Assembly: GCA_903868595.1 (NCBI GenBank) | Contig: CAIPVV010000001.1 | Location: 1-64,000 of the forward strand | Direction: 5' to 3' | Source: an uncultured Pseudomonadota bacterium | GTDB lineage: Bacteria; Pseudomonadota; Gammaproteobacteria; Steroidobacterales; Steroidobacteraceae | Length of the DNA: 64,000 nt | Shown here: piece by piece, positions 1 through 64,000 of the stretch | How positions within the stretch are numbered: the stretch's first letter is position 1 | Layout: each line of letters starts with the position of its first letter | Program-made: the position numbers and the translations under genes | Notes under the pieces: generated by a model | What the model was told of the DNA's origin: nothing | What the model saw: the letters and a program-made list of their open reading frames with translations, nothing else | The model's database searches: none

Positions 1-2441
1 AAGTTACGCTTGAACGTCACGCCAAACTCCATCGGGGGAGCAACGTTGCCCTGCTCACGACCGAAGAAGGTGATCAGGCTCAGCTTGCCGCTGAAGTAGG
101 CCTTGTTGGTCAGGTTGCGGCCCCAAAGGGACACGTCCCACTTCTTGTCGAGCGTTGCCCAGGTCAGGCGGCCGTTCAACAGCGTATAGCCACCCTGTGC
201 ACCGGTTCCGCAGCCCGCGGTGCTGTTCAGCGCGAAGCAACCGTTGTTGTCGGCGAAGTAGATCGTCGACTGGTAGGTTGCATCTAGGCGTGGCGTCAGC
301 TTGCCGCTCGTGAAGTTCCAGGAGTACTGGGCGCCCAAAGCCGCCGTGTACTTAGGCGTACGTTCCCCTTCGCAAGTCTGACCACCGCACTGGTCTCCCG
401 TAAACAGCAGCGCATTGCCGCCGTTGTCGAGCAGTCTCCAGTTCAGGTAGCCGAATGACGCGTCGAAACGCAGATCCTGGATGGGCTCGGCCTGCAACTC
501 ACCCTCAATGCCCCAGACACGCGCCGTACCGGCGTTCTCTTCGCGGAACCAGTTGGCACCGCTCGGATCCAGTTGGTCGGCAAAGCTCTGCACATTGATG
601 TAACGCGAATAGTAGAAGTCCGTGTTCAACCGAATCCGGTTGTCCAAGAACTCAGACTTCTCGCCGATTTCCAACGTCTTCAGGTACTCGGGCTTGAAAG
701 GCTCGGTTTGCAGGGCGTTGGAGGGACGCGGGCTGAAACCACCACCCTTGAAACCAGTGGAGTACTTGATGTAGGTCATCAGGTCACGGTCCCACTGGTA
801 GTTCAGCGACAGGTCATAGTCCACGTGGCTTGAGGTCAAAGGAATCCACGTATTGAAGTCACCGACGGTCGTTCCCAGATTGGCTACCGCGACGGTCGCG
901 TCCTTCCGGTCACTGGTGTAGCGCACGCCACCAGAGACTGAGAACTGATCCGTAAACTTGTATCCGCCATGACCGAAGAACGCCCAGCTTTCCGTAGTCT
1001 GGTAGGTGTTGGTATCCGCGTTCTGGATCGTGATGCCGCCCGTATACAGGTCGTCGTAATCGGCGTCGGTGTCATAGGCGTTGTAGTAGAAGCCGCCAAC
1101 CGCCCAGTTGAAACGGTTATCAAAGTTGAGGCCGGTCAGAGTCACTTCTTCGGTGAACTGCCGATGCGTCATCTGATCATAGGTTGCGTTGACATCTAGC
1201 GGGCTGCCGTCGGAGTCGCGGCCATAGTTATTCCACAGCGTGCGGTACGCCGTGACTGCCTTCAAGGTCATGTTGTCGTCAAGCTTCCAGCTCAGCGAGC
1301 CCGACAGACCCCAATGGTTCATGTCGTTTTCGTTTGGAATATTCCGGCCCGAGTTGGCCGATACCCCGTAATTGCCATAGCTCGTATAAGGGCTATTGGT
1401 AATGAACCGACTGTCGTAGCCAACCGGCAACCCGATGTACTGGGCCGGGCCGGCAGTGACCAGTCCTAGATTGGAGAGCTGCGGGGAAAGAACGCTGTAG
1501 GAGGCATTGATATTGCCATTAGGACCCCAAGGCCCGGGTCCGAAATTGATGCCCTGCGTAGTGGATATGATCGTGTACTTGTCCGCCGGACCTTCCTCAT
1601 TCTGTACGGTCATGTCCGCGATCACGTTCAATTCAACGGCGTCGCTGAACGTGAAACGGAACGCCGCGCGCCCGGACTGCGTGTTTTCGTTGCCCGAATG
1701 GCCGGCTACGCAATTGGAATTCATCGGCACTGATGAGGGAAGGCTTCCCAGGCTACCCGCACCATATTTGCAAACATAATCGATCATGGTGAAGTAACCG
1801 TCAGCGCGCTTGCTCGAGAAGGAGAAGCGGGCTGACAGGAAGTTGTCGATCAGCGAGACATCGGCCATGCCACGCGCTTCCATGCGGTTCAGGTTACCGA
1901 AGGTCGCCGAGAAAGAGCCTGAGTCGTCGCCCTGCGGCTTGGTCGACATCATGCGAACCGTGCCGCCTTCGGCGTTCTTGCCGAAGAGGGTGCCCTGCGG
2001 ACCACGCAGAACTTCCACCTGCTCGAGGTCCAGAAGGTCCAGCATTGCACCCTGCGGGCGGCCGATGTAGACATCGTCGACATAGATCGGAACGCCGGGC
2101 TCGAACGACAGGCTGTTGTCGCCAAGGCCAATGCCACGGATGTAGGCGGCCATCGTGGCGCCCCAGCCGGCACCCAGCGGCGCGATGATCGTGCTCGGCA
2201 CGAAGGCACCCACGTCGGTGATGGAGCTCAGGTTGCGCTCTTCGAGGCCTGCAGCGGTGATGGCGGTAATCGCGATAGGCGTATTTTGCAGTTTTTCAGC
2301 GTGGTACTGCGCCGTGACCGTAATTTCCTCAAGAACGCCTTCCGAGGAGACGGTAGGTGCTGCGGCTTGAACGGCAAGCGGAGCTAGCACCAGTGATGTG
2401 ATAAGCGCGCCACGAACGGCTACGCGAACGGTATTGGACAT
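1..2441 (-). CDS. TonB-dependent outer-membrane receptor (3' end just outside the window)
   Basis: The frame reads from an ATG at 2441, preceded by a GGGAGG ribosome-binding site, to the left edge without a stop: 813 complete codons. It opens with a signal peptide (VRVAVRGALITSLVLAPLA) and then a TonB-box-like stretch (EEITVTAQ). The plug domain follows with IRGIGLGDNS, VYIGRPQGAM and VEVLRGPQGTLFGKNAEGGT, the classic TonB receptor plug signature. The rest is a beta-barrel with aromatic-rich strands. The last readable residues are VTFKRN followed by an incomplete codon TT., so the terminal residue is probably Phe, as expected for an outer-membrane barrel, and the stop lies within a few bases of the edge. 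This type imports large or scarce ligands such as saccharides, siderophores or xenobiotics; the ligand cannot be read from sequence. It diverges from a DeoR-type regulator, which hints at a carbohydrate-related substrate (inference). Confidence 0.95.
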   Translation of the reverse strand, partial: MSNTVRVAVRGALITSLVLAPLAVQAAAPTVSSEGVLEEITVTAQYHAEKLQNTPIAITAITAAGLEERNLSSITDVGAFVPSTIIAPLGAGWGATMAAYIRGIGLGDNSLSFEPGVPIYVDDVYIGRPQGAMLDLLDLEQVEVLRGPQGTLFGKNAEGGTVRMMSTKPQGDDSGSFSATFGNLNRMEARGMADVSLIDNFLSARFSFSSKRADGYFTMIDYVCKYGAGSLGSLPSSVPMNSNCVAGHSGNENTQSGRAAFRFTFSDAVELNVIADMTVQNEEGPADKYTIISTTQGINFGPGPWGPNGNINASYSVLSPQLSNLGLVTAGPAQYIGLPVGYDSRFITNSPYTSYGNYGVSANSGRNIPNENDMNHWGLSGSLSWKLDDNMTLKAVTAYRTLWNNYGRDSDGSPLDVNATYDQMTHRQFTEEVTLTGLNFDNRFNWAVGGFYYNAYDTDADYDDLYTGGITIQNADTNTYQTTESWAFFGHGGYKFTDQFSVSGGVRYTSDRKDATVAVANLGTTVGDFNTWIPLTSSHVDYDLSLNYQWDRDLMTYIKYSTGFKGGGFSPRPSNALQTEPFKPEYLKTLEIGEKSEFLDNRIRLNTDFYYSRYINVQSFADQLDPSGANWFREENAGTARVWGIEGELQAEPIQDLRFDASFGYLNWRLLDNGGNALLFTGDQCGGQTCEGERTPKYTAALGAQYSWNFTSGKLTPRLDATYQSTIYFADNNGCFALNSTAGCGTGAQGGYTLLNGRLTWATLDKKWDVSLWGRNLTNKAYFSGKLSLITFFGREQGNVAPPMEFGVTFKRN

Positions 2442-3215
2442 ACAACGCCTCCCTGAACTTAATATTTTGCCTCGGAAGGATCCACTACTAGCAACTCATA
2501 TGCAATGGCCCACACAGGCTATATTCAGAAATGTTGCACAAAACCAACATCGTTGACACTGCAACTATCAATGCTTTTGACATTGCAACGTGAATGTCAT
2601 TCAACACCCATCTCAGTCGCTCCGCCGGCACGCTAGCGCCCAGAGATTGGCGCGGACCGGGAAGCTTCAGCCTGGAATGGCAGCACGTATTTCGCGAGCG
2701 GTTCAATGGCAGACTGGCTTTGGCTCTCGGCAACCAAAGACAGCCAGCCTGCAACGCAACACTTCCCCTGTTGGATCTTGGGCCAAGCCGGCGAGTTACG
2801 CGTTCTCGCCAACCCACTCCCCTATGGTGGTGTGGGCGTTGAGGGGTCAGAAGACTGACCCGAGACGCCGAAATTCCACATACCGGCGCTCCGAGCGCCA
2901 TTCCACCCACTCTGTGGCGTCACTCCGCGGCGGGTTCAGCGCATGGCGGGGCGGACTCCAGGCTTCCGTCGGATCACCAGGGGGAAAGCCGCCGAGAACC
3001 CAAGCGCGGCTGCCAGCACCTGCAAAGCCCGTCCCGGCGGATGCCTACTCCTGTAGCAGATCGCGTTATGCGCTGCGACCGACGTCCGGGCGCGTGGTGG
3101 AAAGCCGACCAGGCCTGTGTCATTGTTATTTAAAATCAATCATCTTCACTCACGGCAAGCGCCTACCCGGATTTAGCCGGGTGAGTGCAGCCGTCAATAC
3201 CCGGGAACGTCCCCT
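2442..3215. other. Divergent intergenic region between TonB receptor and DeoR regulator
   Basis: No convincing gene is present in these 774 bases; the open frames here lack recognisable motifs. It must hold the promoters of both flanking genes. The part nearest the receptor (2530-2600) is AT-richer and carries the repeats annotated separately. Confidence 0.6.
2553..2599. promoter_or_regulatory. Direct repeats and a 22-bp palindrome, candidate operator
   Basis: TTGACACTGCAAC (2553-2565) is repeated 24 bp later as TTGACATTGCAAC (2577-2589), one mismatch in 13. The second copy is also the left arm of a palindrome: TGACATT (2578-2584), 8-bp spacer, AATGTCA (2593-2599), perfect arms. It lies 112-160 bp upstream of the receptor start and about 620 bp from the DeoR start. 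This is typical of an operator; DeoR-family control is an inference. Confidence 0.45.
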
Positions 3216-4034
3216 ATGCTCGAAGCGGAAAGGCATCGCGTCATCCGGCGCCTCCTGCAGGAGCGCTCGGTCGTCAGTGTCGCCGACCTCGTGGACCTGC
3301 TGGATTCCTCCGAGGCCACGGTACGCCGTGACATCAATTGCCTGGCCGAACTCGGCCAGATCAGGCGGGTCCGCGGCGGGGCAGAGTCGCTCACCCCGCG
3401 GCACGAGACCCATTTGATCGGCATGCCCTTTGAGATGAGCCGCGCCATCGCCGCCCCGCAGAAGCGCGCCATTGCGCGTTGCGCGGCGCAGCTCCTGGTG
3501 GACGGCGAAAGCATCATCATCAACGGGGGCACGACCACTTATGCGATGGTCGAATTCCTGCAGGATCGGAACCTGGACATCCTCACGAATTCCGTTCCGA
3601 TCATTTCCGCGCTCGTCGCCAGCAGCCGCAACCGCGTCGTGATTCCGGGTGGCACGATCTACCGCGAACAGAACATCGTGCTCTCGCCCTTTGACAACGA
3701 CACGACCGAGCATTTCTGGGGACAAAAGCTACTAATCAGCTGCTACGGCATCAACCGGTCAGGCGTGATGGAAGCTGATCCGCTGATCGTGCAAGCGGAG
3801 ATGAAGCTGCTGAAGCGCGCCGATGAGATCATCGTTCTGGCCGACAGCAGAAAGCTGCGGCAGCGCTCCTCAATCATCGTGGCGCCGCTGGAGCGGATCT
3901 CCACGTTGATTACCGATGCCGGCGCCACGGAGGAAGAACTCAATACCTTCAGGGTGGCAGGTGTAAAGGTGCTCATCGCCCAGACGCAGCCGGAGGATGA
4001 AGCGCTGATGCCTGAGGCAAACGCAGGCAGGTAA
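3216..4034 (+). CDS. DeoR/GlpR-family transcriptional regulator
   Basis: A 272-residue DNA-binding repressor of the DeoR family, which usually control sugar or nucleoside catabolism and respond to a phosphorylated sugar. Residues 1-57 form the winged HTH (RHRVIRRLLQERSVVSVADL, then SSEATVRRDINCLAELGQI and the RRVRGGA wing typical of the family). The C-terminal DeoRC sensor fold begins near residue 75 and shows IINGGTTTYAMVEFL, VIPGGTIY and the closing VLADSRKL motif. Length is normal for the family (about 250-270). It is transcribed away from the TonB receptor. No metabolic genes adjoin it, so its regulon is probably the receptor and distant loci (inference). The start ATG at 3216 gives the canonical N-terminus; the upstream SD is weak. 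Confidence 0.93.
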   Translation: MLEAERHRVIRRLLQERSVVSVADLVDLLDSSEATVRRDINCLAELGQIRRVRGGAESLTPRHETHLIGMPFEMSRAIAAPQKRAIARCAAQLLVDGESIIINGGTTTYAMVEFLQDRNLDILTNSVPIISALVASSRNRVVIPGGTIYREQNIVLSPFDNDTTEHFWGQKLLISCYGINRSGVMEADPLIVQAEMKLLKRADEIIVLADSRKLRQRSSIIVAPLERISTLITDAGATEEELNTFRVAGVKVLIAQTQPEDEALMPEANAGR

Positions 4035-4797
4035 GGCCAGCGTTGCCCGCCGATCAAGGGGCAATGATCTGGGTCTTGAGAACCCTCCGCGCCGCTTGAC
4101 CCTCCAAGGAATCCTCGGGCTCACGGAACCTTAAAACCAGCCGTCATTCTCCCGTTATTAACGCTCCGACCCAGACCCCAGCGCCCTGACACGCGGCTGC
4201 CACGCCAGGCCCGCCGGACACCCCAGGGGAGGAGCGGCCAGGCGGATCGCCCCTCCGCGCGCCCCTTTTTGGGCCTGCGCCCTTGGCTCTCACCGGCACT
4301 GCTTCACGCAACCAGGCCACTGACGCGCGGCATCCAGTCCCGCCGGACGATACAAGCTGTATCCGCCTCAGGTGCGGGCCGTCGCCCTGCCCGTTCTGGC
4401 TGACAGCGCAGTACTGCGGGATCGGCGCAAGCCGCGCAGCGAATCCCTGCCGGAATCATCTTTTGTTAAAGGACGGGCTGCTTGCACCAAGACAGCAACG
4501 TCCCAGGGGGTATGCACAGTAAAAGAGCGGCAGGCCTGGCGTCCCGGCGGGGGCCTGGCCGAGACCGTGCCTTGCGGGACTCTTTGCCAGGCGACCCCAC
4601 GTTCGCGTCGCTACAGAAAAGCCGCGACCGACGATATACTGCGCCGGCGGCTGGACAGTCAACGGCTGCACGGCGCGCCGGCTCAACGATCCAGCGTGCC
4701 AGGGTCGCCAGGCCTGCAAGGGTCTGCCAGGTTGCTCGGCGCCGGACCGCAACAACCGCAAATACACCGCCGACACGGTCAAGAGAACTCTTTCGCC
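4035..4797. other. Non-coding gap before the CDF transporter
   Basis: The long open frame that enters the transporter from 4372 has no domain-like content before 4798 and is treated as untranslated leader. A short imperfect hairpin just after the regulator (TTGCCC 4043-4048 with GGGCAA) could be a weak terminator but lacks a T-tract. Nothing else recognised in 763 bases. Confidence 0.5.
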
Positions 4798-5739
4798 ATG
4801 AGCACTAATCGGGAATTGGAGCGCTTGTCCCTGGTCGGCCTCGTGCTGACCGGCCTGGGCCTGCTCACCACGATCTTCAACGTGGTCAACAGCAATTCCC
4901 TGGTGATTGTTGCGGATTTGTGCAGCTCGCTGCTGGAGTTTGCGTCCGACCTGATCGCCTTCGGCGCCTTCTTGCTCATGCGCAGCCGGCGCGTGGCGCT
5001 GCTGGAATACGGCCTGGGCAAGATCGAGAGCATCACCAGCCTGTTGGTCTCCATCATGATGATCTTCGGCGTCCTTATCCTTCTGGGCATGGCAGTGCCG
5101 CGGATCACGCACCCGGTTGCAATAACCGGGTTTGGCATCTGGCTTGGACTGCTCTGCGCGGCGGTGTTCGGCGTGCTGAACGGGATCTTCTGGCGCAAGG
5201 CCAACAAGCACCTGAAGCAGAACAATTCGCCGATTTGCGACACGACGCATCACCTGTTCCTGACGAAGACGCTGATGGATTCCATCGTGTTCATAACCTT
5301 GTTTGTTGCGCTCACGGTGCACCAGCACTGGGTCCACTATCTGGACCTGGTGGGATCCCTGATCATCTGCGGATTCATGATTGCGGGGGCCTGGCGCATG
5401 ATCCGGCACTCGCTGCGCGATCTCGCGGACCATTCGATTGCAGAACCGCTGCAGATTGTCATTCTCAAGCACCTGGCCAAGCATTTCGATGCCTACGCCA
5501 TGCTGGACAAGGTGCGCTCCCGATGCTCCGGCCCGGACACCTTCATCGACATCTTCCTGGCCTTCGACTCGCACAGATCCATGGCCGATGTGCAGATCGT
5601 GATTTCCGACCTGCAGGCGGGTCTGGAGCAAGACATTCCCAAGTCCCACGTGACCGTCGTCTCCCGCGCCTACTCGGCGGTACTGGCGGCTGAGCCCACC
5701 GGCGGCCTGGCTACTTCCCCGCTCCCCGCGCCGACCTGA
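4798..5739 (+). CDS. Cation diffusion facilitator-like transporter with atypical metal site
   Basis: The 313-residue product has the CDF layout: six predicted membrane segments between about residues 10 and 215, then a soluble ferredoxin-like C-terminal domain (to about 295, with DTFIDIFLAFDSHRSMADV). CDF proteins export Zn, Mn, Fe, Co or Cd in exchange for protons. In the family the transport site is D-x3-D in TM2 and H-x3-D in TM5. Here TM2 has E47-x3-D51 (EFASD) and TM5 has K157-x3-D161 (KTLMD), so the usual His is replaced by Lys. The ATG at 4798 gives a normal N-terminus; longer upstream starts add unstructured residues. The protein may have altered cation specificity or be a non-metal or sensing paralogue. 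Assignment to the CDF fold is solid, substrate unknown. Confidence 0.85.
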   Translation: MSTNRELERLSLVGLVLTGLGLLTTIFNVVNSNSLVIVADLCSSLLEFASDLIAFGAFLLMRSRRVALLEYGLGKIESITSLLVSIMMIFGVLILLGMAVPRITHPVAITGFGIWLGLLCAAVFGVLNGIFWRKANKHLKQNNSPICDTTHHLFLTKTLMDSIVFITLFVALTVHQHWVHYLDLVGSLIICGFMIAGAWRMIRHSLRDLADHSIAEPLQIVILKHLAKHFDAYAMLDKVRSRCSGPDTFIDIFLAFDSHRSMADVQIVISDLQAGLEQDIPKSHVTVVSRAYSAVLAAEPTGGLATSPLPAPT

Positions 5740-6098
5740 CCTGCAGGGCCGACCGGGACCGCCGGAATGCAGAGGCTGCCTCGCACCACCTGGGGCCCCG
5801 GCCGTTGAGCCGTGATCTGGGGTGCCCGCACCGCAGGCATCGCCGCCTCGCGCCCGAGTCGCCCCGCCCCAGGCGGGCAGAAGGGCGACGGCGCAAGCGG
5901 AGGGCTGGCTTACATCCAATTCCTGTTCACAATGGATGGAGTTGGCGTCTAATTCGATGGACGATGCCAAGGACCCTCTTTCATTATGCGTCGCCAACAG
6001 GTCGGCAGTGTCCCTGACAACCCAAAGGGCGGCGGCAAGCGTGGCTTATTGCACCCCCAGCATCTACCGTTAAACCCCCGCGTGCGTTTCAGGCCTGC
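5740..6098. other. Leader region of the chemosensory operon
   Basis: 359 bases without a supported gene. The promoter of the che operon should be here, probably in the AT-richer part 5915-6075, but no confident -35/-10 pair was identified. Confidence 0.45.
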
Positions 6099-8306
6099 AT
6101 GACCCTACCCTTGGACTCCAGCGCCGCCCCTTCCGATCTCGGCGCAGTCGACCTGCTGCTGGGGCAACTGGCTGAAGAACTGGCCTTCGCGACCACCGGC
6201 TCCGACGCCGGCCTGCTGGCCATCAACGCAGTCCTGATGGACCTGGAGCAGGCCACAGCCGCGGAGCTGCCGCCCCCGCTCGCCGCCGGCCTGCCCAGGG
6301 CCCGCACCCTGCTGGACAGGACCCTGGACGGCACCGGCAAATTCAACGCCGACACGCTGCTGCAGCTGGCCCAGTGGCACGACTGGATGAGCGCCGCTTC
6401 CACCGCGATAACGACCCGTACGCTCCTCCCGCCCTTGCCCACGGATTGGCAACGGCAGCCCGAACCGGCCGCTCCCGCGACACCGCCGGGCGGGCCCGAC
6501 GGCAGCGGCAAGGTCAGCGCAATGCCGGCGCCGAGCCAGGCCGCGGCCGACGAGCCATCGATCAGCCTGAACCTGCCGGCAGACCAGGAACTGCTCAGGG
6601 AGTTTCACTCCGAGTCGGTCGAGCTGCTGCAGAACATCGAGCAAGGCGTGCTGGTGCTGGAGGAGAATCCCGGCGAGAGCGCAACCATCAATGCCGTATT
6701 TAGGGCCTTCCACACCTTCAAGGGCGGGGCCGGCTTCCTGCACCTGGAGGCGATGCGCGACCTGGCGCACGAACTTGAATCGCTGCTGGATGCCGTTCGC
6801 CAGGGAAAGCTCACGGTAACGCAGGCCCTCATCGGGCTGGTTCTGGCCGGTGGCGACGCGCTGGGCCGATTCACCCGCGCGATCGGCGCGCAGCTGGCCG
6901 GCGACAACACCGGCAGCCCGATAACGGTACCGACCAAGGCCCTCATCGGGCAATTGCGCGCAGCGCTGCGTGGCGAACTACCGCCGCAGGAGCCCGTACG
7001 CCCGCAAGCCACCGAACCGGCCAGCACTACTGCAGCATCCGCTGCCCCTGCGCAGCAGCCGCCCAGCCAACCGGAAAGGGAGGCTTCCGCCGCGGAGGCC
7101 GGCTCGGCCTTCGTCAAGCTGGAGACCAGCAAGCTCGACAGCCTGATCAACCTGGTGGGCGAACTGGTCATCGCCCAGTCGATGGTGGTGCAAAACCCCT
7201 CGGTCCAGAAGGTCCTGAATCTGGACATGGTGAGGAACCTGCGGCAGCTGAGCCGTATTACCAAGGAGCTCCAGCACAATGTCACCTCGTTGCGCATGGT
7301 CCCGATCCGCGGGCTGTTTCGCAAGATGGGCCGGCTGGTGCGGGACCTGGGGATAGAGCAGCAGAAGCAAGTGCAGCTGCTGCTGGAGGGAGAGGAAACG
7401 GAGCTGGATCGCAACATCGTGGAGAAGATGAGCGACCCGCTGATCCACATGATCCGCAACTCCATCGACCACGCGGTGGAATCGCCTGCCGAGCGCGTGG
7501 CGCTCGGCAAACCTGCCGTGGCGACCATTCACCTGGAGGCGGCGCACGAACGCGGCGGTATCGTCATCCGCGTCCGCGATGATGGGCGCGGCCTCAACGG
7601 CGAGAAGATCCGCCGCCGGGCGGTGGAGCGCGGCCTGGTGGCTGCAAACGCCGACCTCAGCGACCCGGAGATCTACCAGCTCATCTTCCTGCCTGGCTTT
7701 TCAACGGCGGAGTCGATCACCGAACTTTCCGGACGCGGTGTCGGCATGGACATCGTGCGCGGCAACATCGAGAGCCTGCGCGGCAAAATTGAAATCAGCT
7801 CAAGCCTGGGCGCGGGAACCACCTTCAGCGTGATCCTGCCCCTGACGCTGGCCATCATCGATGGGCTTCTGGTTTCCGTGGGGACGCAGCGCTTCATCAT
7901 TCCGACCCTGGCCGTCAGGGAATCCTTCCGGCCCCAGGCCCACGCCATCGCCACGGTCCACGGCCGCGGCGAAATGGTGACCGTCAGGGGCCGCCAGATG
8001 CCGATCCTGCGGCTGGCGCAGCATTTCGGCATCCCATCCGGCGTCTCCGCCATCGAGGAAGGCATCCTGATCGTGATCGAATCCGGAGACGCGAGCCGCG
8101 CCATCCTGGTTGATGCGCTGATTGGCAAACAGGAAGTCGTCATCAAGAACCTCGGACGGGCCTTCTCCCATCAGAACCTGATGGCGGGCGGCGCGGTGCT
8201 GGGCGACGGCTCGGTGGGCCTGATCCTCGACGTCGACACCCTGGTGCGAATGCCGCCAGCCGCCTCCACCCTCTCGAACACCGCTACAGCAGGCAACCAT
8301 CCATGA
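6099..8306 (+). CDS. cheA: Chemotaxis histidine kinase CheA
   Basis: The 735-residue kinase core of the chemosensory array. Residues 1-145 are a poorly conserved N-terminal extension ending in a Pro/Ala linker. The phosphotransfer (Hpt) domain follows, with the predicted phospho-acceptor His205 in AFHTFKGGAGFL. Then comes a second linker rich in Pro/Gln/Ala, the dimerisation helix pair (KLDSLINLVGELVIAQSMV), and the ATPase domain with the N box (MIRNSIDHAVE), G1 (RDDGRGL) and G2 (LSGRGVGMDIV) motifs. A C-terminal CheW-like coupling domain closes the protein. It lacks a typical CheY-binding P2 domain. The stop overlaps the cheW start by 4 bp (ATGA), implying translational coupling. The first 145 residues contain a helical segment but no recognisable second Hpt. 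Confidence 0.96.
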   Translation: MTLPLDSSAAPSDLGAVDLLLGQLAEELAFATTGSDAGLLAINAVLMDLEQATAAELPPPLAAGLPRARTLLDRTLDGTGKFNADTLLQLAQWHDWMSAASTAITTRTLLPPLPTDWQRQPEPAAPATPPGGPDGSGKVSAMPAPSQAAADEPSISLNLPADQELLREFHSESVELLQNIEQGVLVLEENPGESATINAVFRAFHTFKGGAGFLHLEAMRDLAHELESLLDAVRQGKLTVTQALIGLVLAGGDALGRFTRAIGAQLAGDNTGSPITVPTKALIGQLRAALRGELPPQEPVRPQATEPASTTAASAAPAQQPPSQPEREASAAEAGSAFVKLETSKLDSLINLVGELVIAQSMVVQNPSVQKVLNLDMVRNLRQLSRITKELQHNVTSLRMVPIRGLFRKMGRLVRDLGIEQQKQVQLLLEGEETELDRNIVEKMSDPLIHMIRNSIDHAVESPAERVALGKPAVATIHLEAAHERGGIVIRVRDDGRGLNGEKIRRRAVERGLVAANADLSDPEIYQLIFLPGFSTAESITELSGRGVGMDIVRGNIESLRGKIEISSSLGAGTTFSVILPLTLAIIDGLLVSVGTQRFIIPTLAVRESFRPQAHAIATVHGRGEMVTVRGRQMPILRLAQHFGIPSGVSAIEEGILIVIESGDASRAILVDALIGKQEVVIKNLGRAFSHQNLMAGGAVLGDGSVGLILDVDTLVRMPPAASTLSNTATAGNHP

Positions 8307-8815
8307 CCGCAGCCCCTGCAAGATCGGCTATCGCAAACAGGACCAACCGCTACCTCGCCTTTCACCTGGGGGGGAGCTCCTACGGCGTTCCTGTCATGAA
8401 CATCCGGGAAATCATCCGGCTGTGTCCGATAACCCCGGTCCCAAGGATGCCCCCCTACATCAGGGGGGTCATCAACTTGCGGGGAACCGTCGTGGCGGTC
8501 GTGGACTTGCGCGCCAAGTTCGAGATGCCGGCCGTTGAATACGGCGAGCGGACCTGCATCATCGTCATGCAGCTGAACCAGGGCGCCGGCGCGGGCACGC
8601 TGATGGGCGCCGTGGTGGATGGCGTGGAGGAAGTGTTGACGCTTACCGCCAGCGACATCGAGCCCACACCGGACTTTGGCGGCGCAACGGATACCCAGTA
8701 CATACTGGGCGTTGCAACGGTACGTGGCGGGGTGAAGACCCTGCTGAATGTTGAAAGGATATTCCTGGAAGAAGGCAGCCTCAAGCTACCGGAAACCACG
8801 ACTAGACCCTCATAA
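8303..8815 (+). CDS. cheW: Chemotaxis coupling protein CheW
   Basis: A 170-residue single-domain scaffold linking receptors to CheA. It has the conserved CheW beta-barrel: [20 protein letters not shown] at the N-terminus, [20 protein letters not shown] in the core, and [13 protein letters not shown] near the C-terminus. Length matches the family. It overlaps cheA by 4 bp and is followed 17 bp later by the receptor gene, so CheA, CheW and receptor should be made together. Confidence 0.96.
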
Positions 8816-8832
8816 AGAGCAAAAGATTCCCC

Positions 8833-10482
8833 ATGAACATTACAAACTGGTCCCTGACTCGCCGCATCACGGTCGGTTTCGCCGTCCTGCTCCTGATCAT
8901 CATGGGTCTCGGGGGCTTCGCCCTGTCGCGCATAGCGGCGCTCACGCAAACCCTCACGACAATGACGGATTCCTCGCTTCCGAGCATCAGCGTGCTCGGC
9001 CAGCTGGGCAACGATGTGCGCGACCAGTTCCTGCTGGGCCCCCGCATTGCATCCGAGCCTTCCCCGGAGATTCGCGCGCGACTGCAGGCCATCGTCGTCG
9101 AGACGGAAAAAAATGTGGAGCAACTGCTGCAGCAGTATGAGACCTCCCTGATATCAGATGAGGAGGACCGGCGTCTCTTCGGGGAGATCAACAGGGCCCA
9201 TCAGGACGTGCTGTCGACCCGGGAACGCATGATGCAGCTCTCGCGGGAAAACAAGCTCGAGGAGCAGGCCCGCATGTCCGCGGAAGTGCAGCAGCCCAAC
9301 CGCGACCGGCTGCTGAAGGCCATCTCGGCAGACACCGAGTACAATGCCAAGATCGGGACGCAGGCTGCGCAAAAAGGCAAGCAGGCCGCGCAGCTGGCCG
9401 CGATGGGCTTCCAGATCGCGATGGGGGTGTCGGTGCTGATTGCAGCCCTCCTGGCCTGGCTGACGCTGGGTTCAACCCGCCGCACACTGGCCGGGATCAC
9501 CTCGGACCTGGACACCGGCGCCATGCAGACCGCATCGGCAGCCCGCCAGGTGTCCCTGTCCAGTCACTCGCTGTCGGCCGGCGCGAGCGAGCAGGCTTCG
9601 GCCGTGGAAGAAACCAGCGCCTCGCTGGAGGAAATGCTCAGCATGATCCGCTCCACCGCCGACAACGCCCAGCAGGCCAAGGCGCTGGCCTCCGAGGCAC
9701 GCGCGGTCGCCGACACCGGGCTTCAGACCATGAACTCCATGCTGGATGCGATGGACTCCATCGGGGCCGCCGGCCAGGAGGTCGGCAAGATCGTCAAGAA
9801 TATCGACGAGATCGCCTTCCAGACCAATATCCTGGCGCTGAACGCCGCCGTGGAGGCGGCCCGCGCCGGCGAGGCTGGCGCAGGATTTGCCGTGGTGGCC
9901 GACGAGGTGCGATCCCTTGCCCAGCGCAGCGCAGCGGCTGCCCGGGAGACCGCGGACAAGATCGAGGCAGCCATCAGCAGCACCCGTCGCGGCCGCGAGT
10001 GCAGCACCGATGTGCAGCGCTCCCTGGAGAAGATCGCGGAGAAGGTTTCGGCGACGGACTCGGTCGTGGGCCAGATCGCCACGGCCGCCAACGAGCAGGC
10101 GCAGGGCATCGGGCAGATCGGCATGGCCATTTCCCAGATCGACAAGATCTCCCAGAGCAACTCGGCCGCGGCCGTGCAAAGCGCCAGCGCTGCGGAGGAA
10201 CTGGACATGCAGGCGGAGAATCTGCGCCAGTCGATCGCCAAGCTGCGAAACCTGGTCAGCCGCGACCAGAGCTTCGCCCCCACGCCTCCCCCGATCCAGC
10301 TCAAGGCAACCCCGCGCTATGCTGCTCCGGTGAGCCCGTCGGTCGCGCCGAGCGGCCGAAAGCCCGCCAAGAGCTCGCCGTCGCTGATTGGCAACCGGCA
10401 GCAGGCACTGGGCAAGATACCCATGCCGGACTTTCCGCCGCACGGCGCCGAACACGATGATGCAAATTTCACCAACTTCTGA
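8833..10482 (+). CDS. Methyl-accepting chemotaxis protein, four-helix-bundle sensor, no HAMP seen
   Basis: A 549-residue membrane receptor. TM1 covers about residues 11-30, a periplasmic four-helix-bundle ligand domain about 31-190, TM2 about 192-212, and the cytoplasmic signalling coiled coil about 240-490 with the hairpin tip [20 protein letters not shown]. The distance from TM2 to the methylation helix (around [20 protein letters not shown]) is too short for a standard HAMP domain, and none is recognisable. After the coiled coil there is a Pro/Ser/Ala-rich flexible tail of about 60 residues ending in NFTNF, which fits the x-aromatic-x-x-aromatic pattern of C-terminal CheR/CheB docking pentapeptides. 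cheR starts 2 bp downstream. Ligand unknown. Confidence 0.93.
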
Positions 10483-10484
10483 CA

Positions 10485-11351
10485 ATGGCTGAAGTGCAGT
10501 GGTCCCAGCTTCAGGCAGCGCCCCGCGACGAACTGTCGGCTCGCACCTTCGGCCTGCTTGCGGGAATCATCTACAAGCACAGCCGCATCTGCCTGGGACC
10601 GGACAAGCACGCGTTGCTCGCCAACCGGCTGCGCGGACGAATAAGAGAGTGCGGACTGGCGGACTTTGACGAGTACCACGGCCTGCTGGACAGTTCTGCC
10701 GGTGGCACCGAGATCGATGTCCTGATAGACCTGGTATCCACCAACCACACCAACTTCTTCCGCGAGATCGAGCACTTCCGGTTCCTGAGCACGAAAGTCC
10801 TGCCAGAGGTCATCGCCAGCTGCCGCGCCAACGGCAAGGCGCTGCGGCTGTGGTCGGCCGCCGCATCCTCCGGCGAGGAGCCGTACACGATGGCGCTGGT
10901 GGTGGCCGAGTTCCTGCGTACGCAGGCACCCTTGGATTGGCAGATACACGCCTCCGACATCTCCAGAAGGATGCTGGCAACCGCCACCCGGGGCATTTAC
11001 TCCCAGAAAGCGCTGGACGCCGTCCCGCCGGGCCTGCTGCGCCGCTATTTTGAGCGCGGCATCGGCGTGCAGGCTGGCAGCTGCAGGGTTCAGGCCTCGA
11101 TCCGCGCGCGCGTCTTGTTTGAGCACATCAACCTGTTCCAGCCCCACTATCCCCTGGGCCTGGAGCAACAGGTGATCTTCTGCCGCAATGTCATGATCTA
11201 CTTCGACGAACCCTCGCGAATAGAGGCGTTGCAGAAGATCACCCGCCACCTGGCGCCGGGCGGCTACCTCGTCATCGGCTACTCCGAAAGCATACTGGGA
11301 CTGCCGCACGGACTTGAGCCAGTGACCCAGGGAATCTTCCGGAAGGCATGA
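10485..11351 (+). CDS. cheR: Chemoreceptor glutamate methyltransferase CheR
   Basis: The 288-residue enzyme transfers a methyl group from S-adenosylmethionine to receptor glutamates, the adaptation arm opposing CheB. An N-terminal helical domain (to about residue 85) contains the NHTNFFRE motif that precedes the catalytic fold. The SAM site is RLWSAAASSGEEPYTMAL, and the distal conserved VIFCRNVMIYFDEP and GGYLVIGYSE motifs are present. It begins 2 bp after the receptor stop and overlaps cheB by 4 bp (ATGA). With the receptor ending in a pentapeptide-like NFTNF, docking of this enzyme to the receptor tail is plausible. Confidence 0.95.
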   Translation: MAEVQWSQLQAAPRDELSARTFGLLAGIIYKHSRICLGPDKHALLANRLRGRIRECGLADFDEYHGLLDSSAGGTEIDVLIDLVSTNHTNFFREIEHFRFLSTKVLPEVIASCRANGKALRLWSAAASSGEEPYTMALVVAEFLRTQAPLDWQIHASDISRRMLATATRGIYSQKALDAVPPGLLRRYFERGIGVQAGSCRVQASIRARVLFEHINLFQPHYPLGLEQQVIFCRNVMIYFDEPSRIEALQKITRHLAPGGYLVIGYSESILGLPHGLEPVTQGIFRKA

Positions 11352-12418
11352 GACGCGTGGAGAAGAAAATTCGCGTGCTCGTGGTCGACGATTCTCCGCT
11401 CGCGCGCCGGGCAATCATCGACGCGCTGGCCACAGATCCCTGGATCGAGGTGGTCGGCGTGGCTGCGGACCCGTATTTTGCACGAGAGCGGATACTGGAA
11501 CTGGAGCCGGACGTCATCACGCTGGACATGGAAATGCCGCGGATGGATGGCCTGACATTCCTGCGGATCCTGCAGGAACACCACCCCGTTCCGGTAGTGG
11601 TCGTCAGCTCCCTGACGACGGCCGGGTCCGAACTGGCGCTGCAGGCGCTGGAGGCCGGGGCGATAGAAGTGCTGGCAAAGCCAGACGGGAGCCGCTCCAT
11701 TGGACAGATATCGCGCGAACTGACGCATGGCGTCCGGGCGGCAGCCCAGTCGCGCAGCCTGGCCACCCGGAATCAGGCCAGGACCGGCGCAAAGGCCAGC
11801 GCCTCGCCCCCATCCGCCCGCGCCGGCAGTACCTCGCAATGCCAGATGATCCTCATCGGTGCCTCCACCGGCGGCGTTGAGGCCTTGCGCCACCTGCTTC
11901 CCCAACTGCCTGCGGACACCCCGCCGATCCTCGTCGTGCAGCACATCCCGGCAAGTTTCTCCGGCATCATGGCCCGCCACCTGGATGCCCTCTGCCCCTA
12001 CAGCGTCCGGGAGGCAGAGGATGGCGATGAACTGCAGCGGGGACTCTGCCTGGTTGCCCCCGGCAACTTTCACCTGAGCGTCCGCCCCAGCGGCCGGGGA
12101 TACTCCGTCCGCCTCGGCAAGACTCCTCCGGTGCACTATTGCCGCCCCTCGGTCGACGTCCTCTTCCGCTCAGCGGCCGAGATCGCCGGTCCCCACTGCG
12201 TCGCAGTACTGCTGACCGGAATGGGATCCGACGGGGCACGCGGCATGCAGCTGCTGCGTGCGAGCGGAGCCCGGACCCTGGCCGAGGCCGAGGAGAGCTG
12301 TGTAGTCTTCGGCATGCCCCAGGCAGCCATCAACCTCGGAGCTGCCGAACAGATCGTTCCCCTGCCGCAGATGGCTGACGCGATCATCCGCGCAGCGTCC
12401 CAGCAGGGCACGAAGTGA
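11348..12418 (+). CDS. cheB: Chemoreceptor methylesterase CheB
   Basis: The 356-residue adaptation enzyme removes methyl groups from (or deamidates) receptors when phosphorylated by CheA. The N-terminal receiver has the acidic pair VVDDS, phospho-acceptor Asp60 in ITLDMEMPRMDG and the KP motif (LAKPDG). A linker of about 40 residues leads to the esterase domain with the catalytic triad motifs GASTGG (Ser), VVQHIP (His) and LTGMGSDGA (Asp). Full length for the family. It overlaps cheR upstream and the CheX-like gene downstream by 4 bp each. Confidence 0.96.
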   Translation: MRRVEKKIRVLVVDDSPLARRAIIDALATDPWIEVVGVAADPYFARERILELEPDVITLDMEMPRMDGLTFLRILQEHHPVPVVVVSSLTTAGSELALQALEAGAIEVLAKPDGSRSIGQISRELTHGVRAAAQSRSLATRNQARTGAKASASPPSARAGSTSQCQMILIGASTGGVEALRHLLPQLPADTPPILVVQHIPASFSGIMARHLDALCPYSVREAEDGDELQRGLCLVAPGNFHLSVRPSGRGYSVRLGKTPPVHYCRPSVDVLFRSAAEIAGPHCVAVLLTGMGSDGARGMQLLRASGARTLAEAEESCVVFGMPQAAINLGAAEQIVPLPQMADAIIRAASQQGTK

Positions 12419-12912
12419 ACAGTCCGCTGGACACCGGCGAGATAAGCAGTCTGATCAGCCGGTCCGTTTCAACCGTGCTCCTGCGCCAGTTCGGGCTGGT
12501 CGCCAGCGAACGGGCAGAAAGCCCTTCGAGTGCGCCTGGCGCAGAGAACACCGTGGAATCAAGCGTTGCCCTGCAGGGCGAGAGGATCGAGGGCTGGCTG
12601 CTGCTGCGCCTGCCGGCAAAGCTCGCCTCGGACCTGTACCAGCGATTGACCGGACAGGGAACGCCGGCCGCCGAGGGCTCTCAGGCCCAGGCCCAGGACC
12701 TGGCGACGGAGACCTCCAACATCCTGGCTGGACATGTCGCCGCGGCGCTACGCGCCACGGGACGCGGATGCGACCTTGGAATTCCCCAGGTTGACAGCGA
12801 TCGCAGCGCTGCGCGCAGCCCCAACCCGGGCCAGCTGCAGTATTCCGGCGCCTGGAATACCGAATTGGGCTGGCTGGCCGTCGACGTGCATCTCAGGGCG
12901 AGCAATCCATGA
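12415..12912 (+). CDS. CheX/CheC-like chemotaxis phosphatase domain protein
   Basis: A 165-residue protein starting at GTG 12415, overlapping the cheB stop (GTGA). It shows the CheC/CheX arrangement: a beta-strand segment in which an anion-binding sheet would form (VALQGERIEGWLLLRLPAKL), then a helix with the ExxN signature (E99-T-S-N102, followed by ILAGH). In the family this helix inserts into CheY-P to speed its dephosphorylation. Only one ExxN helix is present, as in CheX. A role in silencing CheY-P from the next gene, or the receiver of the PP2C protein after it, is inferred from position. Sequence similarity is modest, so the family call is moderately sure. Confidence 0.7.
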   Translation: MNSPLDTGEISSLISRSVSTVLLRQFGLVASERAESPSSAPGAENTVESSVALQGERIEGWLLLRLPAKLASDLYQRLTGQGTPAAEGSQAQAQDLATETSNILAGHVAAALRATGRGCDLGIPQVDSDRSAARSPNPGQLQYSGAWNTELGWLAVDVHLRASNP

Positions 12913-13301
12913 CCACGAAAATCCTCAGCGTCGACGACAGCAGCCTCATGAGGCTGGCCATCGCACGGGTCTTTGCGCCATACGACTGCCTCGTCCTTCA
13001 GGCAGAAGACGGGGAGAAAGGGTTCGCTGCGACGGTAGAGCACAGGCCGGACCTGATCATCCTGGACTACAACATGCCGGTCCTGGACGGCGTTGGCATG
13101 CTGCGCAAGCTAAGGGGCGATCCGCAGGTCGCCAGGACGCGCGTGATCATGCTGACTGCCAATTCCGCGCCCGAGATCGTCGCCACGGTCGCACGCCTGG
13201 GCGTGCGGGATTACCTGATCAAGCCTTTCGACGATGAAACCTTGCTCGGCAAGGCCGCCAAACTCATAGCGCTAGTTCCAAAAACCCCCACAGAGTCTTG
13301 A
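12909..13301 (+). CDS. CheY-type single-domain response regulator
   Basis: The 130-residue protein is a stand-alone receiver with the acidic pocket VDDSS, phospho-acceptor Asp53 (IILDYNMPVLDG), the switch residue region (MLTANS) and the invariant Lys in YLIKPF. It has no output domain, so it should act by protein-protein contact, on a motor or on the neighbouring phosphatase. It overlaps the CheX-like gene (ATGA) and the PP2C gene (TTGA) by 4 bp. There are no flagellar or pilus genes in the window, so motility is not implied by context. Confidence 0.93.
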   Translation: MTTKILSVDDSSLMRLAIARVFAPYDCLVLQAEDGEKGFAATVEHRPDLIILDYNMPVLDGVGMLRKLRGDPQVARTRVIMLTANSAPEIVATVARLGVRDYLIKPFDDETLLGKAAKLIALVPKTPTES

Positions 13302-14560
13302 AAACGAACATGCAGGCCGCCCCTATGGAAACCACCCTGACAATTCAAAGCCTGGCATCCGAGACACCGGCAGCGATGCTGGCACGCGCCCGGGTACTCG
13401 TGGTCGATGACAGCCGGCTGATGCGGCTTGCGCTGATCCGGGCGTTGGGCGAGCTTGGGGTGAAATCCCACGGCGAGGCCGGCAACGGCCGGGAGGCACT
13501 TGAGCGGATAAAGGAAACCTCTTTTGATCTGGTGCTCCTGGACATGGAAATGCCGGAAATGAACGGCATAGACCTGCTACGCCACATGAAGAAGGATCCT
13601 GTCCTGAGCGGCCTGCCGGTGATCGTCATATCGAGCGCCGAGCAGATCGAGACTGCCGTGGAGTGCATCGAGAACGGGGCAGAAGACTACCTGCCCAAGA
13701 CCTTCAACCCGACCCTGCTGCGTGCGCGCGTCACCTCTTCGCTCGAAAAGAAGCGCCTCAGGGATCTGGAAAACCTGCGCCTGGTCCAGATCCAGACGGA
13801 GAAGGCACTGCTGGAGAAGACGCAGCGGCGACTGGAAGACGAACTGGCCGAGGCCGCGCGTTACGTGGTCTCGATCATCCCGGAACCCATGCAGGCGCCG
13901 CTGAAGGTGGACTGGTTCTACCAGCCCTCGACGGAACTTGGCGGAGATGCGTTCGGCTACCACTGGATAGACAGCGAGCACTTCGCCGTCTATCTGCTGG
14001 ATGTTTGCGGGCACGGCGTAGGGGCCTGCCTGCTGTCGGTAACCGCGATAAACGTCATTCGTTCCGGCTCGCTGCCCAATACGGACTTCCGGGACCCCTC
14101 GGCAGTTCTCACCGCGCTGGGCAATGCGTTCCTGATCGAGAAGCAGAACAACATGTACTTCACGCTGTGGTACGGCGTTTTCAATACGAAGACGCGAATA
14201 CTGCAGCATGCCAGTGGCGGGCATCCCGCCGCCCTGCTGCTCACCGAGGGCAGCGACGGCATGCAGGCCAGCCAGCAACTGCGGTCGCCAGGCCTCATCG
14301 TTGGCATGATGGAGGACATGCCGTACGACACGCTGTCATGCCCTGTGCCCCCCGGGGCACGGCTGGTGGTCCTGTGCGACGGTTGCTTTGAGATCATGGA
14401 CAAGTCGGGAACCGACGCGACGTTTGAAGACTTTGAACGCATGATGCAGGCCAGCGGGGCTGCCCACGACGGTCTCGAGCAGGCCTTCAAGTGGGCCAAG
14501 GACCTTCACGGAGAGGGCCCGCTGGATGACGACTTCTCCATCGTGCGGATTCAGTTCTGA
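13298..14560 (+). CDS. Response regulator with SpoIIE-type PP2C phosphatase output
   Basis: A 420-residue protein from TTG 13298 (overlapping the upstream stop by 4 bp); ATG 13310 or 13325 would also leave the domains intact. Residues 33-150 are a receiver with VVDDS, phospho-acceptor Asp82 in LLDMEMPEMNG and Lys in YLPKTF. A helical linker (about 155-200) joins it to a PPM/SpoIIE phosphatase with metal-binding Asp motifs GGDAFG, LLDVCGHG and the closing PLDDDFSIV. Enzymes of this type remove phosphate from STAS-domain anti-sigma-factor antagonists when their receiver is phosphorylated. Its likely substrate is the STAS protein encoded convergently at 15232-15594, whose kinase lies beside it. 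This gene is the logical bridge from CheA signalling to partner switching (inference). Confidence 0.93.
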   Translation: MKTNMQAAPMETTLTIQSLASETPAAMLARARVLVVDDSRLMRLALIRALGELGVKSHGEAGNGREALERIKETSFDLVLLDMEMPEMNGIDLLRHMKKDPVLSGLPVIVISSAEQIETAVECIENGAEDYLPKTFNPTLLRARVTSSLEKKRLRDLENLRLVQIQTEKALLEKTQRRLEDELAEAARYVVSIIPEPMQAPLKVDWFYQPSTELGGDAFGYHWIDSEHFAVYLLDVCGHGVGACLLSVTAINVIRSGSLPNTDFRDPSAVLTALGNAFLIEKQNNMYFTLWYGVFNTKTRILQHASGGHPAALLLTEGSDGMQASQQLRSPGLIVGMMEDMPYDTLSCPVPPGARLVVLCDGCFEIMDKSGTDATFEDFERMMQASGAAHDGLEQAFKWAKDLHGEGPLDDDFSIVRIQF

Positions 14561-14587
14561 ACCGGGCAGCGCCGGCACCCTGCAGCA

Positions 14588-14611
14588 GGGCCCGCCGCCG
14601 CCACCGGGCCC
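14588..14611. terminator. GC-rich hairpin between convergent operons
   Basis: GGGCCCG (14588-14594), 10-base loop, CGGGCCC (14605-14611). It lies 28 bp after the PP2C gene stop and in the convergent gap before the kinase gene. No T-tract follows, so it may be a weak or bidirectional terminator. Confidence 0.4.
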
Positions 14612-14821
14612 GGGATCAAGGCTGCCGCACGGGCTGGCCGGCGTCCTGCAGCCTCTGCAAGCTGCTTCCGGCCTGAACGAAGGAGGCGTGGCGGGGAGGC
14701 GTGCCAGCGCAGGACGCCCGGGCGACCCCTTCAGGTCGGGTGGGGAGCCGTGCAGGCGCCACCCTGTGCCGCCCTGGCCTGCCGCCCCTCGCAAGCAGGG
14801 CGCCCAGCCGCTAGTCGGACC

Positions 14822-15235
14822 TCACGGCACGGGCTTGGACATGGTAAGGACATTTTGCGACCCGACGCGCCGGTAGGACACTGCCTGCATCAGCTCGCGT
14901 ATGAGATAGATGCCCAGCCCCCCCACTCCGCGCTCCTCAAGGGGTGCTTCCACATCAGGCGCCGCGATGGAGAGCGGATCAAACTCCGGACCGGCATCCT
15001 TCACCGTCATGGTCACCTGCCCGGCGTTGAAAGCCAGCCCCAGTTCCACCGGAACCGGATCCGTCCCCACGGTCCCATGCATGACCACGTTCGCGAACAC
15101 TTCCTCGAGCGCAAGCAGGAACGGAAAGGCGCCCTCTGCCGGCAGGCAAGCCTCTTTCCAGAACTCCTCCAGGAACTCATTGAGCCCCTGAAGCTCCGCC
15201 GTGACACCCGCCACGGCTTTCCAGCGTTCGATCAC
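14822..15235 (-). CDS. RsbW/SpoIIAB-type serine kinase (HATPase_c_2)
   Basis: A 137-residue protein from GTG 15235, overlapping the STAS stop by 4 bp (GTGA). The longer open frame upstream merely overlies the STAS gene. It has a GHKL ATPase fold: N box ALEEVFANVVMHG, G1 DAGPEFDP, and G2 GVGGLGIYLIREL followed by the terminal strand. Such kinases phosphorylate a STAS antagonist and bind a sigma factor or another target when the antagonist is phosphorylated. No sigma-factor gene is nearby, so the output partner is unknown. The co-transcribed STAS protein and the facing PP2C phosphatase complete a partner-switching trio. Confidence 0.92.
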   Translation of the reverse strand: MIERWKAVAGVTAELQGLNEFLEEFWKEACLPAEGAFPFLLALEEVFANVVMHGTVGTDPVPVELGLAFNAGQVTMTVKDAGPEFDPLSIAAPDVEAPLEERGVGGLGIYLIRELMQAVSYRRVGSQNVLTMSKPVP

Positions 15236-15594
15236 GCCGAGCGGCTGGCAGCAAGTACGCCCTTTGCGGAATCCAGGTCCGCCTGAACGTCGATGATGCG
15301 GCTGAAACCACTCACGTCGAATACTTCCTTCACCGAGGCCGTCAGCGCGCAGACGGAAAACCTGATTCCCGCGGATTTGGCCGCGCGGGCGGCAACCAGG
15401 AAGACCCGAAGGCCCGCGCTGGACACGTAGTCCAAGGCAGCGCAATTGACCAGTACGGGCTGGGAGGAACGGCCAGCAGCCTCCGCAATGACCTGTTCCA
15501 TCTGCTTCTGAAAGATGGCCGATGCCTCGAAATCAAGCCGCCCAACCGGGTTCACGAGCGTCAGTCCCTCGACGACATCAAATGTTGCGTTCAT
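15232..15594 (-). CDS. STAS-domain anti-sigma-factor antagonist
   Basis: The ATG at 15594 has a GGAG six bases upstream and gives a 120-residue protein of normal STAS length; a TTG 30 bases earlier lacks such a site. The core has VNPVGRLDFEAS at the N-terminus and the phosphorylation loop DYVSSAGLRVFL, where the conserved Ser is the expected target of the adjacent RsbW-type kinase and of the PP2C phosphatase at 13298-14560. The fold ends in VFDVSGFSRIIDV. Translation is coupled to the kinase gene by the GTGA overlap. It acts as the switch that frees or occupies the kinase partner. Confidence 0.93.
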   Translation of the reverse strand: MNATFDVVEGLTLVNPVGRLDFEASAIFQKQMEQVIAEAAGRSSQPVLVNCAALDYVSSAGLRVFLVAARAAKSAGIRFSVCALTASVKEVFDVSGFSRIIDVQADLDSAKGVLAASRSA

Positions 15595-15620
15595 CTTCTG
15601 CTCCGTTATTTCTGAATTCT

Positions 15621-16271
15621 TCAAACCATGGGGATCATGTAGGCCTGCGCCCGGATGGCTGCTTCCGTGCGTATCGCAGACTCCACGCCCTTGACAAACA
15701 AATCTATTCCACCGACCAGGTTGATTCTATCCTGCAGGCGCGCAATCTCGGCATTGGAGAGGAAACCCTGCAGCAGGCCACCGGCGCAGGCCAACCCGAC
15801 CAGTGCCGTGTCGTGAGGCGTCGGCACCTCATCGCCAAGCAAGGAGGAGACGATACGCAGCTTCGCCTCCTTCTGCTCCCGGCCATCAATGACCGGGTAG
15901 CGGCGAGCGCGCAGCACCCACAGGAAACGGGCCTCGGTCTGCTCCAGGACGCCCCGTTCGACGAGCATGCGCAGCGCCAGCCGCACCAATTCCGGAACAA
16001 TCTCCTGAAGCCTCTGCACCCAGACTTCGGCAGCCGCAGGCTCCCCGGCAGCCAGTTCCGCCAGCACGCGGTCCGCCGCGGCCGAGCCGGTGGGGGCACT
16101 GGAGACCAGGCGCACCGCCGACAGATCGGCGTCAATCCTGCCGGCTTCGCTTAACTCAACCAGGCAGGCTCCCGCCACAGCTCGGCCGAAACTTGGCGAT
16201 CCGGCCGTAAATGCCATGCCACCGTCGTCGTTTACGGCCAGCAGCACCAACTCTTCCAGTAGGGTAATCAT
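15621..16271 (-). CDS. GPP34 (GOLPH3-like) domain protein
   Basis: A 216-residue protein beginning ITLLEELVLLAVNDDGG, the characteristic opening of the GPP34 family, whose eukaryotic members GOLPH3/Vps74 bind phosphatidylinositol 4-phosphate at the Golgi. The all-helical body continues through GACLVELSEAGRIDAD, the LVERGVLE turn followed by RRYPVIDG, and DTALVGLACAGGLLQGFLS, all family positions. The ATG at 16271 is preferred over TTG at 16283. Bacterial members have no settled function; membrane or lipid binding is inferred from the family. It ends 27 bp before the STAS start, so it is probably the first gene of the GPP34-STAS-kinase operon. Confidence 0.88.
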   Translation of the reverse strand: MITLLEELVLLAVNDDGGMAFTAGSPSFGRAVAGACLVELSEAGRIDADLSAVRLVSSAPTGSAAADRVLAELAAGEPAAAEVWVQRLQEIVPELVRLALRMLVERGVLEQTEARFLWVLRARRYPVIDGREQKEAKLRIVSSLLGDEVPTPHDTALVGLACAGGLLQGFLSNAEIARLQDRINLVGGIDLFVKGVESAIRTEAAIRAQAYMIPMV

Positions 16272-16503
16272 AGGTATTTCCAAGTTTTAATTGCATTCAC
16301 GGCCCGGCAGAGGTACCCGAATCGGAAGGCTTCCCCCGCCCCCCCCGTTCGAGCTCGTTATTTTACACCCGCCCCCCCTGCCACAGGCGCCCTACTCCAC
16401 CAGCGCCAACCCGGCAGACTGCGCAGACCTGAGACAAGAGCATTTGATCCTGTTCTGCGCGCAGGCAGAACCACCCCCGGGGTTACCCCCCCCCCGGGCC
16501 GGC

Positions 16504-18108
16504 TCAGGCAGCGAGGCTCATCGCGTCGCTCCCAGCCACCGGAGCCAGGCGACGCAGCATCCACACGATCCGCTCAAACCGCATGATCGCCGACAGTAGC
16601 GCCTCCCGCCCTGCGAGGCTAGCCGCCCCGCTGAGCAGCTCTGACCTCACCCGCTCGATCAGTGCGCCCCGCTCCTCGGTCAGCAGCTGGACCATTTCCC
16701 GGGCGTCGGAGGAATCGTCCTCGATGGCTTCAACCACCACCGTCAACAGGGCATGCAGGCCCTCCACCATCTGGCCCGCAAAGGGGGGCCGCTCGGTGTC
16801 TGGCAGCGATGCGACATCCTGCGCGAACTGGCTGAGGGCAAGTTGCAGCAACTCCAGCTCCTGCAGGCGAGAACGATCCTCAAATACCTTCTCCGCATCC
16901 AAGTCGTGATTGGCTCGCATGAGCGCACCCAGAAAATTCTCGATGGCGCTGGCAATGCCGCTGCTGGCGGCATGCCGGATTTGGAGCGGCAACGCCCCTG
17001 CCGCCCGTTCCTCCGGCGGCCGCAGATCCTCCAGGTAGTCCGGCAGGACCCTGACCAGTCCCAGATATTCAAGCCGCACCAGCGACAGCGCTGTGGCCGG
17101 ATCCTGCACCGCCTCGGGGAACAGGTAGGCCGGCTTCATCACCGACTCTGCCTGGGAGGGTGGGGCAAGGCCGACCGCCAGGCGCAGCGTCAGCTTGCCG
17201 GCCACTGCCGCTATGACCACAATGACCAGCTGGAATGCAAGGTGGATGAGTCCGGCCTGCGTCCCCGGCATCGCGGCGAGCCAGCGGATACCGGACAGCA
17301 GCAGCGGCACGCCGGTGGAGGTTTCCACCAGGTACAGCACGACCAGCACCGTGGCAGCAAGGCCCCTGAGGATTCCCTGGCACAGTGCAACCTGCTTCGA
17401 CGTGCCTTCCAGCCCCGAGGCCAGCAGCAGGACGGCAATGCCGGAGCCGGTATTGGCGCCATAAATCATGATCGCTGTCTGCTCCATGCTGAGCAGGCCG
17501 TGCTGCACCAGGGGCAGCGCCAGGATGGTGACGATGGAGGATGATTGCACGCCGATAGCCAGGATCATTCCCGCCAGGAATGCCACGGCGGCCCCGGACC
17601 CCGCAAACTGCATGAACTCAACGACCCAGGGGTTCCCATTCATCGCCGTGACGCTGTCTTTCAGCATGGCGATGCCGAGCAGCAGCAGACCGATGCCAAG
17701 CAGGGCGAATACGGCGTGCCGGAAGCGTTCGGATTGATCGAGGCCGGAAAAGAATGCAACGCCCAGCATGCCCATGAGATAGAGGATCAGCACATGCGCA
17801 TCGAAGGCCGCTGCCAGGACCAGCACCGAGGTTCCGACATTGGCCCAGGCGAGCATCACCAGGGCTACGGCAAGCGGTAGCGTGCCGGCACTGACCAGCC
17901 CCGTGACGATGAACGTGACGGCACTGGTGGACTGGGTCAGTGCACCTGAGACGAATCCGGCTAGTTGCGCGATCCCGGGCCTTTTAAAGGTATGCGCAAG
18001 CAAGGAACGCAGATTGCTGCCGGCCAGCTGGCGCAGGTGCGAACCCACCATGCGCATGCCGATGAAGAACATACCCAATCCGGCACAGGCCGTGGCCAGA
18101 CTATTCAT
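16504..18108 (-). CDS. Na+/phosphate cotransporter family protein (NptA/YjbB-like)
   Basis: A 534-residue protein. The N-terminal half (about 1-310) has the two inverted Na_Pi_cotrans repeats with the QSTSAVTF and QSSSIVTI signature pair and the GANTGSG motif; the C-terminal part (about 350-525) is a cytoplasmic PhoU-like helical domain. Such proteins move phosphate with sodium, or export it. The start at ATG 18108 lies 8 bp inside the end of the upstream sensor gene; the longer open frame would add an Arg/Cys-rich stretch unlike the family. Coupling to a four-helix membrane sensor suggests phosphate or anion status feeds the chemosensory or partner-switch pathway here (inference). Confidence 0.92.
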   Translation of the reverse strand: MNSLATACAGLGMFFIGMRMVGSHLRQLAGSNLRSLLAHTFKRPGIAQLAGFVSGALTQSTSAVTFIVTGLVSAGTLPLAVALVMLAWANVGTSVLVLAAAFDAHVLILYLMGMLGVAFFSGLDQSERFRHAVFALLGIGLLLLGIAMLKDSVTAMNGNPWVVEFMQFAGSGAAVAFLAGMILAIGVQSSSIVTILALPLVQHGLLSMEQTAIMIYGANTGSGIAVLLLASGLEGTSKQVALCQGILRGLAATVLVVLYLVETSTGVPLLLSGIRWLAAMPGTQAGLIHLAFQLVIVVIAAVAGKLTLRLAVGLAPPSQAESVMKPAYLFPEAVQDPATALSLVRLEYLGLVRVLPDYLEDLRPPEERAAGALPLQIRHAASSGIASAIENFLGALMRANHDLDAEKVFEDRSRLQELELLQLALSQFAQDVASLPDTERPPFAGQMVEGLHALLTVVVEAIEDDSSDAREMVQLLTEERGALIERVRSELLSGAASLAGREALLSAIMRFERIVWMLRRLAPVAGSDAMSLAA

Positions 18109-18802
18109 TGCGACCGATGCCGCTGCCCAGGACACGCCACAGCAAGGCCAGGACGAGGAGCAGCCCGGCCAGCATGCCAACCCAGATAGCGCGGACGAGT
18201 ATCGCGTAGCGATCCGCCTGGGCCTCGCGAGCCCGTTGCTGCACGGCACGATACTCGTCAATCAGCATCCCAGCTAACGAGTCCATGGCGACGTTCAGCG
18301 GCCGATCCGCGCCGCGCACGACGGCGTCGACTACCGCGGGATCGAAAGGCCCATCACCGATGGTGGCATACGCCTGGACGTAGCGTTCGTTGAGCGCGAC
18401 GCTGTCGAGCAGCACCGCACCCGCAACCTGTGCCTGCTGGGGCAGTTTCAGCTTATCGAGGCGGGACTGAAGACTCTTCAGGCGCTCGTTGACGGTGGCA
18501 TAGGATTCGCCCAAGGCCGTCCAATATCTCACCTTGTCGGCTTTATTCGCACCTCTCAAGAGCACGTTCTTCCATTCCTGCACCTCGGTCTTGTAGGCGA
18601 CCTGCGCGCTGCGGGCCTCATCGGTCGCCGTCAGGTGCTCCGCCAAATCCTCCTCCAGACGAGAGTGCACGCGGTCCAGCGACCAGACCGAGAACAACGC
18701 GAGCAAACCGAGCCCCAGCAGCGTCAACACAACCAGGCTGCCCAGCTGCAGCACGGACTGGCGCAGACGAGATAAATCCTTGTGCACTGCGGTTTTGGTC
18801 AT
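18101..18802 (-). CDS. Orphan membrane protein with four-helix-bundle sensor-like domain
   Basis: A 233-residue protein: TM1 at about 18-40, a long helical extracytoplasmic region (about 41-200) resembling the 4HB ligand domain of chemoreceptors, TM2 at about 203-226, and then only a few cytoplasmic residues (GSGIGRNE). There is no HAMP, kinase or methyl-accepting part, so it cannot signal alone in the usual way. It overlaps the Na/Pi transporter start by 8 bp. It could be an accessory subunit of that transporter, or pair laterally with the receptor encoded at 8833-10482, which has the same sensor type. Function is not established. Confidence 0.8.
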   Translation of the reverse strand: MTKTAVHKDLSRLRQSVLQLGSLVVLTLLGLGLLALFSVWSLDRVHSRLEEDLAEHLTATDEARSAQVAYKTEVQEWKNVLLRGANKADKVRYWTALGESYATVNERLKSLQSRLDKLKLPQQAQVAGAVLLDSVALNERYVQAYATIGDGPFDPAVVDAVVRGADRPLNVAMDSLAGMLIDEYRAVQQRAREAQADRYAILVRAIWVGMLAGLLLVLALLWRVLGSGIGRNE

Positions 18803-19226
18803 TGGTTTCTGCCCCGGGCGTGGAATTCTTGCGCGTATAACTCTCGTATTGTGACGGCAATATGTGACAGCGCGCTGACCTCAGGTCACCCGGAGGGTGG
18901 GCACATTTCGGCGGTCCCCCTCGATGGTTGACGCCATCCTGACGGCCCTGGGCAGCGGCACTCCGGGTCACTGCCGCGGAACCCTCCATTTTGGATGCAA
19001 CTGGCAGTCAGCTTGGTCCAATCGCAGGGTCCCAGGCGCCTAGCGGCACGACGCAGCACCCGCAGCGAGGCGGGGCCCGCTGCACGCCGGCGCGCTCCCG
19101 ACCCGGCAGCGCACTGCGCCGGGAGCCTGCCCTGGGCTCCCGCGATGCCAAACGGCCGGCACGAAACCCCTGGCCCCCGCAGCGCCGCGCAGCGCAGCGC
19201 CCGGGACAGGCCGGCCGTCGCAGCCG
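18803..19226. other. Gap between ABC transporter and sensor genes
   Basis: 424 bases with no supported gene. The part near 18820-18870 is AT-richer and is the likely promoter of the sensor/Na-Pi operon. The remainder is very GC-rich with no recognised site. Confidence 0.45.
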
Positions 19227-20318
19227 TCACCGCCTGCGCAAGGTAAACGCCAGGCGATTGTTGCCGTCCACGTAGCCGTATTCGGTGGCCTCGCAGAGAT
19301 TGCGAATGAGAAGAAGCCCGATATCCTCTTCCTCCTGCGATCCTTCCAGCAGGTTGCGCGCCTCTCCCGCCGATTTCACCAGCAGCTGCAGGCTACCGGT
19401 CTTCTCCGAGTAATCGATGCTCAGCTCAAGGGCTGCGGAGGCGAGCTGCGGCGCATGCAGCTGCACAACCTCCTCCACCAACGCAAGCAGGTCGTCACGA
19501 CCCTTCCTGGGGATGAACTGCTTCTCGCAAAACGCCTCGATCTCGCCATTCATCGCGTAGAAGTCAAAATCCCGCGACGCGATGTGGCATTGGTAGCTGC
19601 GGATACGGTTGATGAAGGCCCGCGTACGTGGCCGGCGGGGATCGCCGAAGAGCTGCTCAGGCGGGCCCTCCTCATAGATGACCCCCTCGTCCATATAGAA
19701 CACTCGATTGGATACATCCCGTGCAAAATCCATCTCGTGCGTGACGATAGCCATCGTCATGCCGTCCTTGGCCAGACGCCGGATGACGGAGAGCACCTCG
19801 CTCACCATCGTCGGATCCAGCGCCGAGGTCGGCTCGTCGAAGAGAATGATCTCAGGCTCCATCGCCAGGCAGCGCGCGATCGCCACGCGCTGCTTCTGTC
19901 CGCCCGACAGCTCTTCAGGAAAGCTATTGGCCTTTTCCGCCAGACCCACCAGGCGCAGAAGCTCCATCGCCTTCTCGCCAGCCTTCGCAGCCGTCAAACC
20001 ACGCAGCTTGATCGGCCCCAACGTCAGGTTCTCCAGAACCGACAGGTGCGCAAAGAGATTGAACGACTGGAAAACCATGTTCATTTTCTGGCGCACCGCA
20101 GGGACATCTGCACCGGGCGCCAGGATGTCGACCCCGTCGATGACAATGCTACCGGAGGTCGGGCTATCCAGCAGGTTCAGGCAGCGCAGGAACGTGCTCT
20201 TGCCCGTTCCGGACGGTCCGATGATCGACACGACCTCGCCCTTGCGGATCTCGGCGTTCACGTCCTTGAGCACCGTCAGGGCACCGTAGCGCTTGGAGAG
20301 ATGTTCGACCTTGATCAT
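19227..20318 (-). CDS. Polar amino-acid-type ABC ATPase fused to an RsbW-like HATPase domain
   Basis: Residues 1-240 are a complete GlnQ/HisP-type ATPase: Walker A GPSGTGKS (34-41), Q-loop FQSFNLF, signature LSGGQKQR (137-144), Walker B IILFDE (157-162), H-loop His194. These proteins normally end there. Residues about 241-363 are extra and follow the plan of an anti-sigma-factor-type HATPase: [16 protein letters not shown] in the N-box helix position, [10 protein letters not shown] where G1 sits, and [19 protein letters not shown] matching the G2 helix and end strand of the kinase at 14822-15235. Key residues are degenerate (no N-box Asn, no DxG). This part may therefore bind a regulator rather than phosphorylate. 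It overlaps the permease gene by 4 bp (ATGA). Confidence 0.88.
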
Positions 20319-22561
20319 GATTGCACTCCAGCCTTGCGGCGACGGGCCTTTGGATCCGTGGCCCGCTCCAGGTACTCCAAGAATTGCAGCAGCGCGAAGG
20401 AGATTATGAAATAAAGCACCGCCACCATCACCAGCGGGAAGAACGCATCGAAGGTACGGCTGCGGATGATATCGCTTGCCTTGGTAAGATCCTGCACCGC
20501 GATGTAGCCGACGATGGAGGTCATCTTCACGAGGGAGATAAACTCCCCCTTGTAGATCGGCAACACCCGCCTGACCATCTGCGGCAGCACGACGTTCATG
20601 AAGGTGCTGATGCGGGTAAAGCCCATGGCGATGCCGGCCTCCGTCTGGCCGCGGTCGACCCCCTCGATGCCCGTGCGGAATATCTCGGCCACGTAGGCGG
20701 CGAAGTTCATGCCGAAGGCCACCACGGCGACGAACACCGGGGAGATATCGACGGAAGCAAACACCACGTAGAAGATAAGCATCAGCAGTACCAGTACCGG
20801 CGTACCACGCAGGATGGAGATGTAGACCCTGGCTGGCGCCTGCACCCAGCGGTTGGACGACATGCGCAGAAAGCAGACCGCTGCGCCAAGCAGGGTGCCG
20901 AACAGCGTGGCCAGGATGGAGATCACCACCGTTGTCTTCAGCCCATCCAGCAGCAGCAGGTAGCGGTTCTCCGTCAGGATATTGCCGCGGAAACTGCTGA
21001 CGGTACGGTCCCAGAATCCCGGGCTCCCAGTGGCGCTCTTGGCTGACGGGCTCTCGCCAAGACTCGTGCGCAGAGCGAACGCGTTTGACGTTGCCTGGTA
21101 ATAGGGCTTGGAGAAATCGATGAGCTTCTGGCGTTCCTCGGTGATGAAGATGGAGGCAGAAATGGCGTCAACCTTTCCGCTGGCCACTGCCGCCACCAGC
21201 CCGCCGAACACCATGCTCTCAAAGCGCACCGGTCGACCAACCAGGCGCCCGAAGCGCTCCAGCATCTCGATATCAAGTCCGATGAGCTTGTTGTCAACGA
21301 CCCCTTCGAATGGCATGCCATCGGAGGAGGTGCCCACGACCAGCGGCGGCCCGCTTGGCTCAGGCGGCAGGTCCGGCATCACCCGCACGCGCTGCTCTAT
21401 CCAGCGCTTCTTCATATCGGCCATGGTGCCGTCGGCATTGATCTGGTCAAGAAATGAATCAAACTGCTGCCGCAGCGAGGCCGATGCCTTGCTGAAGCCA
21501 ACACCAACCCCGAATGGCAGCACAGGCTCGCCGAGAATGCCCAGTTCCGGCGCGGTGAGCAGCACCTCGCGCAGCGGATCGGTATCGATCAACCCCACGT
21601 CGGCCTTGCCGGTCCGGACCGACAGGATCATGTCGGATGAGGTGGAGTAGGTCTGAACCTGCGCCTTGGACCAGTGATGCGTGACGTAGGACTCCTGGGC
21701 CGAACCCGTCATGACCGCAACGCGCTTATCCTCCGCATCCGCCACCGTCTTAAGGGGTGCCGGCCCGGAGGCGGCTGCCGTACCCTGCCCCGCCTTGCGA
21801 GCCAGCAGCATCAGTGAATTGCTGAAATACTGATCGCTGAAATCCACTGCCTTGCGCCGCTCATCCGTGGCCGACATTCCAGTCACGATGATGTCGATCT
21901 TGCCGGACTGCAGGGCTGGAATCAGCGCCATGAACTTCATGTCCGTAAATTCGATCGGGCGATTCAGGTAGGCCGCTATGCGCCGGGCCATCTCGCCATC
22001 AAAACCGGTTACACGGCCGTTCTTATCAACAAAGCTTGCCGGTTCACGGGTTGCGGCAACGCCGACGCGAAGCGGCACACCGCTCTTCGGTACTGCGATG
22101 TCTGCCTCGACATACGGATCAAGGTCTGCCTTGAACCAGCGCTTCTCCATGTCGGCCAGCGTGCCGTCAGCCGTCAGCTTCGCCACCAGGGCGTTGACCT
22201 GGGAAAGCAGACCGCCATTGCCCTTGCGGATTGCCGCGGCCGTGGGCTCGTGGTCCAGCCGTTCTGGAATCATTGCCAGGTCCGGGTTGGTCTTGGCCAC
22301 CTGCAGCGCCTGCGGATAGGCCGTCATTGCCACGTCGACCTGTCCGGCCTTGAGCGCAGCTATCGCGTCGAGCATGTCGTCAAAGCTCTGCACTGTCGCG
22401 GCCGGAAAACGCTCTTTTGCCATTGGTCCGGCCGTGGAGCCCGTCATGATGCCGATCCGCGCATGCTCGGCGTCAGAGACGTTCTGGATGACAGGCTGCT
22501 GCTTCGCGCACCCCGCGACTGCCAGCAACGCAGTTATCAACGGGAGGATTAGATACTTCAT
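20315..22561 (-). CDS. Lipoprotein fusing several substrate-binding lobes to an amino-acid-type ABC permease
   Basis: The ATG at 22561 is preceded by GGAG and gives a lipoprotein signal with lipobox AVAGC (Cys18); the open frame upstream is not credible. The 748-residue chain contains: residues about 20-150, a second-lobe segment of an SBP_bac_3 domain; 163-395, a complete SBP_bac_3 domain ([45 protein letters not shown]); 405-500, a first-lobe segment only ([19 protein letters not shown]); and 535-735, a permease with the EAA-type loop [15 protein letters not shown]. The transported solute is probably a polar amino acid, judging by family. With the downstream ATPase this makes a two-gene importer. 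Lobe order is unusual (see findings). Confidence 0.92.
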
Positions 22562-23588
22562 AACGGTCCGCTCCAGGCTTCGGCACGAGCCAGCCTCGCG
22601 GTCGCGGGCGACTTGTCCAGGCCGGCAAATTGATCTTCGGTAGAGTTGCGTGGTGACTGCAGATCTAATCGCAATCCGGGGACCTGCGTGCACGGGAAAG
22701 GAACCACTATGGAGACGCTTACGGCCCGGCCAAATCACTGCAGCCTAGCGGGAAAGTCGTTGCACTGCCTTTTTCCCATCGCGAAAACGGACCTCGTACA
22801 GGGTTGTCCTCCTCCTGTGCGCGGCGCCGCGTTGGCGCCCCCCTGCCCACCACCCGGTCTGCGTCCTTGAGTATACAACACCGTTCTTGGCAAAAAAAAA
22901 GGGCGCGAGCAGGCCGACACGGACGGCAGTGGCGTTGGGGAGGTCCGGGGTTAGGCGTTTCCCCAGGCATGTCGGGACCGCCGCTGGAGATCTGTGCACG
23001 TAGCCGTCAATCCGAGTCAGGAGGCGGCGCGAGGGGAAGCCAGCTCGGCCGGTTGCACGCGGGCTGCCGGGCCCCGGGGCCGCCAGCCTGCCCTGCTGGG
23101 TGGCACGTGCCAGGGGTTTGCGCGCACAGCGTGCCAGCCGCGCAATCCCCGCCTGCACCGGCTGACCTTTTCGGATCCTATCGAGGCCCTCAAGCCATCC
23201 CCGGTATCGCGCCTGCAAGTCCGCCACCGTCACGGGCAGCTCGGCCCGCGCGCTCTGCAGGCCTTGCCGCAGTGGCTGCCAGCCGGACTGCAGTGCCGCG
23301 GCCGCCTACCGGCACACGACGCACCCCATGTCGCCGCGGCTGCAGGCGTGCACCCTCCTCAGCTTGTGCTGCGGGACGCCGCCCCGGCCTGCGCCGGGGG
23401 CCCTTGCAGTAACGACCTGGATGCAACGCAGAACTGCAAGTCCCGCAGTACCGAGGATCGATAGCCAGCAGCCAGAACGACCGCTGGCCCGGGCAACGCC
23501 CGGGTACGCGTGACCACGCGCCGGCTCTCGGCGTTGGATAAGCCCCCGGCCAACGCCGGGGGCTCCTGCGCCCGCGCGCGGAGCTGGC
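22562..23588. other. About 1 kb without a supported gene; cluster of hairpins at 23382-23564
   Basis: Open frames here have Arg/Pro/Ala-rich, motif-free translations and are rejected. The promoter of the ABC importer should lie around 22565-22700. A run of nine A (22893-22901) is the only AT-rich block in the middle. Four GC hairpins crowd 23382-23564: CCCCGGC/GCCGGGG (23382-23399), CCCGGGC/GCCCGGG (23488-23504), CGCGT/ACGCG (23507-23520) and the terminator-like stem annotated next. Confidence 0.5.
23541..23564 (-). terminator. Strong hairpin after the G8-domain gene
   Basis: AGCCCCCGGC (23541-23550) pairs perfectly with GCCGGGGGCT (23555-23564) around a 4-base loop. It is 25 bp past the stop of the minus-strand gene that ends at 23589. 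Only a short T-containing stretch follows, so Rho-independent function is likely but not certain. Confidence 0.55.
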
Positions 23589-26168
23589 TTACCGGCTGAC
23601 CTGGACGCTGGTTCCTCCGGCGCCAGGGCCGCTGAGGCGCGCCCCTTCCCCGTTGGAGACCACCTTGACCCAGAGCGAGTCCTTGTCCTTGTAGTACGCG
23701 GTGGTGTCGGCCTTGCGCAGCGCATCAAGGCTCTGCTGCTGCGGCGTGCCCACGCCGGCCGCGGAGAATCCCGGTAGTTGCAGGATCACCCACGAGCCAC
23801 TCTCCAGCTCCGTCACGTTCAGGAACATCGTCGGCCTTGTGGTGGTCACCGTGATCTCCGTACCGGCCCGTATGCTGCTGCTGGTTGTAGTGGACTGCCT
23901 GCCATTGCGACTCAGGACCACCGGTGGCGGGGCCGCCGCACCGCCGGCTCGGGCAACCAGACCACCGCCGGCACCCGGCAGGCGAGGGGCACTACCCAGG
24001 GCCGCGTTGGCAATATCCAGGCGCCCGATATCGCCCTTGCACACGGCCGCGTTCCAGGTGGGCTTGATCTCGCAGGCCTCATCAATTGCGATGCCGTTGT
24101 TGATGAGAACGAAGGCATCGGGCACACCGCCGACCGAGCCGTCCAGGTCGTGGAACACCGAGGTCAGATAGCTCCCGTTGCCGTAATCATCGTTGCTCCA
24201 CTTGCGCTCGATCGGTGGGAAATACACCGGCTTGGCATTGATGAATTTCGCGTGCTGTATGGTGTTGTTGGTGCTCATTCCAAAACTGGTATACAGCAGG
24301 TAGGAGATCGCTCCCGTCTTGCGCGTGGCGTTGTCCTGGTAATTCACGAAGGTGACATTGTCCAGTTCATGACGGTAATCGTAGAACTCGTAGCCGCGGA
24401 TCGGGAAATCCGCAAGCTCCGGCTCCGGCAAGCTGCGGCCGTAGGCCACTTCCGCCGGCGTCCTGGGGTTGCCGATATTCTCGGTTTCTCCCACGAACAG
24501 CGAGTCCACCACCCGTGACGTATAGGCGGAATGACCGAAGTTGGCGGACGCATGCGTGTAGCCGATCGCGTTGTCCGCCAGTTTCAGGTTCTTGAACAGG
24601 TCCATCTCACCGCGACTCCACATGCCGCCGTTGCGGTTCTTGTAGCTGGTGAAATCCTCGATGACCGTCTCCACCTGAGCGCTGTTCGCGTCAGCGGGAT
24701 TGGCCAGGGCGATATGCCCACCAGTCGCAAAATGGCCATCGGGCCTGGGGCCGCGGTCGGACATGAATCCGTCAAAGTTAGAATGGGCGGTATTGCCCTT
24801 GAACTCCCGTAACCGCATACGACGTGGCCAGGTTGCCTTGCTGACATCCGTGCCTTCGAACGCGCCCGTCGGATGCTCCGGCAGGGCGAACCAGAAACCT
24901 ATCGCCTCGGACCCCGCGGCTACGTTGTCCCGGTAAACATTGTCCGGATTGGTGATCCAGAAAGTCGACGCCGTGTTGTCGGAGGGGATCAGGACATCCT
25001 TCGCATTCTGGCCGGCCGTCAGGAAGTTCTGGCCGTCCCCGGGTCCGAACGGGGCAAGGTTAGTCGGAACGCAGGGTTTACCGTCGGGATGGCACTTGGT
25101 CATCATTCCGAGGTTGTGGATGAACTGGTTGCCCGTTTCCACTGCGTCTTCCAGGAAGAAGCAATGACCCACGGTGTTGTAGGTCACGTTGTTCTCCACT
25201 CGCACGTTGTTGGTCCCATGCACCGTCACGCAGCGACTGTAGGTGTCGTGAATTGACGAGTTGGCGATGTATTGTCCCTGGCCTTCGCCCAGGATGTGCC
25301 AGTGGATCGGATACCGGGCCAGATGCATGTTCTGACCCATCCGGTTCAATTCGATGCCGGAGACATACATTTTTGATCCGGCGACCGCCATGATATGCCC
25401 CCCGAAGTAGGAGCGTTCCGCGTCGGGCGAAGCCTGGATGAGAATATTTCGCGTCAGCAGGCCGACTTCGCCACGCTCGTCGACGCCGGCTGTGATTTGG
25501 CCGAAATGCATGTACTGAAGGGGTTGGTCCACCGTGATCACGTTCCCCGCAAGGGCGGCGATGGTTCGCCTCTCCGCCTGCGTGGCATCAAAGTCGGTCG
25601 ACGCAAGGACGATCACGTCTCCTTTTCGCCAGCCGCTGGCATTCAATACTTCGATCCGGGTGCTGCCGGCCTTGGCGGTTGCGGCGAGCTTGGTCCAGGA
25701 ATTCGTCCGGTCACCGTGCAGGTTCAGCGTTCCGCCGGAGAGCATGATCCCGCGGACACCCATTCCATCCAGCTCCTTGCCGGGCGTGTTCTCAGTGAGG
25801 GTGATGGTCGCCTTGCGCGTATGGGGCTTGGCTTCCGTGCCGATTTCCAGTTCCCCGTGCAGCATGATCCACTGGGTGGGCAGTTCGATGTCTGCTTTGT
25901 CCGAGAAGCTGAGCTTTCCTTCGATGTGCAAGCCGCCCAGCGATGGTGGACTGACGTCGAGGAGCACATTTTTGCCGCTCTCAATGGTCACAGTGTCCCC
26001 TGGTCCGGGCACCTTTCGGCCTGGCCACGTGGCTGGATTGGACCAGAGCTCCTGCTCGGCTGCGTGCGCTCCGTGCTCATGAGCCGCCGCAACTGCGTCC
26101 GCAGCGCTGGCGAGGAGGAAGGCCGGAACGAGCAACGCAAAAAGGAACGAGCGATCTATTTTTCTCAT
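23589..26168 (-). CDS. Secreted G8-domain protein resembling animal CEMIP/TMEM2 hyaluronidases
   Basis: An 859-residue protein with an N-terminal signal peptide (about 1-29). A G8 domain follows (about 40-160: LWSNPATWPGRKVPGPGD, IEGKLSF, WIMLHGELEIGT). The long body is a right-handed beta-helix whose motifs parallel vertebrate CEMIP/KIAA1199 and TMEM2: LARYPIHWH, SIHDTYSRCVTVHG, YNTVGHCFFLED, TFWITNPDN, AAGSEAIGFWFALPEHPTG, DSLFVGETENIGN, FPIRGYEFYD and SVFHDLDGSVGG. Those animal proteins bind and depolymerise hyaluronan. Here a periplasmic or secreted polysaccharide-processing role is inferred; hyaluronan itself as substrate is unproven. There is no C-terminal PANDER-like domain; residues from about 720 are low-complexity and then a short beta-rich tail. 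The gene stands alone, with an AGGG site before the ATG. Confidence 0.88.
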   Translation of the reverse strand: MRKIDRSFLFALLVPAFLLASAADAVAAAHEHGAHAAEQELWSNPATWPGRKVPGPGDTVTIESGKNVLLDVSPPSLGGLHIEGKLSFSDKADIELPTQWIMLHGELEIGTEAKPHTRKATITLTENTPGKELDGMGVRGIMLSGGTLNLHGDRTNSWTKLAATAKAGSTRIEVLNASGWRKGDVIVLASTDFDATQAERRTIAALAGNVITVDQPLQYMHFGQITAGVDERGEVGLLTRNILIQASPDAERSYFGGHIMAVAGSKMYVSGIELNRMGQNMHLARYPIHWHILGEGQGQYIANSSIHDTYSRCVTVHGTNNVRVENNVTYNTVGHCFFLEDAVETGNQFIHNLGMMTKCHPDGKPCVPTNLAPFGPGDGQNFLTAGQNAKDVLIPSDNTASTFWITNPDNVYRDNVAAGSEAIGFWFALPEHPTGAFEGTDVSKATWPRRMRLREFKGNTAHSNFDGFMSDRGPRPDGHFATGGHIALANPADANSAQVETVIEDFTSYKNRNGGMWSRGEMDLFKNLKLADNAIGYTHASANFGHSAYTSRVVDSLFVGETENIGNPRTPAEVAYGRSLPEPELADFPIRGYEFYDYRHELDNVTFVNYQDNATRKTGAISYLLYTSFGMSTNNTIQHAKFINAKPVYFPPIERKWSNDDYGNGSYLTSVFHDLDGSVGGVPDAFVLINNGIAIDEACEIKPTWNAAVCKGDIGRLDIANAALGSAPRLPGAGGGLVARAGGAAAPPPVVLSRNGRQSTTTSSSIRAGTEITVTTTRPTMFLNVTELESGSWVILQLPGFSAAGVGTPQQQSLDALRKADTTAYYKDKDSLWVKVVSNGEGARLSGPGAGGTSVQVSR

Positions 26169-26486
26169 TTTATCGACCCTTCATTTTCAAAGGTGACCCC
26201 GAACGATCGCTGGAGAGGATAGCGCAATTGGCCCGCGCCCAGCACCGAGGCGCCAGTCGCCCGATGTGTCGCGCTAGACACCGAACGGACGGCCGGAAAT
26301 ACAGGAAGGGCGGTGCCGCGGGATCCCGCTCTTTCGCGGCCCGCAGCAGCCGCGACTGGGGAAGACCCAAGTCATTGATTTTTCACACTTCCCTGTCATC
26401 CGTGCTGCGGCACCTTCGGACCACGCTGGGATAGGCCCCGCACCGCCTCAAAGTTGTCGGCCATGCGCGACCTTGGAGGTGACGCC
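26169..26486. other. Gap upstream of the G8-domain gene
   Basis: 318 bases with no supported gene; it should carry the G8-gene promoter and the 3' end of the HNH gene transcript. An AT-rich patch lies at 26365-26400. Confidence 0.4.
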
Positions 26487-27032
26487 TTATCTTGGGGCGT
26501 ACTGTCTTGCACACGCCTCCCAGTCCTCGGCAATGCAGGCCTGGGCATCGCCGAGTGCAAGTTCCCCGCGGCAGACCAGCACCTGCAGCCGACGTTCCAG
26601 GATGTCCTTCCGCTCTGCACCCTGCTCGCCTCCCCGGGCCTGAAGTGCGAGGTTCGACAGCTTGCGAGGATGGCCGCCCAGCGCCAAGGGAACAAGGTGG
26701 TCCAGCTCGTAGCGGAACGCGTGGGTCGAATCCAGCCCTTCGTCGTGCAGGAGCTTCGCCTTCACGCCGTTGCTGTAGCGGCTGGAGGGCCGCACGGACT
26801 TTGTATACCCCGGCAGGCAAATAGTCTGCTGGAGGGTTTCCGGCCTGACATCTTCATTCAGTGCGATGCAGCCATGCTGGGTTGAGACGCACGGTACCGC
26901 TGCAGCGAGCATCGCCTCGGCCCGAGGAACTGCGGGGGGCGTACCCACTCGGGGCCTGATGGGACTTGCGCAGCCGGCCTCCAGCGTCCCTATCAAAAGG
27001 AGTCCTGCAATCCAGCGCGGCATCCTATGCAT
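26487..27032 (-). CDS. Lipoprotein with HNH-endonuclease-like motif
   Basis: A product of 181 residues from ATG 27032 (AAGG upstream; ATG 27023 is an alternative). It opens with a lipoprotein signal, LLLIGTLEAGC, so the protein is exported and lipid-anchored. The only clear motif is YELDHLVPLALGGHPRKLSNL, the ELDHLVPL/GG/NL pattern of HNH-fold nucleases that follows a DxDH-type metal site. About 110 residues precede it, with several Cys (PCVSTQHGCIAL, TICLPGY) that may form disulfides in the periplasm. A periplasmic nuclease or a fold reuse without nuclease activity are both possible. The open frame extends upstream to 27212 but that part has no signal-like or domain content. Confidence 0.75.
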   Translation of the reverse strand: MHRMPRWIAGLLLIGTLEAGCASPIRPRVGTPPAVPRAEAMLAAAVPCVSTQHGCIALNEDVRPETLQQTICLPGYTKSVRPSSRYSNGVKAKLLHDEGLDSTHAFRYELDHLVPLALGGHPRKLSNLALQARGGEQGAERKDILERRLQVLVCRGELALGDAQACIAEDWEACARQYAPR

Positions 27033-27505
27033 GACAAGCCTTACCGTATATTCCCCAATCCAGCGCGTCCGTACATGCCCCTGACGCTTTGCGCTCACGC
27101 TTTCGCCATCCACGAATTCCCGGGACGCGCGTCCTACCGGGTGCACTGCGCGACCCTCGCGGCAAACCAGCCGGGGCCCAGGGTCGCTGACCTCGCCGGC
27201 TACCCTGCACATTAACCGTGGAGGCGCTTGTTCGTTGTGGTGGTGTACTGGTGACCGGTGCCGGCACGAGACGCCAGTTTAATCTTGTCGCGCCTGATCC
27301 ACTTTCCGGGTCGCTACGGTCAGACGTTTTCGCCGCGAGCGCGCAGTTCGGCCATGACTTCTGCGACCCCATGCTATTCGAGCGTACGCACACCGCTGGT
27401 GGAGACGCGCAACGTAATACAACGCTATTCTTCTTCTGACTCGAAGCGCTGCGTGGGTAAATGGGGCAAAAGTCGCAATGAGCGTTCAGTTTGGGGCCAG
27501 CAAGC
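27033..27505. other. Gap between HNH lipoprotein and second STAS gene
   Basis: 473 bases, no supported gene. Open frames on both strands cross it but show no family motifs. A promoter for the HNH gene is expected near 27040-27100. Confidence 0.4.
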
Positions 27506-27847
27506 TCAAAGTGCCGCCTTGACGGCCGCCTCCAGGTCCGGGACGACCGGCATGATGGCTCCCAGGCCCGAAATATCAAGCACCTCTTGGATCGCCGCCG
27601 AGGCCCCAAACAGCACCAGTGTGCCGTTGTGCTTCTTGAGCGCTTTGGCAGAAGAGATAAATAACCGCAACGCCATAGACCCCAGGAATTCAATCCCCGA
27701 CAAATCAACGACTGCGCGCGCACTGATCGGCACAAGGCTTGCGGTGAACTTGAGTTCCAGCCCAGCAACGCTGGTTACATCGAGGCGGCCTGTAAGCTGA
27801 ACTTTGGTAATGCCGTTGCTTAAGGTGGTGATTGCCATGTTGGCCAT
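27506..27847 (-). CDS. STAS-domain protein, second copy
   Basis: From ATG 27847 (AAGG eight bases upstream) the product is about 113 residues, a full STAS domain: ITKVQLTGRLDVTSVAGLE, the loop FLGSMALRLFISSAKALK with Ser in the position phosphorylated in antagonists, and the closing VLDISGLGAIMPVV. It resembles the STAS protein at 15232-15594 in length but has no kinase or phosphatase neighbour. It could be an additional client of the partner-switch enzymes 12 kb away (inference), or serve another pathway. The frame extends upstream to 27901, which would add about 18 residues that do not belong to the fold. Confidence 0.9.
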   Translation of the reverse strand: MANMAITTLSNGITKVQLTGRLDVTSVAGLELKFTASLVPISARAVVDLSGIEFLGSMALRLFISSAKALKKHNGTLVLFGASAAIQEVLDISGLGAIMPVVPDLEAAVKAAL

Positions 27848-28846
27848 GAGATGAACCTTGCGCTGGAGAGTGGTGATTAAGAGCTCGGGCCTGGCGATCA
27901 ACTTGCAGCGCTCTGTGATGACTCATGGTCTGAAAATAGCAGACCCGCCAGCTGCTCTGCGACCTCAAAAATCTCAATTTGTAGCCTAGCACAAGCCTCT
28001 TTCAGCGAGGCTCACACAAACGCCCTCACCGATAACCCGAGGGTCGCTTCAAGACGGCACCCTGCTAATTCTGCCCTGAAAAAGTTGAGACAGGCCAGAG
28101 GCCGACTACTGGATCCTTACGCCGCCGGCTCCAAGTACTCGGCCGGCGTGGCGATTCGTACTACTCAGACCTCGGAAACACCCGCACTGCGGACCAGAGA
28201 ACGCCCGCAGGGGTCATCAGGCCGGTGAATGCCCCGCCGGCCCCCTGCCCACGGCTGCGCTCCACCGTGAGAAACCCTGGCGTCGTGCACCCGCCGGCGA
28301 GGCGTGTCTAGGCGGCCGCGGAGAGAAGACCGCCCGCGAGCCGGCATGCACCTGTCGAGGAAGCCAGAACCGGCGCCCCAACCGCCAAACGCCCCGCTGA
28401 CGCCGGAGATCCAGACCCCAGACCTGCCCAAAACCGGGACGCTCGACAATCGCTTCCCAAGACGAAGCGCGACTGCGCTGACACCCAGGACCGCACGCGG
28501 CCGTGAGCAAGCTGCCGACCCAGCGTTCTGACCAGCACCCCGTGGCGCCTCGATGCCTCGCGCTCGGCTGTGGAGACATGGCTCGGGAGCCCCTGTTGAG
28601 GCAGTCGACCGTGCGAGCCCCGCGGGCGCCAGGGACTACGGGACCAGCGATTTGTCTGAAGAAAGCCCGGCATGCAAGGGCATGGCCGACTCGTCAACCG
28701 CCTGGTTGCGCTTCAGGAGAGGTGCTGCTGGAAGACCTGTCGGCCGAATGCGGCCGGAGAACGAGAAGCTCGTGCGATTTCGGATGCGGCACGAGCGCTC
28801 GATGCCCCCTGTACCGAAAGGACGCGAGGCAGTAGTCTCGTCCGGA
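27848..28846. other. About 1 kb gap with a possible insertion-sequence remnant
   Basis: No supported gene. The part 28072-28163 is annotated separately as a possible mobile-element end. From 28170 to 28846 the open frames on both strands are Arg/Pro/Ser-rich without motifs. The promoter of the cytochrome gene at 28847 should lie at its right end. Confidence 0.45.
28072..28163 (-). mobile_element. Possible end of a decayed insertion sequence
   Basis: 28072-28093 reads as a terminal-repeat-like end (revcomp CTGTCTCAACTTTTTCAGGG). About 24 bases further in, on the minus strand, a frame ends ATPAEYLEPAA-stop (28155-28117), a tail reminiscent of IS3/IS481-type transposases whose stop lies close to the terminal repeat. 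The rest of the transposase is missing or unreadable and no second end was found. Weak call. Confidence 0.3.
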
Positions 28847-29239
28847 ATGAAAGAACGCATCGTGATCGCGCTAGTGTGCTTACTAGCGGGCGGGTTTGCC
28901 GGTAGCTGGGTAGCCCGTTATTCCGCACACCGTCATCAACACGCGCTGTCCGTCATGTGGCTGGCGCAATTTCATCTGCAGCGCCTGGCGACTGCGGCTG
29001 ATGCCAGGCAGTGTCCGATCGTCAACGAGGAGCGCGACCGCCTTGCTCAACTGCAGGTCGAACTGCGCCAGGCTTTCCCCCTGGCCTATCGACAGGATGC
29101 CGACTTCCGCACCCGAGCCGATGCGCTGGAAAGCGCGGAGCACCCTGTGCAGCCCCTCGGCAACGATTGCGCTGCGGCAGTGAACCAAGTTCACGCCATC
29201 AAGGACGCGTGTGATGGCTGTCATCGACTGTATCGATAA
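28847..29239 (+). CDS. Small membrane-anchored cytochrome c'-like protein
   Basis: A 130-residue protein with an N-terminal uncleaved anchor or signal (IVIALVCLLAGGFAGSW, about 5-21) and one c-type heme site at the extreme C-terminus, CDGCHRLYR. That placement (CxxCH on the last helix followed by a basic residue) is the class II cytochrome c/c' pattern; the middle is helical (NEERDRLAQLQVELRQAF). It should act in the periplasm in electron transfer or NO/O2 binding. The ATG at 28847 gives the membrane segment; the frame runs open to 28553 but without sensible content. No partner genes are adjacent. Confidence 0.75.
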   Translation: MKERIVIALVCLLAGGFAGSWVARYSAHRHQHALSVMWLAQFHLQRLATAADARQCPIVNEERDRLAQLQVELRQAFPLAYRQDADFRTRADALESAEHPVQPLGNDCAAAVNQVHAIKDACDGCHRLYR

Positions 29240-29711
<472 letters not shown>

Positions 29712-29730
29712 AACCCTGCACAAGCCTGCT

Positions 29731-29880
29731 CGTCTGACCCCCAAGGGTCGAGAGCTGATGGTCACCCGCCTCTTGGCGGGGGAGCATCAGCTCGATCTCT
29801 CCCAAGGCCCGGGCGTCTGCCTGACCACCGTGAAATCGCAGACCACTCTCGCGGCCGCCCGCAGGTCCTCCGGCAGGCGC
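29731..29880 (+). pseudogene. Decayed LuxR-type helix-turn-helix fragment
   Basis: The frame at 29731 reads RLTPKGRELMVTRLLAGEHQ, then LDLSQGPGV and TVKSQTTLAAARR. This matches the LuxR HTH plan (LTPRERE..., LLAxGxSNxxIAxxLGxSxxTVKSHxxxIxxKL). Conserved positions L-T-P, R-E-L, L-A-G, and T-V-K-S are kept, while the recognition region is altered. There is no matching N-terminal domain or start codon, and the same frame runs back through the (AG)n tract as Arg-Glu repeats. Best read as the remnant of a regulator. Confidence 0.5.
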
Positions 29881-29896
29881 TCTGTGGTACACGATG

Positions 29897-31549
29897 CTAC
29901 CGGTGTCGTGACCCCCGTAGCGCCTGTTCGTAGGGTTCCGGCGGGAGGCTGCGCCCCCGGATGAGGTCCGCAGCCCGCTCCCCGACCATCATGCAGGGGA
30001 TGTTGGTATTGCCACTGGGAACTTCTGGCATAACCGAGGCGTCCGCCACCCGTAGCCCGGCGATGCCGTGCACCCGCAACTGGGGATCAACTACCGCATC
30101 GGCATCCCGCCCCATCCGGCAGGTACCGACCGGATGGGAGCGATGCCCGGCGTTTCGACGGATGTATTCCCTCAGATCCTGATCACTGTCCCGACCAGGG
30201 CCCGGAAGCACTTCGCGGCGGATCAGGTCACGCATAGGCTTCTGGGCATACAGGCTGCGGCTGAGTTTAATAGCTCGCACCATCGCGTCCAGGTCACGTT
30301 GATCATCGAACATGTTGAGCAGGATCCGCGGCGCATCGGCCGGATCCGTAGATCGCAGCTTCACCCAGCCGCGCGACTTCGGCTGCAGATAGCCGGTGCG
30401 CACGGCCAAACGAAACTCGGGTTTCTTCCCGATACCCAGCCCCCACAAGCCCGCATCGTTGCTGATGGGCAGGCACATCATTTGGACATCGGGTTGGTCC
30501 AAGCCCTCCAGGGTGCGAGCAAACACATTGGCCGTCGTTCCCGTGTAGGCGAACGGACCACTCCTGTTGATCATCCAGCGGGCCACCGCCAGCGCCGCGC
30601 GGTCCAGGCGCAGGTGGCGTGTCAGCCCTTCCTCGCCCACCAACTGGTATTCGTTCAGGATGTTCGGATGGTCACTGAGATTTCGACCCACACCGGGCAG
30701 ATCGTGTAGTGGATCGATACCGATAGCGCGCAACTCGGCCGCCGGGCCGATTCCGGACAGCATCAACAGATGAGGCGAATTGAACGCGCCACCTGAGACG
30801 ATGATCTCGCTTGCCGCGTGCGCGACCGCAAGTTGCCCGCGCTGCCGGTACTCGACGCTGGTGGCCCGTCCGTGCGTAACAACGATACGGCCCGCCAATG
30901 CATCCGTGCAGATAGTGAGGTTGGGCCGTCCCATGGCGGGATAAAGATAGCCCCGCGCGGAACTGGACCGGACTCCGCCGCTAGCCGTGGCCTCCATTTG
31001 CGCAATGCCATCCTGTTCGGCGCCATTGGCATCCTCGCAAAACGGTATGCCAGCAGCCAAGGCGGATTCCAGCAATGGTTTCCACAGCAGCTCCGGCCCC
31101 TCCATGCGGGAAATCTTGATCGGCCCGTCGCCACCGTGGAATGGCCCGGCGCCGCGCCAGCTCGTCTCCAGGCGCTTAAAGTATGGCAGCAGCTCCGCGT
31201 AGCTCCACCCCTCCAGGCCGCTCTCGCTCCATCGGTCATAGTCCCGGCGATGGCCGCGAATGGCAATCATCGCGTTGATCGACGATGTCCCGCCAAGCGT
31301 TCTGCCCCGCGGTGTACCCAACTCCCGCCCGCCCAACCCGGGCTCCGGCTCGGTCTTGTATTGCCAGGTACCGATTTTTCCCCAGGCCACTTTCGGAAAC
31401 GCCAGTGGCATCAGCTGGAACGGATGGCGATCACGCGGCCCTGCCTCCAGCAGGAGCACGGAGGTCGCGGGGTCCTCGGAAAGCCTGGCAGCCAAGACTG
31501 CACCCGCCGACCCGGACCCCACTACGATGTAGTCAAACTCGTCCTTCAT
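29897..31549 (-). CDS. GMC-family FAD-dependent oxidoreductase (choline/alcohol dehydrogenase-like)
   Basis: A 550-residue protein from ATG 31549. The N-terminal FAD-binding fold begins DYIVVGSGSAGAVLAARLSE, with LLLEAG after it. GMC signature 1 (RGRTLGGTSSINAM) and signature 2 (SGGAFNSPHLLMLSGIGP) are intact. The C-terminal active-site pair lies in GHRSHPVGTCRMG (His) and PEVPSGNTNIPCMMVGERAA (Asn). Family members oxidise primary alcohols, choline, glucose or aromatic alcohols and pass electrons to O2 or a dye/quinone. There is no signal peptide, so it is probably cytoplasmic. The substrate is not predictable, and no dedicated aldehyde dehydrogenase is adjacent. The open frame upstream to 31915 is not coding-like. 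Confidence 0.94.
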   Translation of the reverse strand: MKDEFDYIVVGSGSAGAVLAARLSEDPATSVLLLEAGPRDRHPFQLMPLAFPKVAWGKIGTWQYKTEPEPGLGGRELGTPRGRTLGGTSSINAMIAIRGHRRDYDRWSESGLEGWSYAELLPYFKRLETSWRGAGPFHGGDGPIKISRMEGPELLWKPLLESALAAGIPFCEDANGAEQDGIAQMEATASGGVRSSSARGYLYPAMGRPNLTICTDALAGRIVVTHGRATSVEYRQRGQLAVAHAASEIIVSGGAFNSPHLLMLSGIGPAAELRAIGIDPLHDLPGVGRNLSDHPNILNEYQLVGEEGLTRHLRLDRAALAVARWMINRSGPFAYTGTTANVFARTLEGLDQPDVQMMCLPISNDAGLWGLGIGKKPEFRLAVRTGYLQPKSRGWVKLRSTDPADAPRILLNMFDDQRDLDAMVRAIKLSRSLYAQKPMRDLIRREVLPGPGRDSDQDLREYIRRNAGHRSHPVGTCRMGRDADAVVDPQLRVHGIAGLRVADASVMPEVPSGNTNIPCMMVGERAADLIRGRSLPPEPYEQALRGSRHR

Positions 31550-32223
31550 CCCGTCCCCCCGCACAGCCGCCCGCCAAATTCGCCCGGGCCGGACGCAACT
31601 ACCGATGCAATGCGGGCCTCGTGGCGAGAATCTTAGTTGGCTTCCCGCAAGAATGCTCGCCAGGCGCCAGGTTGCGGACCTGCCCGGCAACGACTTCCCT
31701 GCAGCGAGGGCGTTCGCAGATCCCGAACCCCGCTGGCGTTGCCCGTCGCCCGCTTCGGGCAGGTGGGTCGGCTGCGGCTTATCAATCCCGACGCGCGTCC
31801 CGCCGACTACGGAAGCCGATGAAGGTCCGGAGACGGCCTGACCACTGCGTTGAAGGAGCCCTAGCCACGGCGCACACGGCCGACGGTCCCTCAAGGAAGA
31901 TGCCAGGGCGCCCAAGGAAGGCCTACCGCGGACAGGGCCGCGGCCCTGAGCATTCCCCGATCCCGTCGGTACGATGACTACAGTCCGGGCGCAGGCACCG
32001 GCAGATTTCCCGACGGGTGCTCAGCGTCCCGCTTTACGCTGCCTCCCGCCTGGCGCTCCCGCCCGATGCCACCGACCGACAAGTCGGGGGTGGCGACCGA
32101 CGATCCGCTCGGACTTGGCGAGTCCAACTGCGCATCGCCTGGGCAAGGATCCCTTGCACCGCCTGCGGCAGCGGCGCAGGTTCTTTCAAAACAAAAGTCG
32201 GGCGGGGCAGCGTGACATCACGG
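31550..32223. other. Gap upstream of the GMC gene
   Basis: 674 bases without a supported gene. It should hold the GMC promoter. It leads into the decayed SDR gene on the other strand; decay of that gene's upstream region may explain the lack of features. Confidence 0.4.
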
Positions 32224-32650
32224 GCAGGACGTACGGCGTTCATCCCGGGCGGCGCGAGCCGCATCCGGTGGGGTAGCGCGAAAGCTGGGGTCAGCCAAGG
32301 ACTGGGCGTGGTGCTCGCGGACGTTCGGCAGTACCCACTCGAGGCCGCATCCGAGCCCTGTGCGCGCAGGGGCTTCTTGGCCGGGCGCCACGGCATTCGC
32401 CCGGACGTTGCGGGCTGGTCCGCGCTGGCCGCCGCCGAAACCGAGCGGGTCTTCGGCAGGGTCCCTGTCCGAGCGAACCCTGCCGGCGTGGGCATCAAGG
32501 GCCCGCATGACGGGATAACCGATGCCGACGGGGATGGGGCCTCGCAGCCCCCCCCCCCCGGGCGGGATCATCCAGGGCCTGCAGGGGTTTCTGCCGCGAA
32601 TCCATGCGCAGGGCGAGGGCCGCCACTGCGTCAACACGTCCCGGCTGCAG
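32224..32650 (+). pseudogene. Decayed short-chain dehydrogenase/reductase gene
   Basis: In one plus frame from 32224 the reading is GRTAFIPGGASRIRWGSAKA, GLGVVLADVRQ, IRPDVAGWSALAAAE, VFGRVPVRANPAGVG and KGPHDGITDADGDG. These are the successive SDR landmarks: the TGGASGIG cofactor loop, VVLADV, D-V, and the VNNAGVG motif, each with damaging substitutions. After a run of 12 C (32548-32559) the similarity resumes in the next frame as GGIIQGLQGFLPRIHAQGEG and HCVNTSR, the usual SDR helix and VNTSS strand. The catalytic Tyr-x3-Lys region is unreadable. Frameshift plus substitutions show a true pseudogene rather than a single sequencing error. Confidence 0.7.
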
Positions 32651-32816
32651 GCCAGGGGGGCAAGGGCATCGCGAAGGCTGCCAGGCCCGGTGTCAACTTG
32701 TTAAGCTCCCCGCGCTGCAATACGGGGCCCCGTCACAGCGTAGTAATATCTGGGTCATAGTCTAGGCCCCGTTCGCCACGTCGCCTCAACACTCACCCGA
32801 CAGGCCAGAGGATATT

Positions 32817-33851
32817 ATGGGACCGATCGTTACTCGTGTTTTGAGCTCGCTCCTCGTCGCAGCGGGCTCCCTAGTCGCCGCCACCGCCCACGCCCAGGCG
32901 CGCGACCATCTCTCCATCGCCGGCTCCTCAACCGTGTACCCGTTCTCCAGTGCGGTCGCGGAGGCCTTCGGCAAGGAAGGCCACTTCAAGACCCCGATCG
33001 TTGAGTCGACCGGAACCGGGGGCGGCTTCAAGCTCTTCTGCTCCGGCGTGGACCCCAAGACGCCCGACATCAACGATGCCTCCCGCCCGATCACGGACGG
33101 CGAGAAGGAGCTGTGCGCCAAGAACGGCGTAACGGCGATCGATGAAGTCCGGATTGGTTACGACGGCATCATTCTGGCCGGCATCTCCAGCTCCAAGAGC
33201 TTCGACGTGACCCTGCAGCAGTTGTGGCTCGCAACCGCCAAGCTGGTGCCGGTGGACGGCAAGTGGGTTGCGAACCCCTACAAGCGCTGGAGCGACATCA
33301 ACCCCAAGCTGCCGAAGAAGACGATCCACCTCTACGGCCCGGCGCCGAACCACGGCACGCGCGACGCGTTCGTCGAGCTCGTCATGGACCCCAGCTGCCA
33401 GGCGAGCCCGGAATACGCAGGCTTGGCCAAGGAGGACCAGAAGAAGACCTGCCAGACAGTGCGTGAGGACGGTGCCTGGGTGGACGTCTCCGAGGACTAC
33501 GCGCTGATCATGGGCAAGCTGGCCGGCGACGCCGAAGCCATGGCCGTCTTCACGTTTTCCTACCTTGACCAGAACCGCAACAAGATCCGGGCCTCCTCGG
33601 TCAATGGCCAGACGGCCAGCCTGGAGACGATTTCCTCCGGGAAGTACCCCCTGTCTCGTCCGCTGTTCATCTACGTCAAGCGCGCCCACGTCGGCCTGAT
33701 TCCCGGCCTGGCGGAGTTCGTGCAGGAGTACGTGAGCAATCGCGCCGCGGGACCGGAAGGCTACCTGGCGGACAAGGGCCTGATCCCGATGCCTGCCAAG
33801 GAACTGCGGGCCCAGGCGGCGATCGCCAAGTCACTGGCTGCCAGCCACTGA
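32817..33851 (+). CDS. PstS-like phosphate-binding periplasmic protein
   Basis: A 344-residue exported protein with a signal peptide ending near AHAQA (about residue 27) and a good GAGG site before the ATG. It has PstS-family phosphate-pocket motifs: [26 protein letters not shown] and DASRPI, and later the GTRDAF helix cap. Length is typical. No pstCAB-phoU genes follow; a strong terminator closes the gene, so it is monocistronic and may serve a distant Pst system or act in phosphate sensing or capture. It could be linked functionally with the Na/Pi transporter at 16504-18108 (speculation). Confidence 0.92.
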
Positions 33852-33898
33852 TCCGGGTGCCCGGGCCCCCTCCCGGGCCCTGAGGCCTTTGGCACGAC

Positions 33899-33933
33899 GC
33901 CCGGCCATCGCGACGGCGGTGGCCGGGCTTTTT
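33899..33933 (+). terminator. Rho-independent terminator after the PstS-like gene
   Basis: GCCCGGCCA (33899-33907) pairs with TGGCCGGGC (33920-33928), followed directly by TTTTT (33929-33933). It lies 48 bp after the stop codon. It is the clearest intrinsic terminator in the window. Confidence 0.92.
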
Positions 33934-34061
33934 CATGGGTGGGCCGCGGCAGGCCCGACCGCAAGACTGCGGGGGTCGACGCCGGGAGGCGACAATTCAC
34001 GGTCGCTGTCGCCCGCTTGCTGCGCAGCCTCGGCAGTGCCGCTGCGCTGCGGCTGCAACGG

Positions 34062-34523
34062 GTGGAGCGCCGTCACAACCGCCGCTTGCACGGGGGGGGG
34101 GGCCCGGATCCGGCCGGAGATCCGCATGGGGTTGGCGCCTCGACCCTGAGGAGGGCGGACCACTTCGTGGTCGGCCTCGGTCCTCGCCAGTCCCGTAACG
34201 ACATGCCGCCCAACCAGGCGATGCGCAACCTGTACCTGACCAGGCAGGACCGGGACGTCGGCCTTGCCAGCTTCCTGGTCAAGCCAATCCGAATCGTCCC
34301 GCCGCGCAGCTACGTTCAACTGCGCTGCGGCGAGATCGCGATCGTCGTGGCGAGCGGGGAGCGCGCCCACCCGCCGCGCGTGCTCTGCATCTTCAGCCAG
34401 GTCGGGATTCACGTTCGCAATCCCCTCCCGCGCGGCACCCAGACCGTGGACAGCAGGGCCGGGGACGCCGTGGCCATCACTTACCGCAGCGTGCTCAAGC
34501 GGGTCCCGGTCAAGCGGTTGTCC
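34062..34523 (+). pseudogene. Decayed C-terminal part of an HD-GYP-type phosphodiesterase
   Basis: A plus-strand frame reads VERRHNRRLHGGGGPDPAGD, GVGASTLRRADHF, MPPNQAMRNLYL, VPPRSYVQLRCGEIAIVVASG and PPRVLCIFS. These follow the end of an HD-GYP domain (HHERxDGxGYPxGLxGDxIxxGARILxVADxF) and the small domain after it (YPPGSxVRLxxGEIAVV). The HHE and GYP residues are damaged, and a run of 11 G (34092-34102) lies in the middle of the GYP region. No N-terminal half or start codon is readable. Intact members hydrolyse cyclic di-GMP; this copy should be inactive. Confidence 0.65.
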
Positions 34524-34573
34524 CGCCGCTGGACGGACGGGCCGACGGCGCCCGCCCGCCCCCGGCGGCGCCG

Positions 34574-35017
34574 CTACGGGGCGGCTTTGGGCGCTGCCGC
34601 GGGTGCAGGGGCCGGCGGCGGTCCGCTCGGCGCACCCGGCAGTCCCTGCAGGACGGTGCCATCGGGCAAGGTCACCCGCACGAAGAAGCCGCCCGGCCGG
34701 CCGTCGCGCAGCGGGAAATAGGCGATCTTCACCTTGTCATCGGTTGCCAGGGTCCGGCCATTCCAACCGCGGCGGGCCAGCCAGCTCGGACTCATGCCCT
34801 CAAGGCCGTACTGCTTGGCCGCTCCCGTAGGGCCCTTCACGGTCACCCAGATGAAGGTGTGGGGATTGGTCCACTGCCACTTGGTGACGGTGCCTTCCAA
34901 TACCTTCTCCTGGCCCCAATCGAACATCGCGGTGGAATGGTGGGCGCTGGCCAGTCCTGAAAACAGGGCCGCCAGCACGCCGGTCACCATCACACGCGTC
35001 ATCGTTCCCCTCTTCAT
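34574..35017 (-). CDS. DUF6152 family exported protein
   Basis: A 147-residue protein with a signal peptide ending LASAHHS. The mature part starts with the family's HHS and has FDWGQEKVLEGTVTKWQWTN, PHTFIWV and YGLEGMSPSWLARRGW, the DUF6152 pattern. The tail is Pro/Ala-rich. It starts at ATG 35017, overlapping the upstream stop (ATGA); ATG 35002 with AGAGGGG upstream is an alternative. It is the last gene of the minus-strand redox operon, and a second DUF6152 protein lies at 39056-39562. The family has no known activity; the conserved His pair at the mature N-terminus suggests metal binding (inference). Confidence 0.85.
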   Translation of the reverse strand: MKRGTMTRVMVTGVLAALFSGLASAHHSTAMFDWGQEKVLEGTVTKWQWTNPHTFIWVTVKGPTGAAKQYGLEGMSPSWLARRGWNGRTLATDDKVKIAYFPLRDGRPGGFFVRVTLPDGTVLQGLPGAPSGPPPAPAPAAAPKAAP

Positions 35018-35847
35018 TGCTTCTCTCCCGGCTTGTGATCGAGGCTGAAGCCAGCCCTTCCCTTCTCATCAACGAAGTCATGGTTGTTCTGGGCGCAGAC
35101 GTACTCGCGGATCTTCCAGTCGCGATGCCGCGCGTATTGGAAGGTCGACGTGTACGGCTCCGTGAACACCTCGGGATCCTCGACGGTCGTCTTGATCTCC
35201 AGGCTATCCGGATCGGTGAGCCGCATCCGCTCCACGACCTTCATCTTGTCGCTGTGTCCGAGGATGCCGTTGATCGGGCTCGTCTCCGGCAGGATGCCGG
35301 CGGTCTCCACGACCAGCGTATCGCCTTCCCAGTGTCCCACCGACGTACCCTGGTAGGACGGATCGGGCTCGGCCTCCAGCGGCGACCCATCCGTATAGAT
35401 GCGACGCACCATCGAATAGGTCTCGATCGCGATCGTCACCCGCCCCGGCGTGAACAGGAATTCGATGGGATAGGGCTGCTGCATGCTCCCCGGGACACCC
35501 GGCGGAACACAGTTGGCGACGGGGCTGACAAAGTTGAGCCCCGGTGTCGACTTGTTCTTCTCCTGGTACGCGGCATACATCGCCGCGTAGCGCGGCGTGA
35601 ACTTAGGCGGTGCCGGCGGGCCGGACGGCCGCGGCGCATTCGCGCGCGCGAACATCGCCGGCTCCCACACCCCGCTCCAATCCGGCAGCTTCGCCAGCGC
35701 CGCGTAGGGATTCTCGCCTGCGGCCGGTGCAGCGGCACTCGCGGCGGCGCCCGACGCGGGCTTCGCACCGTCTTTGCTGCAACCCGCAAGCGCCGCGACC
35801 AGCGCAACGGCGGCCGCCAAGGCAACGGTTTTATTAGAAGGTTTCAT
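35014..35847 (-). CDS. Lipoprotein of unknown function in the redox operon
   Basis: A 277-residue product from ATG 35847 with a lipoprotein signal (VALVAALAGC). An Ala/Pro linker follows, then a beta-rich domain with LPDWSGVWEPAMF, FTPRYAAMYAAYQEK, NCVPPGVPGSM, EFLFTPGRVTIAIE and GTSVGHWEGDTLVVET. The last motif, and FQYARHRDWKIREYVCAQNN at the end, recur in exported proteins of unknown function found in PQQ and DUF6152 loci. It shares the plan VGxWxxDxLxxxT with the larger protein at 39578-40963, so the two may be distant paralogues. Attached to the periplasmic face of the inner or outer membrane. Function unknown. Confidence 0.8.
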   Translation of the reverse strand: MKPSNKTVALAAAVALVAALAGCSKDGAKPASGAAASAAAPAAGENPYAALAKLPDWSGVWEPAMFARANAPRPSGPPAPPKFTPRYAAMYAAYQEKNKSTPGLNFVSPVANCVPPGVPGSMQQPYPIEFLFTPGRVTIAIETYSMVRRIYTDGSPLEAEPDPSYQGTSVGHWEGDTLVVETAGILPETSPINGILGHSDKMKVVERMRLTDPDSLEIKTTVEDPEVFTEPYTSTFQYARHRDWKIREYVCAQNNHDFVDEKGRAGFSLDHKPGEKQ

Positions 35848-36035
35848 GTCCACCCCAGCAGTTGAGTAACAAGATGAGTCCAGCCAAACGAGCTATCAAT
35901 CTGCAAAGTCCCTACCCCTAGACGCCCCGCGTTTCGCGGCGGGGGCCGCGGCCGCACCACTCGGGACCGCCGGCGCGCGCCTGCGGTTCCGGTAAGCCGG
36001 GCGGCTTGCACGACGGCGGCAACCCGCGCCGTCGC

Positions 36036-36602
36036 TTACTTGCGGTGCAGGGCCGAATCAAAGTCGAACTTGTAGTCGGAATCCTGGACCTTGGGCGGCA
36101 GGTACGCCCGCAGGAACAGGGCATGACAGGCGTCGCAGCTCGACCGCAGCTGCTTGCTGGCGGCCCGCAGTTGGGTCGCGCCCTGCGCCGAGCCCATGGC
36201 CTCCGAGGCGCTCGCCGCCGCCCCGGCGAGCTGGTAGAAGGTCCCGAAGTCGGTCCAGATCCGCGGCAGCGCCAGGGTCGCGGGCATCTGCACCTTCGGG
36301 TCGTACAGGTTCGTCGTCGGCGGGAACAGGTGCGGAAGGGCCAGCAACATCGCGCCAATGGTTTCCGCGGCGGCCCGCAGCGTGTCCGCATCCCGCACTT
36401 CCTTGACCTGGATGGTGTCGATCGGCTCCATCAGGATCTCAATGTGTTCCATGAGTTCCTGTCGCGCCATAATGACGTCCTTCGGATGGGTCAGGCCCGT
36501 CCAGCCAGGCCCTGCGGCCGGAGCCGCATCGGCTGCCCGCCCGCCACCGGCCAAGGCCGCCAGGGCGAGGAGCACTGCACACGAGGCGTAGAGTCGTTTC
36601 AT
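36036..36602 (-). CDS. Periplasmic class II (c'-type) cytochrome
   Basis: A 188-residue protein from ATG 36602, with a signal peptide ending GGGRAADA. The mature protein is helical (MARQELMEHIEILMEPIDTI, RAAAETIGAMLLALPHLFPP) with a single CxxCH heme site near the C-terminus: CDACHALFLRAYLPP. The four-helix-bundle size and late heme motif identify a cytochrome c'/class II cytochrome. Placed directly downstream of a PQQ sugar dehydrogenase, it is a likely electron acceptor for that enzyme (inference). The frame runs open upstream to 36800 but that overlaps the dehydrogenase end and is not coding. Confidence 0.87.
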   Translation of the reverse strand: MKRLYASCAVLLALAALAGGGRAADAAPAAGPGWTGLTHPKDVIMARQELMEHIEILMEPIDTIQVKEVRDADTLRAAAETIGAMLLALPHLFPPTTNLYDPKVQMPATLALPRIWTDFGTFYQLAGAAASASEAMGSAQGATQLRAASKQLRSSCDACHALFLRAYLPPKVQDSDYKFDFDSALHRK

Positions 36603-36732
36603 AGGCCGCCACTCACTGCGCCGGCGGGTGCCGGCGCGATTCGGGAACATCACCCGCAGGGTGCCTGCGCACCCGCGCGGTTGCACCCCTGCTGGCCCTG
36701 CGCGCCGCCAACCCGGGTAGGCACGCCCGGGA

Positions 36733-37974
36733 TCATTGGGCCGGGCCGATCTGCAGTATGGCGCCCTTCTGCTCATCGGTGGCGACGTACAACAGGCCAT
36801 CCGGCCCCTGCTTCACGTCCCGGATCCGCTGGTGCAGGTCCGCCAACAGCGTCTCCCGGCGCAGCTCCTCCATCTTGTCGTTGAGCAGCACGCGATCCAG
36901 GCGCCCGGTACCGGGTATCTCGCCCATGCGCACGCCGCCTACGAACAGGTCGCCCTTCCATTTCGGGAGCGCGTCCCCGGTGTAGAACGTCAGGCCGGTC
37001 ACGGAGATCGACGGCATCCAGTAAATGACCGGCGGCTCGAAGCCCGCATGGGTCGGCTCATTCACCTGGGCCTGCCACGGGCCCGGATAGGTCCTGCCCA
37101 GGCTGACCACCGGCCAGCCATAGTTGCGCCCCGGCTTGAGCAGGTTGATCTCATCACCGCCGTTGGGGCCCATCTCCGATATCCACATCTCGTGGGTCTT
37201 GGGATGCTGCGTGAACCCCAGCACGCTGCGGTGGCCCATCGTATAGACCTCGGGGCGGTGACCCGCCTGGCCGACGAAGGGATTGTCGGCCGGCACGCTG
37301 CCGTCCTCCTTGAGCCGCAGGACCTTTCCCCCCAGCGAATTGGGGTTCTGGGCGTCATCGGCGGTGAAGCCCGCCGTGGCAATCCACAGCAGGCCGTCCG
37401 GCGTCAGGGTAAACGCCAGCGCACCGTGCAGGTCGTCGGCGAAGAAAACATCCTTCACGTCGCTGAGCCGGTCACCCTCTAGCCGCGCCCGGGCGATCGC
37501 GACGCCGGTGCGCTTGCCGTCCAGGGGCTTCGTGTAGCTCAGGAAGACCAGGTGGTTCTCGGCATAGCGCGGGTGAACCACGATGTTCATGTAGCCATGC
37601 ACCGCGCCCAGCGAGCCGGACTTGCCGGCATACACCGAAGCCGGCCCGCCACTGATCGGCTTGGGATCGAGCTTGCCGTGGCGAAGGATCCTCAGCTGCC
37701 CGGTGCGCTGGGTTACCAGCATCTCGCCGGTCGGCAGCCAGGCCAGGGCATAGGGGTACTCCAGGTCGCGTGCGAGGACGCTGACCCGGATGTCCTGGTT
37801 CTCGGCCGTCTTGTAGAGGAAGGGGCCCTTGCCCAGCGGCAGGTCTGCTAGGCCCGTGGGCGCCACGGGAACGCCGTTGGCAAACGGCACGGCCTGCTGG
37901 GCGCCCACCGGGACCGCGAGGCACGCAGCACAAGCCAGCGTGGCAGCGGCAATCATGCGACCTGTGGTCGTCAT
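36733..37974 (-). CDS. PQQ-dependent soluble sugar dehydrogenase-like protein
   Basis: A 413-residue exported protein: signal peptide to about AVPVGA (1-24), then a six-bladed beta-propeller of the soluble glucose/sorbosone dehydrogenase family. Diagnostic motifs are LEYPYALAWLPTGEMLVTQR, the catalytic-His region GAVHGYMNIVVHP, GHRSVLGFTQHP, SEMGPNGGDEINLLKPGRNY and RIRDVKQGPDGLLYVATDE. It would oxidise an aldose at C1 in the periplasm using PQQ. No PQQ biosynthesis genes are in the window. It sits between DUF6644 membrane proteins and the cytochrome c' gene, so an electron path from sugar to cytochrome is plausible. Confidence 0.93.
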   Translation of the reverse strand: MTTTGRMIAAATLACAACLAVPVGAQQAVPFANGVPVAPTGLADLPLGKGPFLYKTAENQDIRVSVLARDLEYPYALAWLPTGEMLVTQRTGQLRILRHGKLDPKPISGGPASVYAGKSGSLGAVHGYMNIVVHPRYAENHLVFLSYTKPLDGKRTGVAIARARLEGDRLSDVKDVFFADDLHGALAFTLTPDGLLWIATAGFTADDAQNPNSLGGKVLRLKEDGSVPADNPFVGQAGHRPEVYTMGHRSVLGFTQHPKTHEMWISEMGPNGGDEINLLKPGRNYGWPVVSLGRTYPGPWQAQVNEPTHAGFEPPVIYWMPSISVTGLTFYTGDALPKWKGDLFVGGVRMGEIPGTGRLDRVLLNDKMEELRRETLLADLHQRIRDVKQGPDGLLYVATDEQKGAILQIGPAQ

Positions 37975-38009
37975 ACTCCCCCCCTCTTCCTAGTTTTCAA
38001 ATCTGGGCG

Positions 38010-38549
38010 CTAGAAATCAAACTTGATGTTCGGATCGTCCGGCACGACGAAGTTGTAACCCTTGGTAAAGCCAATCCACCGCGCCAGCATGATGACCGTG
38101 ACCCACAGGAGGATCGACAGCAGCCCCGCGAGGCGCGCCGCGCGCGGCGGGGCAACGCCCACATCCCATCCCCCGACGCCGCGCAGGGTTGCTCCCTGGA
38201 AGATGGCCATGTTGATGCCGGCGGCGAGCAGCGCCAGCATCTTCAGGCGAAAGGCGGTATTGATGACATAGGTATTGGCATTGGCGGCGAACATCAGGCT
38301 TCCGGTCACCACCGCCAGGCCAAACGCCCACCAGGTCAGCCGCAGCAGTTCATCCGATATGCGCGTAAAGGCACGCGTGGCGTTTGGAATCCCGAGCAGC
38401 CGCAGGTCGACGATCAGGACCGTGCCGAATACCATCGTGGCCGCCAGCACATGGGTGGCCTCGACCACCGGCATGGCCTTCAGGGAGGAGCGCATCCACT
38501 CGCCTATGGCGGACGCCTGGATGTCGTTCACCAGCCCAGCAAATTCCAT
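38010..38549 (-). CDS. DUF6644-family integral membrane protein
   Basis: A 179-residue protein with four to five membrane segments. The first helix region carries MRSSLKAMPVVEATHVLAAT with a conserved His inside the membrane, followed by MVFGTVLIVDLRLLG, features of DUF6644. The C-terminus ends in a short soluble tail (NFVVPDDPNIKFDF). In-membrane His residues could ligate heme or metal (inference). It follows its paralogue at 38568-39047 by 18 bp and precedes the PQQ enzyme by 35 bp in one operon. Confidence 0.8.
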   Translation of the reverse strand: MEFAGLVNDIQASAIGEWMRSSLKAMPVVEATHVLAATMVFGTVLIVDLRLLGIPNATRAFTRISDELLRLTWWAFGLAVVTGSLMFAANANTYVINTAFRLKMLALLAAGINMAIFQGATLRGVGGWDVGVAPPRAARLAGLLSILLWVTVIMLARWIGFTKGYNFVVPDDPNIKFDF

Positions 38550-38567
38550 AACTGAAGAGCCCGTAAT

Positions 38568-39047
38568 TCAGGTGTGTGAGGAGAGCGACTGCCAGACTTC
38601 CACGTCATAGGCGATCGCCCGACCGAGGAAGATGACACCGATCCACAGGACGATGAGTCCGACGGCCAGGGGCCGCGCCGCGGCACTGGCGGGCGCCCGT
38701 CCCAAGCGCAGCGTGACGAGGAGCGCGACGACCAGCAGGACCATCTTGACCCAGAACGAGGTGGCGCCGAACTCGCGGCCCGGCTCCCCGACGATGAGCA
38801 CGACGCCGGTAATCGCCATGACCAGCAGCGCCCGCCACATCCACGGCGCAAAGCGCAGCCAGACGAGCTCGAACGGCTCATCCGCACGCATCCGGCCCAG
38901 CACGCGCAGCGCGATCATCAGGCTCGACACGAATACGATGCCGATCATCAGGATGTGGATGCACTGAACCAGCGGCACGATCCAGCCCACGGACTGGATC
39001 GTCTGGCTGACGGCCGTGGCATGCAGCCACGCGGCAAACTCGGCCAT
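38568..39047 (-). CDS. DUF6644-family integral membrane protein, second copy
   Basis: A 159-residue membrane protein with about four helices. It shares with the adjacent paralogue the pattern of an N-terminal amphipathic stretch (WLHATAVSQTIQSVGWIVPL) and an in-membrane QCIHILMIGIVFVSSLMIAL, giving a His in the same position as VEATHVLAAT there. It contains WKMVLL-like and LGRAIAYDVE segments at the C-terminus. With its partner it may form a heterodimer embedded in the inner membrane that serves the DUF6152 and cytochrome proteins. No experimental function is known to me. Confidence 0.8.
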   Translation of the reverse strand: MAEFAAWLHATAVSQTIQSVGWIVPLVQCIHILMIGIVFVSSLMIALRVLGRMRADEPFELVWLRFAPWMWRALLVMAITGVVLIVGEPGREFGATSFWVKMVLLVVALLVTLRLGRAPASAAARPLAVGLIVLWIGVIFLGRAIAYDVEVWQSLSSHT

Positions 39048-39055
39048 CGCAGTGC

Positions 39056-39562
39056 TCAGCGAGCCGGCGCCGCGCCGGGCAGCTGGCCGCCACCGATCGT
39101 CACGTGGCCCTCCACGCTGTCACACTGCATGCCCGGCGCAGGCGGCTTTTTCTCCGGGCACTTGTAGATGGAGCCCGGGTTGACGCGCGCACCGGCCTTC
39201 TCGCCGCTGCGAAGCGGGTGCAAGCCCACCGAGAATATCGTGCCCGGCGGAAAGGTGCCGACCGAAATACCGTCCGCGGCAGCCTGCGCCGAGCCGGTCA
39301 TTTCCACCGCCCAGATCACCGGCTTGCCGTCCTCGCCGCGCTGCACGTTCTTGCGCTCCTCGTTCATCGGCGCGAAGAAGATCTGCAGGTGGTTGGCGTC
39401 CGGGTTGACCCGCGTCACGACGCCCGTGAACATGAGCGTCTGCTCCATGTTGTACAGGGCGAAGGAATGGTGGGCGATGGCGGGCGCCGTGGCCGCAACG
39501 CCGGCGACCAGCGCCAGGGATGCGGCAACCTGGAACAGCCCGGCTTTCTTTTTCATTTCCAT
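39056..39562 (-). CDS. DUF6152 family exported protein, second copy
   Basis: A 168-residue protein with a signal peptide ending PAIAHHS; mature residues start with the HHS hallmark, then FALYNMEQTLMFTGVVTRVN and HLQIFFAP, the DUF6152 core strands. The C-terminal half adds a family-typical SVGLHPLRSGEKAGA and a Cys pair (YKCPEKK, MQCDSVEG) that could form a disulfide. GGAG lies upstream of ATG 39562. Eight bases separate its end from the DUF6644 gene and 15 bases its start from the upstream gene end, so it is within the operon. Confidence 0.85.
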   Translation of the reverse strand: MEMKKKAGLFQVAASLALVAGVAATAPAIAHHSFALYNMEQTLMFTGVVTRVNPDANHLQIFFAPMNEERKNVQRGEDGKPVIWAVEMTGSAQAAADGISVGTFPPGTIFSVGLHPLRSGEKAGARVNPGSIYKCPEKKPPAPGMQCDSVEGHVTIGGGQLPGAAPAR

Positions 39563-39577
39563 GCTCGTCGTTCTCCG

Positions 39578-40963
39578 TCAATCGAACTTAAAGATGTCTT
39601 CTTCCTTGGGCTTTTCCATGCCCTTCTCGAAATACTGCTCCCAGTTCTGCGCCCAGGGACGGCCATACATGTCCGGCACCTTGTAGGGTACCGTTTGGCC
39701 CGGCGAGACGGCAGTGGCCTTGCCTTCGATCGGCAGGATCGTCGGGATGCACTCGATGAAGACGAACGGATCCGCCTTGCTGAAATCGGCGGACTTCACG
39801 TAGTTGCGCACGATGCGGACAGGCTGCCGCAGCGCCTCCGGATCGTAGAAGATCGCCTCGTGGTTCAGGCCCAGGAACTTGCCCTTGGCGTCGCGGTTGG
39901 GCGAATAGATCTCGATGGTCTGCAGCTTGTTGGAGTGCTCGTAGGCGCCGTGGTTCATCCAGCCCTGGACGTTGGCCGTCCAGGTGATCAGCACGTCCTT
40001 GTCCCAGAACCCGACCGTCTCCCCGTACCAGCGCGGCACGTCCGCGCCCAGGTGCGGCCCGGAGCCGTCCATCTTGAACTCGCGGCCGACGTACACGTTC
40101 GTGATGAAGTTGTCGGCGACGCCCGCCAGGATCTGCACCAGCTGCGGCGTGACGATGATGTCCCAGTCCCAGGTCGCATATTCGTGCCAGCGGCGCATGA
40201 AGCCCTCGGGCCAGCAGTACTGCGAGGGCCACTGCGCGCGGTTCGTGTTGCCCTCGTGGTAGGCCTGCTGGACCATGCGCTTCTGGTATTCGGGCGTGAG
40301 CAGCGAGAGGATCGTGGTCATCTGGTTGTGCCGCATGCGGTACCACCACCAGTTGTTGCCCGGCGTACGGATCGACTGCAGGTACCGGCCGCTCCATTCG
40401 CCCGGGACGGTCGCATAGGTGTGCTGGGCCGGCCCGCCGCGCTTCTTGGTCTCGGCCAGCAGCGCCTCGTAGTGTTCTCTCGCCGTCTTGAAGGGATACG
40501 GGCTGACGATGGCCTCGCGCGGATAGTCGCGATCGCAGCGGCCCCAGGCGGCAGTCTTCGACCCGGCCTCCCCGATCAGCCGCGGGCCCGTGGCGCCCCA
40601 CTGCTCCTCGATGCCTACCGGGCTGTTGCAGCGGAAGTAGCGCGGATCGGTCCACAGCGCCCGGTCCTTGTAGAAGTCCTTGGAGGTGAACAGGTCGACC
40701 GGCAGGGGCGTGATCCCGGGGGGAACGGCGCCGTCGCGCGCCAGACCGACGAAGGTTCCGGCCGGGGGGTCGTTCAGGCGGGTCGGCGCAGGACCGCGAG
40801 TGGCCGTCGCGCCCACAATCTCGTACTTGGCGATGTCCGCGAGCACGGGTGCACCCCGGCCGACGCTTTTGAATCCCGGATTGGCGACCTGCTGCGCACC
40901 GGCGATCCCCGCTGTAAACCACAGCACCGCCACTGCACATGTCCGCCAGACATGGTCTTGCAT
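39578..40963 (-). CDS. Large exported protein of unknown function, first gene of the redox operon
   Basis: A 461-residue product from ATG 40963 (AGGGCGGGG upstream) with signal peptide ending TAGIAGAQQ. The body is rich in Trp/Tyr and has [70 protein letters not shown] and [16 protein letters not shown] do not recognise a named enzyme family. The VGxWxxDxLxxxT motif resembles that of the lipoprotein at 35014-35847. Exported and co-transcribed with DUF6152, DUF6644, PQQ dehydrogenase and cytochrome genes, it may be a substrate-binding or catalytic subunit of that system. The frame runs upstream to 41383 but the extra part is Arg/Pro-rich and overlaps the divergent promoter region. Confidence 0.82.
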
Positions 40964-41340
40964 GTCCCCGCCCTTCGATATTCTTGACCTTGACCCTGCT
41001 GATACTAGTTCGAAACACGCCGCGGCGCACACTTGCTCGCCCCCTCCGGAAGGAATTGATCCCGGACTTTGTCCATCCTCACGGGGTTGGGCAAGACATC
41101 GCGCCGCCGAGTTCCGGGTCCCGCAAAAAATCGGGCGAGACGCACCGTCTCTCGCCAACCGGTCGCCTGCGGCCGCTGCCCTGTCCTGGCGCCCCCGCTC
41201 ACGGCCCGGGCCCAGCCCACCGGCCCGCCTTCCGGGGCTCGAACGCGCATCAGGCGCCGCCCGCGACCGACGGCCCCGCCGGGGCCGTGGCCGTGGCGGC
41301 CGGGGCTGGTTAGACTCAGGCTCCACCTGGGGGTCCCGAC
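40964..41340. other. Divergent promoter region, redox operon and amidohydrolase
   Basis: 377 bases with no supported gene. It must contain the promoters of the minus-strand redox operon and of the plus-strand amidohydrolase, but no clear operator or -35/-10 pair stands out. Confidence 0.4.
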
Positions 41341-42618
41341 ATGACAACAAGAACAACGATACTGGGCGGCCTGTCCGCCGCACTGCTCCTCTGCGGCGCG
41401 GCTGCCAGCGCCCAGTCCCTGACCATTACCAACGCCCGCATCCTGGTCGGCAACGGCACTGTCATCGACCACGGCAGCCTCGTCGTGCGTGACGGCAGGA
41501 TTGCCGCCGTCTCGGCCGGCGTACCGGCCGCCAGCGCCGGCCGGGTCATCGACGCCCACGGCAAGACCGTCATGCCGGGCTACATCGATGCCCATCGCCA
41601 CGTCGTCCAGGGCAACCCCACCGAATGGCTGGAGAAGACAGCCGCGCACCAGCTGCAGGACTTCCTGGACGCGGGCTTTACCACGGTACTGGGCGCGATC
41701 GACCCGCCGCAGCTCATCGAGGCGCGCAAGCGGATCGAGGCCGGCCGGATGAAGGGACCGCGGCTGTACGTCGGGGCGATCATCCCCTTGGCGGGCGCCC
41801 TGCCGCCGTCCCCCAAGGCCGCTGCCGCGCCGCCGGGCGACCCGGCTCGCACGGACCCGGCCCGCTTGCCGCTGGGCACCCAAGCCGCTCCGGCCATTCC
41901 CCGCGAGCAGACACTGCGCATGATCGAGGCCGCCAAGGCCGCCGGGTACGACTACCTGAAGACGGTCATGAACGCCACGCCCGGTGGGCCGGAGATCGCC
42001 ACGCAGAAGTTCGTGGTCGAGGAAGGCATCAAGCGCGGCATGCCCACCATCACCCACGCCGTGAGCGTGCGCGACACGCTGGCGGCGCTGGAAGGCAAGC
42101 CCGCCCTGCTCGTGCACACGCCGCACATCGGCGACCTGGGCAGCGACCCCGTGGCGCTGAAGCGGATCATCGATGCGCACATCCCGATGACCTCCACGCT
42201 GCAGGTCTTCCTGCCGCACTTCGGCCGGGACGGCAAGCCGCTGTTCCGGGATGGCGGTCCCTTTCCCTTCGACACGCTCTCCAGCGCCGGCCAGGGGCCC
42301 GTCAATGCCCGCCTGCTGTGGGAGGCTGGGCTGAAGGACTACGGCTATGGCACGGACACCCAGTGGCCGCCCAAGGAGTCGCTGTTCGATGAGCTGCGCG
42401 CGCTGTCGCTGGTGTTCTCCCCCGCCGAAATCGTCACGATCCTGACCAAGAACGCGGGCCTGGCAACCATGCATGGCAGCGAGATCGGCACGCTGGAGCC
42501 GGGCAAGCGGGCGGACATCGTCATCGTCAACGGCGACCCGCTCGCCCGCAGCGCCGACCTGCTGAACGTCGTGACGACGATCAAGGGCGGCGAGGTGGTG
42601 TTCGAGAAGCGTCCCTAG
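41341..42618 (+). CDS. Exported amidohydrolase (imidazolonepropionase-like)
   Basis: A 425-residue metal-dependent hydrolase with a signal peptide (to about ASAQS, residue 25). The composite beta-sandwich strands come first ([29 protein letters not shown]), then the TIM barrel with the first metal-binding motif HxH-like [26 protein letters not shown] and YGTDTQ (metal Asp region), and the return of the sandwich: [16 protein letters not shown]. Enzymes of this type cleave cyclic amides, dipeptides or aryl esters. The substrate is not predictable. It is divergent from the redox operon and followed by a hairpin. Confidence 0.9.
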
Positions 42619-42630
42619 AGCAATGCCGGA

Positions 42631-42655
42631 GCGTCGATGCGCAGCGCATCGACGC
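42631..42655. terminator. Perfect 10-bp hairpin between convergent genes
   Basis: GCGTCGATGC (42631-42640), loop GCAGC, GCATCGACGC (42646-42655). It lies 12 bp after the amidohydrolase stop and 53 bp before the end of the convergent SDR gene. It lacks a T-tract, so it is probably a bidirectional transcript end or stabiliser. Confidence 0.55.
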
Positions 42656-42707
42656 CCCGTCGCGGCCACCCGGCGACGCGGGCGCGCCCCGACCGGACCG
42701 CGCAAGC

Positions 42708-43496
42708 CTAGAAGGTGGAGCGCGTTGAACCGCCGTCCATCACGATGCTCTGCCCGGTGATATAGCCGGCAAACTGGCTGCACAGCAGGCAGACCAGGGC
42801 ACCCACATCCTGCGACTCCCCGAAGCGGCCGGCCGCGATCCGGAAGCCCTCCACCATGCGGGCCACCTCCACGTCATAGCTGCTGCCGTTCTGCTCGGCG
42901 CGCGCCGTCAGCTGATCGTGGATGGCCGCTGTGTGGAACATGCCGGGCAGCACGTTGTTGATCGTCACGTTGTGCCGGGCCACGGCCAGCGCCACCGCCC
43001 CGGAGTAGTTGACCAGCGCCGCGCGCGGGGCACCGGAGAGGATGCGCAGTTCCAGCGGATACTTCGCCGCAACCGTGGCGATGTTGACGATACGGCCCCA
43101 GCGGCGCGCCACCATGCCGTCCAGCGCGGCCTTGATGAACTGCACGGGCCCGAGCAGCGAGGTATCCAGCGTCGCCTGCCACTGCGCGGCATCGATCTGC
43201 CGGTAGTCCGGCGTCATCGGAGGCGGCGAGCAGGTCCCGACCAGGATATCCGGCTCCGGGCAGGCGGCAAAGATGCGCTCCCTACCCTCCGGCGTACCGT
43301 GGTCCACGGCGATCGGCACTACGCGCACACCGGTTTGCGCTGCGATCTCCTTGGCGGTCGCCAGGAGCCGTGCCTCGCCTCGCGCGGAGATGACCAGGTC
43401 CACCCCCTCGCGCGCCAGCGCCAGCGCCGCGGCCTTGCCCATGCCGGCACTGGCTCCGTTGACGATGGCCCGGCGACCGGCAATGCCCATATCCAT
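42708..43496 (-). CDS. Atypical SDR-family oxidoreductase lacking the Tyr-x3-Lys pair
   Basis: A 262-residue protein from ATG 43496 with GGAG upstream. The Rossmann cofactor loop is NGASAGMGKAAALALA, and the strand order is normal up to RIVNIATVAAKYP. The usual YxxxK is replaced: the aligned segment is SGAPRAALVNYSG, with Ser and Arg in the Tyr and Lys positions. The VNNAG region reads VGTCSPPPM. This pattern is known in the 3-ketoacyl-ACP-reductase-like subgroup that has GGPPP and SNxxRA in those places. It ends MDGGSTRSTF. The gene is divergent from the TauD dioxygenase. Function unknown; it may not be a classical dehydrogenase. Confidence 0.88.
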   Translation of the reverse strand: MDMGIAGRRAIVNGASAGMGKAAALALAREGVDLVISARGEARLLATAKEIAAQTGVRVVPIAVDHGTPEGRERIFAACPEPDILVGTCSPPPMTPDYRQIDAAQWQATLDTSLLGPVQFIKAALDGMVARRWGRIVNIATVAAKYPLELRILSGAPRAALVNYSGAVALAVARHNVTINNVLPGMFHTAAIHDQLTARAEQNGSSYDVEVARMVEGFRIAAGRFGESQDVGALVCLLCSQFAGYITGQSIVMDGGSTRSTF

Positions 43497-43669
43497 TGTC
43501 GCGCGCTCCTGCTGCTCCTCGGGGGAGGGCAGTTTAAAGGCATCGCGAACCTCGTGCGGCACTCTCGGCCACCGCCACGGGCTTGCCCCTGCCCCGGAAC
43601 ACGTCGTGCGGCGGCCCCGCCCACCCCATCCATCGGGTTTATAGGTGACATGTGGGAGAATGATTTCCA

Positions 43670-43697
43670 GCGCACCGTGCTTCGTAATACGGTGCGC
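43670..43697. promoter_or_regulatory. Inverted repeat between SDR and TauD genes, candidate operator
   Basis: GCGCACCGT (43670-43678), 10-bp spacer, ACGGTGCGC (43689-43697): perfect 9-bp arms, centre-to-centre 19 bp. That spacing places both half-sites near the same helix face. It is 83 bp before the TauD start in the divergent region. No regulator gene adjoins. Confidence 0.5.
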
Positions 43698-43779
43698 GCG
43701 GATTCACGAGACAGGCGTCGCTGCCGAGCTGGGCGCAAGGGCCGGCCGTGGACCCCTATCAACGGCTCAGGAACAGATC

Positions 43780-44703
43780 ATGCGATTACATCCGACAGGC
43801 AAGTTCGAAAATTTCGCGGCGCAATACGCGCATATCGAGGCACGGCCGCTGGCCGCGGCCATGGGCGTGGAGGTCAGCGGGGTCGACCTGACACGTCTCT
43901 CGGATGGGCAGTTCGAGGAAATTCGCCACGCGCTGTACCGACACAAGATGGTGTTCCTTCGCAACCAGCGGCTGACCCACGCGCAGCAAGAGGCCTTCAG
44001 CCTGCGGTTCGGACCCTTTGCCGTGGATGCCTACACCCAGGGCGTGCCGGGGCATGCGGACGTGCATCCGCTGATCAAGGAGGCCGATGACCGCTCGGAG
44101 ATGGTGTTCGGGGAGGGCTGGCACACCGACTCGCCCTTCATGCCCGAGCCGCCGTCCATCACGATCCTGCGCTCGGTGCAGATACCGGCCTTTGGTGGCG
44201 ATACGATCTGGGCCAATTCGGCGCTCGCCTACACCATGCTGAGCGACACCTACAAGCGGCTCGTGAACGAGCTGCGCGTGCATTTTTCACTGGGCGAGGT
44301 CCTCAAGTCCGTGCACCGCGCGGTGGAGGTCAGCGACAGCCCGATCGGCCGCCTGGCTGCTACGCGCGAAGCCACGCAGCTCTCCGAGGACCTGCAGCGC
44401 AAGATCAAAGGCAACATCCATCCGATGGTGAGGACCCACCCGGTCACGGGCGAGAAGGCCCTGTACGTGGACATGGCCTACGCCGTGGGCATCGACGGCA
44501 TGACGCCGGAGGAATCGGCGCCCATCCTGCAGTTCCTGGGCGAGCACATCGTGCAGCACGCCTTTACCTGCCGCCTGCGCTGGGAGCCGGACATGGTGGC
44601 CTTCTGGGACAATCGCCTCTGCGTGCACCAGGCCTTCAACGACTACCAGGGCAGCCGGCGCGAGATGTACCGCACGACCGTCGTGGGCGAGAAGCCGCGC
44701 TAG
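43780..44703 (+). CDS. TauD/TfdA-family Fe(II)/2-oxoglutarate dioxygenase
   Basis: A 307-residue enzyme from ATG 43780, AGGA eight bases upstream. The facial triad is His115 and Asp117 in GEGWHTDSPF and distal His283 in LCVHQAFNDYQG; the 2-oxoglutarate-binding Arg is in REMYRTTV (Arg298 likely). The N-terminus has GVEVSGVDLTRL and VFLRNQRLT, typical of the family. Members hydroxylate taurine, alkyl sulfates, phenoxyacetates or other small acids, releasing e.g. sulfite or an aldehyde. The substrate is not evident. The frame runs upstream to 43645 through the operator region, so the shorter start is chosen. Confidence 0.93.
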   Translation: MRLHPTGKFENFAAQYAHIEARPLAAAMGVEVSGVDLTRLSDGQFEEIRHALYRHKMVFLRNQRLTHAQQEAFSLRFGPFAVDAYTQGVPGHADVHPLIKEADDRSEMVFGEGWHTDSPFMPEPPSITILRSVQIPAFGGDTIWANSALAYTMLSDTYKRLVNELRVHFSLGEVLKSVHRAVEVSDSPIGRLAATREATQLSEDLQRKIKGNIHPMVRTHPVTGEKALYVDMAYAVGIDGMTPEESAPILQFLGEHIVQHAFTCRLRWEPDMVAFWDNRLCVHQAFNDYQGSRREMYRTTVVGEKPR

Positions 44704-44763
44704 GCCGGCGGCCCTGACGGCGTCGCGGCGGCGTGCCTGCCGCGACGCAGCCGCCCCGCCAAC

Positions 44764-45579
44764 CTAGAGCGGATGGTCCGGCATGGCGAGGGATCGCCAC
44801 ATGTGCGCAGTCGGCGATCCATCGAATCCCAAGCCGTCCTTCGGCTGCTTGAAGTGCCGGCCGATGATGTCGGTGAAATGCTCCAGCTGCGGCTGCACCC
44901 TGGGGTCGAACGCATACAGGTCATTGACGGTGACCAGGCGCGGCGCCAGGTACCACTTGTGGTTTCGGACCATCTGGTCGGTCCGCTCGATGTACGGCTC
45001 CGGCCGGTAATCGTGGCCGAACAGGCGCCGGTAGAGATCCGGGTACTCGTAACCGTGCTCCTGGTCCTCGTAGAAGCGCAGCACCTGGTGGTAGCGGATC
45101 GCGAAGCTGACCTTCGCGGAGACGTAGGGTTCGTACAGCTGCGCGCCCCACCAGCCGTGGTCGACCTTGATCAGGTCCTGGGCGGTGTCGTGCAGCAGGC
45201 AGGCCAGCACGATCTCCTCGGACATGCCCTTGCTCAGCGCCCTGTTGGCGCTCTGCAGGCAATGGTTGGAGGTCGCCATGAAGCGCAGCTTGAAATAATC
45301 CACCAGCGTGGGCCGCTCCGGCAGCGGCGCCAGGTGCGGGACGGTGCCGGTCTGCGCGAAGAACAGGTTGCCTGCGCCGCGCCGGGTCTTGCGCGTGACG
45401 ACCTGGGCCTCGATGTCGGCAGCACTGGGGAACGCGGCCGCGGTTGCGGGGGCGGCAGGGGCGGCCGTCTGCGCCATCAGGTGCTGCTCCAGCGCATCCG
45501 CCTTGGCCTCATCGCTCAGCAGCGCGACCGCGGCCGCACCCCCGAGGCTCGCAAAGAACGCACGTCGGTCAACGACCAG
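44764..45579 (-). CDS. Tat-exported HD-domain-like protein with probable CTG start
   Basis: A 271-residue product. The N-terminus is a twin-arginine signal, VDRRAFFASLGGAAAVALL. No ATG, GTG or TTG lies in frame near it; the only initiation-like codon is CTG at 45579, preceded at good distance by GGGGGAGGAG. The next in-frame start is far upstream (45870), inside another gene. The mature protein has an HD-type metal motif in LACLLHDTAQDL with the following HGWWGAQLYEPYVS and IRYHQVLRF, as in HD phosphohydrolases that act on nucleotides or small phosphates. Further conserved-looking His/Asp residues occur to the C-terminus. Export of an HD protein is unusual. Substrate unknown. Confidence 0.78.
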   Translation of the reverse strand: MVVDRRAFFASLGGAAAVALLSDEAKADALEQHLMAQTAAPAAPATAAAFPSAADIEAQVVTRKTRRGAGNLFFAQTGTVPHLAPLPERPTLVDYFKLRFMATSNHCLQSANRALSKGMSEEIVLACLLHDTAQDLIKVDHGWWGAQLYEPYVSAKVSFAIRYHQVLRFYEDQEHGYEYPDLYRRLFGHDYRPEPYIERTDQMVRNHKWYLAPRLVTVNDLYAFDPRVQPQLEHFTDIIGRHFKQPKDGLGFDGSPTAHMWRSLAMPDHPL

Positions 45580-45683
45580 GGTCTCTCCTCCCCCCTTCGT
45601 CCGCTCCGCGGCATCGCGGCTCTTTATACATACTGTTGCCCGCGGGGCGGATGCGCCGCGGCCGCAGGCACTCCAGCACCGTC

Positions 45684-45899
45684 CTAGGGCTCCCAGTTGG
45701 ACGGTACCGCCTCGACGACGTCGTAGGCAAACAGCGAGAGTTTCTGGAATTGAACCAGGCCGCTGGTGGTCCACCCCGGCTGGTCCTGCGTACCCCGCGA
45801 ACGGTATCGGACCTTGCCTTCCTCGATATTCTCCACCTGACGCACCCAGTTGTTGGCCGTCCGGTAACACTCACCCGCTTTCACGTCACTCGGCTTCAC
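45684..45899 (-). CDS. Small conserved-looking hypothetical protein
   Basis: A 71-residue protein; GTG 45899 with GAGG five bases upstream (GTG 45905 is an alternative). It begins VKPSDVKAGECYRTANNWVR and has a beta-rich composition (VRYRSRG, WTTSGLVQFQKLSLF), like a small SH3-like or KOW-like barrel. No family is recognised with certainty. It is on the same strand as the HD-domain gene, 104 bp upstream of it. Confidence 0.65.
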   Translation of the reverse strand: MKPSDVKAGECYRTANNWVRQVENIEEGKVRYRSRGTQDQPGWTTSGLVQFQKLSLFAYDVVEAVPSNWEP

Positions 45900-46081
45900 G
45901 CACACCTCTTGGATCCCTCATCACAGTTTACCGGCTGGCGCCGGGGATAAGTTGTCGCTCTGCGGTTGCGATGCGGTAATCCCGCGACCCCGCCGCCGCG
46001 GCCCGCCCAATCCGCCCTCCCGGGGGCCAGGCGTCAACGCCAAGGGGCCCGCAACCGCACCGATCAGCCCTCTTTGCCGGA

Positions 46082-46464
46082 CTCCGGAACGACGTGGCGG
46101 TCCGTGAGCGGTATCCGCCGGCCGGGACCGTCCAGCTGCACGGGTTGTGCCTTGCCGTTCATCAGGTAAGTGCCTTCCTAGCCGGCGTGCACTGGCGCGG
46201 TGTCGTCGGCCGTCACGCAGCGCTGCGCCCTGGTCTGGTCTGGTCGGGTCGGGTCGGTGTCAGGGCTACTGCGCCTTCCTCTGCACCGTGTTGCCCGACT
46301 AGAAACCGGCCGCCGCCCCGGCGACCGTCGCCAGCGCCTGGCCGCTGCCACCGCGGACCGGGGTTGCCCAGCAGTCCAGCGATTAGCGCGCCCACGCCCG
46401 TGCCCACCGGGCGGTTCTGGTCCTTGGTCGGCGGGGCGTGCGTGACCGGCTTGTCGTGGCATGC
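46082..46464 (-). pseudogene. Decayed glycine-zipper (17-kDa surface-antigen-like) gene
   Basis: On the minus strand, from 46464, the frame reads EACHDKPVTHAPPTKDQNRP, then VGTGVGALIAGLLGN. This follows the pattern of periplasmic glycine-zipper 2TM lipoproteins (VTRQAP.KDxxRxxGTxxGAxxGGLLGNQ). The zipper then breaks (GPRWQRPGAGDGRRGGG in place of Gly-spaced residues). In another frame the family's C-terminal domain is still visible: RCVTADDTAPVHAG, an in-frame TAG, then GTYLMNGKAQPVQLDGPGRR and IPLTDRHVV. Frameshift plus stop show a pseudogene. Confidence 0.6.
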
Positions 46465-46690
46465 CTCGGGCGGGAATCTTGTGCACCGGGGCCGGCGGCG
46501 GCGCGCTGCGGACCTCGGCACCGCAATAAAGCGCCGCCCCGTGGCGACAGGCGGCGGCCCGCTTCCGCACGCCAGCCCGTCCGATGGCGCGGCGCAGCCG
46601 CCGCTGGCGTCCCCCACGCCGCGGCCGGCAGGGCAGCGGGCGGCGCGGGACAGACACCACTCCCCGCCACTGTCATGATCACCGCCTCTC

Positions 46691-47926
46691 ATGACCGAAC
46701 ACACGTTCCGCAACTCCCTGCAGCTGCTGGCCACCCCCCGCTTCGGTACCTTCTGGTTTGCTAGCCTGCTCTCCAGCATCGGCACCTGGGCGCAGCAGGT
46801 CGCACAGCCCTGGCTGATGCTCACCTTGGGGGCCTCCCCGTTCCTGCTCGGGGTGGACTCCTTTGCGATGGGCGCGCCGGTGCTGGCCTTGACGGTCATT
46901 GGCGGCGCCCTGGCCGATCACGGGGATCGCCGCCGGGTCATCGCGTTCTTCCAGTCGATCCAGTTCCTCTGCCCCGTGGCGGTGGTGGTCCTGCTGCTGC
47001 TGGGGCGGCTGCAGCCGTGGATGGTGATCCTGCTCTCCCTGCTCATTGGCATCACCGACGCCCTGTCGATGCCTTCCTACCAGACGATCGTGCCCTCCAT
47101 CGTGCGGCGCGAGCAGATCGCATCGGCCATCGCCCTGAACTCCACGCAGTTCAACCTCTCGCGCATCCTGGGCCCTGCGGTTGCCGGCATCCTGCTGGCC
47201 ACGGTGGGTGCAACGGGCGCTTTTGCCGTGAGCGCCGCCTCCTACCTGCCGTTCATCCTGGTGGCGGTCTGGATCCTGCCGCAGGGCCGTGCCGGCATCG
47301 CCGGCGAGAAGCTCGGCTACCGGCAGTTGCGCGCGGGCCTGCGCGAGTGCCTGCGGCTGCCCGCGCTGCGCGGCGCGTTCCTGACCGTGCTTGGCACCAG
47401 TCTCCTGTGTGCGCCGATCATCACGTACTGCTCGGTACTGGTGAAGCAGGCGCTGGTCGGCGGCGTCGGGCACCTCAGCATCACGATGAGCGCCTTCGGC
47501 GCGGGCGGGCTGCTGGGCGCGCTCGGCCTGCTGGCCGTGAATCCCGGCGTGGACCGGCGTCCCCTGAGTTCGGCCTTCGCGCTGGGCTACGCGCTGGTCG
47601 TCGTGCTGGTGGCGCTGGTACCGGGCCCCTGGACCTTGCCCGTGCTGTTTGGCCTGGGCGGCGTCTGCATGACGGCCTGCAACGCCTCGGCGCAGGCGCT
47701 GATCCAGATCCGGGCACCGGCCTCGCTGCGGGGCCAGGCGATGAGCCTGTACATGCTGTCGATGCGCGGGGGGCTGTCGGTCGGCGCGCTGCTCACCGGC
47801 GCCCTGGTCAGCCGGATCGGCGTGCGCCAGGCGCTGCTGGCCGACGGCTGCCTGGCCCTGCTACTGCTGGCCGTCGTGGGCCGCGGGTGGCGGCGTGCGT
47901 GCCTCGAGGCCGTGCCGGCAAGCTGA
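46691..47926 (+). CDS. MFS exporter (EntS/MFS_3-like)
   Basis: A 411-residue, 12-helix transporter. The first helices match the MFS_3 plan (FGTFWFASLLSSIGTWAQQV, WLMLTLGASPFLLGV), with the loop 2-3 motif GALADHGDRRRVI, and a repeat-start pattern in the second half (LRGAFLTVLGTSLLC). It resembles enterobactin-type and multidrug exporters. It has no neighbour that defines its substrate. The SD site upstream is weak. Confidence 0.9.
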   Translation: MTEHTFRNSLQLLATPRFGTFWFASLLSSIGTWAQQVAQPWLMLTLGASPFLLGVDSFAMGAPVLALTVIGGALADHGDRRRVIAFFQSIQFLCPVAVVVLLLLGRLQPWMVILLSLLIGITDALSMPSYQTIVPSIVRREQIASAIALNSTQFNLSRILGPAVAGILLATVGATGAFAVSAASYLPFILVAVWILPQGRAGIAGEKLGYRQLRAGLRECLRLPALRGAFLTVLGTSLLCAPIITYCSVLVKQALVGGVGHLSITMSAFGAGGLLGALGLLAVNPGVDRRPLSSAFALGYALVVVLVALVPGPWTLPVLFGLGGVCMTACNASAQALIQIRAPASLRGQAMSLYMLSMRGGLSVGALLTGALVSRIGVRQALLADGCLALLLLAVVGRGWRRACLEAVPAS

Positions 47927-48269
47927 CGCCGCTGACCCGGCCGCACGCTGCGCCGGTCGGGCTCGTTCAAGCGCTACGGCATACCGGTATGCCGTGCCCG
48001 CGATATCCGCCACCCCAAAGAACCACGCCAGGAGCTCCGCCGCGCACGCGCAAACCAGCGTCCGGTTCAGGAACCTGCAGCGTACCGACCCGCGCATTCT
48101 GGGGGGTTGGGTCCACGGTCTGATCCTGGAGCGTCCGCGGCGCTGCGCCGGCACTGCGGACCCGTGACCCGGACCGCGCCCTCGCCTTGCGGACCCGCCT
48201 GCACAGGTCCTGATTCCTCTGCTAGCCTCACGGCACCGCGGTGACCACCGCCTGCCGAGCGAGCCCACC
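47927..48269. other. Gap between MFS and nuclease genes
   Basis: 343 bases with no supported gene; likely contains the promoter of the nuclease gene near 48180-48260. No strong hairpin or operator was seen. Confidence 0.4.
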
Positions 48270-49049
48270 ATGCGAGTCCTGTTGCTGATGGTGCTGTGGG
48301 GCGCGGCGTTGCCGGCCGCTGCCTGGGGCCCGCTCGGCCACCGGGTCTCCGCGCAGATCGCCCAGAACCACCTGCAGCCCCGCACGCTCCGCAAGGTCCA
48401 GCAGATCCTGGGCGTGGAGGACCTGGCGGAAGCCTCCACCTGGCCCGATGAGATGCGCTCCAGCCCCGAGCCCTTCTGGCAACAGGAAGCCTCGCCGTAT
48501 CACTACGTGACGGTCCCCAAGGGCAAGGGCTACGCGGATGTCGGCGCACCCCCGCGGGGCGATGCCGTGACGGCGCTGGCACGCTTTGCGCACACCCTGC
48601 GCGATCCCAAGGCAAGTCCTGCGGAGAAGGCCCTGGCGCTGCGCTTCACGGTGCACCTCGTGGGTGACCTGCACATGCCGCTGCACTCCGGCTACGGCCC
48701 CGACCACGGCGGCAACGACGTGAAGGTCACCTTCCTGGGCCAGCCCACGAACCTGCACGCGGTCTGGGACAGCCAGATGCTGCTCGACCGCGGACTCTCG
48801 TACACGGAGCTGACGGCCTGGCTGCTGCGCCGGGAGACGCCGGCCACGGTGCAAGCCGCCAGGTCGATCGATCCGCAAGTGTGGATCGCGGAGGACCTGG
48901 CGCTGCGGGATGCGCTCTACCCGGCCGATCCGCGCCTGGGCTACGACTATGCGTTCGTGAACGAACCCCTCGCCGAACACCGGCTCTGGCTGGCCGGCAT
49001 CCGCCTGGCGGCGTACCTGGACGCGGTGTTCGCCCCGACCGCCCGGTAG
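48270..49049 (+). CDS. S1/P1-type zinc nuclease
   Basis: A 259-residue exported phosphoesterase. The signal peptide ends at AAAW, so that Trp becomes the first mature residue and a zinc ligand, as in the family (WGPLGHRVSAQIA). Other zinc ligands lie in ASTWPDEMR, the HYV strand, LVGDLHMPLHSGYGPDHGG (DxHxPLH and HGGND) and LHAVWD. Such enzymes degrade single-stranded RNA/DNA and 3'-nucleotides. In the periplasm it could scavenge phosphate. Length is normal. Confidence 0.95.
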   Translation: MRVLLLMVLWGAALPAAAWGPLGHRVSAQIAQNHLQPRTLRKVQQILGVEDLAEASTWPDEMRSSPEPFWQQEASPYHYVTVPKGKGYADVGAPPRGDAVTALARFAHTLRDPKASPAEKALALRFTVHLVGDLHMPLHSGYGPDHGGNDVKVTFLGQPTNLHAVWDSQMLLDRGLSYTELTAWLLRRETPATVQAARSIDPQVWIAEDLALRDALYPADPRLGYDYAFVNEPLAEHRLWLAGIRLAAYLDAVFAPTAR

Positions 49050-49062
49050 GCGGGCGGCCGAG

Positions 49063-50667
49063 TCAGGCCGTGAGGCCCTGCTCCTTGAGGTATTCCTCAT
49101 AGGTGCCGCGGAAGTCGGTGATGCCGCCGCCGGGCTGCAGCTCGATGATCCGCGTGGCCAGTCCGTTCACGAACTCACGGTCGTGCGAGACGAACAGCAA
49201 CGTGCCCGGGTACTTCTCCAGGCCGATCTGCAGCGACTCGATCGTCTCCATATCCATGTGGTTGGTGGGCTCGTCCATCAGCAGCACATTGGGCCGCGTC
49301 AGCATGAGCTTGCCGTACATCATGCGGCCCTTCTCCCCGCCGGAGAGCACCTTCACCGATTTCTTGGTCTCGTCGCCCGAGAACAGCAGGCGGCCCAGCG
49401 TGGCGCGCACGATCTGCTCGTCGTCGGCCTTGCCGGACCAGCGCGACATCCACGCGAACAGGTCGAGCTTCTCGGCGAACTCCGCCTGCGGATCCTGCGG
49501 CATGTAGCCCGGCTGGGCATTCTCCACCCAGGTGACTTTGCCCGCCGTCGGGTGCAGCTCGCCGGCCAGCAGGTGCATCAGGGTAGTCTTGCCGATGCCG
49601 TTGGGGCCGATGATCGCCACGCGATCACCGGCCTCGATGTTGAAGCTGATGTTCTTCAGCACCGGCACGTCCGTGCCCGGGTAGGTGAAGCTGAGCTTCT
49701 CCACGCCCACCGCCGAGCGGTAGAGTTTCTTCAGCTGCTCGAAGCGGATGTACGGGTTCTGGCGCGAGGACGGCTTGATCTCCTCGATCTTGATCTTCTC
49801 CAGCTGCTTGCGGCGCGACGTCGCCTGGCGCGCCTTGGAGGCGTTGGCCGAGAAGCGGCGCACGAACTCCTGCAGGTCTGAGATGCGGTCCTTGGCCTTG
49901 GCGTTGGAGGCCTCCACGCGCTCGCGCGCCTGCACCGAGGCGAGCATGAAGTCGTCGTAGTTGCCGGGATAGATCTTCAGCTGCTGGAAGTCCAGGTCCG
50001 CCATGTGCGTGCACACCTGGTTCAGGAAGTGGCGATCGTGGCTGATGATGATCATCGTGGCATTGGAGTCGTTGAGCGTGCTCTCCAGCCAGCCGATGGA
50101 ATGGATATCCAGGTTGTTGGTCGGCTCATCCAGCAGCAGCACGTCGGGGTTGGAGAACAGGGCCTGCGCGAGCAGCACGCGCAGCTTCAGTCCCGGCGGC
50201 ACCTCGCGCATGGGTCCGGTATGCAGCTCCTCGCCGATGCCCGCATCCACCAGGATGCTCGCGGCCCGCGATTCCGCATCGTACCCACCGTACTCGGCGA
50301 ACTGCCCTTCCAGTTCCGCCGCCCGCATGTAGTCCTCGTCGCTGGAGTCGGCGTTGGCATAAATGCGATCCCGCTCGGTCATCGCCGCCCACATCTCGTG
50401 GTGGCCCTGCATGACCACGTCGATGACGCGCTCGTCCTCGTAGCCGAACTGGTTCTGGTTCAGCTTGCCCATGCGCAGCCCGGGCTGCAGGACCACGTCG
50501 CCGGCGCTTTGCTCCAGGTCCCCACCCAGGATCTTGATCAGCGTGGACTTGCCGCAGCCGTTGGCGCCGATGAGGCCATAGCGGTTGCCGTCAGTGAACT
50601 TGACGGTAACGCCCTCGAAGAGCGGCTTGGCGCCAAACTGGATCGATACATTCGAAGTGGAAAGCAT
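49063..50667 (-). CDS. ABC-F family ATPase (YbiT-like)
   Basis: A 534-residue cytosolic protein with two ABC cassettes and no membrane part. Cassette 1: GANGCGKST, signature region [15 protein letters not shown] (degenerate LSGGQ), [11 protein letters not shown]. Linker (P-site tRNA interaction motif region) at about 240-310, rich in Lys/Arg/Glu. Cassette 2: [29 protein letters not shown]. This domain order and the short first signature match YbiT-type ABC-F proteins, which act on the ribosome as translation factors or resistance proteins. The gene stands alone. Confidence 0.95.
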
Positions 50668-50844
50668 GGTGTCTCTTCAACGGGTAGCCGCTGGATCAAC
50701 CGGCCGCGCCTGCGGCGCAGCAAGGATCGAGGGGCCTGGATAACGGGGTCGGACGGGGGTGTCCTAGCCGCGTATTTTAGCCTGAAGAGAGGCGCCCTGG
50801 GGGCTCCGAGCGCACCGCGCGTGGCGGGGGAAGGGCCCCGCGGC

Positions 50845-51435
50845 CTAGAACAGGCTCCAGGTGACTCCGACGGACACCAGGTCCGGGCTCGCCAGGGCAG
50901 TGCCGAAGCGTTCGTATTCCCCGCGGACCGCCAGCGGCCCCAGGCTCAGCTGCACGCCGACACCGGCCGCCGCCGAGGTCTTGGAGGTATCCAGGTTGAA
51001 GCTTCCCAGGGACGTGCAGGCCACCGTGCAGCCCGGGGCGACGAGGTTGCCGCGCAGACGGGACTGCAGGTGTGCGACGCCCAGCTTCCCGTAGATGTCG
51101 AGGACCGGCAGCGGGATCGGCAGGTAGAGCACGCCGAACGCCGCCGTGCCCTTGGCGGAGGCCTGGGCTGGCAGGCTGCTCAGCACGCCGCCGGGCTTGC
51201 CCAGGTCCACATACTCCAGCTCCGCCCCCAGTACCGAGATCGCCCGCCCGCCCACGAGTACCTTGAAGGCACTGTGGTTGTCGCGAAAGTCCTGCGTGCT
51301 GAAGCCGCCCGCATCAGCGCGGACCTGCGCCTGGCCCACGGCAGCACCGATGTACAGACCCAGCAGGTCGCCGGCCCGGCCCGCCTGGGGCGCCACCACC
51401 GCGACCATCACCGCCAACGTCAGGAGCCTACGCAT
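50845..51435 (-). CDS. Outer-membrane beta-barrel protein
   Basis: A 196-residue protein from ATG 51435 with a signal peptide ending APQAGRA. The mature chain has alternating polar/nonpolar strands, the barrel opening LLGLYIGAAVGQAQVRAD, and ends VSVGVTWSLF with terminal Phe, all as for small OmpA-like/OmpW-sized barrels of about eight strands. A Cys pair (GCTVACTS) is in a loop. Function unknown. Confidence 0.8.
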   Translation of the reverse strand: MRRLLTLAVMVAVVAPQAGRAGDLLGLYIGAAVGQAQVRADAGGFSTQDFRDNHSAFKVLVGGRAISVLGAELEYVDLGKPGGVLSSLPAQASAKGTAAFGVLYLPIPLPVLDIYGKLGVAHLQSRLRGNLVAPGCTVACTSLGSFNLDTSKTSAAAGVGVQLSLGPLAVRGEYERFGTALASPDLVSVGVTWSLF

Positions 51436-51527
51436 AAGACCTACCCGCAACACTAAAGAACGTGGCCACAATATGCTCCTACCCGCGCCGCCGCACATCC
51501 TGTCGCCGGCTGCAGACTGGAGCACCC

Positions 51528-52346
51528 GTGGCCGCCTACGCCTACCCTGACCACTTGCGCGCCGCGATCAGCGACATGCCGGCCGCGCCAGGCGTCTACA
51601 TCTTCCACGGCGAGGTGGACACGCTGCCGCTGTACATCGGCAAGAGCGTGAACCTGCGCAGCCGCGTGCTCTCGCACCTGAGGAACCGCCGCGAGGCGCG
51701 GCTGCTGCGCCAGACGCGCCGCATCAGCCACATCTGCACGGCGGGGGAAATCGGCGCGCTGCTGCTGGAGGCGCAGCTCATCAAGGAGCGCTATCCGCTG
51801 CTCAATCGCCGCCTGCGCCGCAAGGGCCGCCTCTGCTCGCTGCGCCTGGGCGAGTCGGCGCCGGACATCGTCTATGCGCAGGAGATCGATTTCGCGCGCG
51901 AGCCGCGCCTCTATGGCCTGTTCGGCTCGCGTGCCGCAGCGCTGGCGCTGCTGCGCGGCCTCGCCGACGAGCAGCGCCTGTGCCTGGGGGCCCTGGGACT
52001 GGAGAAGCTGCCGCGCGGACGCGCCTGCTTCAGGGCCTCGCTGGGCAAGTGCGCGGGCCAGTGCCGGGGCGAGGAGACGCTGGCCAGCCACCAGCAGCGC
52101 CTGCGCCAGGCGCTGGAGAGCCTGGCGCTGGCCTGCTGGCCGTATCCCGGCGCGATCGGCCTCGTGGAGGAGCGGGAGGGGCTGCGCCAGATCCACGTGG
52201 TGCGCAACTGGTGCTACCTGGGCAGCGTGGCAACGCCCGAGGAGGCGCGGCGCCTGGATACGGTGACGGCCAGTTTCGACGCCGACAGCTACAAGATCCT
52301 CTGCCAGCCCGTGCTGGCGGCGCAGGTGCCGATCCTGGCCCTGTGA
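51528..52346 (+). CDS. cho: Cho, UvrC-like excinuclease (GIY-YIG)
   Basis: A 272-residue protein from GTG 51528 with GGAG five bases upstream; the open frame upstream to 51462 lacks family sequence. The GIY-YIG nuclease domain is at the N-terminus: PGVYIFHGE, LYIGKSVNLRSRVLSHL, then EIGALLLEAQLIKERYPLLN. The rest matches the C-terminal part of Cho/UvrC-N, including Cys-rich CFRASLGKCAGQC. Cho makes the 3' incision in UvrAB-dependent nucleotide-excision repair at bulky lesions. It is close to the oxidative-stress genes but its own regulation is not visible. Confidence 0.93.
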   Translation: MAAYAYPDHLRAAISDMPAAPGVYIFHGEVDTLPLYIGKSVNLRSRVLSHLRNRREARLLRQTRRISHICTAGEIGALLLEAQLIKERYPLLNRRLRRKGRLCSLRLGESAPDIVYAQEIDFAREPRLYGLFGSRAAALALLRGLADEQRLCLGALGLEKLPRGRACFRASLGKCAGQCRGEETLASHQQRLRQALESLALACWPYPGAIGLVEEREGLRQIHVVRNWCYLGSVATPEEARRLDTVTASFDADSYKILCQPVLAAQVPILAL

Positions 52347-52371
52347 AGCCTGCGGACGGGCCTTGCCATCG

Positions 52372-52437
52372 ATAGATGAAAACTATTGATAATCTCTTAA
52401 CAATCTATTGGCCCTATGTGCCATCCCCGCCTATCCT
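52372..52437 (+). promoter_or_regulatory. OxyR-type binding site and promoter of ahpC
   Basis: The half-site ATAGATGAAAACTAT (52372-52386) fits ATAG-N-T-NNN-A-N-CTAT at every defined position. Seven bases later, 52394-52408 keeps A-N-CTAT (AATCTAT at 52402-52408) of the second half-site. Half-site length and 7-bp spacing are those of the OxyR consensus. A candidate -35 TTGGCC (52408-52413) abuts the site and a -10 TATCCT (52432-52437) follows 18 bp on, 43 bp before the ahpC ATG: geometry for OxyR activation. Confidence 0.75.
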
Positions 52438-52479
52438 GCACCCCGTCGACTTACTCTCTCTTCCGCAAAGGACACTCCC

Positions 52480-53043
52480 ATGCCCATCATCAATTCCAAG
52501 ATCAAGCCCTTCAAGGCGACCGCCTACCACAACGGCAAGTTCGTTCCGGTGTCCGACGCCGACCTGAAGGGCAAGTGGTCCATCGTGTTCTTCTACCCGG
52601 CCGACTTCACCTTCGTCTGCCCGACGGAACTGGGTGACCTGGCCGACGTGTACCCGGAGTTCAAGAAGCTGGGCGTAGAGTGCTACTCGGTCTCCACCGA
52701 CACGCATTTCACGCACAAGGCCTGGCATGACGCCTCCGAGACGATCAAGAAGATCCAGTACCCGATGATCGGCGACCCGACTGGCGCGATCACCCGCAAC
52801 TTCGACGTCATGATCGAGGAAGAGGGCCTGGCGCTGCGCGGCACGTTCGTGATCAACCCGGAAGGGGAGATCAAGGTCGCCGAGATCCATGACCTGGGCA
52901 TCGGCCGCGACGCGAAGGAACTGCTGCGCAAGGTGCAGGCCGCGCAGTACGTGGCCTCCCACCCGGGCGAGGTCTGCCCCGCCAAGTGGACGCCGGGCGC
53001 CAAGACCCTGGCCCCGTCGCTGGACCTGGTCGGCAAGATCTAA
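52480..53043 (+). CDS. ahpC: Alkyl hydroperoxide reductase subunit C (peroxiredoxin)
   Basis: A 187-residue typical 2-Cys peroxiredoxin that reduces H2O2 and organic peroxides. Peroxidatic Cys47 is in FVCPTELGD and resolving Cys166 in GEVCPAKW, the AhpC arrangement. ATG 52480 has AAGGA at proper distance; the frame starts earlier, at 52408, in the operator. It is followed by a strong hairpin and then ahpF. An OxyR-like site lies in front. Confidence 0.98.
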
Positions 53044-53074
53044 GTACCCGTCCTGTAGTCCAACGCCCAAGCCT

Positions 53075-53104
53075 GCGCTCCCCCGGCTACGCCCGGGGGA
53101 GCGC
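53075..53104 (+). terminator. 12-bp perfect hairpin between ahpC and ahpF
   Basis: GCGCTCCCCCGG (53075-53086), 6-base loop, CCGGGGGAGCGC (53093-53104). No T-tract. It lies 32 bp after ahpC and 43 bp before ahpF, as for an attenuating or mRNA-stabilising element that makes ahpC more abundant than ahpF. Confidence 0.65.
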
Positions 53105-53146
53105 CTGGCCGGCAGAATTTAGAAGTCCCGGACAGCGAGAACGACC

Positions 53147-54730
53147 ATGCTCGACGCCAACATCAAGTCCCAGCTGCAGTCCTACCTCGAGCGGCTGCAA
53201 CGCCCGATCGAACTGGTCGCCACGCTGGACGAGAGCGCCGGCGCGCAGGAAATGCGCGCGCTGCTCGAGGAGGTCGTCACCCTGTCCGACAAGGTCAGCC
53301 TGCGCAGCGATGGCAACGCCCAGCGCATCCCCTCCTTCGCCGTGGCGCAGCCCGGCCAGACGCCGCGCGTCAGCTTCGCCGGCCTCCCGATGGGGCACGA
53401 GTTCACCTCCTTCGTGCTCGCGCTGCTGCAGGTCGGCGGCTACCCGCCCAAGGTGAGCGAGGAGGTCGTCGAGCAGATCAAGGCCCTGCCGGGCGGATTG
53501 CATTTTGAGACCTTCATCTCCCTGACCTGCCACAACTGCCCGGACGTCGTGCAGGCCCTGAACCTGATGTCGGCCCTCAATCCCGGCATCAGCCACGTCA
53601 TGATCGATGGCGCGCTGTTCCAGGACGAGGTCAACGCGCGCCAGGTGATGGCCGTCCCGACCGTGTACCTGAACGGCGCGGAGTTCGGTGCGGGACGCCT
53701 GGGCGTGGAGGAGATCCTCGCCAAGATCGACACCGGCGCCGCGGCGCGCGACGCCGCGAAGCTGGGCGCCAAGGATCCCTTCGATGTGCTGGTGGTCGGC
53801 GGCGGGCCAGCCGGCGCAGCGGCGGCGATCTACGCCGCGCGCAAGGGCATCCGCACGGGACTGCTGGCCGAGCGCTTCGGCGGCCAGCTTATGGATACGC
53901 TGGGCATCGAGAACTTCATCTCGATGAAGGCCACTGACGGCCCCAAGCTCGTCATGGGGCTGGAGGAGCACGTGCGCGACTACGAGGTCGACGTGATGAA
54001 CCTGCAGCGTGCCGCGGCGCTCATTCCCGGCGAGCTCATCGAGGTGAAGCTGCAGAACGGCGCCTCGCTCAGGAGCCGCAGCGTCATCCTCGCCACCGGC
54101 GCCCGCTGGCGGGAGATGAACGTGCCGGGCGAGCAGGAATACCGCGGCAAGGGCGTGGCGTACTGCCCGCACTGCGACGGCCCGCTGTTCAAGGGCAAGC
54201 GCGTCGCGGTGATCGGCGGCGGCAACTCGGGCGTCGAGGCCGCGATCGACCTGGCCGGCGTCGTGGCGCACGTCACGCTGCTGGAGTTCGACGGCCAGCT
54301 GCGGGCCGACGCGGTCCTGCAGAGAAAGCTCTTCAGCCTGCCCAACGTGACCGTGCTGACCAAGGCGCAGTCGACGCTCGTCACCGGCGATGGCAGCAAG
54401 GTCAACGGGCTGCAGTACAAGGACCGCGACAGCGGCGAGAGCAAGCACCTGGCGCTGGAAGGCATCTTCGTGCAGATCGGCCTGCTGCCCAACACGGACT
54501 GGCTCAAGGCGACCGTGGCGCTCTCCGGCCGCGGGGAGATCGAGATTGACGCGCGCGGCGCAACCTCCGTACCGGGCGTGTTCGCGGCCGGCGACTGCAC
54601 GACGGTGCCCTACAAGCAGATCATCATCGCGATGGGCGCCGGCGCCACCGCGTCGCTGAGCGCCTTTGACCACCTGATCCGCAGCTCCGTGGAGAGCAAC
54701 CAGACCGCGCAGTCGGCTCAGGCGGCCTGA
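53147..54730 (+). CDS. ahpF: Alkyl hydroperoxide reductase subunit F
   Basis: A 527-residue NADH-dependent flavoprotein that recharges AhpC. The N-terminal tandem thioredoxin folds (to about 195) include the redox pair in LTCHNCPD. Then FAD-binding [19 protein letters not shown], the thioredoxin-reductase-type CPHC in [14 protein letters not shown]-binding [17 protein letters not shown] and the FAD closing motif GVFAAGDCT. Full length. It overlaps the convergent glycosyltransferase gene by 13 bp. Confidence 0.98.
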
Positions 54731-55716
54731 ACACCGCTGGCCGCCAGCGCCTGCCGGAGCCGCTCCGGGAAGCCCTGCTGGTTGGCCAGGAACCAGGCGC
54801 GGGCCGAGGTGCCCAGCGCCTGGCGCTGCGCGCCGTCCAGCACCAGCACCTGCCCCACGGCGGCCTCCAGCGCCGCCTCGTCGAACGCGTAGGTCGCGGC
54901 CAGGTGCTGCCGGCCGTGCTCGCGCGCTGCCACCAGCAGCCCGCGGTCCGGGCCCACCAGCTCATTCATCGGCGGCGCATCGGTTGCGATGACCACGGCG
55001 CCGGTGCTCAGCGCCTCCGGGATGTAATGGCCCCACCCTTCCGTCTCGGAGGTGCAGAGGTGAAAGAGGTGCGCGTTCTGCAGCTGCGCCAGTTGCGCAT
55101 CCTCCAGGTACTCACTGCGGTACTGGATGTTGTCGGCCACCGGCAGCTGGGCCTGCAGCCGCCGCGAGAGCACCACGCAGAGTAGCGGCCATTCCGGGTG
55201 GCGACTCCACAGCGCCAGCAGCCGCGCCGTGCCCTTCATGCGGCTCTTGCCGGCCAGGTGGAAGAACCGTGCCTGCCGCGCAACCGTCGCCACGCAGCGA
55301 TCCACGCTGTCAAAGCCTGTGTACGACACCGGCTTGCCCAGGGCTTCAAACAGCCCTTGCGAATAGCGCGTCTTGGCCCACAGGCCATCCAGCAGCGGCA
55401 GCAGCCGCCGGTCGTGCCGGTCAAACCACTCCGGGTTGGGCACCAGCACGTTGCGCCGCGCCAGGGTCAGGTACCCGGGCCAGACATGCTCCAGCATGAG
55501 ATTGAGGTCATAGGGCGGCGCGGCGCCGCCGCCCAGCGCGCGGCGCAGGCGAACCCACCACGCCAGCAGTCGCCAGCGACGGCTGCGCCGCGCGCCGCGG
55601 CTCACCAGCGTGACGGTCAGCTCGTGGCCCAGGTCCCGCAGCGGCTGCGCCAGCAGGTGGATGTCGCGCGAGTTGCCGACGCCGTTGGAATACGCGAGGA
55701 GCTGGATGCGGGCCAT
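54718..55716 (-). CDS. Glycosyltransferase, GT4-like
   Basis: A 332-residue GT-B enzyme from ATG 55716; the open frame upstream overlies the next gene. It begins [20 protein letters not shown] with a Gly-rich N-loop and ends with the GT4-like donor site [20 protein letters not shown] (E-x7-E type: E...E) and [10 protein letters not shown] conserved CTSETEG segment precedes. It is the third gene of a minus-strand set after an amidohydrolase and a GT9 enzyme, and its end overlaps the end of ahpF by 13 bp. Sugar and acceptor unknown; likely envelope glycan or glycoconjugate assembly. Confidence 0.82.
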
Positions 55717-55723
55717 GTGCGCC

Positions 55724-56665
55724 TCAGCCGGGCAGCAGGGCGGCAACCTGCTCGACGCTCGGCCAGCCGGCCGTGTCGTGCAGCAGCTGCACGTTGGGGC
55801 CCAGCGGCGCCCAGGCGGCGACCGAGCGCGGACCGTACAGGCTGACCAGCGGCACCCCGGTCGCCGCGGCCAGGTGCCCCGGGCCGGTATCGTTGGCAAG
55901 GACCGCGCGCGCCGCGCGCAGCAGGGCCCCGTAGACGCCCATGTCCACGCCGTTCAGCAGCACCGCACCCGGCACCCGCGCGGCAGCGGCCGCCTCCTCC
56001 CCGGGACCGGGGCAGACCACGATGCGCCGACCCTGCTGCTGCAGCCGGGCCGCCAGCGCCGCGAACCCCGGCCAGACCTTGCGATCCTCGTGGTCATCGG
56101 CGCCGGAGAACGGGCAGAAGAGCAGGTAGCCCCCCTCGTGCAGGCCCTGCGCGGCCAGCAACGCGGACGCCTGCGCGTGCTGCGCGGCACTGGCCACGAA
56201 CCCCACTGCCTGCGGGAACGGCGCCTCCCGCCCGAGAAAGCAGCTCACCAGGTGCCAGTACTCCTGCGCGGCGTGCAGGCCGCGCGGCCGCGGGTAGGCG
56301 TGCTGCAGGAGCAGGCTGCGGCCATCGTAGGCATAGCCGCTGGGGCGAAGGCCGGCCAGGCGCGTCTCCATCGCCGAGGAGAGTGAACGCGTGATCAGCA
56401 GCGAGCGTGGCGGAGCCTGCGGACAGTCCCGCGCCAGTTGCCGGCGCAGCGCCCGCAGCTGGGAGGTGGCAGCCGCAAGGCCTCCGTGGCGCACGGTGAC
56501 CGGGTAGCCGGTGCCAGCCAGCAGCGCCGGCGCCCAGCCCTTGCCGTAGAGGTGCAGCGCATAGCCGGCCGCCTCCAGGCGCCGCAACGCCGGGAGGCTC
56601 AGCACCACCTCGCCCACCCAGTTGCACAGGCGCACCAGCAGAGCGCCACGCGTTGCCAGGGTCAT
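55724..56665 (-). CDS. Glycosyltransferase family 9 (heptosyltransferase-like)
   Basis: A 313-residue GT-B protein. The N-terminus RLCNWVGEVVLSLPALRRLE matches the family's R-x-x-N-x-G-D-x-x-x-x-P-x-L motif. The nucleotide-sugar side contains YLLFCPFSGADDHEDRKVWP and the closing NDTGPGHLAAATGVPLVSLYGP with NDTGPGH and YGP, strongly conserved in GT9. In LPS synthesis the family adds heptose. It overlaps the preceding gene by 1 nt (TGATG) and is 7 bp from the GT4-like gene. Confidence 0.93.
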   Translation of the reverse strand: MTLATRGALLVRLCNWVGEVVLSLPALRRLEAAGYALHLYGKGWAPALLAGTGYPVTVRHGGLAAATSQLRALRRQLARDCPQAPPRSLLITRSLSSAMETRLAGLRPSGYAYDGRSLLLQHAYPRPRGLHAAQEYWHLVSCFLGREAPFPQAVGFVASAAQHAQASALLAAQGLHEGGYLLFCPFSGADDHEDRKVWPGFAALAARLQQQGRRIVVCPGPGEEAAAAARVPGAVLLNGVDMGVYGALLRAARAVLANDTGPGHLAAATGVPLVSLYGPRSVAAWAPLGPNVQLLHDTAGWPSVEQVAALLPG

Positions 56666-57714
56666 CAGGGCAGCTTGAAGATGCGTTCCGCGTTGCTCTG
56701 GAAGAACATCTTCTTCTGCTGCGGCGTGATCGGCAGGTTGTCCATCATGTCCACCTCCTCCTTCACGTACTCATACGGGTAGTCCATCGCGTACATCACC
56801 TTGTCGTGCCCGAACAGGCGCTGCACGAGGCTGATAGACGGCTCCCAGGGCATGCCGCTGGTGGTGAAGTAGAAGTTGTCGCGCAGGTATTCGCTGGGCT
56901 TCTTGCGCAGCGGCAGCGCGCCGGGGCTGCGGTTGGAGCGCACGATGCCGGCATGCATGAAGTCGATGCGGTACAGCCAGTACGGCAGACCCTCGCCCAG
57001 GTGCCCCAGCACGATCTTCAGGTTCGGGAAACGGTCGAACACGCCGCTGACGATCAGGCGCAGCGCGTGCAGGCCGGTCTCGGCGGCGAAACCGTAGATG
57101 GCGGCGTCCAGGCAGCGCGACAGGAACGGCTCCACCATCTGCGGCGAGGGGCTGTTGGGATGGATGTAGACCGGCACGTCCAGCGCCTCGGCGGCGGCGA
57201 AGATGTCCCAGAACTTCTCATCGTCCAGGTACTCGCCCTGGGTGTGGGAATTAACCACGGCCCCCTTGAGCCCAAGCTGGGTCACGGCCCGCTCGATCTC
57301 CCGCGCGGCGGCCTGCGGCGCCTGCGGTGCGAACGCGGCCAGGCCCTGATAGCGGGTCGGATGCTTGCGGATGATTTCCGCCAGCTGGTCGTTGGTTGAT
57401 ACGGCAAGCGCGGTGGCCGTCGGCGGATCAAAGACCTGCACGCCCGGCGCGGTCAGCAGCAGCAGCTGCATGTCGATGCCGGTGGCATCCATGTCGTTCA
57501 GGCGGCGCTCGCCCATGTCCTGGATGCGGTCGATGAGATCCTTGGCGCGGGGCGTCGGGCTCTTGCCGAAAAAACCCCACAGGCTGTAGAAGCCCGGATC
57601 GTTGATCGACCTGGTGTCCAGGATCTGGGTATACAGCTGAACAAGCTCGGGGGTCGCCCAGGCCTCCTCGGTGGCTATGCGCTTGTATCCCCGGCTCTCT
57701 GGCGTATCCGACAT
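56665..57714 (-). CDS. Amidohydrolase-family decarboxylase-like protein (ACMSD/dihydroxybenzoate type)
   Basis: A 349-residue TIM-barrel enzyme from ATG 57714. Its N-terminus RIATEEAWATPELVQLY aligns with the EEHF-type first strand of gamma-resorcylate/2,3-dihydroxybenzoate decarboxylases. Later motifs fit too: VYIHPNSPSP (metal His), IVLGHLGEGLPYWLYRID (catalytic His region), FYFTTSG and YAMDYPYE (metal Asp). Members decarboxylate aromatic acids or hydrolyse related substrates. The first HxH-type motif is altered to EEAW, so metal use may differ. Its coupling to glycosyltransferase genes is unusual; it is divergent from a WYL regulator. Confidence 0.88.
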   Translation of the reverse strand: MSDTPESRGYKRIATEEAWATPELVQLYTQILDTRSINDPGFYSLWGFFGKSPTPRAKDLIDRIQDMGERRLNDMDATGIDMQLLLLTAPGVQVFDPPTATALAVSTNDQLAEIIRKHPTRYQGLAAFAPQAPQAAAREIERAVTQLGLKGAVVNSHTQGEYLDDEKFWDIFAAAEALDVPVYIHPNSPSPQMVEPFLSRCLDAAIYGFAAETGLHALRLIVSGVFDRFPNLKIVLGHLGEGLPYWLYRIDFMHAGIVRSNRSPGALPLRKKPSEYLRDNFYFTTSGMPWEPSISLVQRLFGHDKVMYAMDYPYEYVKEEVDMMDNLPITPQQKKMFFQSNAERIFKLP

Positions 57715-57888
57715 CTTGGCGACCCCGCAACCGCCGGACCCCGCGCCGGCCCGTGCATCATAGGTCAAGGGACTGCCCCCGCGCCTGACGGCCGTGCGCC
57801 GGATCGCCGCAGTGTCTGGCCCGCCCCACCGGCCCTGTGGCAGGCTGCACCAGACCCCACCCGCTGAGCCCCGAGGAGAGCGCCCGAC

Positions 57889-58854
57889 ATGGCCAAGCTT
57901 GAACGCGTCACTGCGCTGGTGAGCCTTTTGCAGCGCACGCGCGAGCCGCGCTCCTTGAGCGCCCTCTGCGAGGAGCTGCAAGTCTCCCGTGCCACCGCCA
58001 ACCGCCTGCTCGCGCTGCTGCGCGACCAGCACGGCTTCGACATCCAGTACGACCGGGAGGCCAATGGCTACGTCCTCAAGCGCAGCCCGCAGGACCCCAC
58101 CCTGGCCCGACTGCTGGGCGTTGGCAGCCCGGAGCTGGCCGGCGTCCTGGCGGCGCACGCGATCCTGGAGCAGATCCCGCCCGGCCCCCTGGGCAGCGGC
58201 ACCACCCGCGCCCGCGAGCAACTGGGGCGCCTGCGCAGCCAGTGGTTCGGCGACCCGCAGATCTCCGACCGCATCCAGCTGCGCATGGCCCACCCGCGCA
58301 TGACGCGCGAGGAAGACTTCAACGTCCTGGTGTCGGCCCTGGCGACACGCCGCCGGCTGCGCTTTGACTACCGCAGCCGCAGCCAGGATGCCCACGGCGG
58401 ACGCCAGGTCTCCCCGCAGCGGCTCACCTTCTATCGCAGCAACTGGTACCTGGCGGCCTGGTGCCACGCGCAGGAGGCGCTGCGCGTGTTCTCGGTGGAC
58501 CGCGTGAGCCATGCCGCCGTGCTCAAGGAGCCGGCCCGGGAACTCTCCGCCGCGCTCCTGGCGCGCGAACTGGACAGCAGCTACGGCATCTTCCCGGGCG
58601 CCGGCGATCACACGGCGGTGCTGAAATTCAATGCCCTCGCGGCGCGCTGGGCGGCTGAGGAGGAGTGGCATCCGGATGCCCGCCGCGCCCTGCAGCCCGA
58701 CGGCAGTGCCCTGCTCAAGGTGCCCTATCACAACGACACCGAGCTGGTCATGGAGGTGCTGCGTCACGGCGCCAACTGCGAGGTGCTCTCGCCGCCTGCG
58801 CTGCGTGCCGCAGTGGCCAAGGCCGCCGCCGCCGCCGCGGCCCAGTACGCGTAA
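57889..58854 (+). CDS. WYL-domain transcriptional regulator (YafY-like)
   Basis: A 321-residue DNA-binding protein: N-terminal winged HTH (RSLSALCEELQVSRATANR), WYL domain with LATRRRLRFDYRSRS, RLTFYRSNWYLAAWC (the W-Y-L motif) and FSVDRV, and a C-terminal extension with VLKFNALAARW. WYL proteins sense nucleotides or ssDNA-like ligands and control DNA-damage or defence genes. It is divergent from the decarboxylase-like gene by 174 bp. Downstream genes follow in the same direction. Confidence 0.93.
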   Translation: MAKLERVTALVSLLQRTREPRSLSALCEELQVSRATANRLLALLRDQHGFDIQYDREANGYVLKRSPQDPTLARLLGVGSPELAGVLAAHAILEQIPPGPLGSGTTRAREQLGRLRSQWFGDPQISDRIQLRMAHPRMTREEDFNVLVSALATRRRLRFDYRSRSQDAHGGRQVSPQRLTFYRSNWYLAAWCHAQEALRVFSVDRVSHAAVLKEPARELSAALLARELDSSYGIFPGAGDHTAVLKFNALAARWAAEEEWHPDARRALQPDGSALLKVPYHNDTELVMEVLRHGANCEVLSPPALRAAVAKAAAAAAAQYA

Positions 58855-58861
58855 GGACCCC

Positions 58862-59263
58862 ATGGCCACGCCGCCTGCCCTGCCCGATGAGTACTTTGAA
58901 ACGCGCTTCAGGACCCCCGTCGCACCGCCTGGGTGGCCCGCGCGCTTTGCAATCCTCACCGCCTGGGCCACGACGGGCGAACAGTGGAGTCCGGCGCAAA
59001 ACCAGCAAGCCGATGCGCGTCTCGCGGCGCACCTGGCCGAACGCGGCCTGTGGCACCACCGCCTGACCGGCTATTCCCCGCGCACGGGCCACGCGGAGGC
59101 GGGCTGGGCGGTCGAGCTTGCGCCGGATGCGGCACGGGCCGTGGGCGTGGCCTTCCGGCAGGACGCGCTCTACACGGTAGAGGATGATGCGCTGTGGGTG
59201 CTGCGCTGTGAGGACGGGCGTGCAGAATCCGTGGGACGCTTCAGCGAGCGGCTCGACCGCTAG
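58862..59263 (+). CDS. DUF3293 family protein
   Basis: A 133-residue protein starting 7 bp after the WYL regulator. It opens with LPDEYFETRFRTP and has FAILTAWATTG, HHRLTGYSPRTGHAEAGWAV and LWVLRCEDG, the DUF3293 pattern. A small soluble alpha/beta protein of unknown function, likely co-transcribed with the regulator. Confidence 0.85.
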   Translation: MATPPALPDEYFETRFRTPVAPPGWPARFAILTAWATTGEQWSPAQNQQADARLAAHLAERGLWHHRLTGYSPRTGHAEAGWAVELAPDAARAVGVAFRQDALYTVEDDALWVLRCEDGRAESVGRFSERLDR

Positions 59264-59342
59264 CGGCGCGGACCGGCGCGCAGTCCGCGAGGCGGGCCCG
59301 CGGCGCCTGGCTTCCGGCGGAGCTACCTGCGACCCTTGCGGG

Positions 59343-60587
59343 ATGCTCCATGCCCTGCGCGCCCTGCCCCGCACCGTGTGGCTGGTCGGCCTGATCAGCC
59401 TGCTGAACGACAGCGCGAGCGAACTGCTCTATCCCCTGCTGCCGCTGTACCTGACCTCCGTGCTGCTGGCCGGGCCTCGCGCGCTGGGCCTGATCGAGGG
59501 CATCGCGGAGGCCACCGCGAGCCTGCTGAAGCTCTTCTCCGGCATCTTCATGGATCGCACCCGACGCGCGCGGCCCTGGATGCTGGTGGGCTACGGGCTG
59601 GCCGGCGTGGGGCGCCCGCTGGTGGCCTTCATCCACAGCTGGCCGTGGCTGCTGGCGATTCGATTCTCCGACCGCGTGGGCAAGGGACTGCGTACCTCGC
59701 CGCGCGATACGCTGCTGGCGCAGAGCGTGCCGGCGCAGCAGCGTGGCCTGGCCTTTGGCCTGCATCGCGCGATGGACAACGCGGGCGCGGTGATCGGGCC
59801 CCTGATGGCGGCGGCGCTGCTGGCCTGGCAGGTGCCGCTGCGCCAGATCTTCCTGTGGGCGGCGATCCCCGGCGCCCTGTGCATCCTGCTCACCTTCGCG
59901 CTGCGCGAGCCCGCCCTGCCGCGCCCGAAGGCGCGGCCCTTCGACTGGCGCTTCGCCGAGCTGCCGGCCACCTTCCGCCGCTACCTGCTGGTGGTTGCGC
60001 TCTTCACGCTCGGCAACTCCTCCAACCTCTTCCTGCTGCTGCGGGCCCGGGAGCTGGGCGTGCCGGCGGCGCAGCTACCGCTGCTGTGGGCTGCGGTCTC
60101 AGGGATCGCCATGCTGTTCTCGGCGCCCCTGTCGGGGCTGTCGGACCGTATCGGCCGCATCCACGTGCTGCGGGCGGGCTACCTGGCCTATGCGATCTTC
60201 TATTTCCTGCTGGGACAGGTGACCCACGCCAGTTGGCTGCTGTACGGGTTGTTTGGCTTCTACGGATTGTTCCTCGCCGCCACCGAGGGCGTGGAGAAGG
60301 CGCTGGTGGCGGACCTCGCGCCGCCGGAACGGGCGGGCATGGCCTTTGGCTGGTTCAACCTGGTCGCCGGCGCGATGCTGCTGCCAGCCTCGCTGCTGTT
60401 CGGCCTGCTGTACCAGGCCGTCTCCCCGACCGTGGCCTTCCTGAGCTCGGCGGCCTGCGCGACCGGCGCGATGCTGCTGACGCTCTGGGTCGGCAGCCCC
60501 CGGGTGAGGCGCGCAACGATTGAGTATCATCCGCTGCATGTCCCAGCCCAGCCGAGCCCCGCAGAAGCCCCGCCAAGTCATCGATGA
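59343..60587 (+). CDS. MFS transporter
   Basis: A 414-residue, 12-helix transporter from ATG 59343; the open frame from 59184 overlies the previous gene. It has LISLLNDSASELLYPLLPLY at TM1, GIAEATASLLKLFSGIFMDR with the loop 2-3 motif, and FSDRVGKGLRTSPRDTLLAQ, typical of the tetracycline-resistance-like MFS_1 subgroup with a conserved SDRxGKGxRxxPRD loop. Substrate unknown. Its end overlaps the following glycosyltransferase start by 50 bp. Confidence 0.9.
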   Translation: MLHALRALPRTVWLVGLISLLNDSASELLYPLLPLYLTSVLLAGPRALGLIEGIAEATASLLKLFSGIFMDRTRRARPWMLVGYGLAGVGRPLVAFIHSWPWLLAIRFSDRVGKGLRTSPRDTLLAQSVPAQQRGLAFGLHRAMDNAGAVIGPLMAAALLAWQVPLRQIFLWAAIPGALCILLTFALREPALPRPKARPFDWRFAELPATFRRYLLVVALFTLGNSSNLFLLLRARELGVPAAQLPLLWAAVSGIAMLFSAPLSGLSDRIGRIHVLRAGYLAYAIFYFLLGQVTHASWLLYGLFGFYGLFLAATEGVEKALVADLAPPERAGMAFGWFNLVAGAMLLPASLLFGLLYQAVSPTVAFLSSAACATGAMLLTLWVGSPRVRRATIEYHPLHVPAQPSPAEAPPSHR

Positions 60588-62184
60588 AGCCCGTTACTGG
60601 ACGTGGTGCACGGTGGCCCTCATGGCGGCGCTGCTGCTGTTCGTGGCGGCCACCTTCGACCAACACGGCATCAGCAACGATGAACCCGTGCAGCACACCT
60701 ACGGCCGGCTGCTGCTGGAGTTCTACCGTTCCGGCCTGCAGGACCAGCGCGCCTTCCACTATGTGAACCTCTACCTGTACGGCGGGCTGTTCGACATCAT
60801 CGCCGCGGCGCTGGAGCCGCTGACGGACATGTCGGTGTGGGACCTGCGGCACCTGCTCACCGCCGGCTTCGGGCTCTCCGCCATCCTCGCCGCAGCGCTG
60901 CTGGGGCGGCTGCTGCTCACCCCCCGCGCGGGCTTCCTGGCCGCCGTGCTGCTGACGCTGACCGGCGCCTGGAGCGGCGCGATGTTCACGCACACCAAGG
61001 ACATCCCGTTCGGCGCGGCCATGATCTGGGCGGTGTACTTCAGCACCCGCTGGGTGATGACGCTGCCGCGCGTGGGCTGGGGCACCGTGGCGGGCACGGG
61101 CCTTGCGATCGGCGCCGCGCTGGGGCTGCGCGTCGGCGGCCTGTTCGCGCTGATCTACCTGGGCTGCGCGCTCGCCTTCGCGCTCTGGCAGCAGAGCCGG
61201 TCGCCGCGCGACGGCCTGCAGCGCCTGCAGGCCCTGGCCCCGCGCCTGCTGGCGGCGGCGGCGCTGGCCGTGCTGCTCACGGGACTCTCCTGGCCGTGGG
61301 CCCTCATGGGCTGGCACAACCTGTACGACGCGGCGACCAAGTTCTCCCACTTCAGCTTCGACATGCTCACGATGCTGAACGGGGAGCTCATCAAGATCGG
61401 CTCGGTGCCGCGCACCTACCTCTCGCAGTACCTGCTGGTCCGCCTGCCGGAGCTGCTGCTGCTGGGCCTGGGCGCAGGCGTAGCGCTGGGCGCGGTCGCG
61501 CTAGTGCGTCGACGGCTGCGGGCCGCAACGCTCGTGCCGTTCGTTCCGGTGCTGCTGGCGGCGGCCTTCCCCATCGCCTACTCGCTGGCCACAGCGCCGG
61601 CGCTCTACAACGGCGTGCGCCACTTCAGCTTCGTGCTGCCGCCCCTGGCGGTGGTCTCGGCGCTGGGCATCGAGCAGGGACTCAAGCGCCTGCGCCCGTG
61701 GCGCAGCGCCGTGGGCCTGGCGGCCCTGGTGCTGCTGGCCGTGGGCGGCGACAACCTGCTCTCGCTGCTACGCCTGCACCCGTACGAGTACGTGGCCTAC
61801 AACCACCTGGTCGGCGGCACGGCCGGCGCTTTCGAGCGCTACGAGGGCGACTACTGGAACGACAGCATGCGCGAGGCCGCAAACCTGCTCAACCACCTGC
61901 TGCGCGATGAGCTGGGCAGCGCGCCGGCGGGCTTCACGGTCGCGGTCTGCGCGGAGTCCGTGCAGGCCACGACGTACCTGGATCCGCGTTTTCGGGTCGT
62001 GCGCGACTGGCCGAGCGCCGACTTCTACCTCTCCGCCGTGCAGACACGCTGTGACCGTGCGATGGGCGGAACCGTCATTGGCGACGTATCGCGCGATGGC
62101 GTGCCGCTGATCGTGATCAAGGACCGCCGCGAACTGGTGGGCCACGAGCGCCGCGTGCTGGGCGAGGACGCCGGGCAGCCCTAG
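60538..62184 (+). CDS. Multi-membrane-spanning GT-C glycosyltransferase (PMT-like)
   Basis: A 548-residue protein from ATG 60538 (TTG 60520 possible) with about 11 to 12 membrane helices. The catalytic loop after TM1 holds Asp-Glu in GISNDEPVQHTYG, as in dolichyl-phosphate-dependent GT39/GT83 enzymes. A periplasmic C-terminal domain follows (GGTAGAFERYEGDYWNDSMR). It probably adds a sugar from a polyprenyl-phosphate donor to a periplasmic or cell-surface acceptor. The reading frame overlaps the MFS gene by 50 bp, so they are translationally linked. Confidence 0.87.
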   Translation: MSQPSRAPQKPRQVIDEARYWTWCTVALMAALLLFVAATFDQHGISNDEPVQHTYGRLLLEFYRSGLQDQRAFHYVNLYLYGGLFDIIAAALEPLTDMSVWDLRHLLTAGFGLSAILAAALLGRLLLTPRAGFLAAVLLTLTGAWSGAMFTHTKDIPFGAAMIWAVYFSTRWVMTLPRVGWGTVAGTGLAIGAALGLRVGGLFALIYLGCALAFALWQQSRSPRDGLQRLQALAPRLLAAAALAVLLTGLSWPWALMGWHNLYDAATKFSHFSFDMLTMLNGELIKIGSVPRTYLSQYLLVRLPELLLLGLGAGVALGAVALVRRRLRAATLVPFVPVLLAAAFPIAYSLATAPALYNGVRHFSFVLPPLAVVSALGIEQGLKRLRPWRSAVGLAALVLLAVGGDNLLSLLRLHPYEYVAYNHLVGGTAGAFERYEGDYWNDSMREAANLLNHLLRDELGSAPAGFTVAVCAESVQATTYLDPRFRVVRDWPSADFYLSAVQTRCDRAMGGTVIGDVSRDGVPLIVIKDRRELVGHERRVLGEDAGQP

Positions 62185-62199
62185 CCCCGGGACCCGTGC

Positions 62200-63462
62200 C
62201 TACAGCAGGCGGAACGCCAGGACCGCCACCAGCGTGGGCGCCAGCGCCGCGACGGCCAGGGACAGCGGCCGGATCTCACCGCCGAAGCTTGCGCGCAGGA
62301 TCGAGAAGCCGGCGGGATTCGGGGCGTTGGCAATCACCGTCAACCCGCCGCCGGTGACCGCGCCGGCCACCAGCGCCTGGCGAAACGCCGGCGTCAGTCC
62401 TTCCACGAGGGACCCCAGGTAGGTCAGCGCCGCGTTATCCGTGAGCGCCGTCAGCAGCGTGGCGCCGTAATACACAAAGCTTGCGCTCATGCCTTGCAGC
62501 AGTGGCGTCAGCCACCAGCGCTGCAGCCCCCCCAGCACCACCAGCCCGGCCAGGAAGAAGGACACGAGCAAGGCCTCGCGCAGCACCAGGCGGTCCTGGT
62601 ATCGCTCGTAGGCCTGGGCGAACCCCAGGAAGAACAGCAACAGGCAGACAAACACCACCGGGTGGTGGCCGAAGTAGACGACGGCCACGAGGAAGCCCAG
62701 GTGCACCAGCGTCACGCCCCGCGGCACGGGCGCGGCGGGTCCCGCCTCGCGCACCGGGGACAGGGTGGCCAGCTCCGCGCGGAACAGCCCGGTGGCCAGC
62801 GCCGCGTTGAGCGCCACCGCCACGCTCGCCCGCCAGCCGAAGTGCAGGAACAGGTACGCGTTGTCCCAGCCCCAGCGGGCGGCCACCATCAGCACCGGCG
62901 GCGCGGCGAAGCTCGTGAGCGTGCCGCCGATCGACACGTTGACGAACAGCACGGCGAGCGTGGCGTACTTGAGCCGATCGGAAATGCCCGCCGCGTAGAG
63001 CCGGTCGCGCAGCAGCAGCGCGGCAAGCGTCATCGCCGCCGCCTCCGTGATCAAGGATCCCAGCAGCGGCAGCAGCAGCAGCGCCGTGAAGTAGAAACCG
63101 GCAAGGCCCGCGCCCGGCAGCCGCCGGGCAACGGCGTCGACCGCCGCCTGCGCCAGGCGCAGCAGCGGCCGCGTCGCGGCGATCACCATCACGACGAACA
63201 CGAACAGGGGCTCGGTGAAGTCCTGGCCCTCCACGTAGGCGAGGGCCTGCGGGCCCCCGTCCAGCACGGCCAGCGCCACGACCAGCACCAGCGCCCAGAA
63301 CCCGAAGACGACCTCCACCTCGCCGAGCAGGTGCCAGGCGCCGGCATGGCGCGGCTGGCGTTCGGCCAGGCGGTTGAAGAGGCCGGTGGCGAAGGTGTGC
63401 AGGATCGCCACGGCAAAGATCACCGTGGCCAACAGGCTGGAAAGCGGCACGTTCAGGTCCAT
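62200..63462 (-). CDS. Putative Na+/H+ antiporter
   Basis: A 420-residue membrane protein with about 10 to 12 helices. Charged residues lie within membrane segments (LGSLITEAAAMTLAALL, VNVSIGGTLTSFAAPPVLMV, LTALTDNAALTYLGSL), the pattern of the ion transporter superfamily and the putative Na+/H+ antiporter family. The TDNAA and FAAPP motifs are the most diagnostic. The gene is convergent with the GT-C gene, 15 bp away. Ion is inferred. Confidence 0.82.
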   Translation of the reverse strand: MDLNVPLSSLLATVIFAVAILHTFATGLFNRLAERQPRHAGAWHLLGEVEVVFGFWALVLVVALAVLDGGPQALAYVEGQDFTEPLFVFVVMVIAATRPLLRLAQAAVDAVARRLPGAGLAGFYFTALLLLPLLGSLITEAAAMTLAALLLRDRLYAAGISDRLKYATLAVLFVNVSIGGTLTSFAAPPVLMVAARWGWDNAYLFLHFGWRASVAVALNAALATGLFRAELATLSPVREAGPAAPVPRGVTLVHLGFLVAVVYFGHHPVVFVCLLLFFLGFAQAYERYQDRLVLREALLVSFFLAGLVVLGGLQRWWLTPLLQGMSASFVYYGATLLTALTDNAALTYLGSLVEGLTPAFRQALVAGAVTGGGLTVIANAPNPAGFSILRASFGGEIRPLSLAVAALAPTLVAVLAFRLL

Positions 63463-63491
63463 CAGCTACCCCACGCTCCCCGGGCATTGGT

Positions 63492-64000
63492 TTGACAGTT
63501 CAGGGCCAGCGGGACTATACCCGCAGGCTCGCCAGTTGCTCTCGCCGGTACTCGATAACCAGTCAAGACAAGTACTTCGAGGCGCTGGAGAAGACCCTCA
63601 CCGACTCGGTGCCGTTCGATGAAGCCTGCAACCGCGTGGAGAACGGCCTGGCGAACACCAACAACGACTCAGCCGATTTCGGCGGAACCAGCGGCCCCGG
63701 CGTCGGCAGGCTGGGCTGCCGGGACAACCTCAACAGCATGAGGCGGCGCTACATCACGCTCAGCAGCCCGCATCGCTTGCTGAGTGTGGACGAGGAGCGG
63801 GGCATCGTCTTCGGCGTGTTCCTGTTCCACCAGGACGGTGGGCCGGAGCAGACCGGGGTACCCGGCTACGGCGAGTACCAGTACAGCGCCCTGACCCGCC
63901 GTCCGTTCACGACGGTGCTCCCGGAGATGTTCAAGATTCGCGACGGCAAGATTCTGCGGATCGAGGCCACGATGGCCTCCCTGCCCTGCGGATCGCGCCC
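63492..64000 (+). pseudogene. DUF8021-like gene, 5' end missing or degraded, runs off the right edge
   Basis: A frame open to the window edge contains DKYFEALEKTLTDSVPFDEA, CNRVENGLANTNN, VGRLGCRDNLNSM, ERGIVFGVFLFHQDG and PEMFKIRDGKILRIEATMAS. This resembles small beta-rich proteins of the DUF8021 type, where D-x-Y-x-x-A-L, C-x-R-x-E-N-G and E-M-F-K-I-x-x-G-x-I are conserved. No ATG precedes the conserved part: upstream only TTG at 63492, and the codons 63492-63566 encode non-family residues. The expected first helix is absent. It is either a truncated gene or one with a nonstandard start. Confidence 0.5.

Follow-up and report, generated by a model that had tools for sequence, protein, structure and literature searches.

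A secreted bacterial G8 and CEMIP-type beta-helix protein that shares the core of human TMEM2 and lacks both lectin-like domains

The window analysed here, 64,000 nucleotides of contig CAIPVV010000001.1 from an uncultured member of the Steroidobacteraceae (assembly GCA_903868595.1), carries on its minus strand a gene for an 859-aa secreted protein with a G8 domain and a CEMIP-type beta-helix (23589-26168; all features of the protein given below lie on this strand), as defined by its open reading frame and by Pfam, HMMER and Foldseek searches. The gene is flanked by an ABC transporter of the amino-acid type, a protein that matches no Pfam family, and genes for a STAS protein and a GMC oxidoreductase. 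Separately, we note an 807-aa ORF on the minus strand (20315-22738) that fuses three SBP_bac_3 solute-binding matches to an ABC permease domain; an ABC ATPase with an extra C-terminal stretch of more than 100 aa adjoins it (19227-20318). The start codon of the 859-aa ORF is common to close relatives (MRK...), a GAAGG element lies immediately upstream, and the GC3 of 0.77 matches that of the adjoining transporter genes (0.77-0.79), so that the gene looks natively bacterial. Eukaryotic contamination was rejected because the neighbouring genes, the start and the codon use are bacterial and paralogues are spread over the genus.

Residues 1-28 (MRKIDRSFLFALLVPAFLLASAADAVAA; 26085-26168) form an N-terminal export signal as judged by eye, and the hydrophobic N terminus is kept among relatives. 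The G8 domain follows at residues 47-162 (25683-26030; Pfam E 3.2e-30, 105 bits against a cut-off of 22.9) and corresponds to the domain that makes up the first portion of the beta-helix in the human TMEM2 ectodomain structure 8C6I (PMC10206443). A short junction (residues 168-176; 25641-25667), located through HMMER alignments and the published descriptions of TMEM2 (PMC10206443, PMC10276149), leads to the beta-helix, in which the CEMIP_beta-hel domain PF24606 takes up residues 254-466 (24771-25409; E 2.2e-81, 273 bits against a cut-off of 27.3). Both Pfam matches recur in 24 of 24 aligned relatives. The only other Pfam match is a weak generic Beta_helix, NCBIfam gives none, and neither collection matches the protein to a classical hyaluronidase family (GH56, PL8 or others), in agreement with an earlier note on this DNA that had placed it outside those families.

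The remaining beta-helix and the region after it (residues 467-717; 24018-24770), delimited by HMMER alignments, are followed by a Gly/Ala/Pro-rich linker whose length varies between aligned relatives (residues 718-748; 23925-24017) and by a C-terminal domain that the predicted model renders as all-beta (residues 749-859; 23592-23924). This last domain matches no Pfam family, and sequence searches of the PDB, PHROGs and phage sequences returned nothing or chance matches. We also note that nearly every member of the clade of close relatives (the window clade), whether from Gammaproteobacteria, Alphaproteobacteria or Acidobacteriota, ends in V-S-R (23589-23600 in the window), which may be a last strand or serve as a sorting signal.

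Among all PDB sequences the sole match is 8C6I, with E-values of 8.5e-88 for the single protein, 1.1e-124 for a 24-sequence profile and 6.8e-124 for a broader profile; the first two of these exclude chance similarity to TMEM2. The earlier note had described a G8 domain and a series of motif blocks in the order of the animal proteins. Indeed, every motif aligns collinearly with TMEM2 in HMMER (bacterial/TMEM2 pairs RYPIHWH/RYPVHFH, SRCVTVHG/SRCITVHG, GHCFFLED/GHCFFLED, TFWITNPDN/TFWIAHPNN, SLFVGETENIGN/SLFVGESRNYGF, FPIRG/FPIRG and SVFHDLDGSV/SIFHDIDGSV). The similarity spans residues 56-164 and 174-717 and beyond, with a core identity of 36.7% over 523 positions. Residues 467-717 are homologous to TMEM2 up to about its residue 996 (SLFVGE, FPIRG, FHDLDGSV), and the cysteines C699/C710 correspond to TMEM2 C978/C989.

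This relationship is equally apparent in the fold. An AlphaFold2 model of the 859-aa protein (pLDDT 70.5, pTM 0.69, with low confidence across much of residues 338-450) has 8C6I as its top PDB match in Foldseek (E 7.4e-36, TM 0.71 normalised by query), while the next PDB matches, a capsule lyase and phage depolymerases, fall below TM 0.2 and the AlgG alginate epimerase matches weakly (E 0.067). The TMEM2-type fold is thus found in bacteria, as had been proposed, and the likeness reaches well past G8 and generic beta-helix coils. In the favoured reading the bacterial protein and the core of animal CEMIP, TMEM2 and PKHD1L1 descend from one ancestor, as sequence and fold show in the case of TMEM2.

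The close likeness to CEMIP/TMEM2 claimed earlier holds for this core by sequence, domain models and fold, but the absence of the GG/lectin-like insert after G8 had been overlooked. In HMMER the first aligned block reaches residue 167 (TMEM2 249), and the alignment resumes at residue 174-176 (TMEM2 423); 8C6I residue numbers are chain positions plus 82, a conversion that agrees with the N at chain position 166, the residue that Sato et al. give for human TMEM2 248. About 174 TMEM2 residues, comprising a small beta-sandwich and the lectin-like/GG domain 1, are replaced by eight in the bacterial protein. The second lectin-like domain is also absent, since only about 110 residues without family match remain past residue 748. 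The changes reported to abolish activity (R265, D273, D286, H248 with A303, and CEMIP R187) all lie within the GG domain (PMC10206443, PMC10276149), and mapping them onto the bacterial protein yielded no counterparts because this region is missing. The bacterial G8 and CEMIP beta-helix protein therefore departs from the animal architecture by having neither lectin-like domain and is the minimal core of CEMIP/TMEM2.

With the lectin-like domains missing, the substrate probably differs from the animal one and may be an environmental or bacterial acidic polysaccharide; in the animal proteins, the extra domains may serve hyaluronan capture. That the bacterial protein is a true hyaluronidase in the narrow sense, acting on hyaluronan or on similar glycosaminoglycans of animals or bacteria, we regard as improbable. 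Its closest characterised homologue is indeed a (disputed) hyaluronidase with the core identity given above, but the GG/lectin-like domain considered indispensable for hyaluronan breakdown (PMC10276149) is absent and the loci have no hyaluronan-utilisation neighbours. A search of the genome for a PL8 lyase gave no match, but neither did its control, so that it carries no weight here.

Analysis of conservation singles out a set of residues shared by the window clade, all seven distant bacterial G8 proteins and TMEM2, namely W180, D184, T191, E199, R240, H258, R285, Y286, H289, H291, H317, E340, E344, N352, N415 and N459, with D184 differing in three close relatives. An independent 22-sequence alignment finds the same polar set invariant or nearly so, and from E199 to N459 each listed residue has zero exceptions in the 71-80 sequences with a residue there, counted in an HMM-based alignment of family ORFs that includes many close relatives; for the eight cluster residues H258 to E344 the number is 72-78, and with E199 and R240 added it is 71-78. 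The TMEM2 counterparts H519, R546, Y547, H550, H552, H585, E608 and E612 are identical. We designate residues 258-344 (25137-25397), with the His/Glu/Arg cluster H258, R285, Y286, H289, H291, H317, E340 and E344, as a candidate metal or active site. The predicted secondary structure places H258, H289/H291 and H317 on strands 257-261, 288-291 and 314-317, and E340 just past 337-338; a spacing of 23-31 residues would stack the cluster on successive helix rungs.

This placement coincides with a metal site reported for the animal protein. H291 is equivalent to TMEM2 His552, which is described as belonging to a nickel site of 8C6I, one that 'might mediate catalytic functions' (PMC11043200), and one Ni2+ is listed in the refined model (Niu et al., PMC10206443). 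The polar cluster had been derived before the report of this Ni2+ site was found. The equivalent residue of PKHD1L1, His2479, is changed to Gln (H2479Q, homozygous) in a child with deafness, who also has a confounding MYO7A variant (PMC11043200). As for the catalytic centre, which the earlier note had thought probably present in bacteria, the reported residues of the GG region are lacking but the invariant His/Arg/Glu cluster at the reported Ni2+ site is conserved, which leaves its presence plausible. From this conservation we infer that the His/Glu/Arg cluster, rather than the GG domain, would be the catalytic centre. A chondroitinase B-type site, in which a beta-helix lyase holds a catalytic Ca2+ on two acidic residues (E243/E254), has only one of the two in TMEM2 (Niu et al., PMC10206443). 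Separately, a copy in an Altererythrobacter MAG (L014, 89-2707) misses about 29 residues including RYPIHWH, with the remainder intact; this may reflect decay of the copy, a fault in the assembly or a natural variant that has lost the site.

In TMEM2, two loops (627-662 and 733-756) lie over the mid-helix face (PMC10206443). The counterpart of the first is a long loop at residues 359-402 (24963-25094), recognised from conservation and that structure, in which C359/C366 and SDN396-398 are invariant in the clade. This loop may act as a lid over the candidate site.

The assembly of the window (3.03 Mb in 61 contigs, 94% complete) contains more copies of the gene on contigs C22 (two in tandem) and C55. 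Two of these (C22, 27229-29004; C55, 45348-47210) are cut by contig ends, so that short-read assemblies probably show fewer copies than are really present. The gene is present in eight of nine congeneric genomes, several with many copies, and tandem arrays of three or four occur at some loci (L015, L020). An apparently identical relative occurs in a genome of the same family (L037) and in a Steroidobacteraceae record (L006). Elsewhere the gene is rare: it was found in 3 of 398 sampled genomes of the phylum, the window's own included, and in 4 of 198 of the phylum of an Acidiferrales record, that record included. A MAG labelled Klebsiella pneumoniae (L022, CAMDML010000001.1) has two tandem copies, and the label is doubtful because the full-length copy clusters with environmental Gammaproteobacteria.

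Bacterial G8 proteins are already in annotation databases as 'G8 domain-containing protein', and plasmid-borne relatives so named include those of Croceibacterium (60% identity), Vitreoscilla (34%) and Planctomyces (27%). On an 89-kb plasmid of Croceibacterium atlanticum (L058, L072), two G8 genes in opposite orientation lie on either side of genes for a TonB receptor, a MarR regulator and two DUF6152 proteins. Open-access literature searches, with subscription papers outside their scope, returned no work on bacterial members of the family. Searches of phage genomes, IMG/VR and PHROGs gave no match, and the BFVD fold matches are generic beta-helices; a phage or viral origin was rejected on these grounds.

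Identity to human TMEM2 across window residues 176-717 is 33-38% for the bacterial clade but 19-25% for seven distant bacterial G8 proteins, which show 21-33% identity to the window protein. The clade thus resembles TMEM2 more than it does other bacterial G8 proteins. In a tree, too, TMEM2 groups with the window clade apart from the distant bacterial G8 proteins (92/94), but its branch is very long and the tree does not separate a position of TMEM2 sister to the clade from one nested within it (AU p 0.26). Human TMEM2 is the one animal sequence in this tree, which for that reason does not settle the direction of transfer.

Comparison of the copies' surroundings revealed no conserved gene neighbourhood and no polysaccharide-utilisation locus, and a function based on operon context was rejected on this ground. 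TonB receptors lie near roughly nine of about 40 loci, but with 26-46 receptors per genome of about 3 Mb this is, by rough arithmetic, close to expectation and not clearly above chance. Some loci (L083, L086, L029/L088, L089) share neighbour clusters that encode exported proteins of about 795 and 459 aa, with a DUF1800 protein at L083. The window's genome has one GH88-type gene, whose product could process unsaturated uronide products.

We favour, with a probability of roughly 0.55, the reading that the protein is a secreted metal-dependent beta-helix enzyme that would cleave an extracellular polysaccharide, its activity, metal and substrate being inferred. The exported right-handed helix would hold the chain in its concave face, against a site built from successive rungs (H258; R285, Y286, H289 and H291; H317; E340 and E344), part of which would bind a divalent, probably transition, metal, and the loop 359-402 would close over it as a lid. 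We count in favour of this reading the two Pfam domains, the match to TMEM2 in sequence and in fold, the invariant polar cluster together with the Ni2+ site reported at H552, the beta-helix polysaccharide lyases and phage depolymerases among the weaker fold matches, and the GH88-type gene in the genome; an exported environmental enzyme would also be in keeping with the export signal and with the gene's presence, often as multiple copies, in eight of nine congeneric genomes. Against it we count the disputed activity of TMEM2, the location of the published loss-of-function residues in the missing GG region, the absence of a conserved neighbourhood or polysaccharide-utilisation locus, and the low model confidence in much of residues 338-450.

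The invariant cluster could instead be a structural metal site. The protein would then be a non-catalytic exported glycan-binding or surface protein in which the His/Glu cluster staples the rungs together, and CEMIP and TMEM2 would act indirectly. This is in keeping with the purified TMEM2 ectodomain, which crystallised well and was without hyaluronidase activity in one laboratory (PMC10206443), with the report by Sato et al. that human TMEM2 is non-catalytic (PMC10276149), and with the lineage-specific tandem expansion, which also suits surface proteins. However, another laboratory reports intrinsic activity for purified TMEM2, a structural staple needs no additional invariant R240, R285, Y286, E340 and E344, and the weaker fold neighbours are depolymerases and lyases. 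On balance we consider this non-catalytic role unlikely, though deserving of serious attention. It seems very improbable that the protein is an enzyme that modifies the cell's own exopolysaccharide, for example in an epimerase-like manner, rather than depolymerising it: beta-helix enzymes do include alginate epimerases such as AlgG, and a His/Arg/Tyr site would suit uronate chemistry, but no exopolysaccharide biosynthesis operon surrounds the copies and the homologues are associated with depolymerisation.

The reading as a metal-dependent enzyme bears on an open dispute, as both the hyaluronidase activity of human TMEM2 and the position of its active site are contested. The inactive TMEM2 preparation was purified on a HisTrap (nickel) column and its crystal carried Ni2+ (Niu et al., PMC10206443). 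The active purified preparation of the other laboratory came from cobalt resin. If the native metal is exchangeable, the choice of nickel or cobalt for purification could explain part of the conflict. We therefore put forward, tentatively and as somewhat less than an even bet, that the cluster around H291 is the catalytic metal centre of the whole CEMIP/TMEM2/PKHD1L1/bacterial G8 family, that activity needs a native, probably transition, metal, that the TMEM2 conflict would at least partly reflect a nickel-loaded inactive and a cobalt-purified active preparation, and that the bacterial proteins would offer this enzyme in its minimal and tractable form. Metal exchange would not explain the cell-based negative result of Sato et al. 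for human TMEM2 (PMC10276149).

As a homologue without GG domains, the bacterial protein isolates the helix from the lectin domains, and deep conservation singles out about ten residues around the metal seen in the human crystal. These residues can be mutated in TMEM2 and the bacterial protein alike and the metal can be varied; the nickel/cobalt split that matches the inactive and active preparations suggests a cheap and direct test. Since the site is altered in the deafness family, an activity assay on the bacterial stand-in would bear on human disease variants.

Compared with known systems, the G8 proteins of Vitreoscilla, Planctomyces and Roseobacteraceae (Leisingera plasmids) have like domains but are 23-34% identical, with tblastn similarity that stops by about residue 480, whereas the Croceibacterium protein, also alike in domains, lies within the range of the window clade. 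Polysaccharide lyases of the beta-helix type and phage depolymerases (for example the K1 lyase 7W1D) share the right-handed beta-helix fold, but with the TM-scores below 0.2 noted above and no sequence match. PKHD1L1 and fibrocystin likewise place a TMEM2-like beta-helix after G8, with His2479 at the position of H291 (PMC11043200), but are very large multi-IPT membrane proteins. CEMIP (HYBID, KIAA1199), compared by domain model, is a secreted G8 and beta-helix protein with the Pfam CEMIP_beta-hel domain; unlike the bacterial protein it has GG domains, including the R187 reported as essential. TMEM2 (CEMIP2) differs in having a transmembrane anchor where the bacterial protein has a signal sequence, and the bacterial linker and C-terminal beta domain of about 110 residues leave no room for lectin-like domain 2. 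The two nevertheless share G8 and a continuous right-handed beta-helix, the order of motifs, the Cys pair and the whole His/Glu/Arg cluster, including the counterpart of H552.
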